Positions 1-64,000 of a DNA stretch of 64,000 nucleotides are shown one piece after another; the first letter of the stretch is position 1, and every line of letters starts with the position of its first letter. This stretch comes from an uncultured Collinsella sp. (GTDB lineage Bacteria > Actinomycetota > Coriobacteriia > Coriobacteriales > Coriobacteriaceae): positions 62,001-126,000 of the forward strand of contig CAKTWK010000001.1 in the NCBI GenBank assembly GCA_934630735.1, in the 5' to 3' direction. A program made the translations under genes and the position numbers. Under the pieces are notes generated by a model, which made no database searches, was not told the origin of the DNA, and was given only the letters and a program-made list of their open reading frames with translations.

Positions 1-94
1 TAAACAAAGACCTCCTGTTGAGAGCGGTGACGCGGCGGATCCGCGACCCTTAACTACTGAGAGTAGTATAGCTGCTCCCGTCCCTGCGGTCTGC
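1..94. other. Gene-free left edge
   Basis: I see no convincing gene here. The only structure is a short hairpin (ACTACT-gag-AGTAGT, about 53-67). The stretch from 1 to 442 as a whole has no supported coding sequence; it holds the inverted repeats and terminator listed separately. Any gene to the left lies outside the window. Confidence 0.6.
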
Positions 95-186
95 GGGTGC
101 CCCGCGGCGGTCTGGTGTTTTCATCTTCACTCCGGTTGCTTCGCAAAGTCGTTCAGATGAAAACACCAGACCGCCGCGGGGCACCC
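95..186. repeat. Perfect 32-bp inverted repeat with 28-nt loop
   Basis: Arms 95-126 and 155-186 are exact reverse complements over 32 bases. The loop (127-154) contains a smaller TTGC-ttc-GCAA hairpin. There is no T-run after either arm, so it does not look like an ordinary terminator. Its loop resembles, in the opposite orientation, the loop of the inverted repeat at 343-431. It is probably a member of a dispersed palindromic repeat family. Confidence 0.85.
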
Positions 187-230
187 TCGACCTACCGGGG
201 ATTGCCATGACGTACGTTTGCTGCAATAAA

Positions 231-280
231 AGCGTGGGATCCGCCGTTCGAACGAACGGCGGATCCCACGCTCGCTTTTT
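231..280. terminator. Bidirectional Rho-independent terminator beyond carB
   Basis: A perfect 20-bp stem (231-250 with 253-272) is closed by a 2-base loop. On the minus strand it is followed by TTTTATT and on the plus strand by CGCTTTTTATT, so it can end transcription from both sides. It lies about 170 bases beyond the carB stop and is the likely end of the carAB transcript. Confidence 0.75.
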
Positions 281-342
281 ATTCAGCCCTAGTCATCGCG
301 CAAAGTTCCTTCGGCAGCACACGATGCAGCCAAGTCACCGCA

Positions 343-431
343 GGCCGGGGCGGGAGGGGCCGAGTTTCCTCCTGAGCGACTCTGCTTGCAGCCGGAGCGA
401 AGGGGGAAATCTCGGCCCCTCCGCCCCGGCC
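343..431. repeat. Imperfect inverted repeat sharing its loop with the 95-186 element
   Basis: GC-rich arms (343-369 and 404-431) pair with one bulged G and one mismatch. The loop 374-400 aligns with the reverse complement of the loop of the 95-186 repeat at 21 positions (blocks CGACT, TGC, GCA, CCGGAG). That implies two copies of one repeat family lying in opposite orientation next to the carB end. Confidence 0.7.
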
Positions 432-442
432 GGCCAGGTCAA

Positions 443-3757
<3,315 letters not shown>

Positions 3758-3758
3758 G

Positions 3759-5198
3759 TTAGTTCTCCTCGGTCGCAGCGTTCTCAGACTCGGCGAAATT
3801 CCAGCCGGCGAGGCGGTCCTTCGCGGTGTCGATGTCCAGGTAGTTCTCCTCGCCGTCCATGAGTCGCGTAAAGGCGGTAAAGAGATAGTGGGCATCGGTG
3901 GGGCCAGGCGAAGCCTCGGGGTGGTACTGGACCGAGAAACACGGGGCGTCGAGCAGCTGGATGCCCTCAGCGGTGCCGTCGTTGAGGTTCACATGTGTCA
4001 GGCGAATGCGACCAAAGCGCTCGTTCATCACGACCGGCGCGATGCCGCGACGCACCCAGGCGCGCAGGTCGCCATCAGCCGCATGCTCGGTTTCGCCGCC
4101 GGAAAGCTCCGGAATCAGTTTGCCCAGACTGGGGAACAGCAGGCCAAAGCCGTGGTTTTGCGCGGTGATCTCCACGCGACGGCTCACCAGATTCATAACC
4201 GGCTGGTTACCGCCACGGTGACCGAATTTAAGCTTTTCCATTTGGGCGCCGCACGCCAAGCTGATCATCTGGTGACCAAGGCAAATGCCAAAGACCGGCA
4301 CCTTGCCGATCAGCTGCTGTACCTGCTCGTAGGTCTCCACCACGGCGTCGGGGTCGCCGGGGCCGTTGGACAAAAAGACGCCATCGGGATTCATCTCGAG
4401 CACCTGCTGGGCGGGCGTATCCCACGGCACGACGGTAAGGTCGCAGCCGGCGCGGACCAGCCCCTCCAGAATGCCGCGCTTCACACCGCAGTCGTAGGCG
4501 ACCACTTTGTGACGGGCAGGAGCGGCGGCAGTGAGCGCAAAGTCATGCGTGGCAGGCAGGTCGGCGGCCACAAACTCGTGAGGCGCGGGGCAACTTACGG
4601 TCTTGACCAGGTTCTCGCCCACCAGCGTGGGCGCGGCGGACAAGCGCTCGGCGAGCTCGTCGACGTCAAAGATTTCGGTCGAGATAATGCCCATTTTGGA
4701 GCCGTTGTCGCGCAGATGGCGCACCAGAGCGCGGGTGTCGACACCCTCGATAGCGACGATGCCGTGAGCGCGCAGGTACTCCGGCACGCTGACGGCCGAG
4801 CGCCAGTTAGAAGGCGTGGCGCACATGTCGCGAACAATCATGCCGCGCATAGCCGGAGCGCTCGCAGGGCGCACGGCGTCGCCGGGGAAGGCCGACTGGA
4901 CATCGGTCTCGTCGATACCGTAATTGCCGATCTGCGGATAGGTCATGGTTACAATTTGGCCGGCATAACTCGGGTCGGTCATAACCTCAAAGTAGCCCTC
5001 GAGCGAGGTGTTGAAGCAGACTTCACCGGTCGCGGTGCCCTCGGCGCCGCATGCACGTCCATAAAAAATGGTCCCATCCTCAAGATACAGGATGCAGGGA
5101 CCGCAGGTGCCCTTGCTGGTTTTGGCCAGCATACGCTGGCAAAGCTCGCTGGGCGCGAAGGTGCGGGCGGCAGCGCTCGCGGTATGGTTGTTCGCCAT
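3759..5198 (-). CDS. carA: Carbamoyl-phosphate synthase small (glutaminase) subunit
   Basis: Hydrolyses glutamine and passes ammonia to CarB. The C-terminal class I amidotransferase domain shows the nucleophile motif GICLGHQ near residue 305 and the His/Glu motif QYHPEASPG near the end. The ATG at 5198 ([11 protein letters not shown]) has GGAAGGAGAA ahead of it; an upstream in-frame ATG lacks such a site. At 479 residues it is about 100 longer than many CarA proteins. Part of the excess is an insertion between AQNHGF and [10 protein letters not shown], where most CarA proteins have only a short loop. First gene of carAB. A PyrR-type hairpin sits directly upstream of the ribosome site, so translation is probably repressed by PyrR when UMP is plentiful; pyrR is not in the window. 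Confidence 0.96.
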
Positions 5199-5209
5199 AA
5201 TTCTCCTTC

Positions 5210-5227
5210 CCGGTCTCACAGGACCGG
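5210..5227 (-). promoter_or_regulatory. Candidate PyrR-binding loop ahead of carA
   Basis: Read on the minus strand the hairpin is CCGGTC-CTGTGA-GACCGG, abutting the carA ribosome-binding site. It carries the UCCNGNGAG core and CNGNGA hexaloop typical of PyrR-binding RNA loops. In Mycobacterium, PyrR acts by translational repression from a loop near the start site, and this position fits that mode rather than antitermination. The rest of 5199-5356 shows no gene and no clear promoter. Confidence 0.6.
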
Positions 5228-5356
5228 CTTAAAGGTGTGTAGTTAGGCCTCGCGGTATTGTAACCGCAAGCATGCCTCATGGCGTTAATTTCATCAAATT
5301 GTTTACGAAATGATAATTATGACTTTCTATGCATAATGATTTTTCTGGGACGGGGA

Positions 5357-5397
5357 TTAAAAATCATCCCGCGGGGCTTGTGGCTCACGCGGGATGA
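5357..5397 (-). terminator. Rho-independent terminator
   Basis: A 10-bp stem (5364-5373 with 5388-5397) is followed on the minus strand by TTTTTAA. It ends the transcript of the membrane protein gene that stops at 5405. Confidence 0.8.
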
Positions 5398-5404
5398 TGG
5401 CGTC

Positions 5405-6370
5405 TTACTTTTTCTTGTCCTGTTCCAGCAGATCGGACGGCGTTCGGTCGGGCTTGCCGCCGCGGAAAATCTCGCGGCCATGCAGACGATGCTCTAGGTC
5501 ACGTTCGGCCTTTTCCTCGTCAATCTTGGTCTGGCTCACCACCGGGTCCTCAATCAACGACGACACCGAGTTCACCTGCTTCTGAATGCGCTCGGCAATG
5601 GTGTCATCCATACTCACGATGCGCATCTTCCAGTCGATACTCGTGGCGTTGGATGAGCTCTTGGTCCACACGAACGTCAAAATGGCGCTCTGGTGGCCCT
5701 GGGCGGGAAACATGCCAAAGAAGGAATCGTGCTGAATGTTGCTATCCTCGTCGATATAGGCGTGAACGTTATACACCACGCGGTCGATCTTATCGTTGAG
5801 CAGCGCGTTGGTCGCAAGCGCCGCGGCCTGAATCTGACCATTGGACAGCAGCTCGAGCTCGTTGGCAGAAGACGTGTCCAACACCGTCACCTCGACCGTG
5901 CCCGTACGCTCATCGGCTTCATCGACGGTAAAGTCGAGCGGGAACTGCGTAAAGCCGTTGCCCCACTCAAGGCCGCCCTTCAGCGCCGTCGAAACGGTAT
6001 CGACCGAAACGCTCTCGGACAGGTTGGCGGTGTTCAAACGGCGCATCACGCCGTAGCCAATCTGCATGCCCACGATCAGCACCAAAATACCAATGACCAC
6101 GGCCATCGCGGTCTTCGTAATGGTATGACTCACCTGCGAACCCGAAGGATCGTCCTCGGACAGCGGGTCGATATGTTTTGCCTGGCTCGCGCGGTCCTCG
6201 CTGCGCAGCTGCGCTAGCGCCGCTTTGTCACCGCGCTTGGCCGCAGCCTCCTTCTCACGCATGCGCTCGGTTCGCTTTTTGGCAAGCGTGGGATCCAAGA
6301 CGCCGGATGCATCGATTTCGGAGAATAACTCCGTCACTTCTTCCGGAGTCAAAGGGTTCTTGTCAGCCAT
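5405..6370 (-). CDS. Membrane-anchored protein of unknown function
   Basis: I do not recognise the family. The 321-residue product has an acidic, lysine-rich, probably coiled N-terminal region (1-80), one transmembrane helix at about 87-109, and a C-terminal domain that should lie outside the membrane. The ATG at 6370 is preceded by AGGAAG. It lies 19 bases downstream of the ABC exporter gene on the same strand, with no terminator between, so it is probably co-transcribed with it. It could be an accessory or sensor partner of the exporter, but nothing in the sequence proves this. The transcript ends at the hairpin 5357-5397. Confidence 0.85.
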   Translation of the reverse strand: MADKNPLTPEEVTELFSEIDASGVLDPTLAKKRTERMREKEAAAKRGDKAALAQLRSEDRASQAKHIDPLSEDDPSGSQVSHTITKTAMAVVIGILVLIVGMQIGYGVMRRLNTANLSESVSVDTVSTALKGGLEWGNGFTQFPLDFTVDEADERTGTVEVTVLDTSSANELELLSNGQIQAAALATNALLNDKIDRVVYNVHAYIDEDSNIQHDSFFGMFPAQGHQSAILTFVWTKSSSNATSIDWKMRIVSMDDTIAERIQKQVNSVSSLIEDPVVSQTKIDEEKAERDLEHRLHGREIFRGGKPDRTPSDLLEQDKKK

Positions 6371-6389
6371 AAACTTCCTGTCATATCAA

Positions 6390-8162
6390 TCAGTCGAGCT
6401 CGTGCGCACGCGCACCTTCGAACTGCATTCGATAGTAACGGGCATAGGTGCCGCCACGGGCGAGAAGCTCCTCGTGCGTGCCACGCTCCACAACGCGACC
6501 ATGCTCAACGGTCGCAATCTCATCGGCATGCTTAATGGTCGAAAGACGATGGGCAATGATAATCGTGGTGCGGCCGCGTGCCAGCTCTTCGAGTGACTCC
6601 TGCACCGCCTCCTCGCTCTCGTTATCCAAAGCACTCGTCGCCTCGTCCAAAATCAGGATCTTAGGATTCTTGAGAAACACACGCGCGATGGCGACGCGCT
6701 GTTTCTGTCCGCCCGAAAGACGGCTGCCGCGCTCGCCCACCACGGTGTCGTAGCCCTGTGGAAGCGACTCGATAAAGGCATCGATATTGGCGCGGCGGGC
6801 GGCCTCGGCGATCTCTTCTGCCGTGGCGTCCGGCTTGCCGTAGGCGATGTTCTCGCCGATTGTTCCGTCAAACAGGTAGACATCCTGCTGCACCAGGCCG
6901 ATGGCACGGCGCAGGCTCTGCTGCGTCACATCGCGCACGTCCTGGCCGTCGATGCTAATGGATCCGGCAGCCACGTCATAAAAGCGCGGCAGCAGCGAAC
7001 AGGTCGTGGACTTGCCACCGCCCGAAGGGCCAACCAAAGCGATGGTCTGCCCGGGCTTGATGGACAGATTCATATGGTCGATAACGGGACGCTCGTCGGC
7101 ATCGCCCTCGCCCAGCTCAACGTCCTCGTAGTTAAAGCACACGTCGTGATAATCCACGGCGCCGGCGGTCACCTGCAGATCCGTGGCGCCCGGCTTGTCC
7201 TGGATATCCGGCGCGGTCGAGAGCACCTCGTCCATACGCTTAAAGCCGGCGATAGCCTTCTGATACGTTTCGGCCGAATTGACGAGTGTCTCGAGCGGCG
7301 TGCAGAACAGCGAAATATAGAGTGCAAAGGTCGCCATATCGACCGCCTGCAGCTGCCCCTGGGCGACCAGCCAGCCGCCCAGCAGCACCACGATTACGTA
7401 TAGCACGCCCGAGAGCAGGCCATACGTCGCAGTGTAGACGCCCATGGCGTGATACATGTTCTCCTTGGACGAAAGATAGCGATTGTTGGAGGCGCGGAAC
7501 TTGAAGCGTTCGGTCTCCTCATTGGCAAAGCTCTTGACCACGCGCATGCCCGCCAGCGAATCCTGCAGCTGTGCATTGATGCCGCTGATCTTTTTGCGGT
7601 TGTCGCTAAAGACCTCGCGCATGCGCATGTTCTGCCAAAACATGATGACCGCAAACGCTGCCGTCACCACGGCCATGGCGAGTGCCAGCACCGGGGCGAT
7701 GGTAAAGAGGATCACAAACGAGCCGATGATCTCGATGCCGCAGATGATGATCCACTCGGGCACGTGGTGCGCCGCCTCGCAGATATCGAACAGGTCGTTG
7801 ACCACGCGGCTCATCATGTCGCCCGAGCTGTTGCGGTCGAAGTACGCAAAGCTAAAGCGCTCATACTGGTCAAACAGGTCCTCGCGCATCTTGGACTCCA
7901 TGCGCGCGCCCATCACGTGACCCCAATAGCTCACAAAGTAGCGACAAGCGCAGCGGACGGCATACATCAGCACCAAGCCCACCGCGATCATGCCGAGCGC
8001 CTGCATAATGGCAGCCTGGCCCTGAGTAAACAGCCCACCGGTCAAATTGCGCAGGATAATGGGGAACGCCAGGTCAATGGCGGCAAGCACCAGAGCACAA
8101 ACAGTATCAGCAACAAAAAGCCCCATCTGGGGCTCGTAATACGAAAGAAACCTCTTAAACAT
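6390..8162 (-). CDS. ABC transporter, fused permease and ATPase (exporter type)
   Basis: A 590-residue half-transporter of the MsbA/LmrA/MDR type, expected to work as a homodimer in the membrane. Residues 1-320 hold about six membrane helices; the nucleotide-binding domain begins near 330 with Walker A GPSGGGKST, the signature LSGGQKQRVAIAR and Walker B ILILDEATSALD. The ATG at 8162 has GAGG six bases upstream. The substrate cannot be read from sequence; lipids, drugs or peptides are all possible. It forms an apparent operon with the membrane protein downstream. A 14-bp hairpin at 8193-8232 separates it from the NUDIX gene. Confidence 0.93.
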   Translation of the reverse strand: MFKRFLSYYEPQMGLFVADTVCALVLAAIDLAFPIILRNLTGGLFTQGQAAIMQALGMIAVGLVLMYAVRCACRYFVSYWGHVMGARMESKMREDLFDQYERFSFAYFDRNSSGDMMSRVVNDLFDICEAAHHVPEWIIICGIEIIGSFVILFTIAPVLALAMAVVTAAFAVIMFWQNMRMREVFSDNRKKISGINAQLQDSLAGMRVVKSFANEETERFKFRASNNRYLSSKENMYHAMGVYTATYGLLSGVLYVIVVLLGGWLVAQGQLQAVDMATFALYISLFCTPLETLVNSAETYQKAIAGFKRMDEVLSTAPDIQDKPGATDLQVTAGAVDYHDVCFNYEDVELGEGDADERPVIDHMNLSIKPGQTIALVGPSGGGKSTTCSLLPRFYDVAAGSISIDGQDVRDVTQQSLRRAIGLVQQDVYLFDGTIGENIAYGKPDATAEEIAEAARRANIDAFIESLPQGYDTVVGERGSRLSGGQKQRVAIARVFLKNPKILILDEATSALDNESEEAVQESLEELARGRTTIIIAHRLSTIKHADEIATVEHGRVVERGTHEELLARGGTYARYYRMQFEGARAHELD

Positions 8163-8192
8163 GCAGTCCTCGGAGATAAAACAATAACGTAA

Positions 8193-8232
8193 GACCCTGG
8201 GGCAAATAATCAGTAGTGTTTGCCCCAGGGTC
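8193..8232 (-). terminator. Strong hairpin between NUDIX and ABC genes
   Basis: A perfect 14-bp stem (8193-8206 with 8219-8232) has a 12-base loop. On the minus strand it is followed by a T-rich but interrupted stretch (TTACGTTATTGTTTTA), so it is a probable but not textbook terminator or attenuator. Confidence 0.55.
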
Positions 8233-8242
8233 GCCCTCGCTT

Positions 8243-8938
8243 TTAAAGCTCAGTTCCGCCCAGCCTGTGTGCGATGCTGTCACAGGCCAAGGCGCCTACG
8301 ACGGTCTTGGCGTCTTCGATCTTGCCGTCGAGTACGGCGTCGATCAACTCGTGCAGCGGCACCAGGTCCACGTTGACAAACTCGTCATCATCGGGGTTGG
8401 GCGCATCAAACTCCAGCTTGGTAGCCAAGTAGATGTGAATGATCTCGTCGCAAAAACCGCAGGACGTGACAATCGACGTCAAAAAGCGAATGCGACCAGC
8501 CCTAAAGCCCGTCTCCTCATGCAGCTCGCGTTTGGCGCAATCGAGCGGGTCCTCGCCTGGATCGAGCTTGCCGGCGGGAATCTCGACCGTCACGCGGTCG
8601 ATAGCGGTGCGGTACTGACGCACCAGCACGATCTTGCCGCTCTCGGTCAGCGCCACAACGGCCGCCGCACCTGGATGGCGAACGATATCGCGGGCGCTGC
8701 GGCGACCGTTGGGCAGCTCAACCTCAAGACGGTGGACGTCGAGGATCTTGCCCTTCCAGGCGCACTCCTCCGAAAGAATCTTCTCGTGCAGCTCGGCATC
8801 GTGCGGGTCGTCGTCGCCCAGCACCAGCGCCGGCTCGTCAGCGACCTCGCCGCCAGGCTCGCCCTCGGCGTGCCCATACATGCGGCTGTCCTCTTCAACG
8901 ATCTGCGCATCCACGAGCTCTTCGTTCTTCTCGTCCAT
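8243..8938 (-). CDS. NUDIX hydrolase, ADP-ribose pyrophosphatase type
   Basis: Contains a full NUDIX box around GKLDPGEDPLDCAKRELHEE with the REUXEE core, the Mg-binding site that splits nucleoside diphosphates linked to other groups. The layout, with strand VRQYRTAIDRVTVEIPAGK just before the box, matches ADP-ribose pyrophosphatases. Two in-frame ATGs lie close together; I chose 8938 (MDEKNEE) because GAGAGG is ten bases upstream of it but only one base from the other ATG at 8947. The N-terminal 45 residues are acidic and lie outside the catalytic domain. It lies 21 bases downstream of purD on the same strand, so the two may share a transcript. Confidence 0.9.
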   Translation of the reverse strand: MDEKNEELVDAQIVEEDSRMYGHAEGEPGGEVADEPALVLGDDDPHDAELHEKILSEECAWKGKILDVHRLEVELPNGRRSARDIVRHPGAAAVVALTESGKIVLVRQYRTAIDRVTVEIPAGKLDPGEDPLDCAKRELHEETGFRAGRIRFLTSIVTSCGFCDEIIHIYLATKLEFDAPNPDDDEFVNVDLVPLHELIDAVLDGKIEDAKTVVGALACDSIAHRLGGTEL

Positions 8939-8959
8939 CCGTCTCATTCCTCTCGGACT

Positions 8960-10264
8960 TTAGGCATCCCAGGCGTCACGGCCGCGCAGCGCGCGCAGGC
9001 CGATGTCGTGACGCAGGGTCTTGCCCTCAAAATCAATCTTCTCGCAGGCCTCGTAGGCAAGGTTGCGAGCGTTCTCGAACGTGTCGCCCAGAGCGGTCAC
9101 GGCAAGCACGCGGCCACCATTGGTCACGAGCTGACCGTCCACCACGGCGGTGCCCGCGTGGTACACGGTCACGTTCTCCATGGCCTCGGCGTCGGCGATA
9201 CCGGTGATGACCTTGCCCTTCTCGTAGCTGCCGGGATAGCCCGCGCTCGTCAGGACAACGGCCACAGCCCACTCGTCACGCCAGTCGAGCTCAATCTGAT
9301 CGAGCTCGCAGTTGGCGCAGGCGAGCATGACCTCAACCAGGTCGTTCTTAAGGCGCGGCAGCACGACCTGCGTCTCGGGGTCGCCAAAGCGGGCATTGAA
9401 CTCCAGCACCTTGGGGCCGGCAGGCGTGAGCATAAAGCCGCCATACAGGCAGCCGCGGTAGTCGATGCCCTCGGCAGCAAGCTCGGCAACGGTCTGCTCC
9501 ATGACCGCCACCATGGTGGCGTGCTCCTCGTCGGTCACGATGGGCACCGGGCTGTAGACGCCCATGCCGCCGGTGTTGGGGCCCTTGTCGCCCTCGAGGG
9601 CGCGCTTGTGGTCCTGCGAGGTGGCCATGGGGCGCACGGTCTTGCCGTCGGTAAAGGCCAGCAGCGAGCACTCGGGACCAACGAGCATCTCCTCGATAAC
9701 CACGGTGTTGCCGGCATCGCCAAAGGTGCCGCCAAAGCACTCGCGCACGGCCTCCTCGGCCTGCTCAAGTTCGGTCGCCACGATAACTCCCTTGCCCGCG
9801 GCAAGGCCGTCGGCCTTCACGACCAGCGGAGCGCCCTGCTCGCGCACGTAGGCGAGAGCCGAAGCCTCGTCGGTAAACGAACCATAGGCTGCCGTCGGGA
9901 TACCGGCGCGCTCCATGAGCTGCTTGGAGAACAGCTTGGAACCCTCCATCTGGGCACCCTCGGCACCCGGGCCAAAGCAGGGAATACCTGCCGCGCGCAC
10001 GGCGTCGGCCACGCCCGCCACGAGCGGAGCCTCGGGGCCAATTACCACGAGTCCGCATCCGTGGCTCTGCGCAAACGCCGCCACGGCCGCAGGATCGCAG
10101 TCGTCGAGAACAACGTTCTCGCCGCAGCTCGCGGTGCCGCCGTTACCCGGCGCGATGTAGAGCTTGCCGGCGCGCGGTGATGCTGCGAGCTTAGCTGCCA
10201 AAGCATGCTCGCGGCCGCCGCTGCCCAACAACAGGATGTCGATGGTTTGAGTGTCCGCCTTCAA
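8960..10264 (-). CDS. purD: Phosphoribosylamine-glycine ligase
   Basis: Second step of purine synthesis: joins glycine to phosphoribosylamine using ATP. The 434-residue protein begins with the family hallmark [13 protein letters not shown] near residue 13 and continues as an ATP-grasp fold. I place the start at a TTG (10264): GAGGAGG lies five bases upstream and the protein then begins at the usual family position. The open frame runs on upstream through unrelated sequence without an ATG near the family start. A hairpin at 10319-10360 separates it from purA. purA, purD and, at the far end of the window, purB are the only purine genes here, so they are dispersed rather than in one large pur operon. 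Confidence 0.95.
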
Positions 10265-10318
10265 GGGTGCCTCCTCTATGGATGAATGGCCCGCTCCGCG
10301 CGAGCCCTTTGCAAGCAA

Positions 10319-10360
10319 ATATACCCCTCGGCCGCCCGCTTGGGCTGCAAAGGGGTATAT
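10319..10360 (-). terminator. Hairpin after purA
   Basis: A perfect 10-bp stem (10319-10328 with 10351-10360, ATATACCCCT and its complement) follows the purA stop by 22 bases. The trailing T stretch is weak (ATATTTGCTTG), so termination may be partial and allow read-through into purD. Confidence 0.55.
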
Positions 10361-10382
10361 CGCAATAACCAAATAGTCCCGA

Positions 10383-11678
<1,296 letters not shown>

Positions 11679-11762
11679 TTACATTCATGGACTGTCTACG
11701 CGCCACGCCGGCACGCAGAAGCACAAAACATTCCCAGTATACCCGTGCAACGGGCGCCTGTC

Positions 11763-13154
11763 CTACTCCTCGGCATGTGCCCCATCAAGCTCATAGAACT
11801 TGGTGGATGCCGGCAGGAACATCAGGTCGACGTCGCCGATCGGGCCCGAACGGTTCTTGGCCACGACAATACGCGTAACGCCCTCGTCGGGTCGATCGTC
11901 GCGCGAGGCTTCGGCCTCGTCGGCGGAGCGGTCCAAGAACATAACGATATCGGCGTCCTGCTCGATGGAGCCCGATTCACGAAGGTCGGAAAGCTGCGGG
12001 CGCTTGCCGGTACGGGATTCGACCTGACGCGAGAGCTGCGACAGCGCGATGAGCGGGATCTTGAGCTCCTTGGCCATGATCTTCAGACCACGCGACATCT
12101 CGGAGACCTCGACGGTACGGCTCTCGGAGCGGCGTCCCGGCGGAGGACTCACCAGCTGCAGGTAGTCCAGGATGATGATGGCCTTCTCCTTGTTGTGGAG
12201 CATGCGGCGGCTCTTGGCACGAATCTCGGTCACCGTGGTGCCGGGCGTATCGTCGATCAGAATATCGAGCTTGGACAAGGTCTGCGTGGCCTCGTTGATA
12301 TTTGCCCACTGCTCGGGGCTAATGCGGCCCATGCGGAAGTCACTGATCGAGATCATGGCGTAGGCGCAAATCAGACGCTGGGCAATTTCCTTGCCCGACA
12401 TCTCCAGAGAGAAGAAGCCGACGGTATAACCGGCAGCGGCAGCATTGAGCGCCAGATTCAGAGCGAACGACGTCTTACCCACAGCAGGGCGGGCGCCGAT
12501 GATGATGAGCTGACCCTCGCGAAAACCCATGAGCATGCGGTCGAGCGACGGGAAACCCGTGGGCACGCCCGCGGCCTGTCCACCGGCCTGGCACACTTCC
12601 TCGGCCTCGTTATAGGCTTCGACCATAAACTCGGTCAGCGTCTTGTAGCTCGACTTGACCTCGCGCGCCGTGACCTTGAGCAGCTTGCTCTCGGCTAGCT
12701 CCACGACCTCTTTGGTGTCGGTGGGGGCGTTATAGGCCAGCGCGTTGATCTCGTTGGTGGCGCCGATCAGCTCGCGCAGCATCGAATCGCGGCGAACGAT
12801 GGCGGCATGATGCTGCCAGTTGACGAGCGACAGGGTCTGACCCATCAACTCCAAAATGTACGCTTCGCCGCCCACGGCATCGAGCTTATTGATGCTTCGC
12901 AGGTAATCGATCAGCGAGATGGAGTCGATGGGAATGCGGCTGTTGTACATATCGACCATCGCGGTATAGATGGTCTTGTGAATGGGCCGGTAGAAGTCAT
13001 CGGGCTGCAGCTCGACCTGGGCTTCTTCGACCACCTCGGGCGATAGCAGCATAGCGGCCAGTACATTGGCCTCTGCATCTTGGTTTTGGGGAAGACCCAA
13101 CTTTGAGCCGCGGTCCTCAACCGTCAGCCCGGTCTCCCTATCGTCGTATGCCAT
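11763..13154 (-). CDS. dnaB: Replicative DNA helicase
   Basis: Hexameric fork helicase that unwinds DNA 5' to 3'. The 463-residue product has the N-terminal primase-interaction domain (PQNQDAEANVLAAML near residue 22) and a RecA-like C-terminal domain with Walker A GARPAVGKTSF near residue 220. There is no intein. Three ATGs lie close together; I chose 13154 (MAYDDRE) because GAGG precedes it by six bases, while the two upstream ATGs lack a site. It follows the rplI terminator, so it probably has its own promoter in 13167-13308, where I see no other feature. The DciA-like gene at 28497-29060 is the probable partner that helps load it. Confidence 0.96.
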   Translation of the reverse strand: MAYDDRETGLTVEDRGSKLGLPQNQDAEANVLAAMLLSPEVVEEAQVELQPDDFYRPIHKTIYTAMVDMYNSRIPIDSISLIDYLRSINKLDAVGGEAYILELMGQTLSLVNWQHHAAIVRRDSMLRELIGATNEINALAYNAPTDTKEVVELAESKLLKVTAREVKSSYKTLTEFMVEAYNEAEEVCQAGGQAAGVPTGFPSLDRMLMGFREGQLIIIGARPAVGKTSFALNLALNAAAAGYTVGFFSLEMSGKEIAQRLICAYAMISISDFRMGRISPEQWANINEATQTLSKLDILIDDTPGTTVTEIRAKSRRMLHNKEKAIIILDYLQLVSPPPGRRSESRTVEVSEMSRGLKIMAKELKIPLIALSQLSRQVESRTGKRPQLSDLRESGSIEQDADIVMFLDRSADEAEASRDDRPDEGVTRIVVAKNRSGPIGDVDLMFLPASTKFYELDGAHAEE

Positions 13155-13308
13155 GAGCATCCTCATTCATATCGCTTGCGAGCATCCATAGTATCAGCCA
13201 CGGTCCCAAAACGCGCCGCGCGCCGCCAATCATCACCGAACCAAACGGATGAACGGTCCTGTGTATAGGACTTCGACGCAGCGTTCACCATGACACTCAC
13301 TCAGCGCA

Positions 13309-13348
13309 AATAAAACAAAAGGGCGCCCTGGTTTCCCAGAGCGCCCTT
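13309..13348 (-). terminator. Rho-independent terminator of the rpsF-rplI operon
   Basis: Stem 13319-13326 with 13341-13348, with an inner CTGG/CCAG pairing, followed on the minus strand by TTTTGTTTTATTT. It closes the ribosomal protein operon before dnaB. Confidence 0.85.
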
Positions 13349-13380
13349 CTTAGAACAAGATTGTTGCGTTGCAGCAAATG

Positions 13381-13920
13381 CTACTCGGCAGCAGCCTCAG
13401 TCTCGACCTCGGCGGTCTCGGCCTCGGCGACCTCAGCGGCCTCCTCGACCTCAGCCTCGGCAGCGAGCTCCTCGGCGTTAACGCCGACGAGAACGACAAC
13501 CTCGGCCTTGATCTCGCGGTACAGCGAGATGGCAACGGTGTGGGCACCGGCAACCTTGATGGGCTTACCGAGCTCGACGCGCTTGCGGTCGATGTCCATA
13601 CCGAGCTGAGCCTTGATGGCGTCAGCGATCATAGCGGCGGTAACGGAGCCAAAGAGGATGCCCTCGTCGCCGACCTTGACGTCAACGGTGACCGTCTTGC
13701 CCTCGAAGGCAGCCTTGGTCTCGTTGGCGGTAGCCAGACGGACGGCCTCGCGCTTGGCGATGTTGTTGCGACGCTCGTCAAGCTGCTTGAGGTTGCCCTT
13801 GGTGGCGGCAACAGCGAGCTTCTTGGGGAACAGGAAGTTCTCAGCGTAACCCTGAGCGACCTCTACGACGTCACCCTCGCCGCCCTTGCCCTTGATCTCA
13901 TCGAGAAGAATAACCTTCAT
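13381..13920 (-). CDS. rplI: Ribosomal protein bL9
   Basis: Large-subunit protein that binds 23S rRNA at the base of the L1 stalk. The N-terminal MKVILLDEIKGKGGEGDVVEV and YAENFLFPKKLAVAAT match the family. The product is 179 residues; bL9 is usually near 150, and the extra length is a C-terminal tail of about 30 residues made almost only of Ala, Glu and Val. Such acidic tails occur in several actinobacterial ribosomal proteins. Last gene of rpsF-ssb-rpsR-rplI, 15 bases after rpsR, followed by the terminator at 13309-13348. Confidence 0.96.
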   Translation of the reverse strand: MKVILLDEIKGKGGEGDVVEVAQGYAENFLFPKKLAVAATKGNLKQLDERRNNIAKREAVRLATANETKAAFEGKTVTVDVKVGDEGILFGSVTAAMIADAIKAQLGMDIDRKRVELGKPIKVAGAHTVAISLYREIKAEVVVLVGVNAEELAAEAEVEEAAEVAEAETAEVETEAAAE

Positions 13921-13935
13921 GATGCGTCTCCCTTC

Positions 13936-14202
13936 TTAGCCGCGGTCGCGGTTGCCACGAGAGGAAACCACGGGGACGGTGTACGGCAGGAGAGCCATCT
14001 CGCGGGCGCGCTTGATGGCGTTGGCGATGTCATGCTGATGCTGCGTGCAAGCGCCAGTGACGCGACGGGGCTTGATCTTGCCACGGTCGGTCATGTACTT
14101 ACGGAGAAGCTGAGTGTCCTTATAGTCGATGAACTCAGTGTTCTCCTTGCAGAACTGGCAGTACTTACGACGCGGCTGACGTGCAGAAAAATCATTAGCC
14201 AT
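13936..14202 (-). CDS. rpsR: Ribosomal protein bS18
   Basis: Small-subunit protein that pairs with bS6 on the platform. The 88-residue product contains [17 protein letters not shown] and [11 protein letters not shown], both family hallmarks. Two cysteines (CxxC) near the N terminus survive, typical of the zinc-binding C+ form. The ATG at 14202 (MANDFSARQ) has AAAGG nine bases upstream; the longer open frame upstream encodes nothing like S18. Third gene of the operon, after ssb. Confidence 0.95.
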
Positions 14203-14274
14203 GTCAAAATACCTTTCGTTTGGCAACTTCGGCGAACCGAAGCCGCCTCTCACTCAAAAATAGGTGAACAACCC

Positions 14275-14727
14275 TTAGAACGGGATGTCCTCATCGTAGA
14301 CGTCGACCGCGGGCGGCGTGGCCACCGGTGCGGCAGGACGTGCTGCGGGCGCGGGAGCTGCGGGGGCGTAACCGCCCTGATCGTAGCCACCCTGGCCACC
14401 ACGGGAGCTCATAAACTCGATCTCATCGACGATGACCTCAAGCTTGCTCCGGCGCTGGCCGTCGCGCTCCCAAGAGCTGTAGCGCAGCTTGCCCTCGATC
14501 GCGACCTTGTTTCCCTTTGCCAGGAAACGGCTCACGGCCTCGGCGCGGGTGCCGAACATGGTGCAGTCGACAAAGTTGGGATAGTCCTCCCACTCGCCAG
14601 TCTGCGGGTTGCGGCGACGATCGTTCACGGCGACGCCAAAGGACAGAACCTGGGTTCCGCCGGCGGTGGCGCGCAGCTCGGGATCACGCGTGAGGTTACC
14701 GGTGATGTTCACTCGATTGATGCTCAT
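14275..14727 (-). CDS. ssb: Single-stranded DNA-binding protein
   Basis: Coats single-stranded DNA during replication and repair. The 150-residue product has the OB fold from MSINRVNITGNLTRDPEL to about residue 108, a Gly/Pro/Ala-rich linker (about 110-140), and the conserved acidic tip DEDIPF that binds partner proteins. Its place between rpsF and rpsR is the classic bacterial arrangement. Confidence 0.97.
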   Translation of the reverse strand: MSINRVNITGNLTRDPELRATAGGTQVLSFGVAVNDRRRNPQTGEWEDYPNFVDCTMFGTRAEAVSRFLAKGNKVAIEGKLRYSSWERDGQRRSKLEVIVDEIEFMSSRGGQGGYDQGGYAPAAPAPAARPAAPVATPPAVDVYDEDIPF

Positions 14728-14775
14728 AACTCACTACTTCCTCTTGGGGCACAAGCCCAGTCCAAAACGACAGTC

Positions 14776-15069
14776 TTACTCCTGGTCGTCGCGACGGACG
14801 ATCATGTGGCGGACCACAGCGTCGGTGATGCGCAGGACGCGATCAAGCTCGGCGATCTGGGTAGGATCTGCGTGGAAGTTGATGAGGGTGTAGTCACCAT
14901 CGGTGAGGTCGTTGATCTCGTAGGCGAGCTTGCGCTTGCCCCACTCGTCAACGGAGTCGACCTTGCCAGCGCCCTCAGCGATCGTGGTATCGATACGCTT
15001 CATAACAGCGAGACGAGTCTCGGGGTCGAGCGACGGGTCAACAAAGAACAGCAGTTCATAAGCCTTCAT
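14776..15069 (-). CDS. rpsF: Ribosomal protein bS6
   Basis: Small-subunit platform protein, partner of bS18. The 97-residue product begins MKAYELLFFVDPSLDPE, as usual for the family. I chose the ATG at 15069 because GAGGAGGTGAC is directly upstream; seven more residues of open frame before it have no site. First gene of rpsF-ssb-rpsR-rplI. A hairpin (15096-15124) sits just ahead of the ribosome site and could be the S6:S18 feedback target known for this operon. Confidence 0.95.
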   Translation of the reverse strand: MKAYELLFFVDPSLDPETRLAVMKRIDTTIAEGAGKVDSVDEWGKRKLAYEINDLTDGDYTLINFHADPTQIAELDRVLRITDAVVRHMIVRRDDQE

Positions 15070-15095
15070 ATTGTCACCTCCTCTGGGCAAATGTG

Positions 15096-15124
15096 GCTTC
15101 AGGTCGTGAAGGTGCGCCTGAAGC
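15096..15124 (-). promoter_or_regulatory. Leader hairpin ahead of rpsF
   Basis: On the minus strand GCTTCAGG pairs with CCTGAAGC around a 13-base loop, about 20 bases before the rpsF ribosome site. rpsF leaders in many bacteria carry an S6:S18 binding hairpin for autoregulation, and position and size fit. I cannot confirm the characteristic CCG bulge by eye, so the assignment is tentative. Confidence 0.35.
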
Positions 15125-15519
15125 AGGAAAAGACTTGGTAATAATATCTTTCAACCTCCCAGGCTGCAAGAATATGCAGCTACAACCTCATGACCTCCAC
15201 ATATGTCCATACTCACACGGCACTTCATGCGTCTTCCAACCAAATGCTGACCAAATGCTTGACGGATCTGTGGACAAGATACGGCGCCACGGGGACAAAC
15301 CAAATCAAACTGCAGGTCAGCAATTGCAAGGCTTTGGTCGCAAAATGCATACCAGTGGCTCACAACACCGTTCAAAGATTTTTAAAATTGCTGCCACGCC
15401 GTCTATAAATACCCATTTTGAACAATTTGTTGTATGCAGCCATGCTGGTCAGAGCCCGTTTTTGGCCTCCTAGATCCCGTCGCAAAGCCAGGCGTTTCAA
15501 AAAATGCCAACTTTTCTGT
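15125..15519. other. Non-coding rpsF upstream region
   Basis: About 400 bases without a credible gene; small open frames on both strands show no family likeness. It should hold the rpsF promoter on the minus strand. A 36-base element at 15240-15275 recurs upstream of the adhesin gene (54227-54261); it is listed separately. Confidence 0.6.
15240..15275 (-). promoter_or_regulatory. Conserved upstream element, copy 1
   Basis: Contains two near-identical 11-base-spaced blocks: on the minus strand AGCATTTGGTC then AGCATTTGG. A related 35-base copy lies at 54227-54261, upstream of the LPXTG adhesin, and both copies have TTCATGCG about ten bases further along on the plus strand. Conservation between unrelated genes suggests a shared promoter or regulator site. 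Function is unknown. Confidence 0.45.
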
Positions 15520-15547
15520 TTGCACTTTGCGATTCCTCGTGTATACT
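15520..15547 (+). promoter_or_regulatory. Promoter of the tRNA-Ser pair
   Basis: TTGCAC at 15520-15525 and TATACT at 15542-15547, with a 16-base spacer, lie 16 bases before the first tRNA-Ser gene. Confidence 0.7.
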
Positions 15548-15563
15548 GACTTTCGCATTTAAC

Positions 15564-15654
15564 GGAGAGTTGTCCGAGTGGCCGAAGGAGCACGATTGGA
15601 AATCGTGTAGGCGTCAAAAGCGTCTCCAGGGTTCAAATCCCTGACTCTCCGCCA
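15564..15654 (+). tRNA. tRNA-Ser (GGA)
   Basis: Starts GGAGAGT and ends ACTCTCC-G-CCA, with a long variable arm as expected for serine tRNA. The anticodon loop reads TT-GGA-AA and decodes UCC. CCA is encoded. A terminator hairpin follows at 15664. Confidence 0.95.
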
Positions 15655-15663
15655 GTTAATTCC

Positions 15664-15693
15664 AAAGCAGGCCTTCGAGCCTGCTTTGTTTTT
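15664..15693 (+). terminator. Terminator between the two tRNA-Ser genes
   Basis: A 9-bp stem AAAGCAGGC/GCCTGCTTT is followed by a T-rich tract. Confidence 0.75.
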
Positions 15694-15702
15694 GCCCCAC
15701 GC

Positions 15703-15793
15703 GGAGGGGTGGCAGAGTGGTTGAATGCGGCGGTCTCGAAAACCGTTTGGCCTGTATAAGGTCACGAGGGTTCGAATCCCTCCTCCTCCGCCA
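15703..15793 (+). tRNA. tRNA-Ser (CGA)
   Basis: Acceptor GGAGGGG pairs with CTCCTCC (one G-T), with discriminator G and encoded CCA. The anticodon loop is CT-CGA-AA, decoding UCG, with a long variable arm. No clear promoter separates it from the upstream terminator, so it may rely on read-through. Confidence 0.94.
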
Positions 15794-15804
15794 TTTTGGT
15801 TGAG

Positions 15805-15836
15805 AAAGCTCCCAGCAACGGGAGCTTTTTTCTTTT
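15805..15836 (+). terminator. Terminator after tRNA-Ser (CGA)
   Basis: Stem AAAGCTCCC (15805-15813) with GGGAGCTTT (15820-15828), followed by TTTTTCTTTT. Confidence 0.85.
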
Positions 15837-15857
15837 GGGCACATCTCAATAACGCGC

Positions 15858-15877
15858 AGGAGGAGGGATTCGAGCCC
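15858..15877 (-). repeat. Inverted partial copy of the tRNA-Ser T-arm
   Basis: The 20 bases, read on the minus strand, match the T-arm and acceptor end of tRNA-Ser (CGA) at 15768-15787 in 19 of 20 positions. It could be a scar of integration at the tRNA gene or a regulatory antisense segment. A comparable inverted T-arm follows tRNA-Gly at 60328-60343. Confidence 0.7.
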
Positions 15878-15887
15878 GCCCCTCCCT

Positions 15888-15969
15888 CAAAACATGTACG
15901 GTGCCCTCCAAAACCGACATTTTTCGACATCTTTGAAGGCTGACGTACACGTTTGGATTGAGCTCACGG
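15888..15969. repeat. 82-bp inverted repeat, left copy
   Basis: The reverse complement of this segment matches 17076-17157 at 74 of 82 positions with no gaps. Each copy is itself a hairpin: AACATGTACG and CCTCCAAA arms pair with TTTGGAGG and CGTACATGTT. The two copies flank exactly one gene (15978-16985), as a nested inverted repeat. Confidence 0.9.
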
Positions 15970-15977
15970 GAGTGGCG

Positions 15978-16985
15978 CTATTCGGAAGGTGTCTCCTCGT
16001 CTCGCATGCCTTTCCAGTTGCGGATAAGTGCCTTGCGTAGTTCGTTTTGTTTTCTCTGGTACCCGGTGTCAGTACAGCGAGGCATGCCGAGTGCTTCGCG
16101 AATGTTGTTCATGGCGCGGTGAAAGGCGAGCTGACTGCTGAACTGAGCCGAAGTGAGCGTAACGATTCGATATCCCATTTGGGAGAGAACTGCCTCTCGT
16201 TCCGCATCCGCCCCCTTGCGCTCGACCTCGTCGTGGAAGCCGCCCTTATATTCGATACCGAGCTCCCTGCGCTTGTAGGTAACAAGCGCATCGATTTTGA
16301 GCGTTCGAGCTTTGGCGCAATGCCAGAGACGTTGAGGAATCTCGAGCGGTTTGTTGAGTTCGATACCTCGGATGCCAACGCCGCCTTCGCTTGTTGGGAG
16401 CGAGAGGGCGATTGCCGAAGCGGTCTCCATAGGCGAGGCCGAGCGATCGTAGATGTGCCTGAGCGCGAGCCGTGCACGTGTGGCACCGGGTTTGCCGGGG
16501 TGCCGATCGAGCAGTTCGGTTATTTCATCCTTGGAGGTAGTGGCTGGTTGCTCGGTATAAGGGTCGGCGGGATTGAGCCTCATGCGATAATCGCCGCAAA
16601 CTTCATAGCCATATTCGAGATATTCGACCCTATCCATCCACTCGGCAGCGAGCACGAAGGTGAAGGCTTCGTCGGTGATGAAGATTCCGGGCGTCAACTC
16701 GTCAATATGCTCGTAGGGAAGATTTTGTCCAAGAATGTGGCAAATGACGCCTTTGGCGCGAATTCGCTCGAATTCGAATACAACCGAAATATCGATAGTC
16801 TTGAGCATATCGGACGGAATGCCGCAGTCGGTAAGGGCCTGTCGTATGCGCGCAACGCGTTGCTGGGTGGAGATGCCTCGTGCGCCTATCTGGTAGTCGT
16901 GCCGCGCAAGAGACTGAACCAAATTCTGGGGTGCATGATGGACAAGCCATGCGGTTTTATGCGAAATGAGAACAGGGGTATCCAT
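15978..16985 (-). CDS. AbiEi/DUF559-like protein with endonuclease-type C terminus
   Basis: A 335-residue protein of the coriobacterial type that joins an N-terminal DNA-binding-like part to a PD-(D/E)xK nuclease-like end. Visible features: SPMETASAIAL near residue 184, then D232 in KIDALV, E245 and K247 in GIEYKGG, and a GYRIVTLT strand. This D...ExK order is the catalytic signature of Vsr/DUF559-type folds. The ATG at 16985 has GAGAGG six bases upstream; the open frame continues upstream without a better start. It stands alone between 82-bp inverted repeats, which suggests mobility or self-regulation. Real DNA cleavage is unproven; an antitoxin-like or defence role is possible. Confidence 0.8.
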   Translation of the reverse strand: MDTPVLISHKTAWLVHHAPQNLVQSLARHDYQIGARGISTQQRVARIRQALTDCGIPSDMLKTIDISVVFEFERIRAKGVICHILGQNLPYEHIDELTPGIFITDEAFTFVLAAEWMDRVEYLEYGYEVCGDYRMRLNPADPYTEQPATTSKDEITELLDRHPGKPGATRARLALRHIYDRSASPMETASAIALSLPTSEGGVGIRGIELNKPLEIPQRLWHCAKARTLKIDALVTYKRRELGIEYKGGFHDEVERKGADAEREAVLSQMGYRIVTLTSAQFSSQLAFHRAMNNIREALGMPRCTDTGYQRKQNELRKALIRNWKGMRDEETPSE

Positions 16986-17075
16986 TGAGGGCCTCTCGCT
17001 CTGAGCCGGTATCCAACTCTTATGTCCGTTGAAGTGGGGAAATATACCGGATGTGAGCAAATCAACTCACTCATG

Positions 17076-17157
17076 CCGTGGGCTCAATCCAAACATGTAC
17101 GTCAGCCTCCAAAGATGTCGAAAAATGTCATTTTTGGAGGGTGGCGTACATGTTTTG
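17076..17157. repeat. 82-bp inverted repeat, right copy
   Basis: Partner of 15888-15969 (74 of 82 identical in inverted orientation), itself able to fold into a hairpin closed by AACATGTACG/CGTACATGTT. The whole stretch 16986-17289 contains no gene; apart from this copy it should hold promoters for the flanking genes. Confidence 0.9.
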
Positions 17158-17289
17158 GACCCCTGGCATTCCAGCAATGCCACGCCAGCATCCGCTGCCG
17201 ACCGTTTGCCGAGGAATGAGGGCGCGATGCCCGCCAACCATGTACTATGTACGGGCATTGTCTAAACTCGCAACTCAAAGGACCCCATC

Positions 17290-17979
17290 TTGCCCGTCGT
17301 CGCTGCTATAACCGTTGCCTCACATGCCTCGGATGCCATGGTCGCTATCCCCTTTTGGCTCGAGATGTTCGCTGTTGTCGCGGCATCAATCTCGGGCGTG
17401 TTGGTCGCGCGCGAGCATAAGCTTGACCTGGTGGGCGCGGTCGCACTCGCCGTGGTCTGCGGCCTGGGCGGTGGTCTTTTGCGCGATATGACACTCCAGG
17501 TCGGCAACGTCTACATCCTCAACCAGCCGATGGCGCTGCCGCTCTCCATCGCCACGGCGGCCATCATCTACATCTTCCCTGCAATCGTCGATAAACCCGA
17601 GAAACTCATTCCCCTGCTCGACATCATCTCGGTCGGCATCTATGCGGCAACCGGCGCGGACAAGGCACTGGTCTACGGCTTTGCGCCGGCGGTGTGCATC
17701 ATGATGGGCTTCTTCACCGCGGTGGGTGGCGGCATGTTGCGCGACGGCTTTATGGGCGTGGTTCCGGGCATTTTCCAACGCACTAACTTTTATGCCATCG
17801 CGGCCATCGCCGGATCGGCAAGCTATGTAAGCCTCGTCATGAGTGGCTTGGTCAGCAATGTCGCCGCGCTAGTCGTATGCGTTGTCGTGACCATGGGTCT
17901 GCGCTGGCTCTCGCTGCGCTTTGACATCAAAAGTCCCACCGAGGACGACATCGCACGTTTTTTGCATCGCAAAAAGTAG
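17290..17979 (+). CDS. TRIC/UPF0126 family membrane protein
   Basis: A 229-residue protein with about seven membrane helices and the family's internal duplication: GLGGGLLRDMTL near residue 60 and VGGGMLRDGFMG near residue 147. This domain is known from glycine-uptake proteins and trimeric cation channels of the TRIC type; substrate unknown here. The start is a TTG (17290) with AAAGGA seven bases upstream; the next in-frame ATG would cut into the region before the first helix. Transcribed alone on the plus strand, followed by a short gap to the bactofilin-like gene. Confidence 0.85.
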   Translation: MPVVAAITVASHASDAMVAIPFWLEMFAVVAASISGVLVAREHKLDLVGAVALAVVCGLGGGLLRDMTLQVGNVYILNQPMALPLSIATAAIIYIFPAIVDKPEKLIPLLDIISVGIYAATGADKALVYGFAPAVCIMMGFFTAVGGGMLRDGFMGVVPGIFQRTNFYAIAAIAGSASYVSLVMSGLVSNVAALVVCVVVTMGLRWLSLRFDIKSPTEDDIARFLHRKK

Positions 17980-18048
17980 ACAGCACGGCACAGCCCTCCG
18001 AAATGCAACCGAGAGGTTCTTTTAGAGCGCCCGCGCGTTGGGTACCCT

Positions 18049-18073
18049 GTTAGATACATGTCGAGTATCTAAC
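18049..18073 (+). promoter_or_regulatory. 9-bp inverted repeat ahead of the bactofilin-like gene
   Basis: GTTAGATAC and GTATCTAAC flank a 7-base spacer and end just before the ribosome site AAGGA. It is either an operator or an RNA hairpin limiting access to the start codon. Confidence 0.5.
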
Positions 18074-18085
18074 GAAGGATTCACT

Positions 18086-19231
18086 ATGCCTTGCAACCTA
18101 GCACCGTCGTCCCGGCGCCGTAAAGCGCGTGGCCGCATCGCCCTCCTATTCGCACTGATTGTGTTTGCGCTGACCGTACTTCCCACGGCTTCGTTCGCCG
18201 GCACAGACACCGCCGGCAACGTACTCGCGACCGACGAAGGCTCCACCCCGTCCGGGGTCGAAGGCGACCTGTACTGGGCCGGTCAGAGCCTCAACCTGGA
18301 CGACACCTCCATCGGCCGCGATATCATCGCGGCGGGCGAGACCCTCTCGATTCGCGACTGCACCGTGGGTGGCGCCGTTCGTCTTGCGGCGCGCACCATC
18401 GATATCTCCAAAACCGCAATTGATGGCAGCGTAACGGTGGCTGGCCAGCATGTCGTGCTCAACACCGGTAGCACCGCCAGCTGTTTCTATGCGATAGGTG
18501 AGACGGTTGCCCTGCGCGGTTCTACCAAGTCGGCAGTGCTCGCGGGCGACACCGTGACCATCGATGGCACCGTCGACGGCGATGTCGAGGTTTGGGCCGA
18601 CAAGCTCATCTTGGGTAAAAACGCGCACATCACCGGCACCGTGAGCGCGCATGTTTCCGAGGACCCCGAGCGCGCCGCAGGAGCCGAGGTCGGCGCGCTC
18701 AAGATCGACCGCACCGAGGACGAAGATACTTCCACCCTTAACGATATCGTCGGCGGCATCGTCGCCGCAGCGCTCTCGACCTGCTTTGTCGCCCTGTTGC
18801 TCGAGCTCGTCTTTCCGCGTGCGACCGTCAGCGCCGCCGGCATGCTCCACCAGCGTCCCACGCCCCTGTGGGTGAGCGGTCTTTTGGGCACGATTGCTAT
18901 CGTCCCCGCCGTCCTACTGCTGATTATCTCTATCGCCGGCCTGTCGCTTGCCGGAGCCCTCTTGTGCGGCGTTATCGGCGTCGCGCTGGTCTCCACCGCC
19001 TTTGCGGGGTGCGCAATCGCCCGCATGATCGGACACAACCAGAACCGCTACGCCATGGCAGCCGTCGGCGGTGTGGCCGCAGGCGCCCTCACAGGACTTC
19101 CCCTCATCGGCGACTTCATCAGCGGCGTGGCATTTGTCTTTATGCTCGGCTACGTTATCCAGATCATCTGGCGCAACGCCCACCTCAAGCCCCAACAAGC
19201 CTCCAACACGCCAGGACTCCCCACCGCCTAG
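18086..19231 (+). CDS. Secreted/membrane protein with bactofilin-like beta-helix
   Basis: A 381-residue protein. It has a signal peptide (basic RRRKARGR, hydrophobic stretch, ASFAG near residue 38), then a region of about 150 residues with regular short repeats (DTVTIDGTVDGDVEVWADKL type) typical of polymer-forming bactofilin domains. After a charged linker, the C-terminal third holds about four membrane helices. The ATG at 18086 has AAGGA seven bases upstream; an earlier in-frame start lies inside the inverted repeat and lacks a site. The combination suggests an envelope-associated scaffold. Its partner is unknown. Confidence 0.82.
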   Translation: MPCNLAPSSRRRKARGRIALLFALIVFALTVLPTASFAGTDTAGNVLATDEGSTPSGVEGDLYWAGQSLNLDDTSIGRDIIAAGETLSIRDCTVGGAVRLAARTIDISKTAIDGSVTVAGQHVVLNTGSTASCFYAIGETVALRGSTKSAVLAGDTVTIDGTVDGDVEVWADKLILGKNAHITGTVSAHVSEDPERAAGAEVGALKIDRTEDEDTSTLNDIVGGIVAAALSTCFVALLLELVFPRATVSAAGMLHQRPTPLWVSGLLGTIAIVPAVLLLIISIAGLSLAGALLCGVIGVALVSTAFAGCAIARMIGHNQNRYAMAAVGGVAAGALTGLPLIGDFISGVAFVFMLGYVIQIIWRNAHLKPQQASNTPGLPTA

Positions 19232-19238
19232 CCGCCAA

Positions 19239-19290
19239 CCACCACAAAAGGGCCAGGCACCTTTGTGGTGGCGCAAAGCAACCTGACCCC
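19239..19290. repeat. REP-like hairpin segment
   Basis: A 10-bp stem CCACCACAAA/TTTGTGGTGG (19239-19248 with 19262-19271) encloses GGGCCAGGCACC and is followed by AACCTGACCCC. There is no T-run on either side. The loop resembles widespread REP-type palindromes, but I see only this copy in the window. Confidence 0.45.
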
Positions 19291-19295
19291 ATTGA

Positions 19296-19334
19296 AACAA
19301 AAAGGGCGCCGACCATTGCGGTCGATGCCCTTTC
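19296..19334 (-). terminator. Terminator after typA
   Basis: A stem AAAGGGC (19301-19307) with GCCCTTT (19327-19333) and inner GACC/GGTC pairing is followed on the minus strand by TTTTTGTTTC. Confidence 0.8.
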
Positions 19335-19360
19335 TTATTGGCGGTTATAAGCCCCAGCAC

Positions 19361-21199
<1,839 letters not shown>

Positions 21200-21316
21200 G
21201 TAGTTCCCCTATCTTCTATCCATATACAAACGGCACGCGTATGCGACCCACCCAGCAATGCAACGCTCGGCGGGAATATTGAGCCTTTTACCGAAAACTC
21301 GTTTATTTTAGCGATT

Positions 21317-21766
21317 TTAGATGAGAGGGGTTTCCTCACCTGCAGGTTCAGGGTCGCTCCACATAAAACCATCGCCGGCACCCATGCCCTCATACAGCAC
21401 ATATGCCGAAAAGCCGCTCTCGAGCGTGGTTTCGAAGAAGCTCACGAGCAGGGCGTCGTGATAGCCGCCGTCAATCTCGACGCAGCCGGTATAGCCGATG
21501 GCATAGCGGGCGATACGGCCCAGGCCCTCATCCTTAAGGCCCATCTTGTGCTCGGAGATAAAGTTGGTGGCAGCCTCCAGGCACGCCTCTTCGCCGTCCT
21601 CGTCGAGTGCCGCCAGATAGCGGTTGGAAGCAGCGTCCTCGATCGCCACAACTACGCCCGGATTCTCGCCGGCGGCAAGGTCGTCCAAGAACGCACCAAT
21701 CAGGTCACACACCATGGCGTCGAGCTCGGCGGAGACGTTACCGGCGTCCTGCATATCCTGTGCCAT
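21317..21766 (-). CDS. Conserved small acidic protein of unknown function
   Basis: I do not recognise this 149-residue acidic protein. No signal peptide or membrane segment is visible, so it is probably cytoplasmic. The ATG at 21766 is preceded by AAGG with good spacing. It lies 30 bases downstream of a small membrane protein gene on the same strand and may be in one transcript with it and the DUF151 gene. Confidence 0.75.
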   Translation of the reverse strand: MAQDMQDAGNVSAELDAMVCDLIGAFLDDLAAGENPGVVVAIEDAASNRYLAALDEDGEEACLEAATNFISEHKMGLKDEGLGRIARYAIGYTGCVEIDGGYHDALLVSFFETTLESGFSAYVLYEGMGAGDGFMWSDPEPAGEETPLI

Positions 21767-21796
21767 CTCTAGACCTTCCCATCGAATCCGGCGTCG

Positions 21797-22153
21797 TTAC
21801 AGTTCTTGTGCCTCGGCAGCGATCTTGGCGGCGGCGTCGCGGGCGCGCACCATATCCATCGCGCGCTTGTCGAGCACCTTGATCTGGTTGGTCAGCATTA
21901 CTGCATCGACCACACCCCAGATTACCAAGCCTGTTGAAATCGAAAACCCAAGCGCACCAACTGTACCACGAAGACGAGAACAGATTACCGCGACAAGGGC
22001 GGAGATGATAACCATCTTGATATAGGAGCCGCGGCGCTCGCGAAGCGTGCGGGCCTGCGTCACATAGGCGATGCGAGCCGCCTCGGATGCCTCCGAGCGC
22101 ATCTGGGCTTCACGCGCGATGGCGGCCGCTTCAGCCGATACGCGGGTACCCAT
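21797..22153 (-). CDS. Small membrane protein of unknown function
   Basis: A 118-residue protein with a charged helical N terminus, two adjacent membrane helices (about 44-85) and a charged helical C terminus. I chose the ATG at 22153 (MGTRVSAEA) because GGAGAGG lies six bases upstream; the earlier ATG at 22183 directly follows the DUF151 stop codon and has no site. Likely co-transcribed with the DUF151 gene. No function can be assigned. Confidence 0.75.
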   Translation of the reverse strand: MGTRVSAEAAAIAREAQMRSEASEAARIAYVTQARTLRERRGSYIKMVIISALVAVICSRLRGTVGALGFSISTGLVIWGVVDAVMLTNQIKVLDKRAMDMVRARDAAAKIAAEAQEL

Positions 22154-22183
22154 CAGCGACCTCTCCGCTCGCGTACCAGACAT

Positions 22184-22684
22184 TTAGAAATCATCGGGGG
22201 AGAGCGTATGGACGAACTCGTCGAACTTCTCGAACTCTTGCTCGTCGTCAACTTCCTCGGCATGGGCAGAAACGGTACCCAGGCGATTCATGATGTCGTC
22301 CTCCACAAACATGGGGGCATTACTGCGCACGGCAAGGGCAATGGCGTCACTGGGGCGGGCGTCAACCTTGCGCTCGCCACCATCGACCAGCACGACAATC
22401 GTCGCATAGAACACCGGCGGCTCGGCGCGAACGATCTCGATGCGCTCGAGCTTGGCGCCCAGGGCATCGACGGTGTCAAGCAGCAGGTCATGCGTTATCG
22501 GGCGCTCGGCGCGACCGTTATCGATGCCACGGCTAATGGCCGCGGCCTCAAACGAGCCGGTCTGAATGGAAAGCGAACGCAGGGGTGCCGTCGAATCCGA
22601 CTTGCCGCAGCGCTCGCGAAGCACGATAAGCGATGGCACGGGACCGGCGGCCATGACGATGGTCTCTATGTCGACACGAACCAT
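22184..22684 (-). CDS. DUF151 bifunctional-nuclease-type protein
   Basis: A 166-residue protein of the DUF151 (BFN) family, known from plants and bacteria; some members have DNase and RNase activity. The domain covers about residues 10-135, with VDGGERKVDARPSDAIALAVR as its best-conserved stretch. The C-terminal 25 residues are acidic. The ATG at 22684 is preceded by GGAGGTG; the upstream open frame is unsupported. Probably first gene of a small operon with the two genes downstream. The biological role in Actinobacteria is not established. Confidence 0.88.
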   Translation of the reverse strand: MVRVDIETIVMAAGPVPSLIVLRERCGKSDSTAPLRSLSIQTGSFEAAAISRGIDNGRAERPITHDLLLDTVDALGAKLERIEIVRAEPPVFYATIVVLVDGGERKVDARPSDAIALAVRSNAPMFVEDDIMNRLGTVSAHAEEVDDEQEFEKFDEFVHTLSPDDF

Positions 22685-22824
22685 GGAACACCTCCGGTAC
22701 ATAGCGGTTAACACACGGCAGGGTCGCCGCATTGAATAGCTATACTACCCAATCTTTCGCCCAGCACACAAAATCAAAGTAGTTAATTTGGGACGGGGCT
22801 ATTTTGACTACTTTGTTGGATAAG

Positions 22825-22855
22825 AAAAAAGCCCCGAGGCAATGCCCCAGGGCTC
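22825..22855 (-). terminator. Terminator after tRNA-Ile (copy 1)
   Basis: On the minus strand an AGCCC...GGGCT stem with inner GGC/GCC pairing is followed by TTTTTT. Confidence 0.85.
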
Positions 22856-22867
22856 TTAACGTTTTGA

Positions 22868-22944
22868 TGGTGGACCTGACAAGATTCGAACTTGTGACCT
22901 CCCGGTTATCAGCCGGACGCTCTAACCAACTGAGCTACAGGTCC
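22868..22944 (-). tRNA. tRNA-Ile (GAT), copy 1
   Basis: Minus-strand cloverleaf GGACCTG...CAGGTCC-A-CCA with anticodon GAT in the loop CTGATAA. It matches the second copy at 23092-23168 over the whole gene as far as I can compare by eye. It lies just after tRNA-Ala. Confidence 0.96.
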
Positions 22945-22948
22945 ATCA

Positions 22949-23024
22949 TGGTGGAGGTTAGGGGGATCGAACCCCTGACCTCAGGCTTGCAAAGCCCGCG
23001 CTCTCCCAGCTGAGCTAAACCCCC
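22949..23024 (-). tRNA. tRNA-Ala (TGC)
   Basis: Minus-strand cloverleaf GGGGGTT...AACCTCC-A-CCA with one G-T pair; anticodon TGC in the loop TTTGCAA. It lies four bases from tRNA-Ile copy 1, so both are processed from one transcript. Confidence 0.96.
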
Positions 23025-23038
23025 ACGGAGAAAGTAAT

Positions 23039-23077
23039 AAACACCCCAGCGGCGACTCGGCTCTCGCTGGGGTGTTT
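23039..23077 (-). terminator. Terminator between tRNA-Ile copy 2 and tRNA-Ala
   Basis: A 12-bp stem (23039-23050 with 23066-23077, AAACACCCCAGC) is followed on the minus strand by TATTACTTT. The T-run is interrupted, so read-through to tRNA-Ala is plausible. Confidence 0.65.
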
Positions 23078-23091
23078 ATTGCGAAAGAAAG

Positions 23092-23168
23092 TGGTGGACC
23101 TGACAAGATTCGAACTTGTGACCTCCCGGTTATCAGCCGGACGCTCTAACCAACTGAGCTACAGGTCC
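23092..23168 (-). tRNA. tRNA-Ile (GAT), copy 2
   Basis: Same sequence as copy 1 as far as I can compare by eye, with anticodon GAT and encoded CCA. A good promoter lies directly upstream at 23183-23212. Confidence 0.96.
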
Positions 23169-23182
23169 ATCGCGCAAGGGAT

Positions 23183-23212
23183 ATATTAGACGAGTCGTTA
23201 CGCGCGCGTCAA
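23183..23212 (-). promoter_or_regulatory. Promoter of the tRNA-Ile/Ala cluster
   Basis: On the minus strand TTGACG (23207-23212) and TAATAT (23183-23188) are 18 bases apart, placing the start close to the tRNA-Ile 5' end. Confidence 0.7.
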
Positions 23213-23237
23213 CAACTTTTTTGAAAAACTTTGGAGG

Positions 23238-23373
23238 GTGCCCGCCGAGTGGGCGAGATGGGTTAGGTTTGCTGCTCGGACAATCCTGCGCAAGACGAAG
23301 GCCACATTAAGTGGCCTTCTTTGCGTGCGGAACTCGCGACAAACCTAACCCATCTCGCCCACTCGGCGGGCAC
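23238..23373. repeat. Large cruciform: perfect 34-bp inverted repeat with inner hairpin
   Basis: Arms 23238-23271 and 23340-23373 are exact complements over 34 bases. Inside lies a second perfect 9-bp stem, GAAGGCCAC/GTGGCCTTC (23297-23319). No T-run follows either arm. The gap 23169-23463 between tRNA-Ile and gyrA has no gene; it holds this element, the tRNA promoter and the gyrA terminator. Confidence 0.9.
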
Positions 23374-23390
23374 GGGAGTCCAAGGTTGTC

Positions 23391-23423
23391 AAAAAAGCGG
23401 TCGGCGCGCAGTGCGCCGACCGC
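23391..23423 (-). terminator. Terminator after gyrA
   Basis: A perfect 11-bp GC-rich stem (23397-23407 with 23413-23423) is followed on the minus strand by TTTTTTGAC. Confidence 0.9.
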
Positions 23424-23463
23424 CGATATATGGGGTCTGATTTTTTCTACCAACCGGTTCCTC

Positions 23464-26205
23464 TTACTCGTCGAGGAGATCCTCTGGCATGTCGTTGCCG
23501 TCGCCTAGGTCGACTGGGGCCTCTTCGGCATCGGCTGCGGCCTCGGCACCTTCGCCTTCGGGCTTCTCCTTGGCGGCTGTCATGCGGGCCACGGCGCATA
23601 CGCGGTCGTTATCGTCGACGGTCATCATCTTGACGCCCTGGGTGGCGCGACCGGTTTGGCTGATCTCGTCGGTCTTGACGCGAATGACCGTCGCGCCCTC
23701 CGTCACGATGAACAGCTCATGCTGCGGGCCCACCGTCTTCATGGCTGCGAGGTTACCCTTGCGCTCGGTCATCTGGATGGTGTAGACGCCCTGACCGCCG
23801 CGGTTCTGCTCCGGGTAGTCCGCAACCGGCGTGCGCTTGCCGTAGCCGCGCTCGGTGATGACGAACAGGTCGCCATTGCCGTTGGTGACTTCCATGCCCA
23901 GAACGCTCACGCCTTCCTTCATGCCAATGCCGCGAACGCCGCTGGTATCGCGACCGGTGGCGCGCACCTGGTCCTCGGGGAACATAATCGCCTTGCCCGC
24001 GGTGGTTGCCATGATGATCTTGTCGCCCTCGCGCACGCGACGTACAGCGAGCAGTGCGTCGTCGTCCCTCAGGTTGATGGCGATCAGGCCGTCGCGGCGG
24101 CTACGGTCGTAGGCGCTCATCACGGTCTTCTTGACCATGCCGCTCTTGGTGGCAAACATCAGGTACTCGTCGGCGGGGAACTCGCGGCAGCTGATGACGC
24201 TCGCGATCTTCTCGCCCTCTTCGAAAGGCAGCAGGTTGACGATCGCGGTGCCGCGGGCCTGGCGCGTGCCAACCGGCAGCTCGTGCACCTTCAGGCGATA
24301 GACCTTGCCCTTGCTCGAGAAGAACAGCACGTACTCGTGCGTGGATGCGATAAACATCTCGTCGATGACATCGTCCTCTTTGAGGTTGACGCCCGACACG
24401 CCCTTGCCGCCGCGCTTTTGGGCGCGGTAGGCGGCCACCGGGATGCGCTTGACGTAGCCGGTGTGGGTGATGGTCACGACCATGTCCTCGTCGGCAATCA
24501 GGTCTTCGACGTCCAGGTCCTTCTCGACATGGCTGATCTCGGTGCGGCGCTTGTCGCCGAACTTCTTGGAGATCTCGCGCATCTCTTCCTTGATGACGCC
24601 CAGGATTTTCTCCTCGTGCGCCAACAGGTCCTCGTAGTAGGCGATGGCGCGGCGCAAGCCGTCCAGCTCTTCCTGAATCTTGTCGCGCTCCAGGCCGGTC
24701 AGGCGGCGCAGCTTCATCTCGAGGATGGCCGTGGTCTGCTCGGGCGTAAAGCCAAAACGCTCGATCAGGCGACCGCTGGCCTCAGAGTCGGTCTGCGAGG
24801 AGCGGATGATGCTGATGACCTCGTCGATATGGTCGAGAGCCATCAGGTAGCCCTCGAGGATATGCGCACGCGCCTGGGCCTTCTTAAGGTCAAAGCGGGT
24901 GCGGCGGGTGACGACGTCGACCTGGTGGTCGATGTAGTGCTGCAGCATCTCGCGCAGGCTCAGGCATTTGGGAACGCCGTTGACAAGCGCCAGGTTGTTG
25001 GCGCCGAAGGTCGTCTGCAGCGAGGTGTACTTGTACAGGTTGTTGAGCACGACCTGCGGGATAACGCCCTTCTTGAGCTCGATGACCAGACGGATACCCT
25101 TCTGGTTGGACTCATCGCGCATATCCGAGATACCCTCGATGCGCTTGTCGTTGACGAGTTGGGCGATCTTCTCCTGCAGGGTGCCCTTGTTGACCATGTA
25201 GGGAATCTCGGTAAAGACCAGGCGGCTACGGCCGGTCTTGGTGGACTCCACATGAGCCTTGGCGCGCACGGTGATGGAGCCGCGACCGGTCTCGTAGCTC
25301 TGCTTAATGCCGGCACTGCCCATGATGATGGCACCGGTGGGGAAGTCCGGACCGGGCATGATCTGCATGAGCTCATCGACGGTGGCGTCGGGGTTGTCGA
25401 TCAGGTAGCACGTGGCCTCGATCGCCTCGGTGAGGTTGTGCGGGGCGATGTTGGTGGCCATGCCGACGGCGATGCCCTGGCTGCCGTTGACCAGCAGGTT
25501 GGGGAAACGCGCGGGCAGTGCCTGAGGCTCGGCGAGCGACTCGTCGTAGTTGGGCTGCCAGTCGACGGTGTCCTTCTGCAGGTCACGCAGGAGCTCCATG
25601 GCGGGCTTTGCCAGGCGGCTCTCGGTGTAACGCATGGCGGCGGCGCCGTCGCCGTCGATGTTGCCGAAGTTGCCGTGACCGTCGATGAGCGGCGTGCGCA
25701 TGGAGAACCACTGCGCCAGGCGGACCATGGCCTCATAGACCGCGAAGTCACCGTGCGGATGGTACTTACCGATAACTTCGCCGACCGTCCAAGCGGACTT
25801 CTTGTGCGGACGATTGGGGTAGATGCCGCTCTCGTTCATCGCGTACAGAATGCGGCGGTGAACCGGCTTTAAGCCGTCGCGCACGTCCGGCAGGGCGCGC
25901 GCCGTGATGACCGACATCGAATACTCGATGAACGACTGCTTCATCTCACGGCCGAACTCCGAAATCTGGAGCTGGCCGCCGTTTATATCCTCGCCGGCAG
26001 AGGCACCACGGTCGACTTCGCCAAAGCTCTCCTCGAGCTCACCGTCGTCGTCTTCTTCCTCATCATCATCGGCATCGGGGTTATAGGCATCCGGATCGCC
26101 GTCCTCGCCCTGCTCAGCGCGGGCAAGCAGGCGCTTCAGATCATCGGGCATACCAGCGTCGCCGGCCTCGTCCATACCCTCGTTGTTGTTGATATCGTCT
26201 GCCAC
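23464..26205 (-). CDS. gyrA: DNA gyrase subunit A
   Basis: Cuts and rejoins DNA in the gyrase A2B2 complex; the main fluoroquinolone target. The 913-residue product has the catalytic tyrosine in [12 protein letters not shown] and the C-terminal beta-pinwheel. Two features stand out. A highly acidic N-terminal extension of about 70 residues (Asp/Glu run near 46-55) precedes the usual start region. In the resistance-determining region the sequence is [17 protein letters not shown]: Phe154 sits at the position of E. coli Ser83, a known resistance substitution. Transcribed after gyrB, with a folded spacer between, and ended by the hairpin at 23391-23423. Confidence 0.97.
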
Positions 26206-26254
26206 GTTACCTCCTCATGGTTTGCGTGGTCCATTAGTTCCCTACCACGGAGAC

Positions 26255-26353
26255 GGCTTTTCCAGGTGCCGCAGATTCGCTCGAAAGAGGAGGGAAGCGT
26301 ACTTGGGTACGCGACCGACGATTGAGGGCGAAGGTGCGGTGGCTGGGAAAGCC
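26255..26353. repeat. Imperfect large hairpin between gyrB and gyrA
   Basis: The outer arms GGCTTTTCCAG... and ...CTGGGAAAGCC pair imperfectly; a second imperfect arm pair (TTCGCTC/GAGGGCGAA) lies inside, capped by GCGTAC-ttgg-GTACGC. The structure would form in gyrBA mRNA. It may stabilise or attenuate the transcript, or be a dispersed repeat. Confidence 0.6.
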
Positions 26354-26360
26354 GAACAGG

Positions 26361-28433
<2,073 letters not shown>

Positions 28434-28440
28434 TTATCGT

Positions 28441-28470
28441 AAAAAAATACCCTCGGGGACGAGGGTATTT
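28441..28470 (-). terminator. Terminator after the DUF721 gene
   Basis: A perfect 10-bp stem AAATACCCTC/GAGGGTATTT is followed on the minus strand by a T-run (TTTTTTTACG). It ends the recF-DUF721 transcript before gyrB. Confidence 0.9.
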
Positions 28471-28496
28471 GGCTCTACAAGGCCACCAGATGCGAT

Positions 28497-29060
28497 TTAA
28501 GGCTCTTTTTTGTCCTGCACGCCCTTGGCCCACTCGGCACTGGCTCTCATGGCATTCTCGAGGGCCTCGCGCAGTTTTTGGTCCTCGATGGGTGCCACTT
28601 GGCGCTCGATCTCGGCACGCTCGGCACCGCTTAGGTCGGCATGCGGGGCCGGCGGACGCTCGGCCACGGCCGGACGCAGGCGCTCTTTGGCAGCGGGCGG
28701 TGTGTGGCCGGGGGCGGTCGTCTTGAACACCAGGCCGTCTACGTGCGCGCCGGCGCGCTCCATGCGCGCGCGGATAATCTCGCGCAAAAGTGTCATCTCC
28801 TGCGTCCATGAGGGCGAATCGAGGTACACCAGCAGTTCGTTGGACTCGGGCAGATAGCGCAGGCCCGTCACATGGCGTCCCTCGCGCGTGCCCGAGCACA
28901 CCGCATTCCAGGCGCGATAGACCGCACGAGATTCCTCTGCAGCCTCCATCTGAGCGCGGCGCTCAGGTGTCGCGGACGCCAGGATGCGCTGACGCTCGGC
29001 ATCCAAAAAGCCGCCAAAGGCCACCGTTCCGTTCTCGCGCTCGTAATTAGCACGTCTCAC
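28497..29060 (-). CDS. DUF721/DciA-like protein
   Basis: A 187-residue protein. Residues about 50-115 (YRAWNAVCSGTREGRHVTGLRY through TQEMTLLREIIRARME) fit DUF721, the DciA family that helps load DnaB helicase in bacteria without DnaC or DnaI. The C-terminal half is Pro/Ala-rich and then helical. The start overlaps the end of recF by 14 bases, pointing to translational coupling. The position between recF and gyrB is the usual one in Actinobacteria. No dnaC-like gene occurs in the window, in keeping with a DciA role. Confidence 0.85.
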   Translation of the reverse strand: MRRANYERENGTVAFGGFLDAERQRILASATPERRAQMEAAEESRAVYRAWNAVCSGTREGRHVTGLRYLPESNELLVYLDSPSWTQEMTLLREIIRARMERAGAHVDGLVFKTTAPGHTPPAAKERLRPAVAERPPAPHADLSGAERAEIERQVAPIEDQKLREALENAMRASAEWAKGVQDKKEP

Positions 29061-30153
29061 CCATGCTCACCACCTTGGCTCGATCAAGCAGGTCATCGGT
29101 AAAATACCCCAGATTGGTGGTGGTTATGACCGTCTGGATATCATCACCGATCAGCTGCAGAAAAGCGCCTCGGCGCCCGGCGTCGAGCTCGCTCATCACG
29201 TCGTCCAAAAGCAGCAGCGGCGCGGTGCCCAGGATATCGCGCGCCACGGCCACTTCTGCCACCTTCCAGGCAAGCACCAGCGTTCGCTGCTGGCCCTGGC
29301 TGGCAAATGAACGGGCCGATCGACCCGCGACGGAAAACTCGATCTCGTCGCGATGCGGGCCCACGAGCGTCACGCCGCGGCGGATCTCTTCGTCGGCGCG
29401 CTCATCGAGCGCCGAGAGCATGTGCTCATACGCCCAGCCCCTGAGCTCGTCGCGATCCTCGGTGCGAGGCAGGTCGCCAAGCGTGGACACATAGGACACA
29501 CCGGCGGGCTCGCCAGATGCCACGCGGCCATAGGCGTCGCGCACATGGCCCGACAGCCGGTCGAGCAGGGCCAGACGATGCACGAGCAGGGCCGAACCGG
29601 CGCGGGCGATAGATTCGTTCCAGGCACCGAGCATCTCGCGGCAGCACCAGGTCTCCTTGAGCAAGGCATTGCGCTGGGTCACGCAGCGCCCGTAGGCACT
29701 AGCCAGATCGGCATAGCGCGCACTCAGCTGAACGCCAAAGTCATCAAGCGCGGTGCGGCGCACGCTGGCACCGCGCTTGACCATATCCAAGTGGTCCGGG
29801 CAAAACAGAACGCTCGGCAGCACCCCGCGCACGCCGGACGCAGCGCAGCGCTTGCCGTTGCGGCTAAACGAACGCTTGCCATCTTCCACGCTCAGACCCA
29901 TGTCCAGCACGCGTCCATCACCTTCGAGCCTCAGCTCGACCTTGCATGAGCCCACGCCGTCGTGCACGAGCTCGGTTGCGGTCGGATGCCTAAACGAGGC
30001 GCCACTCGTCAGCAGCTGCAGCGCCTCTATGAGGTTGGTCTTTCCCGCCGCATTGGGGCCTGCGAGCACCGTCACACCGTCGCTCAGGGCAAGGCGGTAA
30101 CTGTCGAAGCTGCGATAGCGCGCAACGGAAAGATCACGTGCGAACATGGTCAT
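29047..30153 (-). CDS. recF: DNA repair and recombination protein RecF
   Basis: SMC-like ATPase that helps load RecA at gaps. The 368-residue product has Walker A GPNAAGKTNLIEAL near residue 33, signature SFASQGQQRTLVLAWK and Walker B LLLLDDVMSELD. The start follows the dnaN stop by eight bases without a clear ribosome site; an ATG two codons further is an alternative. Translational coupling to dnaN is likely. Third gene of dnaA-dnaN-recF. Confidence 0.95.
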   Translation of the reverse strand: MTMFARDLSVARYRSFDSYRLALSDGVTVLAGPNAAGKTNLIEALQLLTSGASFRHPTATELVHDGVGSCKVELRLEGDGRVLDMGLSVEDGKRSFSRNGKRCAASGVRGVLPSVLFCPDHLDMVKRGASVRRTALDDFGVQLSARYADLASAYGRCVTQRNALLKETWCCREMLGAWNESIARAGSALLVHRLALLDRLSGHVRDAYGRVASGEPAGVSYVSTLGDLPRTEDRDELRGWAYEHMLSALDERADEEIRRGVTLVGPHRDEIEFSVAGRSARSFASQGQQRTLVLAWKVAEVAVARDILGTAPLLLLDDVMSELDAGRRGAFLQLIGDDIQTVITTTNLGYFTDDLLDRAKVVSMGETC

Positions 30154-30161
30154 GGGTAGTG

Positions 30162-31265
30162 CTAGATGCGTACCGGCATGACCAGGTACAGGTAGTTGAT
30201 CTTGTCATAGGACTTGAAGATACCAGCCTGCGAATAGCTCTTGAGCTCCAGCGTGATCTCCTTCTCCTTGGACAGGGCATTGAGGCAGCCAAAGATGTAG
30301 TGGTAGTTGAAGGCGATGGTGCCCGACTCGCCCTCGGCCTCGACATCGATCGTCTCCTGCGCCAGATCCTGGTCGTTGGAAATGGAGGACAGGCCCATCT
30401 GGCCGTTCTCGACGTCAATCTCAAACTTGACGGCGGGGTTGGCGCTCGCGATAACGGCCACACGCTTAAGGGCGGCGTTAAAGGCGGCCACGTCGATCTT
30501 GACGCTCGTCACGCACGAATCGGGGATGAGCTGCTTGTAATTGGGATATACGCCCTCGATGCGGCGCGACACGTAGGTGGTGTTGCCGGCCTCAAAGACA
30601 ACCTGGGTGTCGGTGGCGCCGATCATGATGGTCGCCTGGCTGGCCATGATGTTCAGCGCGTCGTTAAAGGCGTCAGCCGGAACGTTGAGCTCAAAGGAGC
30701 CCTCGAGGGTCGAGGTCTCGACCTGCGTATCGCACACGGCCAGGCGGAAGGAGTCGGTCGCCACCAGGCGCACAGTGTTGTTCTCGACCTTCATGTGCAC
30801 ACCACCCAGGATGGGGCGGGCCTTGTCAGTCGAGGTTACGCGCCATACGCGGCTTACCATTTCGGACAGGATATCGGTCGGCAGCTCGACGGCGCTCTCG
30901 ATGGCGTATGCCGGGAACTCGGGGAAGTCGTTGGCATCGAGCGTGTTGAGGCGGAAAGAGCTCTTCTCGCAGCCAATCAAAACCTGGCGCTCGGACAGCT
31001 CAAAGGTGACCGGGGCATCGGGAAGGGTCTTGGTGATGTTGGAGAGCATCTTGCAGGGAATCACCATCTCGCCTTCCTCTTCGACATGGGCCGCAATGCG
31101 GTGACGAATCGAGATGGTGTAGTTGGAGGTCTGGAATTCCAAGATGCCGTCTTGTGCCTTAACGAGCACGCCCGACAGAATGGGAAGGGTGGATGCCGAA
31201 GCGACGCCTTTCATAACGACGCCGATGGCTTGCGTAAGCGAGCTCTGGCTGACGGTGAACTTCAT
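30162..31265 (-). CDS. dnaN: DNA polymerase III beta clamp
   Basis: Ring-shaped sliding clamp that tethers polymerase to DNA. The 367-residue product begins MKFTVSQSSLTQAIG and has the full family length with three repeated domains and a C-terminal LYLVMPVRI end typical of DnaN. The ATG at 31265 has AAAGG nine bases upstream. The gap to dnaA (31266-31503) contains the candidate origin unwinding region. Confidence 0.97.
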   Translation of the reverse strand: MKFTVSQSSLTQAIGVVMKGVASASTLPILSGVLVKAQDGILEFQTSNYTISIRHRIAAHVEEEGEMVIPCKMLSNITKTLPDAPVTFELSERQVLIGCEKSSFRLNTLDANDFPEFPAYAIESAVELPTDILSEMVSRVWRVTSTDKARPILGGVHMKVENNTVRLVATDSFRLAVCDTQVETSTLEGSFELNVPADAFNDALNIMASQATIMIGATDTQVVFEAGNTTYVSRRIEGVYPNYKQLIPDSCVTSVKIDVAAFNAALKRVAVIASANPAVKFEIDVENGQMGLSSISNDQDLAQETIDVEAEGESGTIAFNYHYIFGCLNALSKEKEITLELKSYSQAGIFKSYDKINYLYLVMPVRI

Positions 31266-31278
31266 CTTTTAATACCTT

Positions 31279-31333
31279 TCTATAGATATAAATATCTTAA
31301 TAATAGTAATAGTACTGACGAAACTGTTGATTA
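31279..31333 (+). other. Candidate oriC unwinding element (AT tract, DnaA-trios, DnaA box)
   Basis: Reading the plus strand: an AT-only stretch (about 31282-31294), then the triplets TAA TAA TAG TAA TAG (31298-31312), then 12 bases, then TGTTGATTA (31325-31333), which matches the reverse DnaA box TGTGGATAA in 7 of 9 positions. This is the order and polarity of the basal unwinding system described for Bacillus subtilis. The place between dnaA and dnaN is a classical origin site. Confidence 0.6.
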
Positions 31334-31397
31334 CTCCTAAAAGTGCAGGTCAGCCCTAAAAAGAGAATCGACAGGAACCTGTGTGCAACCGGGTGTG

Positions 31398-31488
31398 TTT
31401 TCCACGTTCAAAACCTGCGCAAAACTTTTCACCACCGCGGCTCGAGTTTTCGACACCTTATAACCGCCGTTTCGACAAGTTTTCAACA
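31398..31488 (+). other. Cluster of DnaA-box-like sites, dnaA-dnaN gap
   Basis: TTTTCCACG (31398-31406), TTTTCACCA (31426-31434), TTTTCGACA (31447-31455) and TTTTCAACA (31480-31488) are each near the DnaA box TTATCCACA. Together with the unwinding element they fill the 238-base gap. Confidence 0.5.
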
Positions 31489-31503
31489 GGTGTGTCCATT
31501 TAC

Positions 31504-33228
31504 CTACGAGCGCAGTGTAATTTTATCGCGCAGCGACTTGAGGTCTTCGGTAACAGTCCGGTCTTCCTGAATCATCTTCTGAACCTTTTTATAGCTCGTG
31601 CTGACGGTCGAGTGGTTGCGGTTGCCAAACTCCGCGCCCACGGCCGTCGTCGTCATCTCGCACATCTCGATCGCCAGGTAGATGGCGATATGGCGCGCCT
31701 TGGCGATATTGGCGTTGCGGCGAGGCCCGATGAGTTCCTCGTGCGTCACACCGTATTGCTCCTCGATGACGGACTGGACCGTCTGCACATTGATCTTCTT
31801 GGCTGATGTGTCGAAGTACTGGTTGGCGATGGCGTCGATGTCGTCAAAGGTGAGCTCTCCGCCCTCGCGCTCGCGATCGCCCGCTTCGCCGGCACAACGC
31901 TCGCAAAAGCTCTCGAGCTCGCGAATGTTGGTGCCCGAGACCTCGGCCATGTGTTTAAAGTGCGCGTCGGTCAGATGTCCGCCGTCGCCCCCGTAGGCCG
32001 CCAGCAGCGAGTCGTTGCCCGCCTCGGGTGCGGCGGCGATCGTGTTCTCGTAATAACGCTGCAAAATCTTGTACTTCATCTCGTAGCTGGGCTCTGCCAC
32101 CAGGCACAGCAGGCCGGCATTAAAGCGGCTGGTCAGGCGCTCGTCCATATTAAGGTCCTTGGGAGCGCGGTCGGCGGCGATCACGACCTTCTTGTTATTA
32201 CGGATGAATTCGTCCATCAACTGGAAGAAGTAATCCACGCTCGCGCGCTTGCCGATGATGTTCTGGATGTCATCGATGATAAGCACGTCGACGCCGTGGT
32301 ACGCCTGCATAATGGGGGCGTTGCTCTTCTTTTGGCGGTCGAATTCCGTCATCAAGTCGTCCAGATATGCCTGCGAGTTGGCGTACTTCACCTTGATCTC
32401 GGGCGATTTCTCTGCCAGCTCATTTTTGATGGCGAGCAGCAGGTGCGTCTTGCCCAGGCCCGATTTGCCGTAGATGAACAGCGACGTGCAGGTGCCGGGC
32501 GTGTCTGCAAGCATGGCGAATTTGAGCGCCGACCGGTAGGCAAGGCTGTTCTCCGGTCCGAAGACGAAGTTTTCAAACGTGAATTTCGAATTCGCTGCGA
32601 GGGGTGCCCCGTCCGCGTTTTTCTCGACTGCCGTCGGTGCCGCCGCCGAAGGTGCTGCCGGCGCTGCGGACGAACTCGCGCTTTTCGCCGGTGGCCTGCC
32701 ATTCATTTGGGTCATCATGCGGCGGAAATCGTCGGCGGACAACGTGTTTTTGATTGCAATGCCCGATTCCTCGCCGGGTGTCGCCTCGTGTGCGACGGGC
32801 ATATGCGATGCGGTCGGGATGGGCGAGGGGGCTGGCTCTACCGCCGGTGCGAACGAAGCGGTCGGCTGCGGCGCCATGGTTTCACGGGAAACATCGTCGC
32901 GTCGAGCCTCGGGCACCGGCGTCGCCGCTGCGGTGGCGGTCGCTACCGGGTGAGTGTCCGGGGCTGTATTTGCCGAGGCGCCTTGCGGTGCCACGATATT
33001 GAGCGCAATCGGTGCAAAGGCGATCTCTTCTAGGTACGCCTCGATGGTCGGCTGATGCTTTTTGAGCTGAGCGATGGCAAAGCGTGAAGGGGCCTCAATC
33101 GTCAGAGTGTCCTCGGTTAAACTCACGGCGCGCGATTGTCCCAGCATATTGATGAGGCGTGCATCTTGGCCGTCGCGCTGACAAAAGGCGATGGCATCTC
33201 CCAGGATGATGCTTGCTTCCTCGTCCAC
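31504..33228 (-). CDS. dnaA: Chromosomal replication initiator DnaA
   Basis: Binds oriC, opens it and recruits the helicase. The 574-residue product is long for the family because domain II (about 100-215) is an Ala/Pro/Thr-rich linker. Domain III shows Walker A YGKSGLGKTHLL and Walker B VLIIDDIQNI; domain IV ends with the DNA-binding signature around NRNHSTV. The start is a GTG (33228) with GGGAGA upstream. The linker coding sequence contains a near-parS site at 32878-32893 that encodes VSRET. It is transcribed toward dnaN. Confidence 0.97.
   Translation of the reverse strand: MDEEASIILGDAIAFCQRDGQDARLINMLGQSRAVSLTEDTLTIEAPSRFAIAQLKKHQPTIEAYLEEIAFAPIALNIVAPQGASANTAPDTHPVATATAAATPVPEARRDDVSRETMAPQPTASFAPAVEPAPSPIPTASHMPVAHEATPGEESGIAIKNTLSADDFRRMMTQMNGRPPAKSASSSAAPAAPSAAAPTAVEKNADGAPLAANSKFTFENFVFGPENSLAYRSALKFAMLADTPGTCTSLFIYGKSGLGKTHLLLAIKNELAEKSPEIKVKYANSQAYLDDLMTEFDRQKKSNAPIMQAYHGVDVLIIDDIQNIIGKRASVDYFFQLMDEFIRNNKKVVIAADRAPKDLNMDERLTSRFNAGLLCLVAEPSYEMKYKILQRYYENTIAAAPEAGNDSLLAAYGGDGGHLTDAHFKHMAEVSGTNIRELESFCERCAGEAGDREREGGELTFDDIDAIANQYFDTSAKKINVQTVQSVIEEQYGVTHEELIGPRRNANIAKARHIAIYLAIEMCEMTTTAVGAEFGNRNHSTVSTSYKKVQKMIQEDRTVTEDLKSLRDKITLRS
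32878..32893. other. Degenerate parS inside dnaA
   Basis: GGTTTCACGGGAAACA matches parS TGTTTCACGTGAAACA in 14 of 16 positions. It lies in the linker-coding part of dnaA, where sequence is free to vary. Confidence 0.5.
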
Positions 33229-33243
33229 TGTTTCTCCCGTTCC

Positions 33244-34572
33244 TTAACTTTGGGCTCGCACGCGAGCGCTGCCTATTTCGGTCAGATGGTATTTCTGGCC
33301 ATGTTTGATTACCAAGCCGGCCTGTGCCAAGTCGTTGAGCGTTCGTGACCACGTGGGCGCTGAGTTTCCAAACGCTCGTGCCAGGTCGGTTGCGCCACAC
33401 TCCTGGTTTTGAGCCAGATAGCCCAGTGCCGCTTCGCCGCGCTCGCTCACAAATACGTTTTGCTGCGGCTGTGCATATTGATTCGCCGCATTAGGATACA
33501 TCATTTGAGCTGCTGGTTGTTGAGAACTCTGCATAGGCAGCGGCTGTTGTTGAAAACTTTGCGGCCACTGTTGGTAAGGCTGCGGAGGCATCTGCTGGGC
33601 CCATGGGTTGTACTGCGCCTGGGGCATTTGTTGGTACGGCTGCTGGTACCCCTGAGGATACTGTTGGGGATACGGCTGGGCGTATCCCTGCTGCGGCATA
33701 TATTGGGGAGGATACCCTTGCGGGTACGGTTGATAGCCCATTTGCGGGGCGTTTGGCATGGCCGCTGCCTGCTGCACGGTGCCTGTGTCCAGATCTGCCG
33801 AGCCTATGCTCTCCGGCATGTTTTGCATTGCGTTGCCCAGCGGTGCCTGGGGGTCTTGCATGGGGAAACTTCCAGGCTGCTGCATCTGCTGCGCCGCAGG
33901 CTGCTGTGCAAACGTGTTGGTTAGGGGATATGCCTGCTGCTCTGCTTCGGGTCGCACGGCTGCCCCGCGCCCGCCGGCACGCTCGATTTCCTGCACGCGC
34001 TTGGGGTTCAGACTTACCGTCACGACGGTGCCGTTGCCCATGTTGTCCTCGATGGAGACGGCGCCGCCGGCGTTTTCCAAGTACTCCTGTACCATGGGAA
34101 ACCCGGCGCCGGTACCGCGGATATACCGTTTCATCTTGCTGTTTGCGCTGGTTACGCCAAAATCGAAGGCACGCTCTTTGTCGTCGATGCCAGGACCCTG
34201 ATCGGCAAAGCGGATGGTATCGCCACCGTCGAGAATCGAGATGATGGGCTCTGCAAAATGAGCGTGGATAAAGTTTTCGACAATCTCGCGGATAACCATC
34301 AGCGAGATGCGTCCTCCCTGCTCTTTCATGCACTGGTAGACGGTGTTGGTTGTCTCTTCCAAGTAGGTGCGGACGTCTTGCGGTTCGATGACGATGACAC
34401 GCGGTGTCGACAGCATGTCGTCGTAGACCGCGATGCGCGCTGCATACATGGCCTTTGGTGCTTGTACGGTGACCTGCTCACCCTCGTTGCGTTTTTCGCG
34501 CACGCCGGTGATGTGCTCGTTGTCGGGTGCCGGATCACCGGAATCGACCATGGTGTAGAAGTCGTCAGACAT
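33244..34572 (-). CDS. GHKL ATPase with PQ-rich linker and C-terminal winged helix
   Basis: A 442-residue protein with three parts. Residues 60-190 are a histidine-kinase-like ATPase domain: N-box REIVENFIHA (E99, N100), G1 box DQGPGI (124-129) and G2 box GTGAGFPMV (153-161). No phospho-accepting histidine domain is present, so it resembles anti-sigma or serine kinases of the RsbW/SpoIIAB type. Residues about 210-375 are low-complexity Gln/Pro/Tyr/Met. The last 60 residues look like a winged-helix DNA-binding domain of the MarR kind. It ends 15 bases before dnaA and shares its strand, so it is probably co-transcribed. Its job is unknown; a link to initiation or cell-cycle control is inferred from position. 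Confidence 0.85.
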   Translation of the reverse strand: MSDDFYTMVDSGDPAPDNEHITGVREKRNEGEQVTVQAPKAMYAARIAVYDDMLSTPRVIVIEPQDVRTYLEETTNTVYQCMKEQGGRISLMVIREIVENFIHAHFAEPIISILDGGDTIRFADQGPGIDDKERAFDFGVTSANSKMKRYIRGTGAGFPMVQEYLENAGGAVSIEDNMGNGTVVTVSLNPKRVQEIERAGGRGAAVRPEAEQQAYPLTNTFAQQPAAQQMQQPGSFPMQDPQAPLGNAMQNMPESIGSADLDTGTVQQAAAMPNAPQMGYQPYPQGYPPQYMPQQGYAQPYPQQYPQGYQQPYQQMPQAQYNPWAQQMPPQPYQQWPQSFQQQPLPMQSSQQPAAQMMYPNAANQYAQPQQNVFVSERGEAALGYLAQNQECGATDLARAFGNSAPTWSRTLNDLAQAGLVIKHGQKYHLTEIGSARVRAQS

Positions 34573-34815
34573 GCCGCTCGCAATCTTTCAAAAGGTTTTG
34601 AACAAATAGTAGCTCACCGCGTAATGTTTCTCATCTTTCGACAAGGTTTCAAAACATGTTGAAAACTTTGGAAAACGGACGAAAAGTTCTCAACATTTCC
34701 AACACGACCTGTTGAAAACTCGATGAAATTTCGTGAAAAGTTGCCTGCGGCCTCAAATGCAGGTTTTGCTTATGGGGGAACCGTGTACTCTTTGCAACCT
34801 TTTACCTTTGATTTC
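34573..34815. other. Non-coding oriC-proximal region
   Basis: Together with 34816-34917 this is a 345-base gap between divergent genes. It holds DnaA-box-like repeats (34657-34718) and the rpmH promoter. No gene is seen; the sequence is visibly richer in A and T than the neighbours. Confidence 0.7.
34657..34718. other. Second cluster of DnaA-box-like sites
   Basis: TGTTGAAAA occurs at 34657-34665 and 34710-34718, with TTCTCAACA (34687-34695) and TTTCCAACA (34696-34704) between. The first, second and fourth-listed types are the complement or close variants of TTTTCAACA found in the dnaA-dnaN gap. This suggests a two-part origin with dnaA and the ATPase gene between. Confidence 0.5.
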
Positions 34816-34845
34816 TTGACATTTGAACATTGATTTCCCTACAAT
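34816..34845 (+). promoter_or_regulatory. rpmH promoter
   Basis: Perfect TTGACA (34816-34821) and TACAAT (34840-34845) with an 18-base spacer, about 70 bases before the rpmH start. Confidence 0.8.
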
Positions 34846-34917
34846 CTTCAAGCTCACGTGTCTATATCTGCGTCCGCGTCCCCGCGGACACTCGAAATGC
34901 AGCAGGAGGAACTTAAG

Positions 34918-35052
34918 ATGAAGCGTACGTATCAGCCTAATAAGCGTAAGCGTGCCAAGACCCATGGCTTCCGTGCCCGTATGGCCACTAAGGGTGGTCG
35001 TGCCGTGCTCGCCCGTCGTCGCGCCAAGGGCCGCAAGCGTCTCACTGTCTAG
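34918..35052 (+). CDS. rpmH: Ribosomal protein bL34
   Basis: A 44-residue, very basic large-subunit protein beginning [19 protein letters not shown], the standard bL34 sequence. AGGAGG lies seven bases before the ATG. First gene of the rpmH-rnpA-yidD-yidC-jag series that leads away from the origin. Confidence 0.97.
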
Positions 35053-35072
35053 CAGCGATACACACATCTCGC

Positions 35073-35411
35073 ATGAAGACTATTAAGTCTCGGCAAGATT
35101 TCGAGCATGTGTTCAGTCAGGGGCGTCGTTTCAATCACCCTCTGATTCGAATGACCATATGTGAATCGGTTGGCGAAGGCGACTCCGGGAGGGTCGCCTT
35201 CGTTGGTGCTAAACGACTCGGTTGTGCTGTTGTGCGCAACCGATCTAAGCGTGTGATGCGCGAGGCCGCCCGCAGCTGTGGATTTCCCGTTGCGGGTTAT
35301 GACATCATCTTGTTCGCGACTCCCAAGACGAGGGTTTCCTCGCCGCAGGAGATGGACAAGGCATTGCGTTCGCTTATGAAACGCGCCGGCGTTGCCGGGG
35401 AGGAGCGATGA
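35073..35411 (+). CDS. rnpA: Ribonuclease P protein component
   Basis: Protein subunit of RNase P, which trims tRNA 5' ends. The 112-residue product has the family motif NRSKRVMREAAR near residue 57. It sits 20 bases after rpmH, the nearly universal arrangement, and its stop overlaps the yidD start by four bases (ATGA). No strong ribosome site is visible, so it may be translated by coupling to rpmH. Confidence 0.95.
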   Translation: MKTIKSRQDFEHVFSQGRRFNHPLIRMTICESVGEGDSGRVAFVGAKRLGCAVVRNRSKRVMREAARSCGFPVAGYDIILFATPKTRVSSPQEMDKALRSLMKRAGVAGEER

Positions 35412-35632
35412 GCAACCACGTTTTGCGACGTGTTGCCATCGCTCCTATTCGCATATATCAACAGGTTATTTCGCCCTTATTGCCTGACGCCTGCATTTAT
35501 TACCCAACGTGCTCGCAATACGCTATACAGGCGATTGAGAAGTACGGTGTTTTGAGAGGCTGCTGGCTTGCCGTGAGGCGCATCGCTCGCTGCAATCCCC
35601 TGCACGTCGGCGGTTATGACCCTGTGCCTTAG
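35408..35632 (+). CDS. yidD: Membrane protein insertion efficiency factor YidD
   Basis: A 74-residue protein with the family hallmarks YQQVISPLLPDACIYYPTCSQY and the C-terminal RCNPLHVGGYDPVP. It is thought to sit at the membrane by an amphipathic helix and aid YidC-dependent insertion. It starts within the rnpA stop (ATGA) and is followed 29 bases later by yidC. Confidence 0.96.
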   Translation: MSNHVLRRVAIAPIRIYQQVISPLLPDACIYYPTCSQYAIQAIEKYGVLRGCWLAVRRIARCNPLHVGGYDPVP

Positions 35633-35661
35633 CGGGCACTCGCTATCGGAGGAAAACTTAC

Positions 35662-36432
35662 ATGTGGGATTGGATCGTTAACATCCTTTTCGAGCTGCTC
35701 AAGCTCATCCAGACCTTTGCGGTCGACTGGGGCCTGTCCATCATCATCCTGGTGGTCATCATCCGTCTGCTGCTGACGCCGCTCATGCTCAAGTCGACCA
35801 AGTCGACGGCTCGCATGCAGGTGCTGCAGCCCAAGATGCTCGAGATCCAGGAGCGCTACGCCGACGATCCTCAGCGTCAGGCCGAGGAGATGCAGAAGTT
35901 CTACAGCGAGAACAAGTTCAACCCCATGGCTGGTTGTCTGCCGCTGCTGATCCAGATGCCTGTCCTGTTCGCTCTATTTACGCTGCTGCGTAACCTGCCG
36001 AACTACTTTAGCGACGGCACGTTCTCGTTCTTCAACATCTTGCCTGACCTGACCACCACACCGAGCGCTTCCTTTGCCGATGGCTTTATGGTTGCGCTGC
36101 CTGCGCTGGTTTGCCTGATTCTGTTCGCTGTCCTGACCCTGATTCCGCAGCTGTATATGTCTCGCAATCAGACTGGTCAGCAGGCCCAGAGCATGCGCAT
36201 GATGGCCGTCGTCATGACCGTCATGATGCTTTGGATGGGCTGGAGCCTGCCCGTCGGCGTTCTGCTGTACTACGATGTGTCTTCTGCCTGGCAGGTTATC
36301 CAGCAGATCTTCGTGACGCAGAAGGTTATCGACAAGGCTAAGGCCGATGAGGAGGAGCGCCTCAAGAACGCTCCGCTGCAGGTCGAGGTTACCCGTCGCG
36401 AGAAGAAGCCGCGTCCGCACAAGAAGAAGTAG
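35662..36432 (+). CDS. yidC: Membrane protein insertase YidC/Oxa1
   Basis: Inserts proteins into the cytoplasmic membrane with or without Sec. The 256-residue product is the short Gram-positive-type form, with about five membrane helices and the conserved NPMAGCLPLLIQMPVLFALF segment near residue 90. Its tail is very basic (EKKPRPHKKK). It lacks the lipobox cysteine common in Firmicutes. The ATG at 35662 has GGAGG upstream. Confidence 0.95.
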   Translation: MWDWIVNILFELLKLIQTFAVDWGLSIIILVVIIRLLLTPLMLKSTKSTARMQVLQPKMLEIQERYADDPQRQAEEMQKFYSENKFNPMAGCLPLLIQMPVLFALFTLLRNLPNYFSDGTFSFFNILPDLTTTPSASFADGFMVALPALVCLILFAVLTLIPQLYMSRNQTGQQAQSMRMMAVVMTVMMLWMGWSLPVGVLLYYDVSSAWQVIQQIFVTQKVIDKAKADEEERLKNAPLQVEVTRREKKPRPHKKK

Positions 36433-36477
36433 TCGGGATATCAATCTTATTTAGGTACCTAACTTTTGGAGTACGTT

Positions 36478-37047
36478 ATGTCTGAAGAGATCATCGAGGA
36501 TATGCTTGAGGAGGTTGCCCCGCAGATTGCGGGCGATTATCCCGAGATTGCACAGCGCTACAAGGCCGGTGAAGAGCTGACCGATGAGGAGCTCGACACC
36601 ATTGCCGATGTTGCGATTTCCATTCTGCGTTCCATCCTTTCGCACTTCGATGCCGCCAACTCTCCTATTGATGAGTACGAGGGCGACGAGGGCGAGCTGA
36701 TTTTGGATGTTACGGCTCCTGATCTTGCTGTTCTCATTGGCCGTCATGGTCGTACCCTTGATGCCCTTCAGGTTATGTTCTCTTTGCTGGTGAGCCGCAA
36801 GCTTGGCTTTAGGTATCCGGTTGTGGTTGACGTTGAGGGCTATAAGAGCCGCCGTCAGGACAAAGTTGCCTCTATGGCTCAGTCTGCCGCCGAGCGCGCT
36901 ATCCGCACTCATAAGAGTGTTTCGCTTCCGCCCATGAATGCTTATGAGCGCCGACTGGTTCATATTGCACTTCGTGGCAATGATGCCGTCGATACCCATT
37001 CTGAGGGTTCTGACCCTGATCGCCATGTGGTGATTGTTGCTCGATAA
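36478..37047 (+). CDS. jag: RNA-binding protein Jag/KhpB (KH and R3H domains)
   Basis: A 189-residue protein. The KH domain has the GRHGRTLDALQ loop near residue 92, and the C-terminal R3H domain follows (NAYERRLVHIALRG). Homologues bind RNA and affect cell division and envelope growth. I chose the ATG at 36478 (MSEEIIED) because TTGGAG is six bases upstream; an alternative TTG start overlaps that site. Last gene before the terminator at 37066-37097. Confidence 0.93.
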   Translation: MSEEIIEDMLEEVAPQIAGDYPEIAQRYKAGEELTDEELDTIADVAISILRSILSHFDAANSPIDEYEGDEGELILDVTAPDLAVLIGRHGRTLDALQVMFSLLVSRKLGFRYPVVVDVEGYKSRRQDKVASMAQSAAERAIRTHKSVSLPPMNAYERRLVHIALRGNDAVDTHSEGSDPDRHVVIVAR

Positions 37048-37065
37048 TCTACTCGAGCCTATGCT

Positions 37066-37097
37066 AAGGGGGCGTGGTTTCCACGTCCCCTTTTTTT
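37066..37097 (+). terminator. Terminator after jag
   Basis: A 12-bp stem with one G-T pair (AAGGGGGCGTGG, loop TTT) is followed by TTTTTTT. Confidence 0.9.
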
Positions 37098-37143
37098 GTC
37101 AAAAGTTCTCGATACACTGATTTTTGTCAGAAAGGAGCTTCTG

Positions 37144-37881
37144 TTGTTTGTACTTACTGATCAGCAGGCTGACGAGATGCTGAGTCGTCTAACTTTCTAT
37201 TGCAAAGAGTATTCCTTGAGCGTAACTGATACTGAGCTAAGGAAATGTATTCAGCATTTGGATTTGGTTCTTGAAACAAATAAGAAAACCAATCTCACCC
37301 GTATTCTTAACGTAGAAGATGCTGCGGTACTTCATATCCTCGACTCACTTGTTTTGCTCCCTTATATCAATAAGGCTCCTGAGGGTGCTTTGCTCGATAT
37401 GGGAACAGGTGCTGGCTTCCCTGGTATTCCATTAACGATAACCACGCATCGTAAAGCTACTTATATTGACTCTGTTGGCAAGAAGGTTGATGCTGTCAAT
37501 TCTTTTGTTCATGCTCTTGGATTGAAATATGGTCATGCAGTTCATGATCGACTTGAAGAATATGCTCGAAGCCATAAGAAGCAGTTCTCTGTCGTAACCG
37601 CCCGCGCACTGGCCCCTCTACCGATTCTTGTTGAGTATGCAGCACCGTACCTCAAGGATGGAGGGTTATTTGTTATCACGAAGGGCAATCCATCGGATGA
37701 GGAGCTTGCCTCCGGCATGTCAGCAGCAAAGATCTGCGGCTTTACTTTGCTTCTGAATGATTCAATTGATTTGCCTGAGGGCTTGGGCCACAGGGAGTTC
37801 ATTGTTCTTAAGAAGAGTCATCCGGCATCCGTTTCATTGCCTCGTGCAAATGGCATGGCAAAGAAGAATCCGCTTGCCTAG
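37144..37881 (+). CDS. rsmG: 16S rRNA (guanine-N7) methyltransferase RsmG
   Basis: Methylates G527 of 16S rRNA; loss gives low-level streptomycin resistance. The 245-residue product has the SAM motif LLDMGTGAGFPGIPL near residue 82. The likely start is a TTG at 37144 with AAAGGAG six bases upstream; the open frame extends to 37096 but without a site. From here to about 39.95 kb the DNA is less GC-rich than its neighbours (26 of 60 bases G or C in 37141-37200). The first parS site begins two bases after its stop codon. Confidence 0.93.
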   Translation: MFVLTDQQADEMLSRLTFYCKEYSLSVTDTELRKCIQHLDLVLETNKKTNLTRILNVEDAAVLHILDSLVLLPYINKAPEGALLDMGTGAGFPGIPLTITTHRKATYIDSVGKKVDAVNSFVHALGLKYGHAVHDRLEEYARSHKKQFSVVTARALAPLPILVEYAAPYLKDGGLFVITKGNPSDEELASGMSAAKICGFTLLLNDSIDLPEGLGHREFIVLKKSHPASVSLPRANGMAKKNPLA

Positions 37882-37882
37882 A

Positions 37883-37898
37883 TGTTTCACGTGAAACA
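37883..37898. other. parS site 1
   Basis: Exact 16-bp palindrome TGTTTCACGTGAAACA, the ParB-binding consensus. Confidence 0.97.
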
Positions 37899-37921
37899 TA
37901 ATGGATAGTAACAACTTGTAG

Positions 37922-37937
37922 TGTTTCACGTGAAACA
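37922..37937. other. parS site 2
   Basis: Second exact TGTTTCACGTGAAACA, 39 bases after the first (start to start). Confidence 0.97.
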
Positions 37938-37960
37938 TGGCGGTTGATATCGAATCGGAA

Positions 37961-37976
37961 TGTTTCACGTGAAACA
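37961..37976. other. parS site 3
   Basis: Third exact TGTTTCACGTGAAACA, again 39 bases on. All three lie between rsmG and parA, at regular spacing. Confidence 0.97.
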
Positions 37977-38015
37977 TCCTCCGTTTGACAGCTTTAATAC
38001 ACACCAGGAGGGACC

Positions 38016-38816
38016 GTGGGATTTCGCGACGTTAAGCGTTCGAAGAGCGCAAAAGACACGCGTATCATTGCAATCATCAACCAAAAGGGCGGCGTCGGTA
38101 AGTCAACGACGGCTGTAAACCTTGCAGCAGCACTGGGTGAGCAGGGTCGCAAGACGCTGATTGTCGATTTTGATCCGCAGGGAAACAGCACCAGCGGATT
38201 TGGAATTGAAAAGGAAGACCTTGAACAATGCATCTATGATGCATTGTTGAATGATGTGCCGGCAGAATCGCTTGTTCTTGATACAAATTGCAAAAAGGTA
38301 TTCGTTATTCCGGCTACAATTCAGCTTGCAGGTGCCGAAATTGAGCTCGTAAGCGCAATTGCTCGTGAAACCCGCCTTAAAGATTTGCTTGAGCCAATTC
38401 AGGACGAGTTCGATTTTATTTTCATTGACTGCCCTCCTTCGCTCGGCCTGCTTACAATCAACGCTTTGACCGCAGCAGACAGCGTTTTGATTCCGATTCA
38501 GTGTGAGTATTACGCACTCGAGGGAGTTACGAAGCTGCTTGAGTCAATGAAGATGGTCAAATCACGCCTGAACAAGGGCTTAGACACCTATGGCGTGCTT
38601 ATGACTATGTACGACTCGCGTACTTCCCTGTCGAATCAGGTTGTTGAGGAGGTTCAATCGTACTTTGGTGATAAGGCGTTTAAGACTCTGATCCCTCGTA
38701 CGGTTAAAATCTCCGAAGCTCCGTCTTTTGGAGAACCGGTAATTACCTATGCGCCTCAAAATAAGGGCGCAAAAGCGTATATGAACCTTGCAAAAGAGGT
38801 GATCAAGCGTGCCTAG
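38016..38816 (+). CDS. parA: Chromosome partitioning ATPase ParA (Soj)
   Basis: Deviant Walker-type ATPase that moves ParB-bound origins. The 266-residue product has the P-loop KGGVGKSTT near residue 25 and DFDPQGNST near 50. The start is a GTG (38016) with GGAGG upstream. It overlaps parB by eight bases. Its coding sequence is less GC-rich than the region in general. The three parS sites lie immediately upstream. Confidence 0.96.
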   Translation: MGFRDVKRSKSAKDTRIIAIINQKGGVGKSTTAVNLAAALGEQGRKTLIVDFDPQGNSTSGFGIEKEDLEQCIYDALLNDVPAESLVLDTNCKKVFVIPATIQLAGAEIELVSAIARETRLKDLLEPIQDEFDFIFIDCPPSLGLLTINALTAADSVLIPIQCEYYALEGVTKLLESMKMVKSRLNKGLDTYGVLMTMYDSRTSLSNQVVEEVQSYFGDKAFKTLIPRTVKISEAPSFGEPVITYAPQNKGAKAYMNLAKEVIKRA

Positions 38817-39714
38817 TGCAAAGAAACGTGGCGGATTGGGCCGTGGGCTTAATGCTTTGGTCTCAGAGGCCGAGTATGAGACCGGTGGTTCTGCTGCATC
38901 GGCTTCAAATGCTGCATCTGAAACAAAACTGCCTATTGAGGATATCGTTCCCAACCCTAATCAGCCGCGAATTCACTTTAACGAAACTGAACTTCGCGAG
39001 TTGAGTGAGTCAATCCAAGAACATGGCGTTTTGCAGCCACTTTTGGTTCGCAAACATGGAAACGGCTATGAGATCATCGCGGGTGAGCGTCGTTACCAGG
39101 CGTCAAAGCTTGCTGGACTTGAAGAACTGCCTGTCATCATTAAAGAAGTTAATGATGAGGAAATGCTCGCTCTTGCTCTTATCGAAAATCTTCAGCGTTC
39201 TGATTTGAATCCCGTCGAAGAGGCGAAGGGTTATCGTCAGCTCATTGATGCCAGCGGCATGACGCAGGAGGCGTTATCGAAGGCTGTCAGTAAGTCTCGT
39301 TCCGCAATTACAAATTCACTTCGTTTGCTGGATCTTCCCGAAATCGTACAGCAGATGATCTTCGAGGGCAAGCTTACTGCGGGCCATGCGAGAGCGATTC
39401 TTGCAGTTCCATATGAAGATGCAAGGATTCGACTTGCAGAGAAGGTTGTCGCAGAAGGTCTTTCCGTTAGAGCGACAGAAAATCTTGCTCCGTTGTTTTC
39501 TGCCGGAGAGACGCCAAGGACTCCGAGGCCGGCAACACCTCAGTCATTTAAAAAGGCCGCCCGAGTCCTTCGTCAAGTTTTTAACACGAATGTACGCGTG
39601 AAGAGCTCGCGTGGTAAGAATAAAATTGAAATCGAATTCAAAGACGAAGAAGAGCTCTCCCGTATCCTTGGCGAAATGGTTCAATTTGGGCAGGAGGATC
39701 AGGATGAAGAATAA
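38809..39714 (+). CDS. parB: Chromosome partitioning protein ParB (Spo0J)
   Basis: Binds parS, spreads as a CTP-dependent clamp and loads condensin. The 301-residue product starts with GGLGRGLNAL, has the CTP-binding motif GERRYQASKLAG near residue 90, the central helix-turn-helix (about 145-200) and a C-terminal dimer domain. The start is a GTG inside the parA stop region. The next gene overlaps its end by 11 bases. Confidence 0.96.
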   Translation: MPSAKKRGGLGRGLNALVSEAEYETGGSAASASNAASETKLPIEDIVPNPNQPRIHFNETELRELSESIQEHGVLQPLLVRKHGNGYEIIAGERRYQASKLAGLEELPVIIKEVNDEEMLALALIENLQRSDLNPVEEAKGYRQLIDASGMTQEALSKAVSKSRSAITNSLRLLDLPEIVQQMIFEGKLTAGHARAILAVPYEDARIRLAEKVVAEGLSVRATENLAPLFSAGETPRTPRPATPQSFKKAARVLRQVFNTNVRVKSSRGKNKIEIEFKDEEELSRILGEMVQFGQEDQDEE

Positions 39715-39958
39715 GATTCTTGCGGTCATTGCGTTGGCAACCACTGTCGCCGCTGGTGCCTTTGCCGGTTATAAGATTGCGACAGATGATGAACTGCGCG
39801 GTCGACTGCTGCGCGGAGCTCAGGATATCGTCGATACATCTAAGAAGAAAATGGATGTAATGACCGAAGATGTCGCTATGCGTACTGCTCAGGTGACTAA
39901 GAATCCCAAGATTAACCAAGACTGGGTTAACCATCAGTGGGAAAATGTTGGTTATTAG
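39704..39958 (+). CDS. Small membrane protein after parB
   Basis: An 84-residue protein with one N-terminal membrane helix (about 4-22) followed by a charged helical region. AGGAGG lies eight bases before the ATG at 39704, within the parB end, so it is coupled to parB. It resembles YtxH-type small proteins in layout only; I do not recognise the family. It closes the parAB operon. Confidence 0.75.
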   Translation: MKNKILAVIALATTVAAGAFAGYKIATDDELRGRLLRGAQDIVDTSKKKMDVMTEDVAMRTAQVTKNPKINQDWVNHQWENVGY

Positions 39959-39985
39959 GTACCTAACAATTACTTGCCTGTTTTG

Positions 39986-40028
39986 AAGGGGTCCTTATCT
40001 GATTCATGAGACAAGGACCCTTATTTTG
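39986..40028 (+). terminator. Terminator after the parAB operon
   Basis: AAGGGGTCCTT pairs with AAGGACCCTT with one bulged G, and TATTTTG follows. Confidence 0.7.
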
Positions 40029-40066
40029 ACTAAAAACTATGCTTACGAAAATCAAATCCAATAGTA

Positions 40067-40113
40067 TGAAAAAAATGAAACAGCCCTGGTTGCATTATTT
40101 GCAACCAGGGCTG
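40067..40113 (-). terminator. Terminator after rlmN
   Basis: A perfect 13-bp stem CAGCCCTGGTTGC with its complement is followed on the minus strand by TTTCATTTTTTTC. Confidence 0.85.
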
Positions 40114-40118
40114 TCGGA

Positions 40119-40134
40119 TGTTTCACATGAAACG
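40119..40134. other. Degenerate parS downstream of rlmN
   Basis: TGTTTCACATGAAACG matches parS in 14 of 16 positions and lies between the rlmN terminator and the rlmN stop. Binding would need testing. Confidence 0.45.
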
Positions 40135-40153
40135 TTGTGGGGTGCGGACTCCC

Positions 40154-41206
40154 CTATGCGTTCTTCTGAACTTTGAAGCGCTGCTTCAGCTGTCCGCAAG
40201 CTGCATCAATATCATTGCCGCGAGAATTACGAATCGTGGTCTCGATGCCACGAGACTCAAGGCGGCGCTGAAGATCCTCAACCTTATGAATCGGAGACGG
40301 CTTGAGCGGGCTACCCTCAATGTCGTTAAGCTGGATCAGGTTGACGTGACACAGCGTTCCCTCGCAGAAATCGCAGAGCGCCTGCATTTCGGGATTCGTA
40401 TCGTTGACGCCTTCGATCATGGCATACTCATAGGTCGGGCGGCGGCCCGTCTTCTCGGTGTAGAGCTGCAGCGCCTCGTGAAGGCGGAGCAGCGTGCACT
40501 TCTTAACACCGGGCATAATCTTGTTGCGCGTCGACTGGATGGCGGAATGCAGCGACACGGCAAGCGTGAACTGCTCGGGGATGTCGGCAAATTTGCGAAT
40601 GCCAGGAATAACGCCGCTGGTAGAGACAGTGAGGTGACGGGCGCCGATACCGATGCCATCGGGGTCGTTAAGGATTCGCAACGCCTTGAGAACCTCGTCG
40701 TAGTTGGCAAACGGCTCGCCCTGGCCCATGAACACTACACTCGTCGCGCGCTCACCAAAGTCGTTGGAAACATGGAGCACCTGGTCAACGATCTCCTGGG
40801 CGGTCAACGAGCGCTTGAGACCGTTCAGGCCGGTAGCGCAAAAAGCGCAGCCCATACCGCAGCCGGCTTGGGTGGACACGCAAACAGAAAGCTTGTTACG
40901 ACGGGGCATGCCAACGGTCTCGACGGAAATGCCGTCGTGGTACTCAAGCAGATACTTGCGAGAGCCATCTTTGGAAACCTGCTTGGTGAGTTCAGTCGGC
41001 GTATCAAAGGCAAAAGCCTCTTTAAGCTGTTCGCGGAAAGCCTTGGGAAGGTTGGTCATGTCGTCAAACGAACAAACGTTCTTCTCAAAGACCCATTCGA
41101 TGAGTTGCTTGCCGCGGAAAGCGGGCTGGCCGAGTTCTGCCACGAGCTCGCGAATATCGTTTTGGCTCAAGTCGCGAATGTCCTGAGATTTAGTCCTGGG
41201 ATTCAT
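40154..41206 (-). CDS. rlmN: Dual-specificity RNA methyltransferase RlmN
   Basis: Radical-SAM enzyme that methylates C2 of adenosine 2503 in 23S rRNA and A37 in some tRNAs. The 350-residue product has the CxxxCxxC cluster in QAGCGMGCAFCATG near residue 115, and GQGEPFANYDEV, GVNDT and related family motifs. The ATG at 41206 has AAAGG five to six bases upstream. It is transcribed alone, toward the parB end, and stops at the hairpin 40067-40113. Confidence 0.95.
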   Translation of the reverse strand: MNPRTKSQDIRDLSQNDIRELVAELGQPAFRGKQLIEWVFEKNVCSFDDMTNLPKAFREQLKEAFAFDTPTELTKQVSKDGSRKYLLEYHDGISVETVGMPRRNKLSVCVSTQAGCGMGCAFCATGLNGLKRSLTAQEIVDQVLHVSNDFGERATSVVFMGQGEPFANYDEVLKALRILNDPDGIGIGARHLTVSTSGVIPGIRKFADIPEQFTLAVSLHSAIQSTRNKIMPGVKKCTLLRLHEALQLYTEKTGRRPTYEYAMIEGVNDTNPEMQALCDFCEGTLCHVNLIQLNDIEGSPLKPSPIHKVEDLQRRLESRGIETTIRNSRGNDIDAACGQLKQRFKVQKNA

Positions 41207-41291
41207 GGAAGCCTTTCGATTTTGGGGAAACGTAGAGGGTATCGCTACAATATGGTATCAGCTGCAAAAATTATAGAGGAGGAGTCTGCCC

Positions 41292-42257
41292 ATGCCGGGT
41301 AAAAGCCTAGAGAACATGCACGTAGCGGTCTTGGCGGGCGGTCATTCCGCTGAGCGCGAGATCTCGCTCAATTCGGGAAAGAACGTCGTGGCGGCCCTGA
41401 AGGAGGCCGGCTACACTTCGGTGAAGCTGCTTGACACGGCTACCGATGATTTTATGGTAACCATGGCGACCGGTGGTTTCGACGTGGCGTTTATCGCCAT
41501 GCACGGTGCCGGCGGCGAGGATGGCGCCATGCAGGGTGCCATGGAGACCCTGGGTATCCCCTACACGGCCTCGGGTGTGCTCGCGAGCGCCTGCGGTGCC
41601 GACAAGGAGGTCTCGAAGCTCCTGTACGCCAAGGCGGGCATTCCCATTGCTCCCGGCCTTGCGCTCGAAGTGGGCGATGATGTCGATATCGATCATATCG
41701 TCGAGGTTTGTGGCGAGCGCTGCTTTGTGAAGCCGGCCGTTAACGGCTCCAGCTATGGCATCTCCCTGGTCCACGAGCCCTCTGAGCTGCCCGCGGCCAT
41801 CGCCAAGGCGTTTGAGTTTGGCGACAAAGTACTGGTCGAGAAGTGCATCGAGGGTACCGAGATCACCGTCGGCGTATACGGCGAGGATGACGTGCGCGCT
41901 CTGCCGATTGTCGAGATCCGTAAGCCCGAGGACTGCGAGTTCTACGATCTGGACGTGAAGTATGTCGACCCTACGGACATCCATCGCATTCCGGCGCAGA
42001 TTTCGCCCGAGAACTACGCTCGTGCCCAGGAGCTCGCCTGTGCTGCCCATAAGGCACTCGGCTGCCTGGGTATCTCGCGCAGCGACTTTATCGTGAGCGA
42101 GGACGGCCCCGTTATCCTCGAGACCAACACGATTCCCGGCATGACCGATACGTCGTTGTATCCGGATGAGATTCGCCACACCGATGACATGACGTTCCCG
42201 CGGGTCTGTGACAGCCTGATTCGCATGGGGCTTCGTCGAGCGGGCGTTGCATGCTAA
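41292..42257 (+). CDS. ddl: D-alanine-D-alanine ligase
   Basis: Joins two D-alanines for peptidoglycan. The 321-residue ATP-grasp product has GGHSAEREISLNSG near residue 15 and the C-terminal ILETNTIPGMT motif. GGAGGAG lies eight bases ahead of the ATG at 41292. It overlaps the helicase gene downstream by seven bases. Diverges from rlmN with about 85 bases between. Confidence 0.95.
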   Translation: MPGKSLENMHVAVLAGGHSAEREISLNSGKNVVAALKEAGYTSVKLLDTATDDFMVTMATGGFDVAFIAMHGAGGEDGAMQGAMETLGIPYTASGVLASACGADKEVSKLLYAKAGIPIAPGLALEVGDDVDIDHIVEVCGERCFVKPAVNGSSYGISLVHEPSELPAAIAKAFEFGDKVLVEKCIEGTEITVGVYGEDDVRALPIVEIRKPEDCEFYDLDVKYVDPTDIHRIPAQISPENYARAQELACAAHKALGCLGISRSDFIVSEDGPVILETNTIPGMTDTSLYPDEIRHTDDMTFPRVCDSLIRMGLRRAGVAC

Positions 42258-45145
42258 TCGAGGACGCTGTTTCGTCGGGAACGCCGCAGTTTGTCATCGA
42301 TTCTTATGCCACGCTTGCCGAGCGCGCCAAAACCCAAGCGTTTGGTCTCATCGAAGAAGATGTTATCGTCCTCGATACCGAGACCACGGGTCTTTCGGTG
42401 CAGGACAACGAGCTTATCGAGATATCGGCGGCTCGCCTTTCGGGCCGCGAGGTTGTCGATCGCTTCGATACCTTCGTGCATCCCAAGCAGCTGATTCCCG
42501 CCGAGATTACCGAGCTCACGAGCATTACAAACGCCGATGTGGCAGATGCCCCGTCGGCCGTTGAGGCTGTCGCCGCTCTCGCCGATTTTGTCGGCGGCTG
42601 CCCGGTGATCGCACATAACGCCACTTTCGACCGTTCGTTTATCGAGTCGGTCAAGGGCGGCGTCAACGTCAGTGACATCTGGATCGATTCGCTGGCACTG
42701 TCGCGCATCGCGCTTCCGCGCCTGGCCTCGCATAAGCTGTCTTTCATGGCCGACCTGTTTGGCTGCGACTCGGTGTCGCACCGCGCCAACGCCGATGTCG
42801 ACGCCTTGTGTGGTGTGTGGCGCGTGTTGCTCGTGGCGCTCACCGACTTGCCTCAGGGCTTGATGGCGCGCCTGGCCGACATGCACCCCGACGTACCCTG
42901 GTCCTATCGTCCCATCTTCTCCTTCTTGGCGGGACAGAACCCCGGTTCCATCTTCTCTCTCAGCGCCGCCCGCGCCGACGTACTCAAGGCCGATCGGGCC
43001 GATGATCGCGTTGATGCGGACGAGCTACCGGTCCTTAAGATGCCGAGCCGCGAGGAAATCGAGGCGGACTATGCCCCAGGCGGCCTGGTCAATCGCATGT
43101 ATCCCACCTACGAGCCGCGCGATGAGCAGATTGCGATGGCGCTCGAGGTCCGTGACGCACTCGTTACGGGAACGCATCGCGTGATTGAGGCGGGGACGGG
43201 CGTCGGCAAATCGATGGCTTATCTGGTGCCTTTTGCCGAGGCCGCGCGCCGCAACAACATCACGGTTGGTATCGCGACTAAATCGAATAATCTTGCCGAC
43301 CAGCTCATGTATCACGAGCTGCCCAAACTTGCCGAGCGGCTGGACGGAGGCCTATCGTTTTGCGCCCTCAAGGGCTATGACCACTATCCGTGCCTGCGCA
43401 AGCTTGAGCGCATGAGCCGTAGCCAAGTCGAAATTACGACTAAGCGTGATCCTGCCGACACGCTTACGGCAGTCGCGGTCATCATGGCGTACGTGTGTCA
43501 GTCGGCCGATGGTGACCTCGACTCGCTCGGCATTCGCTGGCGCAGCGTCAACCGTCCCGACTTTACGACGGCGTCGCGCGAGTGCGCCCGTCGCCTATGC
43601 CCGTTTTTCCCCGATAAATGCCTGGTCCACGGCGCCCGCCGTCGCGCGGCGCATGCCGATGTGGTGGTCACCAACCATTCCCTGTTGTTCCGCAATGTTG
43701 CGGCCGAGGGCAGAATCTTGCCTCCGATTCGTCACTGGGTGATCGATGAGGCCCACTCCATCGAGCGCGAGGCGCGCCGTCAATGGGCGCGCGTGGTGTC
43801 GGCGGATGAATCGCGCGTTCTGTTTGAGCGTTTGGGCGGCTCGAGCACCGGCGCGCTGAGCCAGGTTTCCCGCGATTTGGCAACCTCGGAGGGCTCTACG
43901 CTCTACCTGGGTCTTACCGCCAAGGCGACGTCGACGGTTGTACGTGCAAGCATGGCGATTGCCGATGTGTTTGACGGCGTTCGCGAGCTTGGCCGCCGTG
44001 CCCGCGGGGGCTACGACAATGCGAACCTATGGATTGGCCCCGAGCTGCGCGAATCTGACGACTGGCATGATTTCTTACAGTCGGCCTACACTGCCATCGA
44101 CGCATTGGAACAAGCTGACAAGAGCGTCGACGCGCTGGTACAAGCCGTTGCCTCCGACAAGCCCGAGGTTGTTGTCGACCTGGGTGATATCTCGCGCCGC
44201 CTGCATGAGCTTGCCGAGAACCTCAAACTCATCATCGACGGTACCGACGAACACTACGTGTACTCGCTGCAAGTCAATCGCAGATTGCGCGCCGGCGGCG
44301 AGTCGATGACCGCGGAGCGCATCGATATTGGTGAGGCCTTGGCAACCGAGTGGCTGCCCGAGGTCCACACGGCTATCTTTGCATCGGCGACCATGACGGT
44401 TTCCAAGAGCTTTGAGCACTTTAACCATGCCGTCGGCCTCGATCGCATCGGTGCCTCGACATCATCGTCGCTGCACTTGGATTCGAGCTACGACTTCGAT
44501 TCGAATATGGCCGTGGTCGTGGCTGGGGATATTCCCGATCCGCGCGACCGTGAAGGCTATCTTTCGGCGCTCGAGCGCGTACTGGTCGACGCTCATCTTG
44601 CCATGGGCGGCTCGGTGCTCACGCTGTTCACCAACAGGCGTGACATGGAGGAGCTGTACGCTCGCGTCGAGCCCAAGATGGCTCGTGCGGGCCTGGAACT
44701 CAACTGCCAGCAGCGCAACTCGTCTCCTCGCCGTCTGCGCGATCGCTTTATCAACGAACCGACCTCGTCGCTCTTTGCGCTTAAGGCCTTTTGGGAAGGG
44801 TTTGACGCCAGTGGCGAGACGTTGCGCTGCGTCATCATCCCCAAGCTGCCGTTCTCGAGCCCCACGGACCCGCTATCATGCGAGCGCAATCTGCGCGAAG
44901 ACCGCGCTTGGGCGCGCTATTCGCTGCCCGAGGCCGTGCTCGAGGTCAAGCAGGCAGCCGGTCGCCTCATTCGCTCATCGACCGATTGTGGCGTACTCAT
45001 CTTGGCCGACCCGCGCCTGGTGACGAAGGGCTACGGCAAGAAATTCTTAACGTCGCTGCCCACGAGCTCCTATCAGCGCATCGAATCGGCACAAATCGGG
45101 CACTATCTACAGCTGTGGCGCGCACGCCACGAGCGGCGCCGCTAA
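42251..45145 (+). CDS. dinG: DinG-family helicase fused to a DnaQ-type exonuclease
   Basis: A 964-residue fusion. The N-terminal 190 residues form a DEDDh exonuclease (VLDTETTG near residue 40, HNATFDRSF near 123, HRANADVDA near 178), as in DnaQ. The rest is an XPD-like superfamily 2 helicase: Walker A EAGTGVGKSMAYL near 317, four-cysteine Fe-S region (CLRKLERM to CPFFPDKC) and DEAH box VIDEAHSIER near 497. Such fusions are common in Gram-positive bacteria; roles include repair of recombination or replication intermediates. It overlaps ddl by seven bases. Convergent with the WYL regulator pair, whose last codons overlap it by four bases. Confidence 0.92.
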   Translation: MLIEDAVSSGTPQFVIDSYATLAERAKTQAFGLIEEDVIVLDTETTGLSVQDNELIEISAARLSGREVVDRFDTFVHPKQLIPAEITELTSITNADVADAPSAVEAVAALADFVGGCPVIAHNATFDRSFIESVKGGVNVSDIWIDSLALSRIALPRLASHKLSFMADLFGCDSVSHRANADVDALCGVWRVLLVALTDLPQGLMARLADMHPDVPWSYRPIFSFLAGQNPGSIFSLSAARADVLKADRADDRVDADELPVLKMPSREEIEADYAPGGLVNRMYPTYEPRDEQIAMALEVRDALVTGTHRVIEAGTGVGKSMAYLVPFAEAARRNNITVGIATKSNNLADQLMYHELPKLAERLDGGLSFCALKGYDHYPCLRKLERMSRSQVEITTKRDPADTLTAVAVIMAYVCQSADGDLDSLGIRWRSVNRPDFTTASRECARRLCPFFPDKCLVHGARRRAAHADVVVTNHSLLFRNVAAEGRILPPIRHWVIDEAHSIEREARRQWARVVSADESRVLFERLGGSSTGALSQVSRDLATSEGSTLYLGLTAKATSTVVRASMAIADVFDGVRELGRRARGGYDNANLWIGPELRESDDWHDFLQSAYTAIDALEQADKSVDALVQAVASDKPEVVVDLGDISRRLHELAENLKLIIDGTDEHYVYSLQVNRRLRAGGESMTAERIDIGEALATEWLPEVHTAIFASATMTVSKSFEHFNHAVGLDRIGASTSSSLHLDSSYDFDSNMAVVVAGDIPDPRDREGYLSALERVLVDAHLAMGGSVLTLFTNRRDMEELYARVEPKMARAGLELNCQQRNSSPRRLRDRFINEPTSSLFALKAFWEGFDASGETLRCVIIPKLPFSSPTDPLSCERNLREDRAWARYSLPEAVLEVKQAAGRLIRSSTDCGVLILADPRLVTKGYGKKFLTSLPTSSYQRIESAQIGHYLQLWRARHERRR

Positions 45146-46059
45146 AGCGGACAGACGAGAGATTTTGCCATATCGCACAGACGCTCTGACAGGGCGGGGT
45201 CATCCAAGATGCGGATGGCCCCGCCCGCTGCGATTACCTGGCTTAGCAGCCAGCGCTCGGAGCCGTAGCGTACATTCACTGTCGAGCTGTCCGCCCCATT
45301 TGGTTCAATCGACATGATGCCGGGCCAGTCTAGGCGCTCTGCCAAGGCGCGCGGCATGAGAAGCTTCGCGCTCCGCTCCGCCTGGGCAAGGGAGTCATGG
45401 AGGGTCGCGGGCTCCGGTGCGTGGCGCACGACGGAGTCGTCGGTCAAGACCAGGTCCTCGATTTTATCCATACGATAGGTACGCTGTTCGTCGATCGCGA
45501 CATCCCAGGCAATCAGATACGTTTGGTCGCCGTTTGTTGCGATGCGCAAGGGGTCGACCAAACGCTCGCGCGCTTGTGTGTCATCCATCGAGCGATACGA
45601 GATGCGGCAGCGAACGCCGTCCCGAATGGCGCAGCTCAGCTGCTGCCAGTGCGATCCGTGGGCGACGGTGTCAAAGACGCGCTGGTTGTAGCCGAGCTCT
45701 TTGGGGAGAAGGGCGCGCCGTATTCGAGCCGCCGCTTGGGGTTCGATCCCCAGTGATTCAAGTTCATGGTTGAGCACAGCGCCCTCGGCGGCACTCAGAC
45801 GTAGCGGTAGCACGCGCCCCGCATCACCGGTGATGACCACGCACTCGCCGCGGCGTTCGCAGATAATACGTGCGCCCGATTCTCGGTCCGCAAGCGTCGA
45901 GACGATCTCGAGAATCTCGTCGAGCGATGCCCCCGTGATATCAAAGCGACAGCAAAGCTCGTCTCGTGTCATGCCATTCTCGCCGGCGGCGTAGAGGGCC
46001 TCCATGATGTCGATGGCGCGCGAGAGTCTTTGCTCGCTGGTGAGTTTACGCACGGGCAT
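45142..46059 (-). CDS. WYL-domain transcription regulator (PafC-like)
   Basis: A 305-residue protein with an N-terminal winged helix (LTSEQRLSRAIDIMEALYAAGE) and a WYL domain (about 135-230; TYLIAWDVAIDEQRTYRMDKIEDL). In mycobacteria the PafB-PafC pair senses DNA damage, possibly through single-stranded DNA, and activates repair genes independently of LexA. Its start overlaps the end of the upstream paralogue by 14 bases. The convergent DinG helicase next to it fits a repair theme. The gene symbol is left blank because the match is by family only. Confidence 0.85.
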   Translation of the reverse strand: MPVRKLTSEQRLSRAIDIMEALYAAGENGMTRDELCCRFDITGASLDEILEIVSTLADRESGARIICERRGECVVITGDAGRVLPLRLSAAEGAVLNHELESLGIEPQAAARIRRALLPKELGYNQRVFDTVAHGSHWQQLSCAIRDGVRCRISYRSMDDTQARERLVDPLRIATNGDQTYLIAWDVAIDEQRTYRMDKIEDLVLTDDSVVRHAPEPATLHDSLAQAERSAKLLMPRALAERLDWPGIMSIEPNGADSSTVNVRYGSERWLLSQVIAAGGAIRILDDPALSERLCDMAKSLVCPL

Positions 46060-47068
46060 GCTCGTGCACCGTCCTTTCGATGAGGTGATTCCATGCCTGT
46101 TTGAGAGAATCGGGGGCGACGGGCCTCATGCCATCCATGGCATGGGCCATACAAAACGAGGCTGCGGCTTCAAAGTCGCGCACGTCAACGGCCCAGGTCC
46201 AACCTGCTTCGGTGCGCATGAGTTCGCCTCGTCCGCGTGTGAGACCGTTGATCATATCGGCCTGCGCTTCACGCGCGAACGAGAACGTAGCCGCAACGGG
46301 TGGGCGGTCGGCAAAATCGAACTCAAAGAATAAGTAATCGTTGAGGTTGAAATCCGCAGGAATGGCGTAGGCTTTCGAAGGTCTCCAGGCGCGAATGATG
46401 CGGTCGCAGCGGAATGTTCTGATATTGCCGGTGGCGTTGTCGAGGCCGCAGAAGTATGCCGTACCCTCGCGCTCGAACATGCCGTAGACGCAAACGGTCC
46501 GCTCGCGTTGTTCGCCGCGTCCGTTTTGGTACAAAAAGCGCAGCGCGCAACGATCGGCAAAGGCGCTCCATACCGCATCGACGGCGGGAGAGCGGCGGAT
46601 CGGTGCCTCTCCTGTCGTCGACAGGCCGGTGAGGTAGGCAATCTTGGAGCGAATGTCGGCAAGCGGCGCGGCAAAGGCGGATGAGCCTGCCGCGAGTGTC
46701 TGGTCGATGGCATCGAGCAGGATGTCGGCGTCGTCTGCGGTGATGAGACCGCCAGCGGCAAACGTGTGCTCGCGGTCGATCGTCCACGCGCTCTCCTCGG
46801 TTTCCTGCGCTCCGGCAGCACGAACCTCCCTGATAACGATGCCGCGTTCGAGCAGCTTGTCGCGATCGCGGCGGAACTTGCGCTTGTCTGAGTCGATATT
46901 GCCCGAGCCGTATCCCAAATCGGAATCCAGGACGATTTGCTCGGTCGTCAGCGGTTCGGGAGAACTGTTGAGTACAAAGAAAAGGTTGAGGATGCGCTGA
47001 GCCGTTTTATCGAAACCGGGCTCGGGTGCCCCCTTTTTAATTGTCGCGGTCGCGTCGCTTGCCGTCAT
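46046..47068 (-). CDS. WYL-domain transcription regulator (PafB-like)
   Basis: A 340-residue protein with an N-terminal helix-turn-helix region (FDKTAQRILNLFFVLNSSPEPLTTEQI) and a WYL-type domain (about 170-250: RFLYQNGRGEQRERTVCVYGMFERE). It is the first of two paralogues in tandem, the layout of pafBC. The ATG at 47068 has GAGGA upstream. Paralogy and overlap suggest the two act as a heterodimer. Confidence 0.85.
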   Translation of the reverse strand: MTASDATATIKKGAPEPGFDKTAQRILNLFFVLNSSPEPLTTEQIVLDSDLGYGSGNIDSDKRKFRRDRDKLLERGIVIREVRAAGAQETEESAWTIDREHTFAAGGLITADDADILLDAIDQTLAAGSSAFAAPLADIRSKIAYLTGLSTTGEAPIRRSPAVDAVWSAFADRCALRFLYQNGRGEQRERTVCVYGMFEREGTAYFCGLDNATGNIRTFRCDRIIRAWRPSKAYAIPADFNLNDYLFFEFDFADRPPVAATFSFAREAQADMINGLTRGRGELMRTEAGWTWAVDVRDFEAAASFCMAHAMDGMRPVAPDSLKQAWNHLIERTVHEHARA

Positions 47069-47266
47069 AGAATCCTCGCATGGGAAGGTCGTTTGATGCC
47101 ATGATTTTAGTCCGATATGGAGATTAGGCTATATCCTTGTCCGCTCGCGGCGTTAAGATGGCCCGAATTCGGTCGTTTGCGCTCGCTCGGGGTATACTTT
47201 CGACTATATACGGTTCTAATGTGCATGCATTGGGCCTATTTGTCGGATTATGGATGTGGAGCGCAC

Positions 47267-50200
47267 ATGGCGAACACCCAGAACTATATTAACCACCTGC
47301 TGCAGAACACCGGCATTACGCCGGCGTGCAGTGAAGAAGAGCGCCTGGCTGCCGAGGATATCGCTCAGATTTTCCGCAACCACGGCTTTGACCCCGAGGT
47401 GCAGGAATTTAATGCTCCCGCGCCCAGCAGGTTGGCGTTTGCCGTTACCGGTATTCTGGCGTTTGCCGGCGCCCTGCTGATGGGCATCGGCGGCGGTATC
47501 GGCTTGGTTGGCACCTTGCTGGCCATTGTCGGTGCCGTGCTCTATGTGCTCGAGCGCACGGGACATCCCGTGGTTTCGCGCCTGGGAAAGACCGGTGTGA
47601 GCCAAAATGTCATCGCCTATCACAAGGCCTCGGGCCCGCTTGCGTCTCCGCGCAACCGCCCGGTCGTCGTGGTGGCGCACTATGATTCCCCCCGTGCCGA
47701 GCTCCTTGCTCGCGAGCCCTACGCTCCGTATCGCGCGCTTATCGCCAAGCTCCTGCCTGTCGCCACGATCGCACCCGCGGCTGTTGCCATCCTGCGTATC
47801 CTGCCGCTCCCCGGCGTGCTCAAGGTGCTGCTGTGGGTTGTCGCGATTCTGGCCTCCCTTGTGGCACTGGCTAACGCCGCCAATATCATCTCCAACCGTT
47901 TTGTGCTTCCCTACACGTCTGGCGCAGTGTGCAACAAGTCCTCTGTTGCCGCCATGCTCGGTGTCATGGACAACGTTGCCCCCTATCAGGGCGAAAACGA
48001 GTTCCCCGACGACATTCCATTCGATACCTATTTTGGCGAGCAGAAGCGTCGCGCCGAGGAGATGGCGCGCGCGGCGGCCGAGTATGCCGCGGCCCAGCAG
48101 CAAAACGACTACGGCAACACCATTGAATATGAGGAACCTTCCTACGACGAGGACGAGTTTGGCCAGCCGGTGGCGCCTGTCGATGTACCCGAGCAGGACG
48201 AGGCTTTTGATGGACAGATCGATGGTTTTGAGGGTGCCTCTGCCGACGAGACGCTGATCGGCGTTATCGCGCCCGAGGCTCAAGACCAGACTGCCCAGGC
48301 CGAAGTGTCCACCGAGGAAAAGTCCACCGCCGAGCCGGCGGAGGAGCCCGCGGTGGTCGAAGTCGCCGAGCCCAAGCCCAAGCTCTATCGCAATGCCGCC
48401 GGCAATATCCGCTTTGGTTCGGATGCCATCCGTGCGCTCGGCATGCTGCCCGAGTCCTGCACGCTCGATTACGAAGAGGGCGAGGAGCCGGCGTTTGAGC
48501 CGGAGCCTGCTCCTGTTGCACAGGAGCCTGAGCCCGCGGCCAATACGGCTGCTGCTCCCGCCGAGCCGGTCGCTGCCCCTGTTGCTGCCGCGGAGTCTGA
48601 CGCAAAGCCCGCACTCGATCCTGCAGCCGGTCTGGATATTCTGGCACCTGCCGCTCCGGCACAGGTTGAAGACGAGACCGCCGACGAAGACTATGACGAG
48701 TATCCGCAGCGCGTGTCCTATGAGAGCGACACCGATTTCTCGGCCGAGATTCCCTCGACAACGCCTCATGCCGATATCGCTTCCGCGTTCTCCTCAATTG
48801 GTGCCAGCGCTTCTAGCTTCTTTAAGGGTGCCTTTACGAAGGGAAAGAAGTTCGTCGACGACTTTGAGGAAAAGCGCGCCGCTGCCCGCGAGGCCGCCGA
48901 GCGGGAGGCCATCGCCCAGCAGCAGGCCGCCGAGGCCGAGCGTGAGCGTGCGGCACAGGAGTTCGAGCAGAGCGAGGCCGAGCAGCCGGAGCCTGCCGAT
49001 GTCGCCGACGCCACGACGTCCTTCGAGGCTCCGCAGCCGACATCCGCTGGCGCTGCCGATGCTACGACGTCTTTTGATGCGCAGCAGCCGGTCGATAGCA
49101 CCATGTCATTTGATGCCACGATGACGTTTGAGAAGCAGGGCACCGCAATTGCCGAGCCTCTCCCCATCTCCGATGATGCCCAGGACGCCGCCGATGATTC
49201 GGTTATCGACGAGGCCGATTCCGTTGAAGCCAACGCACCCGAGCAGGTCGAGGCTCCTGCGATGGAGCAGGAGTCCCCTGCGGCTGACGAGGCTCCCAAG
49301 ACGGATGTGTCCAGGCCTTATTCTACGCAGATCTTTACCATGCCCGCGCCGAGCGACCCCGGCGCCACGGTGGCCAATGTCGCTCCCACGCAGGACGAGA
49401 CGGTTGACTCCCTCATGGCGCAGATTTCGTCTCAGGTGCCTCCGCGCCAGCAAATGAATATCCCCGATCCGGCCTCCGCGCCTGCGCCCTCTTCGTCGCC
49501 ACTGGCTTCGGTCCCCGATCCGTCGCTGCCTTCGATGCAACAGGCCAATGTCGCGTCCCGCACGTCGCTGTTCGATCTTCCCGATCCTTCGGCGCAGACA
49601 AATGATCCCTTTGCGACGGCGCAGGGCCCCGAGCCCACATCGGCACCGGTCGCGACCCCCATGCCCATCTCCGCGGGCGCACAGCCGCTCGAGACCATCT
49701 CGGCTCCTGCTTCGACGGGCGCCAAGCCGCAGAAGCGTGGCCTGGGTGGCTTGTTCGGTCGTAAAAAGAAGAATGAGCAGGACAGCATGAGCGACTGGCT
49801 GGGCGTCGAGGTCGATTACGATGCCAAGAAGTCTGGCCGCGGCATTGGCTCGTGGGATAACTTCGAGGATGACGACGACGGTTGGAAGGGCGGCGCCACC
49901 TCATCCGATGGTGCTTCTGCCGAGGATATGCTCTCGGCCGTTGCCTCCATGGGTGACGATGAGCTGCTCGGCCACGATATCTGGTTCGTCGCAACGGGCG
50001 CGTCCGATTGCGACGGCGCCGGCATGAGGGCGTTTTTGGCCTCGCATCGTGACAAGCTCCGCGGTGTGTTCTTCATCAACCTTGAGTCTATCGGTGCCGG
50101 CAGGCTTTCGGTGGTAACGGTCGAGGGCGAGCAGCAGCTGTTTAAGGGCGATCGCCGCATCATGAATCTTGTCAGCAAGGTGTGTAAGTCGTTCCACGTC

Positions 50201-50404
50201 GATTGCGGTGCGTTCGAGATGCCCTATGCAAAAACCGATGCATCCGCAGCGCTCGAGGCGAGCCGTCGTGCCCTTACGATCGCCGGTGTGGACGGCCCGC
50301 GCCTTGCCTGCGCTCGCACCGAGGATGACCTGCCGTACAACGTCAATCCGACCAATATCGCTACGGTGTCCGAGGTCGTGACCGAGGTCATTCGCCGTTC
50401 GTAG
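47267..50404 (+). CDS. Membrane M28-peptidase-like protein with a long disordered insertion, probably inactive
   Basis: A 1045-residue protein. It has two membrane-helix regions (about 60-97 and 160-210) around an M28-like segment with VVVVAHYDSPRAE (H138, D140). The fold resumes near residue 900 (HDIWFVATGASDCDGAGMRAF, INLESIGAGR). Between them lie about 650 residues rich in Ala, Pro, Glu and Asp, with coiled stretches. Compared with M28 peptidases, the second metal Asp (usually in a G-x-D-N motif) is replaced in GAVCNKSS, the Glu-Glu pair by Ser-Asp, and the late His is missing. So catalysis is doubtful. The ATG at 47267 (MANTQNYIN) has GGAG five bases upstream. It may act as an envelope scaffold; function unknown. 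Confidence 0.75.
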   Translation: MANTQNYINHLLQNTGITPACSEEERLAAEDIAQIFRNHGFDPEVQEFNAPAPSRLAFAVTGILAFAGALLMGIGGGIGLVGTLLAIVGAVLYVLERTGHPVVSRLGKTGVSQNVIAYHKASGPLASPRNRPVVVVAHYDSPRAELLAREPYAPYRALIAKLLPVATIAPAAVAILRILPLPGVLKVLLWVVAILASLVALANAANIISNRFVLPYTSGAVCNKSSVAAMLGVMDNVAPYQGENEFPDDIPFDTYFGEQKRRAEEMARAAAEYAAAQQQNDYGNTIEYEEPSYDEDEFGQPVAPVDVPEQDEAFDGQIDGFEGASADETLIGVIAPEAQDQTAQAEVSTEEKSTAEPAEEPAVVEVAEPKPKLYRNAAGNIRFGSDAIRALGMLPESCTLDYEEGEEPAFEPEPAPVAQEPEPAANTAAAPAEPVAAPVAAAESDAKPALDPAAGLDILAPAAPAQVEDETADEDYDEYPQRVSYESDTDFSAEIPSTTPHADIASAFSSIGASASSFFKGAFTKGKKFVDDFEEKRAAAREAAEREAIAQQQAAEAERERAAQEFEQSEAEQPEPADVADATTSFEAPQPTSAGAADATTSFDAQQPVDSTMSFDATMTFEKQGTAIAEPLPISDDAQDAADDSVIDEADSVEANAPEQVEAPAMEQESPAADEAPKTDVSRPYSTQIFTMPAPSDPGATVANVAPTQDETVDSLMAQISSQVPPRQQMNIPDPASAPAPSSSPLASVPDPSLPSMQQANVASRTSLFDLPDPSAQTNDPFATAQGPEPTSAPVATPMPISAGAQPLETISAPASTGAKPQKRGLGGLFGRKKKNEQDSMSDWLGVEVDYDAKKSGRGIGSWDNFEDDDDGWKGGATSSDGASAEDMLSAVASMGDDELLGHDIWFVATGASDCDGAGMRAFLASHRDKLRGVFFINLESIGAGRLSVVTVEGEQQLFKGDRRIMNLVSKVCKSFHVDCGAFEMPYAKTDASAALEASRRALTIAGVDGPRLACARTEDDLPYNVNPTNIATVSEVVTEVIRRS

Positions 50405-50426
50405 ACAGACCCGCTAAGGAGTCAGC

Positions 50427-50645
50427 GTGTTTTCGTACATCAAGCGCCATTGGCCCATCTATCTGATTTTGACCCTGATCGCTATCGCATTGGGTTTTGG
50501 GGCCGCGTATGTCGTTGGCGTTAAGGGCTCGACGCCCGAGACAACAATGAACGAAGAGGTGGAGCAAGAGCAAAGCTTGGGTGCCGACGGTATTTCCGAG
50601 TCCGATCAGGCAGCCATCGATGGCGGTTCGTCATCTGCTGAATAG
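50427..50645 (+). CDS. Small membrane protein
   Basis: A 72-residue protein with one N-terminal membrane helix (about 9-31) and an acidic, Ser-rich tail. The start is a GTG (50427) preceded by TAAGGAG. It lies 22 bases after the peptidase-like gene on the same strand, so it is likely co-transcribed and perhaps a partner. Family unknown. A strong terminator follows. Confidence 0.75.
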   Translation: MFSYIKRHWPIYLILTLIAIALGFGAAYVVGVKGSTPETTMNEEVEQEQSLGADGISESDQAAIDGGSSSAE

Positions 50646-50665
50646 CCGATTCATCGTTTATGCCC

Positions 50666-50704
50666 AAGGCGGGCGAGCCGGGAGACTGGCTCGCCCGCTT
50701 TTTT
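50666..50704 (+). terminator. Terminator after the small membrane protein gene
   Basis: A perfect 11-bp stem GCGGGCGAGCC with its complement is followed by TTTTTT. It also lies just beyond the convergent adhesin stop. Confidence 0.9.
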
Positions 50705-50710
50705 ACCGTG

Positions 50711-53700
50711 TTAGTGCTTCTTTGTGGCTGACCTAAGGCGAGCGAACCATATGGCTGCAGTACCCGAGGTCAGGAGTGCGGTGATGCATGCGGCGACGGC
50801 AACAGATCCCGTTGCCGGCAGGTTCTGAGGCAGGGCGCATCGTTGGATGACGCGGTCCTCGTCATGTGCCTCGAGTTTATCGCCACCGCCGTTGCGGCAA
50901 AGATCGACGCGCGCACTGTTGGCAAGTGCGGTTTGGGGCGTATAGGACGACGTTGCCTGCATATGCACGACTGCGCCTCGGGCATCCGAGTTAAGGGCCG
51001 CCTTGGCATCGTCAAGATCGTCGTGTTCGTCTTTAAGGTCATCCCGGGTCCAAGAGCCCGCCTCGCTTCTGGTTGTAAAGTCGGTGGCTACCGCACCGTA
51101 TTCAAAACGGATGCCCGTGATGACGGCGTCGTCTGTAAGATCAATCTCTTTCGTATCGAGCGTGACGGACTTGTCCGTCGGGATATCTGCTTTCCACAGG
51201 TGCCACCCGTCGTAATCGACGAGACGCACATCGTCGCCCAGAAGCTTTGTAACCTCTTCCGTTTCGAGCCAGGGATTGCGGTGCCCGTCGTCAAGCGTTG
51301 CATTGACCTGCTTGCCCGTATCGCTTGTTCCTGTCGGAGACGTTCGATACCACACGTTGCACAGCCCGTTTAGATCACCGACCGCAATAGGGGTTTCGAC
51401 GGCAACAAGTTTCGCTGCGCCATCTTTGGCGCACTCAAGGTCGTCGGTGATGGTCAACTCGTCGACCCAGGTGCTCGACTCATTTTTGGCGTCGATGGTA
51501 TAGCAGAAGGTACCTTGCGTATTGGCCCGTGCTTTGGCTCGGTTTTTTCCATCGCCGTTGGCAATGAGTTCGCTTATGACTGGCTGTGCAATCTCTTGGC
51601 GCTTATCGACGCTTCCCTTGATCTCGATGGGGGTATCCTTCATGGCCATGGTTTGAACTTCTCCCGTGGCCTTTACTTCAAACGTTATCTCTTCGGCGAG
51701 GTCGTAGGTACGCGGGGACATCGTTTCGCGCAGGGTGTAGGTGCCGGGTGAAAGGTGCTCAATGTGGTGCGGTTTACCGGATGAAGTCCAAGAATCGATT
51801 TCGTTGCCATTGGAGTCGCAGAGGGTAAGCTCTGCGCCTGTCACTTCCTGACCTCCGCACGCGTCGACTTTGGAGATATCGATCTTGGTGTAGTCGTTGG
51901 AAACGTCAAGGTGCACTTCGATCACGGGCGTTTGCTGGTCAGCGTACGACAACTTCACAGTATGTGGGGTTGGGTTGAGCAGATAGCCTTCGGGCGCTTG
52001 TGTCTCGACGACCTCGTAGGTGGCGGTACCGTATCCCAGCGAAAGATGGTCGACTCGCGCATACCCCCGTTCGTCGGTTGTAACGGTGGCGACGGTTTCG
52101 CCATCCAGGGCGACGATGCTGTCGTCGGTTCGCACGATGTCGCCGCTAGCGCGGATGTCAAACGTGGCTCCAGCGAGGGTGCGCCCATCTACAGCATCCG
52201 TCTTAATGATTTCGATGCTTCCGGTTGCGGCGTCGTCATAGAACGAGGCGACGGCGACCGGTGTCAGATTTCTGTCGGCGGGAATCGTTATCTCCAGGTC
52301 TTCTCCGCGCAGATACGGTTCCTTGGCCGATGCCTCGTGCACGTAGTATGTTCCGGGATTAAGTGATTCGGGCAGCGTGACGGCACCGGTTGTATCGGTT
52401 GTGAAGGTATTCATTACATTGTGGGCCGGATACCAACATGTTTGCGAGACGGGCTCGTGGTGGCTATCGAGCAGCTGGAACGTAAAGCCGGCGAGTGGTA
52501 CGGCGCCGCCGGTCTGAGCATCGCGCTTTACGATTTGAAGGTGCGTCGATAGGGAATGGTTATCAATGATGTACTGAAGCTCGGCGCCGTCTGCGGTCTG
52601 CTCTGCTGTGATGGTCCATTCCCCTGCTTGCTTAAATCCTTCAGGGACCGTTTCTGCAACCTCGCGAACGGTGTAGCCCGCGCGGTCGTAGGGAATGGCA
52701 CCGTGAGCGCCGGCGGGTCGCTTGCCTGCGCCAAACCATGCATCGGGCTGGTCTTTGGTGGAGGCAAAGCCGTAAACGTTTGTAGTCAACGTGCCGACGA
52801 CTTGTTGGGAGCTATTGCTGACAACTTCAAAGACGACGCCTCCCGCCGGCTGCTCAAGGCCGGACTCATCGTTATTGCCATGGTCCTTAAACTTCGAGAT
52901 TTCGAGGTCAAAGGCGATGGGGGCGTTGGGAATACGGCTTTCGAGCTCAATGATGCCCGTATCTCCGAGCTGCTCGGCACCGACGGTGTAGCTCCAACAG
53001 TCGTTTGAAATCAGGTAGCCCTCGGGCGCTTTCGATTCGTAGACGGTAAAGGTGCCCAGGGGAACGTCATTGAGGATCGCCCGTCCGTTTTCGTCGGTCG
53101 TAAGGGTGCGAGTCCAACCGGGGGTGGATTGCGAGACGCAGGTGAATTCAGCGCCCGCAAGCGACGCCCCAACTTGGGCGCCGGCATCCGTGGCGGCATC
53201 GATTTTTGCAATACGCAAGGTGATGGTGCCAGGCTGCTCGTTGACAGTGACATGTTCGCCGCTGTTTAGTGTGGTGAAGGCTATTCGGTCACTTCGAGGG
53301 ATGTAGCCTGCCGGGGCTTTGGTTTCGACCAGGTAATATGCCGTATTGGGCAAAAGCGTTGCTTGTGCACGCCCGTTTTCGTCCATCTGGATAGTGCCGA
53401 CACGTGCATCGCCCGCACTTTCAAAGATATCGAAGGTTGCGCCACCGAGTCTGTAGGTGTCGTTACCGGCGGTGATGTCAGCCTGCGACGATTGTTTTTG
53501 GAAAGATACGGAGACGGTGGGCAGAACATAGAGCATGTCCTGGTGTCGACCCTCGCCCGAGACCGGGCCGTGATAACGCCTGGCTCGATGTGGGGCCGCC
53601 TTAATGGATCCGGACTTAGCGCTGTCGTAGAGCCAACGTGCAGCCGCTACGGCTTCGGCGTTTTCGTAAAACCTACCGCTCCTGGCAACTCCCTTGCTAT

Positions 53701-54142
53701 TTGTATACGAATAGGTGCCGTCGGGGTGCGTGGTTCCGTTGAGCATCCACACGGCAATCTGGGTGGCGGCACGGGCGAGATCGGGCGACAGATTGTGGCC
53801 GCCAAAGGATGTACTGGAAGGATATCCGTGACAGACGACGGCGGCAAATTCGTCATCGAGCCATGTCCAGCCCTGGTTATATGTACGCCATGGCCCTCCC
53901 GGCTTGCTGGGGCCGGGGCAGTCTTGATTCATGCAGTACGAAATCGAAGTGTCCTGTGCCTCGTATTTACCGACACCGAAGGGGCCGCAACCGTCGCTTA
54001 TGGTGCGGAAATTAAGGGCGTCGCTCCCGTCGACGGCGAGTGCAGTCCCTGGGGCTAGGCAACCGATCAGAAAAAAGAGGAGTAGGAGCAGCGGACCTGT
54101 TGCGATTGCGCTGTGGACAGAGTGCGTGGGTGCGTTGGACAT
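50711..54142 (-). CDS. LPXTG surface adhesin with thioester and SpaA-type domains
   Basis: A 1143-residue cell-wall protein. A signal peptide ends near residue 36 (ALA). Next is a thioester domain: Cys70 in SYCMNQ and Gln128 in ATQIAVW are the two residues that form the internal thioester of host-binding TED proteins. Then follow about five SpaA/prealbumin-like repeats marked by YYLVETKAPAGY, TVYESKAPEGY, YEVVETQAPEGY and similar Glu-containing strands that form isopeptide bonds. A last non-SpaA domain (about 840-1095) precedes LPATG (1108-1112), a membrane helix and a basic tail. The ATG at 54142 has AAGGAG. This is the TIE (thioester-isopeptide-LPXTG) plan of covalent adhesins. No sortase gene is in the window. 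Confidence 0.9.
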   Translation of the reverse strand: MSNAPTHSVHSAIATGPLLLLLFFLIGCLAPGTALAVDGSDALNFRTISDGCGPFGVGKYEAQDTSISYCMNQDCPGPSKPGGPWRTYNQGWTWLDDEFAAVVCHGYPSSTSFGGHNLSPDLARAATQIAVWMLNGTTHPDGTYSYTNSKGVARSGRFYENAEAVAAARWLYDSAKSGSIKAAPHRARRYHGPVSGEGRHQDMLYVLPTVSVSFQKQSSQADITAGNDTYRLGGATFDIFESAGDARVGTIQMDENGRAQATLLPNTAYYLVETKAPAGYIPRSDRIAFTTLNSGEHVTVNEQPGTITLRIAKIDAATDAGAQVGASLAGAEFTCVSQSTPGWTRTLTTDENGRAILNDVPLGTFTVYESKAPEGYLISNDCWSYTVGAEQLGDTGIIELESRIPNAPIAFDLEISKFKDHGNNDESGLEQPAGGVVFEVVSNSSQQVVGTLTTNVYGFASTKDQPDAWFGAGKRPAGAHGAIPYDRAGYTVREVAETVPEGFKQAGEWTITAEQTADGAELQYIIDNHSLSTHLQIVKRDAQTGGAVPLAGFTFQLLDSHHEPVSQTCWYPAHNVMNTFTTDTTGAVTLPESLNPGTYYVHEASAKEPYLRGEDLEITIPADRNLTPVAVASFYDDAATGSIEIIKTDAVDGRTLAGATFDIRASGDIVRTDDSIVALDGETVATVTTDERGYARVDHLSLGYGTATYEVVETQAPEGYLLNPTPHTVKLSYADQQTPVIEVHLDVSNDYTKIDISKVDACGGQEVTGAELTLCDSNGNEIDSWTSSGKPHHIEHLSPGTYTLRETMSPRTYDLAEEITFEVKATGEVQTMAMKDTPIEIKGSVDKRQEIAQPVISELIANGDGKNRAKARANTQGTFCYTIDAKNESSTWVDELTITDDLECAKDGAAKLVAVETPIAVGDLNGLCNVWYRTSPTGTSDTGKQVNATLDDGHRNPWLETEEVTKLLGDDVRLVDYDGWHLWKADIPTDKSVTLDTKEIDLTDDAVITGIRFEYGAVATDFTTRSEAGSWTRDDLKDEHDDLDDAKAALNSDARGAVVHMQATSSYTPQTALANSARVDLCRNGGGDKLEAHDEDRVIQRCALPQNLPATGSVAVAACITALLTSGTAAIWFARLRSATKKH

Positions 54143-54226
54143 GGCTGCTCCTTATCCCTCGTGCGCCGCACGGGGAGGCCGCGGCGCTTGGGATGAGGCT
54201 ACCGCCATGGTTCATGCGGGTAAGTA

Positions 54227-54261
54227 CCAGAAGCTGACCAAAAGCTTGCCCGATTTCTGAC
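54227..54261 (-). promoter_or_regulatory. Conserved upstream element, copy 2
   Basis: Resembles 15240-15275 over its whole length, with AGCTTTTGGTC and AGCTTCTGG on the minus strand 11 bases apart. It lies about 85 bases upstream of the adhesin start. Shared promoter or regulator site suspected. The rest of 54143-54443 holds only hairpins, no gene. Confidence 0.45.
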
Positions 54262-54310
54262 AAATCGAGCTCAAATACAACAATCAGATAAAAGCGCAGG
54301 TAGAAGTAAA

Positions 54311-54335
54311 TGAAAAAGGACCCTCACGGGTCCTT
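54311..54335 (-). terminator. Second terminator after the aldolase gene
   Basis: AAGGACCC-tcac-GGGTCCTT is followed on the minus strand by TTTCATTT. It backs up the larger hairpin at 54394-54438. Confidence 0.7.
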
Positions 54336-54393
54336 GTCTCCATATGTTTATGAAGTTATGGAAAGAAATTCATAAAGTAAACAAGAACAAAGA

Positions 54394-54438
54394 TACGTGG
54401 ATCGATGTGAAGACGATAATCTCACATCGATCCACGTA
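54394..54438 (-). terminator. Hairpin ending the sugar-acid operon
   Basis: A perfect 17-bp stem (54394-54410 with 54422-54438) has an 11-base loop, just after the aldolase stop. The following minus-strand sequence is T-rich but broken (CTTTGTTCTTGTTT). Confidence 0.75.
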
Positions 54439-54443
54439 CAAGT

Positions 54444-55322
54444 CTATGACAGGAGCTGTTCGATTGTTGCCTTTTGGTCATCACTGGCCTGTATGGCGGG
54501 ATCAAAGATCGCGGTCGAGATTGGAAGACCCTTTATATTGACCGCTACTTTGATGGCAGATACAAACAAATCGCAGGCATCGTAGACGGCCATGAGCGAC
54601 GAGATGCGCTTGGCGCACTCGATGGCGGTCGCGAAGTCGCCTGCCTGGTAGGCGCCGTGCAGCCTCACAAAGAGCTCGGGCTCCACGTTGGTGAGGCCAC
54701 ACAGAACACCGTTGCCGCCGCTCGCGCGGTTGACCAGGTAGTACTCGTCGAAGCCGGAAAGGACCGAGAACTCGGGGTTGACCTTGCGGACGGCGCGGAT
54801 GACTTTGCGCGTGTGGCTGATGGTGTCGACCGTGTCCTTGATGCCGCAGATATTCGGATGGGCGGCGGCGAGCCTGGCCACGAGCTCGGGCGACAGGTCG
54901 GTGCCGGTGCGCGCCGGAAAGTTGTATAGCACGACGGGCAGGTTGGTGGTGTCTGCGATGCCACCAAAGTACTTTTCGGCAGCGTCGTCGGTGGGCCCGA
55001 AGTAGTACGGCGAGACCGCCAGAACCGCGTCGGCACCGGCCTTCTGGGCATAGCGCGTGAGTTCGAGGACGTTGTCGTAGGTGGTGTCACCCACGCCGAC
55101 GAAGACCTTCATGCGACCGGCGACCCGCTCGACGGCAAAGTCGACGACCGACTTCTTGTCCTCGAGGCTCACGCTGTAGAACTCGCCGATGCTGCCAAAC
55201 AGCAGCACGCCGTTGATGCCCGCGTCGGCCAGGTGGTCCAGGTGCCTGCCCCACAGCTCGTAGTCGATCTTTCCATCATCGTCGGTGATGGTGATGGAGG
55301 GGCAGAAGACTCCCTCAAACAT
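54444..55322 (-). CDS. Dihydrodipicolinate synthase/aldolase family protein
   Basis: A 292-residue class I aldolase of the DapA/NAL family. The Schiff-base lysine is in GIKDTVDT (about 163) and the catalytic Tyr in YNFPARTG (about 135). The family includes dihydrodipicolinate synthase and 2-keto-3-deoxy sugar-acid aldolases. Being in an operon with an altronate-type dehydratase, it more likely cleaves a 2-keto-3-deoxy sugar acid to pyruvate plus an aldehyde than makes lysine precursor. Fourth and last gene of the operon. The ribosome site is weak. Confidence 0.87.
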   Translation of the reverse strand: MFEGVFCPSITITDDDGKIDYELWGRHLDHLADAGINGVLLFGSIGEFYSVSLEDKKSVVDFAVERVAGRMKVFVGVGDTTYDNVLELTRYAQKAGADAVLAVSPYYFGPTDDAAEKYFGGIADTTNLPVVLYNFPARTGTDLSPELVARLAAAHPNICGIKDTVDTISHTRKVIRAVRKVNPEFSVLSGFDEYYLVNRASGGNGVLCGLTNVEPELFVRLHGAYQAGDFATAIECAKRISSLMAVYDACDLFVSAIKVAVNIKGLPISTAIFDPAIQASDDQKATIEQLLS

Positions 55323-55379
55323 GTGTCACTCGCTTTCCGGGGTCACACCCCCACGAATCTCTGCACTGCCGAGAAGGAC

Positions 55380-56291
55380 CTAGAGGTAGTAGGCCTTGAC
55401 GGCGTTATCGTAGAAGACACCCTGCTTCTCGGTGTCGGTGAAGACGTCGGAGTCCTCGATGAAGCTATAGAGGTCCTTGTAGTCGAACTTGGTGAGAACG
55501 CAGGGGGAGTCGGTGCCCCAGATGATCTTGTCGGCGCCCAGGACGTCCTTCGCCATCGCGATGTACTCGAGCGCGGTGGGATATGGGTAGGCTTCGGGAG
55601 CGACGTTCCAGGGCAGCGCGGAGAGATCGACCCAGACGTTATCGTGGGCGAGGTACGGAAGCGCGCACTTGAGGACGTCGCCGTCCTCAAGGGACGGGGC
55701 GAGCAGGTGGCAGACGACAATGTGCAGGCCGGGGTACTTTTTGGCCAGGCGATACACGGCCTCGGGCTGACAGCTGGACTGGTTGGGGCTGCCGATGTCG
55801 AGCACCAGGGTGGCGTCCTCGACCTGGGCGATCCTGTCGATGAGGACCGTCATCTCGGGGCCGTCGACCGCGAAATCGCGGTGGTAGCCGGAAAGGCCGC
55901 CGCCCACAGGGACCTCGAACTTGAAGACGTGGGCGTGCAGATCGTTGATGAAGTGCTCGAGGATCTGCTGGGCGCAGCGGCAGAAGGGGTCGAGCATGAC
56001 CGCGGCTTTGAAGCGGTCAGGGTACTTCTCGGCGCATTCCATGGCGTACTCGTTCTGCAGGCCGTACAGGACGCCTTGCAGCAGGATGGCCTTCTCGACG
56101 TCGTGCTCGTCCATGACGTCCATGAAGGTCTCAACGAGGTACTCCTTGTCTCCCTTGCCCTCGGGGATGATACGGAACTCTTCGCCGGTGGCCCAGCGAC
56201 AGTTGCCGTTGCCTAGGGGGCGCAGCTCTCCGGCCTTGCCCATGGAGCCGATGTGGTCAAAGACGTGGGCGTGTGCGTCGATCTTCTTCAT
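55380..56291 (-). CDS. Amidohydrolase (PF04909-type metal hydrolase)
   Basis: A 303-residue TIM-barrel hydrolase. Metal-ligand type motifs are visible: DAHAHVFD near residue 5, VVCHLLAP near 192 and GTDSPCVLTKFDY near 260. The family includes lactonases, decarboxylases and amidases. In this operon a sugar-acid lactonase or related ring-opening step is a sensible guess, not shown. The ATG at 56291 has TAAGGAG. Third gene of the operon, 131 bases after the transporter gene. Confidence 0.85.
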   Translation of the reverse strand: MKKIDAHAHVFDHIGSMGKAGELRPLGNGNCRWATGEEFRIIPEGKGDKEYLVETFMDVMDEHDVEKAILLQGVLYGLQNEYAMECAEKYPDRFKAAVMLDPFCRCAQQILEHFINDLHAHVFKFEVPVGGGLSGYHRDFAVDGPEMTVLIDRIAQVEDATLVLDIGSPNQSSCQPEAVYRLAKKYPGLHIVVCHLLAPSLEDGDVLKCALPYLAHDNVWVDLSALPWNVAPEAYPYPTALEYIAMAKDVLGADKIIWGTDSPCVLTKFDYKDLYSFIEDSDVFTDTEKQGVFYDNAVKAYYL

Positions 56292-56422
56292 TTTATTCTC
56301 CTTACGTCAAACAATGTCTAATGGATATATGGTCAGTGACGGATACTCTTTGCTGCCAGGTGGGCACCACCTCCAGTCGAGCCCGCCGGCGCGGGACATA
56401 GAGTGGCCTTGCAATCCGGACG

Positions 56423-57556
56423 CTAGGCGGACTGCTCCTCGGCCTCCATCTCCTCCTCGGTCACGTCGTCAATCGGGACGAAGAGCGTGAACAGGAAGGC
56501 GAGGCCAAAGGCGAGCGCCAGCGAGATGCAGAAGGGAACGAACGCGCGGCTCATGAAGACGGGCAGCGTGGTGAGCGCGGGCAAAGCGAAGGCGGTGCCG
56601 GCGCAACCGAACAGGCCTGCCACGGCGGAGCCAATGCCGCCGGCGACGCATGCACAGACCATGGGCTTCTTGAGGCGCAGGTTCACGCCGTACATCGCGG
56701 GCTCGGTGATGCCCAGCAGCGTGGTGAGCGAGGCGGAGACCGCCTGGGAGCGGAACTTCTTGTTCTTGGTCTTGAGGGCGACGGCGAGCGCGGCACCGCC
56801 CTGGGCGAAGATCGCGCCGCCGAACAGGGCCATGATGGTGTCGAAGCCGTAGACCGCGACGTTGTTCATGGCAATGGGGAACAGGGCCCAGTGCAGGCCG
56901 AGGATGACGAGGAACGGCTGGAACGCGCCGATCAGCGCGCCGGCGATGAGCGGCGAGAGGCTGTAGACGGCCTCGTAGCCCTGCGCGAGCCAAGCGCCCA
57001 CGATGGTGCCGAGGGGGCCGAAGACGGCCAGGGTGAGCGGGACGATAACGATGATCGTGATAGGCGGCGTGAACAGGCCGCGGAAGGTCTCGGGGATGAT
57101 CTTGTAGCAGGCCTTCTGGACCCAGCTCGCGCAGTAGATGGCAAGAAGGATGGGGATGACGGAGCTGGAGTACGTCGCCTTCGAGAGCTCGAGGCCAAAC
57201 AGGTAGACGGGCGCGTCCGCCGCCATGATGGTGGTGATAGACGGATACACCAGGATGCAGCCGAGAAGGACGGCGGTCACCGTGTCAACATCGAAGCGCT
57301 TTGCCGAGGTGTAAGCAAGAAACACCGGGATGAAGTAGAACAGCGAGTCGGCCATCGCGTTGAGGATCGCATACGTGGTCGAGTCGTCGGTGACCATGCC
57401 CGAGACCTGCAGAAGCGTCAGGATGCCCTTGAGGATGCCGACGGAGACGAGCAGGTTGATGATCGGGAGGAAGAACGAGGACAGCAGGTCGATGACCGCG
57501 TTGACGCCGCGTTGGAACGCGTTGGGCGTCTTTTCGGGGGCTTGCGTGGTTGTCAC
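56423..57556 (-). CDS. PTS EIIC membrane component, glucose superfamily
   Basis: A 377-residue membrane protein with about ten helices and the EIIC signature GITEPAMYGVNLRLKKP near residue 284. Most members of this family have an N- or C-terminal EIIB domain carrying a phosphorylated Cys; none is present here, and no EIIA or EIIB gene lies in the window. It may borrow EIIB from elsewhere or work as a facilitator. The start is a GTG (57556) with GGAG seven bases upstream. Second gene of the operon. Confidence 0.9.
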   Translation of the reverse strand: MTTTQAPEKTPNAFQRGVNAVIDLLSSFFLPIINLLVSVGILKGILTLLQVSGMVTDDSTTYAILNAMADSLFYFIPVFLAYTSAKRFDVDTVTAVLLGCILVYPSITTIMAADAPVYLFGLELSKATYSSSVIPILLAIYCASWVQKACYKIIPETFRGLFTPPITIIVIVPLTLAVFGPLGTIVGAWLAQGYEAVYSLSPLIAGALIGAFQPFLVILGLHWALFPIAMNNVAVYGFDTIMALFGGAIFAQGGAALAVALKTKNKKFRSQAVSASLTTLLGITEPAMYGVNLRLKKPMVCACVAGGIGSAVAGLFGCAGTAFALPALTTLPVFMSRAFVPFCISLALAFGLAFLFTLFVPIDDVTEEEMEAEEQSA

Positions 57557-57595
57557 GGTTTCTCTCCTTTCTGGAGCGTCCTGTCAGACGCTGGC

Positions 57596-59122
57596 CTACA
57601 TATAGTTGCAGATGTGCGGAAGGGCGGTCTCGGTATAGCCAAGGGCTTCAGCGCAGACCTTGCGGCCGTTGCAGACGGCGATGATGTCGTCGAGCATCCT
57701 GTCGCGCATCTCCTCCATGGACTCGGGGCCATAGATCGTCGGGCTCGCGTCAAGGTCGGTGTTGTCCCTCATGGCCTCGTAGGTGCGCTTGTTAGCAGTC
57801 AGACGATACACGGGCGCGATGGCGTTTCCGGTGGGGGTGCCAAGACCGGTCGAGAAGACCACGAGCTGGCAGCCGCCGGCGATGATGCCGCCCACGCTGG
57901 AGGGGTCGTTGCCGGGGGTGTCCATCACGACGAGGCCCTCGTGCGGATTGAGCTGCGCCGCGTACGGATAGACGGCGTTGAGGGGGCTGTGGCCTCCCTT
58001 GTGCACGCAGCCGAGAGACTTCTCCTCGAGGGTCGTGAGTCCGCCAGCCATATTTCCAGGGCTGGGATTGCCCTCTCGCATCTCGGCGCCAAACATCTGG
58101 ACGTACTTCTCGTAGTCGTAGACGATCTTGAGGATGTCGTCCGAAACCTGCTTGTCCTTCGCGCGGCGGGCGAGGATGTGCTCGGCGCCAAAGAGCTCGG
58201 GCGTCTCGCACAGCACGGAGGTGGCACCATGGTTGACGAGCCAGTCGGAGACCTCGCCAATCAGCGGATTGGATCCAAGGCCGCTCGAGGGGTCGGAGCC
58301 GCCGCAGTTGGTGCCGAAGATGAGCTCGGAGATGTCAGTGGGCTCTCGGACGCACCGGTCCGCCTCGGCGACCATCTTGCGGGCAAGGCGCGTGCCCTCC
58401 TCGATCGCCCTGATGGAGCCGCCGACCTTTTGGATGACCAGGGTCTCGACGGGCTTGTTGGTGCGCTCGCGAATCGCGTCGACCACGATGTCGTTCTGGC
58501 AGCCCTCGCAGCCCAGGGAGACGCAAACGACGCCGTAGATGTTCGGGTTCGCAGCGTAGCCTGCCAAGGCCGCAATAGTCACCTTCTGGTCGCAGTCGAC
58601 CTGCGAGCAGCCATTCTGGTTGTGGAAGGAGACGCAGCCCTCAACCGCGTTCGCGATCCTCTCCGTGGTGTCGGAGGCACAGATGCTCGTGGGAAGGATC
58701 AGGACGTGGTTGCGGATGCCGACACGACCGTCCGGGCGACGGTAGCCCATGAAGGTGCGCGTGCCCTCCGCGGACGAGGAGGTCTTGGTGGCGACGGAGT
58801 CGGTGTCGGCGACGACGGAGTCCTTCAGGTCGTCGGAGCTGGCGCAGTTGTGCGTATGAACATGCTGCCCGCGCTTGATGTCCGTGGTGGCCACACCGAT
58901 GAACTCGCCATACTTGACGACCTTCTCACCCTTGGGGATGTCCACGAGGGCAATCTTGTGGAACAGCGGGATGTCGTCGGTCGCGGTAACGCTCGCCAGC
59001 GTGCCGTCCGGCATGGGATAGCGGGCCTCGGCGCCCGCCTCCAGTTGGTAGGTGGCGACGGCGACGTTGTCCCTCTGATCGATGACAACGGCGTTTTGGC
59101 CTTGGCTTACAACGTCTGACAT
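57596..59122 (-). CDS. uxaA: UxaA-family altronate/galactarate dehydratase
   Basis: Removes water from a sugar acid to give a 2-keto-3-deoxy product. The 508-residue protein has the N-terminal SAF domain (about 1-100, with QHVHTHNC) and the full C-terminal catalytic region (GYRRPDGRVGIRNHVLI near residue 125; FGTNCGGSDPSSGLGSNP near 267), as in UxaA and GarD. The exact substrate, such as D-altronate or galactarate, cannot be settled by eye. The ATG at 59122 has AGGGAGG. First gene of the operon, divergent from iclR-type regulator, with the palindrome 59144-59173 between. Confidence 0.9.
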   Translation of the reverse strand: MSDVVSQGQNAVVIDQRDNVAVATYQLEAGAEARYPMPDGTLASVTATDDIPLFHKIALVDIPKGEKVVKYGEFIGVATTDIKRGQHVHTHNCASSDDLKDSVVADTDSVATKTSSSAEGTRTFMGYRRPDGRVGIRNHVLILPTSICASDTTERIANAVEGCVSFHNQNGCSQVDCDQKVTIAALAGYAANPNIYGVVCVSLGCEGCQNDIVVDAIRERTNKPVETLVIQKVGGSIRAIEEGTRLARKMVAEADRCVREPTDISELIFGTNCGGSDPSSGLGSNPLIGEVSDWLVNHGATSVLCETPELFGAEHILARRAKDKQVSDDILKIVYDYEKYVQMFGAEMREGNPSPGNMAGGLTTLEEKSLGCVHKGGHSPLNAVYPYAAQLNPHEGLVVMDTPGNDPSSVGGIIAGGCQLVVFSTGLGTPTGNAIAPVYRLTANKRTYEAMRDNTDLDASPTIYGPESMEEMRDRMLDDIIAVCNGRKVCAEALGYTETALPHICNYM

Positions 59123-59143
59123 GTTTCCTCCCTATGCCAACTT

Positions 59144-59173
59144 GAATAACGTTCGTATATACGAACGTTATTC
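59144..59173. promoter_or_regulatory. Perfect 30-bp palindrome, probable IclR operator
   Basis: A 15-base arm (GAATAACGTTCGTAT) is followed at once by its exact reverse complement, giving a gapless 30-bp palindrome 22 bases upstream of the uxaA start. It is well placed to control the catabolic operon through the divergent IclR-family protein. Confidence 0.75.
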
Positions 59174-59321
59174 GTTATACGGAACAGTATAGATGAAATG
59201 CTAAAGACCTCACACGGGCCCGCCGCGAATGGTTTTGGTTGGCCGGTGAACGGTTGCTTTAAGGGGCACGCCGCTATACTTACGGGGAAAGTCTGGGCGT
59301 TAATGAACAAGGAGAGTTGCC

Positions 59322-60077
59322 ATGCCCTCGCGATATAATCCTGCTGGCCACCGTTCTACCTTGCGGGTTCTATCAATCTTTGATGCCCTTTCGGCTACAA
59401 AGAGCGGACTTACCATGGCAGAGATATGCCGCATTGTCGGCGCTCCAAAGAGTAGTCTCTTCTCGATTCTGCACACCATGGCCGATTCAGATTACGTTAG
59501 TTATGACGAGACTACCGGTAGGTATTCGATTGGGCTTAAGACGTATCTGCTGGGCAAGGCATTCGATCGTGAGAGTGGGGGATTGTCCTCTTTTGAGACA
59601 GCTATGCGAAAGGTTGTCGCATCGTGCGGAGAGACCTGTCAGCTCGGTGTGCTCGACCACGGTCGTGTCCTCTATATTTCGCGCGTTGATTCCCCCCAGC
59701 ACATCCGTCTTTCATCGGAAATCGGTAAGACCCTTCCTGCACACTGCACGGCGATTGGAAAGGCGATTCTATCTCGATGGGATGAGGAGTTGGTTCGCTC
59801 ACTGCTTCCTGTCCCATTCGAAAAAACGACTGAGCATGCGGTAAAACACATAGATGACCTGATGCGACAGCTCGAGGAGGTCCGACGGTGTGGTTTTGCA
59901 TATGATCATCAGGAGATGGCAGAAGGGGTTGAGTGCATCGCCGTTCCCATAGAAAAAGGCGGGCGTCTCTATGGTTTAAGCGTTTCGGTCCCTGCGTATC
60001 GTTTTGACACTGAGGTGCAAAACGGGGTAGAACATGCGCTTTCTGATGCGAGGGACCAGTTGGAGCGCGTTTCGTAG
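59322..60077 (+). CDS. IclR-family transcription regulator
   Basis: A 251-residue protein with a winged helix (about 10-70: TLRVLSIFDALSATKSGLTMAEICRIVGAPKSS) and the IclR effector domain (about 85-250, with LPAHCTAIGKAILS). Members often control sugar-acid and aromatic catabolism from divergent positions. The ATG at 59322 has AAGGAGAG. Effector unknown; a product of the neighbouring pathway is likely. Confidence 0.92.
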   Translation: MPSRYNPAGHRSTLRVLSIFDALSATKSGLTMAEICRIVGAPKSSLFSILHTMADSDYVSYDETTGRYSIGLKTYLLGKAFDRESGGLSSFETAMRKVVASCGETCQLGVLDHGRVLYISRVDSPQHIRLSSEIGKTLPAHCTAIGKAILSRWDEELVRSLLPVPFEKTTEHAVKHIDDLMRQLEEVRRCGFAYDHQEMAEGVECIAVPIEKGGRLYGLSVSVPAYRFDTEVQNGVEHALSDARDQLERVS

Positions 60078-60135
60078 GCTTTTGTGCCGCAGTGCGCGGT
60101 GCGCGATTGCATAGTGATAACACGCCGCATTCATA

Positions 60136-60176
60136 TTGCTCCCTTGAAATGCTCGGTATATACTATTCGAGCATTT
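60136..60176 (+). promoter_or_regulatory. tRNA-Gly promoter within a small inverted repeat
   Basis: TTGCTC (60136-60141) and TATACT (60159-60164) are 17 bases apart. AAATGCTCG (60147-60155) and CGAGCATTT (60168-60176) flank the -10 symmetrically, so an operator or cruciform over the promoter is possible. Confidence 0.6.
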
Positions 60177-60197
60177 AATTTATCCCAATGCGCAATT

Positions 60198-60272
60198 GCG
60201 GGCATCGCCAAGTGGTAAGGCATCAGCTTCCCAAGCTGACACTCGCGGGTTCGAGTCCCGTTGCCCGCTCCA
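60198..60272 (+). tRNA. tRNA-Gly (CCC)
   Basis: GCGGGCA pairs with TGCCCGC, with discriminator T and encoded CCA. The anticodon loop TT-CCC-AA decodes GGG. Confidence 0.95.
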
Positions 60273-60284
60273 GTAAAAAGCACA

Positions 60285-60316
60285 AGCACGGCACCATCAC
60301 GGTGCCGTGCTTTTTT
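60285..60316 (+). terminator. Terminator after tRNA-Gly
   Basis: A perfect 11-bp stem AGCACGGCACC with its complement is followed by TTTTTT. Confidence 0.9.
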
Positions 60317-60327
60317 CAATAAAGTGC

Positions 60328-60343
60328 CGGGACTCGAACCCGC
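60328..60343 (-). repeat. Inverted copy of the tRNA-Gly T-arm
   Basis: The 16 bases are an exact reverse complement of the tRNA-Gly T-arm at 60245-60260. As at tRNA-Ser (CGA), it follows directly after the terminator hairpin. Confidence 0.7.
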
Positions 60344-60360
60344 CAGGGTGCGAGCGTTAA

Positions 60361-60442
60361 ATAAACGCGAAGCGTTTATAGCGAGCAGGCGAAGGCGCCG
60401 GCAGGCGCCTGAAGCCGATGCGTATTTGCTTCGCAAATACGC
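60361..60442. repeat. Array of three adjacent hairpins
   Basis: ATAAACGC-gaa-GCGTTTAT (60361-60379), AGGCGCC-ggca-GGCGCCT (60393-60410) and GCGTATTTGC-ttc-GCAAATACGC (60420-60442) lie in a row. All are perfect. It may be a dispersed repeat or a structured RNA. No gene is supported between tRNA-Gly and purB. Confidence 0.65.
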
Positions 60443-60567
60443 GGACGTCCTCATGCCCGCTCTATGCCACAAAATGTTAGGTTAATGCCTGCTGCCCATA
60501 CTCGCGCCCGCGCACGGTACAATGGTTGGGTTACGACCAACGTGCCAATAACCAAAAAGGAGCCGCT

Positions 60568-61911
60568 ATGATCGATCGCTATACCCGCCCGGAGATGGGA
60601 CACATCTTCTCCCTCGAGAACAAGTACGCCATTTGGCAGGAGATTGAGGTCCTGGCCTGCGAGGCTCAGGCGGAGCTCGGCAAGATCGGTATTTCCAAAG
60701 AAGAGGCCCAGTGGATTCGCGACCACGCCAGCTTTGAGAAGGCGAAGGTTGACGAGATCGAGGAGGTCACGCGCCACGATGTCATCGCCTTCCTGACCAA
60801 CATGAAGGAATATATCGACGCCGATGTTCCCGAGGGCGAGCCCAAGCCTAGCCGCTGGGTTCACTATGGTATGACCAGCTCCGACCTGGGTGATACGGCT
60901 CTGTGCTATCAGCTTACTCAGGCGTGTGACCTGATTATCGAGGACGTCAAGAAGCTCGGCGTGATCTGCAAGCGCCGCGCCTTCGAGGAGCGCAATACGC
61001 TCTGCGCCGGCCGAACCCATGGCATCCATGCCGAGCCGATGACCTTCGGCATGAAGTTTGGCTCTTGGGCATGGGAGCTCAAGCGCGATCTCGATCGTCT
61101 TGAGGATGCTCGCAAGAACGTTGCCTTCGGTGCCATCTCCGGTGCCGTCGGCACCTACAGCTCCATCGAGCCGTTCGTCGAGGAGTACGTCTGTGAGCAC
61201 CTAGGTCTGGTCCACGATCCGCTGTCCACGCAGGTCATCAGCCGCGATCACCATGCCTACCTTGCCGGCGTGCTTGCCACTACGGCGGCCACCTGCGAGC
61301 GCATCGCGACCGAGGTTCGCAACCTGCAGAAGACCGATACGCTCGAGGCCGAGGAGCCCTTCCGCAAGGGCCAAAAGGGCAGCTCCGCCATGCCGCACAA
61401 GCGCAACCCGATCACCATGGAGAAGGTCTGTGGCCTATCGCGCGTCGTGAAGTCCAACGCCCAGGTCGCCTTTGACAACGTTGCCCTGTGGCACGAGCGC
61501 GACATTTCGCACTCCTCCGCCGAGCGCGTCGCCCAGGCCGATAGCTTCATCGCACTCGACCACATGTTCCAGTGCCTCATCCGCGTCATCGACGGCCTGC
61601 AGCTGTATCCGGCTCGCATGATGGCCAACCTCAACAAGACCCGCGGCCTCATCTTCTCCTCCAAGGTGCTGCTGGCCCTCGTCGACACGGGCATCACCCG
61701 CGAGGATGCCTATGCTATCGTGCAGGAAAACGCCATGGCTACCTGGCACGAAGTGCAGGATTGTGTTTCCGGCCCCACCTTTAAGGAGCGTCTCGAGGCC
61801 GATCCGCGCTGCACCGTCAGCCAGGAGAAGCTCGACGAGATCTTTGATCCGTGGGACTTCCTCACCCGCATCGACACAGTCTTCGATCGCCTGGAGCAGC
61901 TCGAGTTCTAA
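60568..61911 (+). CDS. purB: Adenylosuccinate lyase
   Basis: Releases fumarate from adenylosuccinate and from SAICAR, the two lyase steps of purine synthesis. The 447-residue product has the fumarase-superfamily signature SSAMPHKRNP near residue 272. The ATG at 60568 (MIDRYTRPEMGHIF) has AAGGAG six bases upstream; the open frame runs a little further up without a site. It is transcribed alone and followed by a terminator. It uses the product of PurA (10383-11669). Confidence 0.97.
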   Translation: MIDRYTRPEMGHIFSLENKYAIWQEIEVLACEAQAELGKIGISKEEAQWIRDHASFEKAKVDEIEEVTRHDVIAFLTNMKEYIDADVPEGEPKPSRWVHYGMTSSDLGDTALCYQLTQACDLIIEDVKKLGVICKRRAFEERNTLCAGRTHGIHAEPMTFGMKFGSWAWELKRDLDRLEDARKNVAFGAISGAVGTYSSIEPFVEEYVCEHLGLVHDPLSTQVISRDHHAYLAGVLATTAATCERIATEVRNLQKTDTLEAEEPFRKGQKGSSAMPHKRNPITMEKVCGLSRVVKSNAQVAFDNVALWHERDISHSSAERVAQADSFIALDHMFQCLIRVIDGLQLYPARMMANLNKTRGLIFSSKVLLALVDTGITREDAYAIVQENAMATWHEVQDCVSGPTFKERLEADPRCTVSQEKLDEIFDPWDFLTRIDTVFDRLEQLEF

Positions 61912-61983
61912 TTGACCGATTTGGGACGCAATCAAACCAATTAGTTTTCTTTTGGTCCCAGTTGATGTATGACTTTCTAGCCC

Positions 61984-62021
61984 AAGCCCCGTTGGTAACC
62001 CGTTTTGCCAACGGGGCTTTT
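61984..62021 (+). terminator. Terminator after purB
   Basis: A perfect 12-bp stem AAGCCCCGTTGG with its complement is followed by TTTTG. The tail is short but the stem is strong. Confidence 0.75.
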
Positions 62022-62116
62022 GCGTGAGAGTGTCGGGAAAGCTTCACTTCAACAGGCGATTTTATGATGCGGGAGCATCGCTTGCCGATAATTTGACTCT
62101 TCCGACAAACACTAGC

Positions 62117-62147
62117 TTGCCAGTCTCAGTCGGGGGGGGGGTATCCT
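62117..62147 (+). promoter_or_regulatory. Promoter with a ten-G spacer, candidate phase-variable
   Basis: TTGCCA (62117-62122, one mismatch to TTGACA) and TATCCT (62142-62147) are separated by 19 bases, of which the last ten are all G (62132-62141). Loss of two Gs would give the optimal 17-base spacer. The same design controls porA expression in Neisseria. It lies 62 bases upstream of a surface-protein gene. The gap 61912-62209 otherwise holds only the purB terminator. Confidence 0.6.
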
Positions 62148-62209
62148 TAAGCCAATTTTAATGTGTGGGAGAATGCTGCATTTTTTCACGAGAGATTGGA
62201 CTTAGGGGA

Positions 62210-64000
62210 ATGAGAAAAGGGTTTTGGAGGATAGCCGCTGCGTTCTGCTTGGCTTTAGCTGCTGCGTCAATTGCAGGTATGGCGTCGCCTTCGACGGCTG
62301 TGGCGTCTGAGATACAGAGTGGGAACGTTTACGTCTATAGCAATCAGCACAGCCTTTTCGAAAACGGCTCAGTAGCCGTTGGACAGAGACTGTCGGGAAG
62401 TTTGGACTTCTGTTTGCAAGGAAATGTCCCTTGGGAAAAACTGGGTTCGGCTGCTCAAGATAAAAAGAACTATAAAGTTACGGTTTCCGATGATGACCGA
62501 GACAACATTTCTCTGTCTTCCAGTGATTCTGGTCAGTGGTCCTATGTATTGAATCCTAAGACCGTCGGCGATGGAAAGCTAAGGATTACCGTCACATTTA
62601 ATTACGGTGACTACAGCGCCGAGGGATATCTTGAGATTAGCTTGGCCGAAAAACTCAATCCGGTGACGGCTGTTAAGTACATAAGTGGTTCTAACGAAAC
62701 ATCGTCTTCGAGTGCAGCAATCTATTACACGGATAACTGCTCGGTTTGTGGCAAGGCGCACTGCGGTGATGCTTCGGGCTATATCTTGTTTGCCTTTGAG
62801 CGCCCTAGCGAGGAGCCGACGGTATTTGATATCGATAGCACTAGAAATGACTGGTCAAGTTCAAAATTCATTACTTCGATGAGCCTGAATGGGGTCGAGT
62901 CTTACGACAAGGACGGTTACCAGAAGAAGGCGCCGATTCGCATAACTCCTTGTGGTAAAGATGGAAATGAAGTAGAGGTAAGGCTGAACTATTTCCAGGA
63001 CGACCTCCAGACGAAAAAGCTTTGCGACGCTTCGTGGCATGAGCAGAATCCTGCTTATGTAGAGGAAAACTTAAGCGGTACTATGGCTGTTGGCTCCCGT
63101 GCTTGGATTGGGGCGGCCGATCTGATTAGCATTCAACTGAATCCCGTCGGACAGACTTGCCGAGAGAGCTATTCTTCGCGAGAATTCAAGTACACAATCA
63201 AAGATGGAAACGGCGTTGTTTCAATTGACGAATACGGGATCGTTTGGGCCAAAAAGGCGGGCGTCGCGACGATTATCGTTACTGATCCGTTCGGGCAGGA
63301 GCATACCGGGACTATCAAGGTAGTTGCGCTTCCTTCCGAAAAGCCCTCTATTAAGTTTCTTGATACAAAAGAAATTACATTATCTACTGATAGCAATAGT
63401 TCTGCCTACGATGGCTTCCGCGTTCTCGACTGCACGCAACGCGATTTTTACGGCACCGTGATGAGTTCCGATGCGGTTGAGCTTCTTAAAGACTATCCAC
63501 ACCTCGACTACTATCGATTCAAGTCTAACGATACGAATATTGCTCAGGTTGGTGAAAGAGCATTAGACCAGGCTACCGCGGGCTATGAGGTTTCTGCGGT
63601 TAGCAGCGGCACCACGACAGTTGATGTATATCTCGGGGATCCCGATAATGGCGGTGTTCTCTGCGATACGTTGACCATTCACGTTGTGGGTCCCGGCGAG
63701 GAGCCAGCAAAGACTACGGTCTCCATTGCAGACGGTTATTCTGTCTCCATGAACAAGGGCACGACTCAGCAACTGAAGGCTAAGGTGTCTCCTGATGACA
63801 AAGCTGGCCAGGTTGTCTGGTCCTCTTCTAACGAGAGTGTCCTTACCGTTGACGCCAACGGTCTCGTCACTGCTGTTGGCGACGGTACCGCAAGTATCAC
63901 GGCAACGGTCGATGGCGTTTCTGCAACCACGGATGCGATTACGGTAACCACTCCGGTTGTAAAGGTGTCAGGCGTCAAGCTCAGCGCTTCAAACCTTAAG
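62210..64000 (+). CDS. Secreted Big_2-domain surface protein (cut by window edge)
   Basis: An open frame of 597 codons that reaches the window end without a stop. A signal peptide (MRKGFWRIAAAFCLALAAAS, cleavage near residue 31) is followed by beta-rich domains with several cysteines (CSVCGKAHC near residue 181). From about residue 510 a bacterial Ig-like domain of the Big_2 type is clear: QQLKAKVSPDD, VVWSSSNESVLTVDANGLVT and GDGTASITATVDG. More repeats and an anchor probably lie beyond the edge. AGGGGA directly precedes the ATG, a tight but usable site. Codon use is more AT-rich than its neighbours. The ten-G promoter spacer suggests on/off switching. Confidence 0.85.
   Translation, partial: MRKGFWRIAAAFCLALAAASIAGMASPSTAVASEIQSGNVYVYSNQHSLFENGSVAVGQRLSGSLDFCLQGNVPWEKLGSAAQDKKNYKVTVSDDDRDNISLSSSDSGQWSYVLNPKTVGDGKLRITVTFNYGDYSAEGYLEISLAEKLNPVTAVKYISGSNETSSSSAAIYYTDNCSVCGKAHCGDASGYILFAFERPSEEPTVFDIDSTRNDWSSSKFITSMSLNGVESYDKDGYQKKAPIRITPCGKDGNEVEVRLNYFQDDLQTKKLCDASWHEQNPAYVEENLSGTMAVGSRAWIGAADLISIQLNPVGQTCRESYSSREFKYTIKDGNGVVSIDEYGIVWAKKAGVATIIVTDPFGQEHTGTIKVVALPSEKPSIKFLDTKEITLSTDSNSSAYDGFRVLDCTQRDFYGTVMSSDAVELLKDYPHLDYYRFKSNDTNIAQVGERALDQATAGYEVSAVSSGTTTVDVYLGDPDNGGVLCDTLTIHVVGPGEEPAKTTVSIADGYSVSMNKGTTQQLKAKVSPDDKAGQVVWSSSNESVLTVDANGLVTAVGDGTASITATVDGVSATTDAITVTTPVVKVSGVKLSASNLK

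Follow-up and report, generated by a model that had tools for sequence, protein, structure and literature searches.

Switching of a promoter through the length of its spacer is already known from porA of Neisseria meningitidis, in which the gain or loss of a single G alters both spacing and transcription, as set out in the available portions of PMC3899988 and PMC7864442. In opc, according to the available text of PMC7864442, the poly-C tract instead covers the -35 element. The same portions describe tp0126 of Treponema pallidum, an unrelated gene in an unrelated lineage, with a poly-G between -35 and -10 that matches the geometry reported below, and with transcription reportedly best at 17 nt. 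Closer to the organism studied here, G-tract slippage acts on surface structures (sortase-dependent pili) of the gut actinobacterium Bifidobacterium breve UCC2003; the tracts studied there, however, lie within coding sequence and switch the reading frame, and its authors mention further promoter-spacer G tracts, for which the accessible part of the paper holds no details (PMC9187656). In Cutibacterium (Propionibacterium) acnes, another actinobacterial homopolymer, HPT_37, was placed by inference in the region separating -10 from -35, and expression differs between P. acnes strains (PMC4746626, available part). For Eggerthella lenta the available part of a preprint describes phase variation through inversions (PMC13174815). 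Our searches of the open-licence literature brought up neither a report on such G-tract promoters for Collinsella and the order to which it belongs nor an earlier description of the order-wide class presented here.

The locus studied here lies in a 64-kb stretch of Collinsella DNA, which as a whole is called the window, and comprises the following features:

60526..61911, + strand: upstream gene and longest open reading frame, an adenylosuccinate lyase of the purB type (Pfam Lyase_1, 1.1e-54; ADSL_C, 1.7e-23)
61972..62031, + strand: inverted repeat 3' of purB, with 27-nt arms that are 78% complementary
62117..62122, + strand: -35 element TTGCCA, a predicted hexamer matching TTGACA at 5/6 positions
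62123..62131, + strand: lead-in of 9 nt from the -35 to the G tract
62132..62141, + strand: G10 tract, on the non-template strand and adjoining the -10
62142..62147, + strand: -10 element TATCCT, a predicted hexamer matching TATAAT at 4/6 positions
62153..62156, + strand: predicted transcription start region, placed about 7 nt past the -10
62159..62161, + strand: in-frame TAA, read from the sequence, past the tract and ahead of the start codon
62210..64000, + strand: gene of an exported Big_2 protein, with its ATG at 62210, running past the window end

The spacer between the two predicted hexamers (62123-62141) is 19 nt long and contains the G10 homopolymer, so that the coordinates bear out the original prediction of ten Gs in a 19-nt spacer between TTGCCA and TATCCT. 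The prediction of a secreted Big_2 protein downstream holds as well: by eye the N-terminus of the product is signal-peptide-like, and the Big_2 domain is matched with an E value of 5.9e-18. The proposed likeness to a "porA/opc design" stands for porA, and not for opc, where the poly-C overlies the -35 (PMC7864442, available text). With porA the predicted promoter shares a spacer that contains poly-G, and the product that it would control is, as in porA, a surface protein, though here a putative one; organism and gene are unrelated (PMC3899988 and PMC7864442, portions available).

The tract is the sole run of G or C of at least 8 in the window, the runners-up being G5 and C6. Runs of 10 or more on both strands are expected about 0.1 times under a first-order Markov model and 0.002-0.003 times under orders 4-5; a run of mere 8 would be unremarkable, dinucleotide shuffles giving a mean of 2.0 matches and reaching 3 in 36 of 100 cases. 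A standard promoter scan made no call at the G10 site, because its spacers were limited to 16-18. Rfam, applied at its gathering threshold, matched nothing between 61800 and 62400, which led us to reject a listed RNA element at the promoter region. On the purB side, a terminator-like match lies at 61999-62015, with shuffles giving a mean of 0.6 such matches, and the inverted repeat is probably a terminator that insulates purB from the switch gene.

We consider it likely that the site is a slippage-prone promoter of the sigma-70 type and of the porA kind, in which changes of spacing would vary Big_2 transcription between sister cells, and it would probably work as a switch that goes at random between on and off or between high and low. 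Slippage of the G tract during replication, which within a strain is presumed, would add or remove single bases, so that tracts of G8, G9 and G10 would set the predicted hexamers 17, 18 and 19 nt apart; this shift, if both hexamers are used as proposed, would in turn change how strongly the gene of a presumably surface-anchored Big_2 protein is transcribed. The textbook spacer optimum is 17. Under that optimum the G10 allele would be weak, yet this may not hold for the present class of promoters, among which spacers of 19 nt are more frequent than any other. Poly-G geometry could, by conjecture, lift the best spacing above 17.

A second allele comes from G005, an uncultured Collinsella metagenome-assembled genome, where the orthologous gene lies on a contig of 72,985 bases (CANRSF010000009.1). 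Its promoter reads TTGTCA, 9 nt, G9 and TATCCT, with a spacer of 18. In an alignment of 1322 columns with 92.7% identity, the -10 is identical, the leader is nearly unchanged, and the lead-in has kept its length while its sequence has diverged. Thus, between two alleles from two lineages, the tract differs (10 vs 9) and the rest of the spacer is constant in length. The alignment holds three further single-base indels, one of them in a leader T run (6 vs 5), and therefore the 10/9 difference alone is no proof of hypermutability. The protein encoded in G005 has 1126 aa and contains Big_2 in four stretches; its C-terminus consists of LANTGD followed by a hydrophobic segment and a basic tail, an arrangement that we read as a sortase-type anchor. 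Together with the Big_2 domains and the export-signal-like N-terminus, this anchor-like end would fit a surface location of the product in the window. This locus is the only further ortholog with DNA among 58 relatives, 43 genus genomes and 65 family genomes, and the comparison of G-run length across related genomes that had been suggested accordingly gives G10 against G9. The Big_2 gene was found in 1 of the 43 genus genomes, 26% of the words sampled from the window recur in the nearest comparison genome, and the three matches of a contig-wide scan besides G005 belong to other bacteria, with Big_2-type proteins that are only distantly similar. Many close relatives are present in the protein database, as amino-acid sequences.

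Collinsella belongs to the Coriobacteriales, an order that GTDB draws more widely than NCBI does and that is taken here in the wide sense. We searched 395 genomes of this order for the pattern TTGNNN-N{4,11}-G8-N{0,3}-TATNNT and obtained 78 rows, which after removal of three overlapping repeats represent 75 distinct sites in 52 of the 395 genomes and 34 of the 123 genera, at least one of them (L021, in G021) sitting in a coding frame. The backward control gave 5 matches in the same genomes (binomial p 4e-17), and the joint layout of promoter and tract is therefore rare by chance. The class is also restricted in its distribution. In a phylum sample of 246 genomes it was matched in 6 of 18 genomes from the order and in 3 of 228 outside it, the control pattern likewise matching 3 of these 228; the comparison of 52/395 within the order with 3/228 outside gives p 4e-8. 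Positions 4-6 of the -35, left unconstrained by the pattern, are A in 44, C in 29 and A in 40 of the 75 sites. Spacers of 18, 19 and 20 nt occur 14, 23 and 12 times (18-20 in 49/75), as against the optimum of 17 given for porA in the portion of PMC7864442 available. A lead-in of 9 nt is the commonest value (25/75), and the window promoter has exactly the modal anatomy of the class. The layout thus defines a lineage-restricted class of promoters that is strongly over-represented and in many cases lies 5' of exported proteins.

The class distinguishes G from C. A C8 version of the pattern gave 6 sites in the order genomes against 5 control matches and is thus unenriched in the order searched here. 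In its preference for G the class departs from HPT_37, whose tract is C5 or C7 (PMC4746626, available part). Such a strand bias (75 vs 6 sites) exceeds what a pure spacing model accounts for. Extended -10 promoters carry a G at position -14. A G run adjoining the -10 would always supply this G, whatever its length, and this may, as a conjecture, be the reason for the bias. The same bias lends some weight to another reading of the locus, in which the promoter is real and the tract serves as a fixed element of DNA shape or of recognition, for example one providing the G at -14, whose length drifts slowly with no part in switching. The position of the tract, which adjoins the -10 in 52/75 class sites, points the same way, as a pure spacing model does not need it. 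We nevertheless regard a fixed element as improbable, in view of the manner in which the G count varies among orthologs.

The G count is unequal in 6 of 10 ortholog pairs, which were picked by hand, some because unequal counts were already visible, and for which the counts are derived from assemblies and may be off by one. The unequal pairs are the window and G005 (10/9), G022 and G023 (8/9), G276 and G277 (11/10), G291 and G292 (10/11), G312 and G313 (10/9), and G071 and G077 (9/12). Equal counts in the other 4 of 10 (L190/L191, L172/L173, L165/L166 and L199/L200) would suit a fixed element. Against it, three pairs with identities of 95.6-99.8% across alignments exceeding 1.1 kb have the G tract as their sole indel: L184/L185 (98.4%, 1319 columns), L186/L187 (99.8%, 1320 columns) and L188/L189 (95.6%, 1141 columns), the columns being largely coding, where selection acts against indels. 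Besides the G tract, L163/L164 show four other indels and L172/L174 one. Also contrary to a fixed element is a single gene family that is preceded by 9, 9, 12 and 8 Gs in G071, G073, G077 and G082, respectively, the last of these unaligned. A further set concerns a bPH_2-type membrane protein (L172, L173, L174, L175, L199, L200 and L017; identified by Pfam in L172 and by eye in the rest), whose promoter G tract is present in four genera with counts of 8-12 and is apparently old and conserved.

A still smaller probability attaches to the tract being a passive repeat, with transcription from another start and the hexamers there by chance. Matches of 5/6 and 4/6, a 19-nt spacer and the silence of the standard scan are what such a repeat might look like. 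This reading is, however, hard to reconcile with the order-wide enrichment, with the TTGACA-like preference and the 18-20 peak of the spacers, or with the -10 kept identical in G005 despite a diverged region from the -35 to the tract; moreover, the scan (spacers 16-18) lists no other sense-strand promoter within 61850-62300.

Returning to the slippage-prone promoter, the genes behind other members of the class indicate what might be switched. We considered the genes downstream of 34 loci or regions with 39 of the 75 pattern sites; 14 of the 34 came from the pattern search and 20 were regions chosen by hand, partly ortholog pairs and the G255 cluster. An export- or membrane-like N-terminus was found in 23/33 downstream open reading frames, against 4/33 long open reading frames of the window (Fisher p 3e-6), as judged by a crude ad hoc hydropathy rule on the N-terminal segment, with control frames that include unchecked ones and a loose redundancy filter to 33 that leaves some relatives in. 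When relatives were merged by eye, 16/25 families were export- or membrane-like (p 6e-5). In G255, six genes for large exported proteins are clustered on contig C70 (L181, L182), each behind its own spacer promoter with G10 or G11. Five of the six proteins are alike at the N-terminus by eye, and the four that are readable to the end finish with LAKTGD, then a hydrophobic stretch and finally a basic tail. On a separate contig of G255 there is a seventh site of this kind. Other class promoters precede a cell-wall-binding repeat protein (L196), a C4-dicarboxylate transporter (L188, with L189 similar-looking), a GGDEF protein (L184, with L185 similar-looking) and the bPH_2 membrane protein of L172, with relatives in other genera by eye. 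Pfam gave no match for 5 of 10 proteins scanned.

In Collinsella itself, sites fitting a looser pattern precede a protein with weak SpaA and PA14 matches (L027), a DUF6020 protein (L022), a Lipoprotein_Ltp protein (L019), an ABC transporter (L020) and, in G030 and G028 (L018 and L025), AMP-binding enzymes, which we guess to be D-alanine ligases (dltA). The promoters of L018 and L025 consist of TTGCCA, 10 nt, G9 or G11 and TAGnCT, with spacers of 19 and 21.

On balance, we favour the view that the order uses a shared, lineage-specific class (TTGACA-like, about 9 nt, G8-11, TATnnT) to switch genes of surface and membrane proteins by slippage. The non-template G bias suggests a role of the tract in promoter recognition beyond spacing.

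Within the genus, G8 followed by TATNNT gave 8 matches in the 43 genus genomes against 0 in the backward control. Of the 8, 3 also fit a looser promoter pattern with a TTG, and one of these 3 is coding (G021); the looser pattern itself gave 16 against 9. We also surveyed tracts of G9 or longer in 14 Collinsella genomes. The 127 matches represent 119 distinct tracts once identical contexts were merged, and 111 after the removal of 8, namely five from L116 and two from L151 (low-complexity or artefact-like) and L142 (cut flank). L014, L015 and L017, from the same 14 genomes, are outside this count, and L015 and L017 are promoter-like. TAnnnT directly follows the tract in 9/111 cases, compared with 3, 4, 17, 11, 9 and 5 at six later offsets. 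The proposal that G9+ tracts of Collinsella are mostly promoter spacers was therefore rejected, as TAnnnT is unenriched directly after the tract; most tracts in the genus thus act otherwise, if at all, and a Collinsella G tract is by itself no evidence of promoter switching. What speaks for the window promoter is the G005 allele, together with an anatomy that fits the order-wide class exactly. As to the raw numbers, G9+ matches amount to 61 in G007, 32 in G027 and 120 in G029, and to 2 to 25 in the remaining 40 genus genomes; L116 (contig C6 of G008), with clustered runs of G40, G29, G17 and G14, has the look of an assembly or sequencing artefact.

Another part of the tracts is predicted to be coding. 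In the survey, 36/111 were called inside a predicted gene, some near the N-terminus of exported proteins. Across all surveyed tracts, 13 families have at least two members (46 tracts), with a variable G count in 12 of the 13. A coding G9-10 near the N-terminus recurs in L036, L064, L079, L083, L084, L092, L107 and L136; L036 carries a pilin-like QSIIEYVLI motif, the pilin reading being made by eye. The L036-type recurrent tract is likely a frame-switch contingency family. A further recurrent G9 or G10 is found just past the signal-peptide-like start of an exported protein in L067, L074, L081, L104, L115, L127, L129 and L140, of which 6/8 were called in frame, the exceptions being both G10 copies. 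In L021/L006 (G021), an in-frame G9 lies within the signal-peptide-like region of an exported protein with a putative resemblance to a C69 dipeptidase.

With such in-frame tracts near the N-termini of exported proteins in Collinsella, and with an open frame that happens to cross the tract in G005, one could suppose that the Big_2 gene varies by reading frame, at the level of translation, as the pilus genes of Bifidobacterium breve do. This is very improbable: the TAA at 62159-62161 stands in frame between the tract and the open reading frame, so that the tract is outside the coding frame in the window allele, for which a coding-tract contingency locus was ruled out, and the leader T run of 6 vs 5 means that any shared upstream frame is broken. 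An invertible promoter has an equally negligible probability and was rejected, since in 61900-62400 just one imperfect inverted pair flanks the promoter (62121-62131 and 62382-62392), which at 11 nt and 91% complementarity is chance-sized, with its left arm diverged in G005 and its right arm within the gene.

The phase variation originally predicted finds support, as far as sequence comparison can lend it, in the position of the tract within the putative spacer, in the 10 vs 9 allele, in the exclusion of a frame switch for the window allele and in the membership of the site in an over-represented, lineage-restricted class, whose near-identical orthologs differ in G count. This class, if confirmed, would be a more interesting result than the locus itself. 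The idea lends itself to a direct test, as deep-sequencing data that already exist would yield the G counts. Collinsella and related bacteria are common in the gut, and, should the switch hold true, it would be missed by genome annotation alone; if it operates throughout the order, surface-protein expression would differ among genetically near-identical cells, and phage sensitivity and contact with the host would perhaps differ too.
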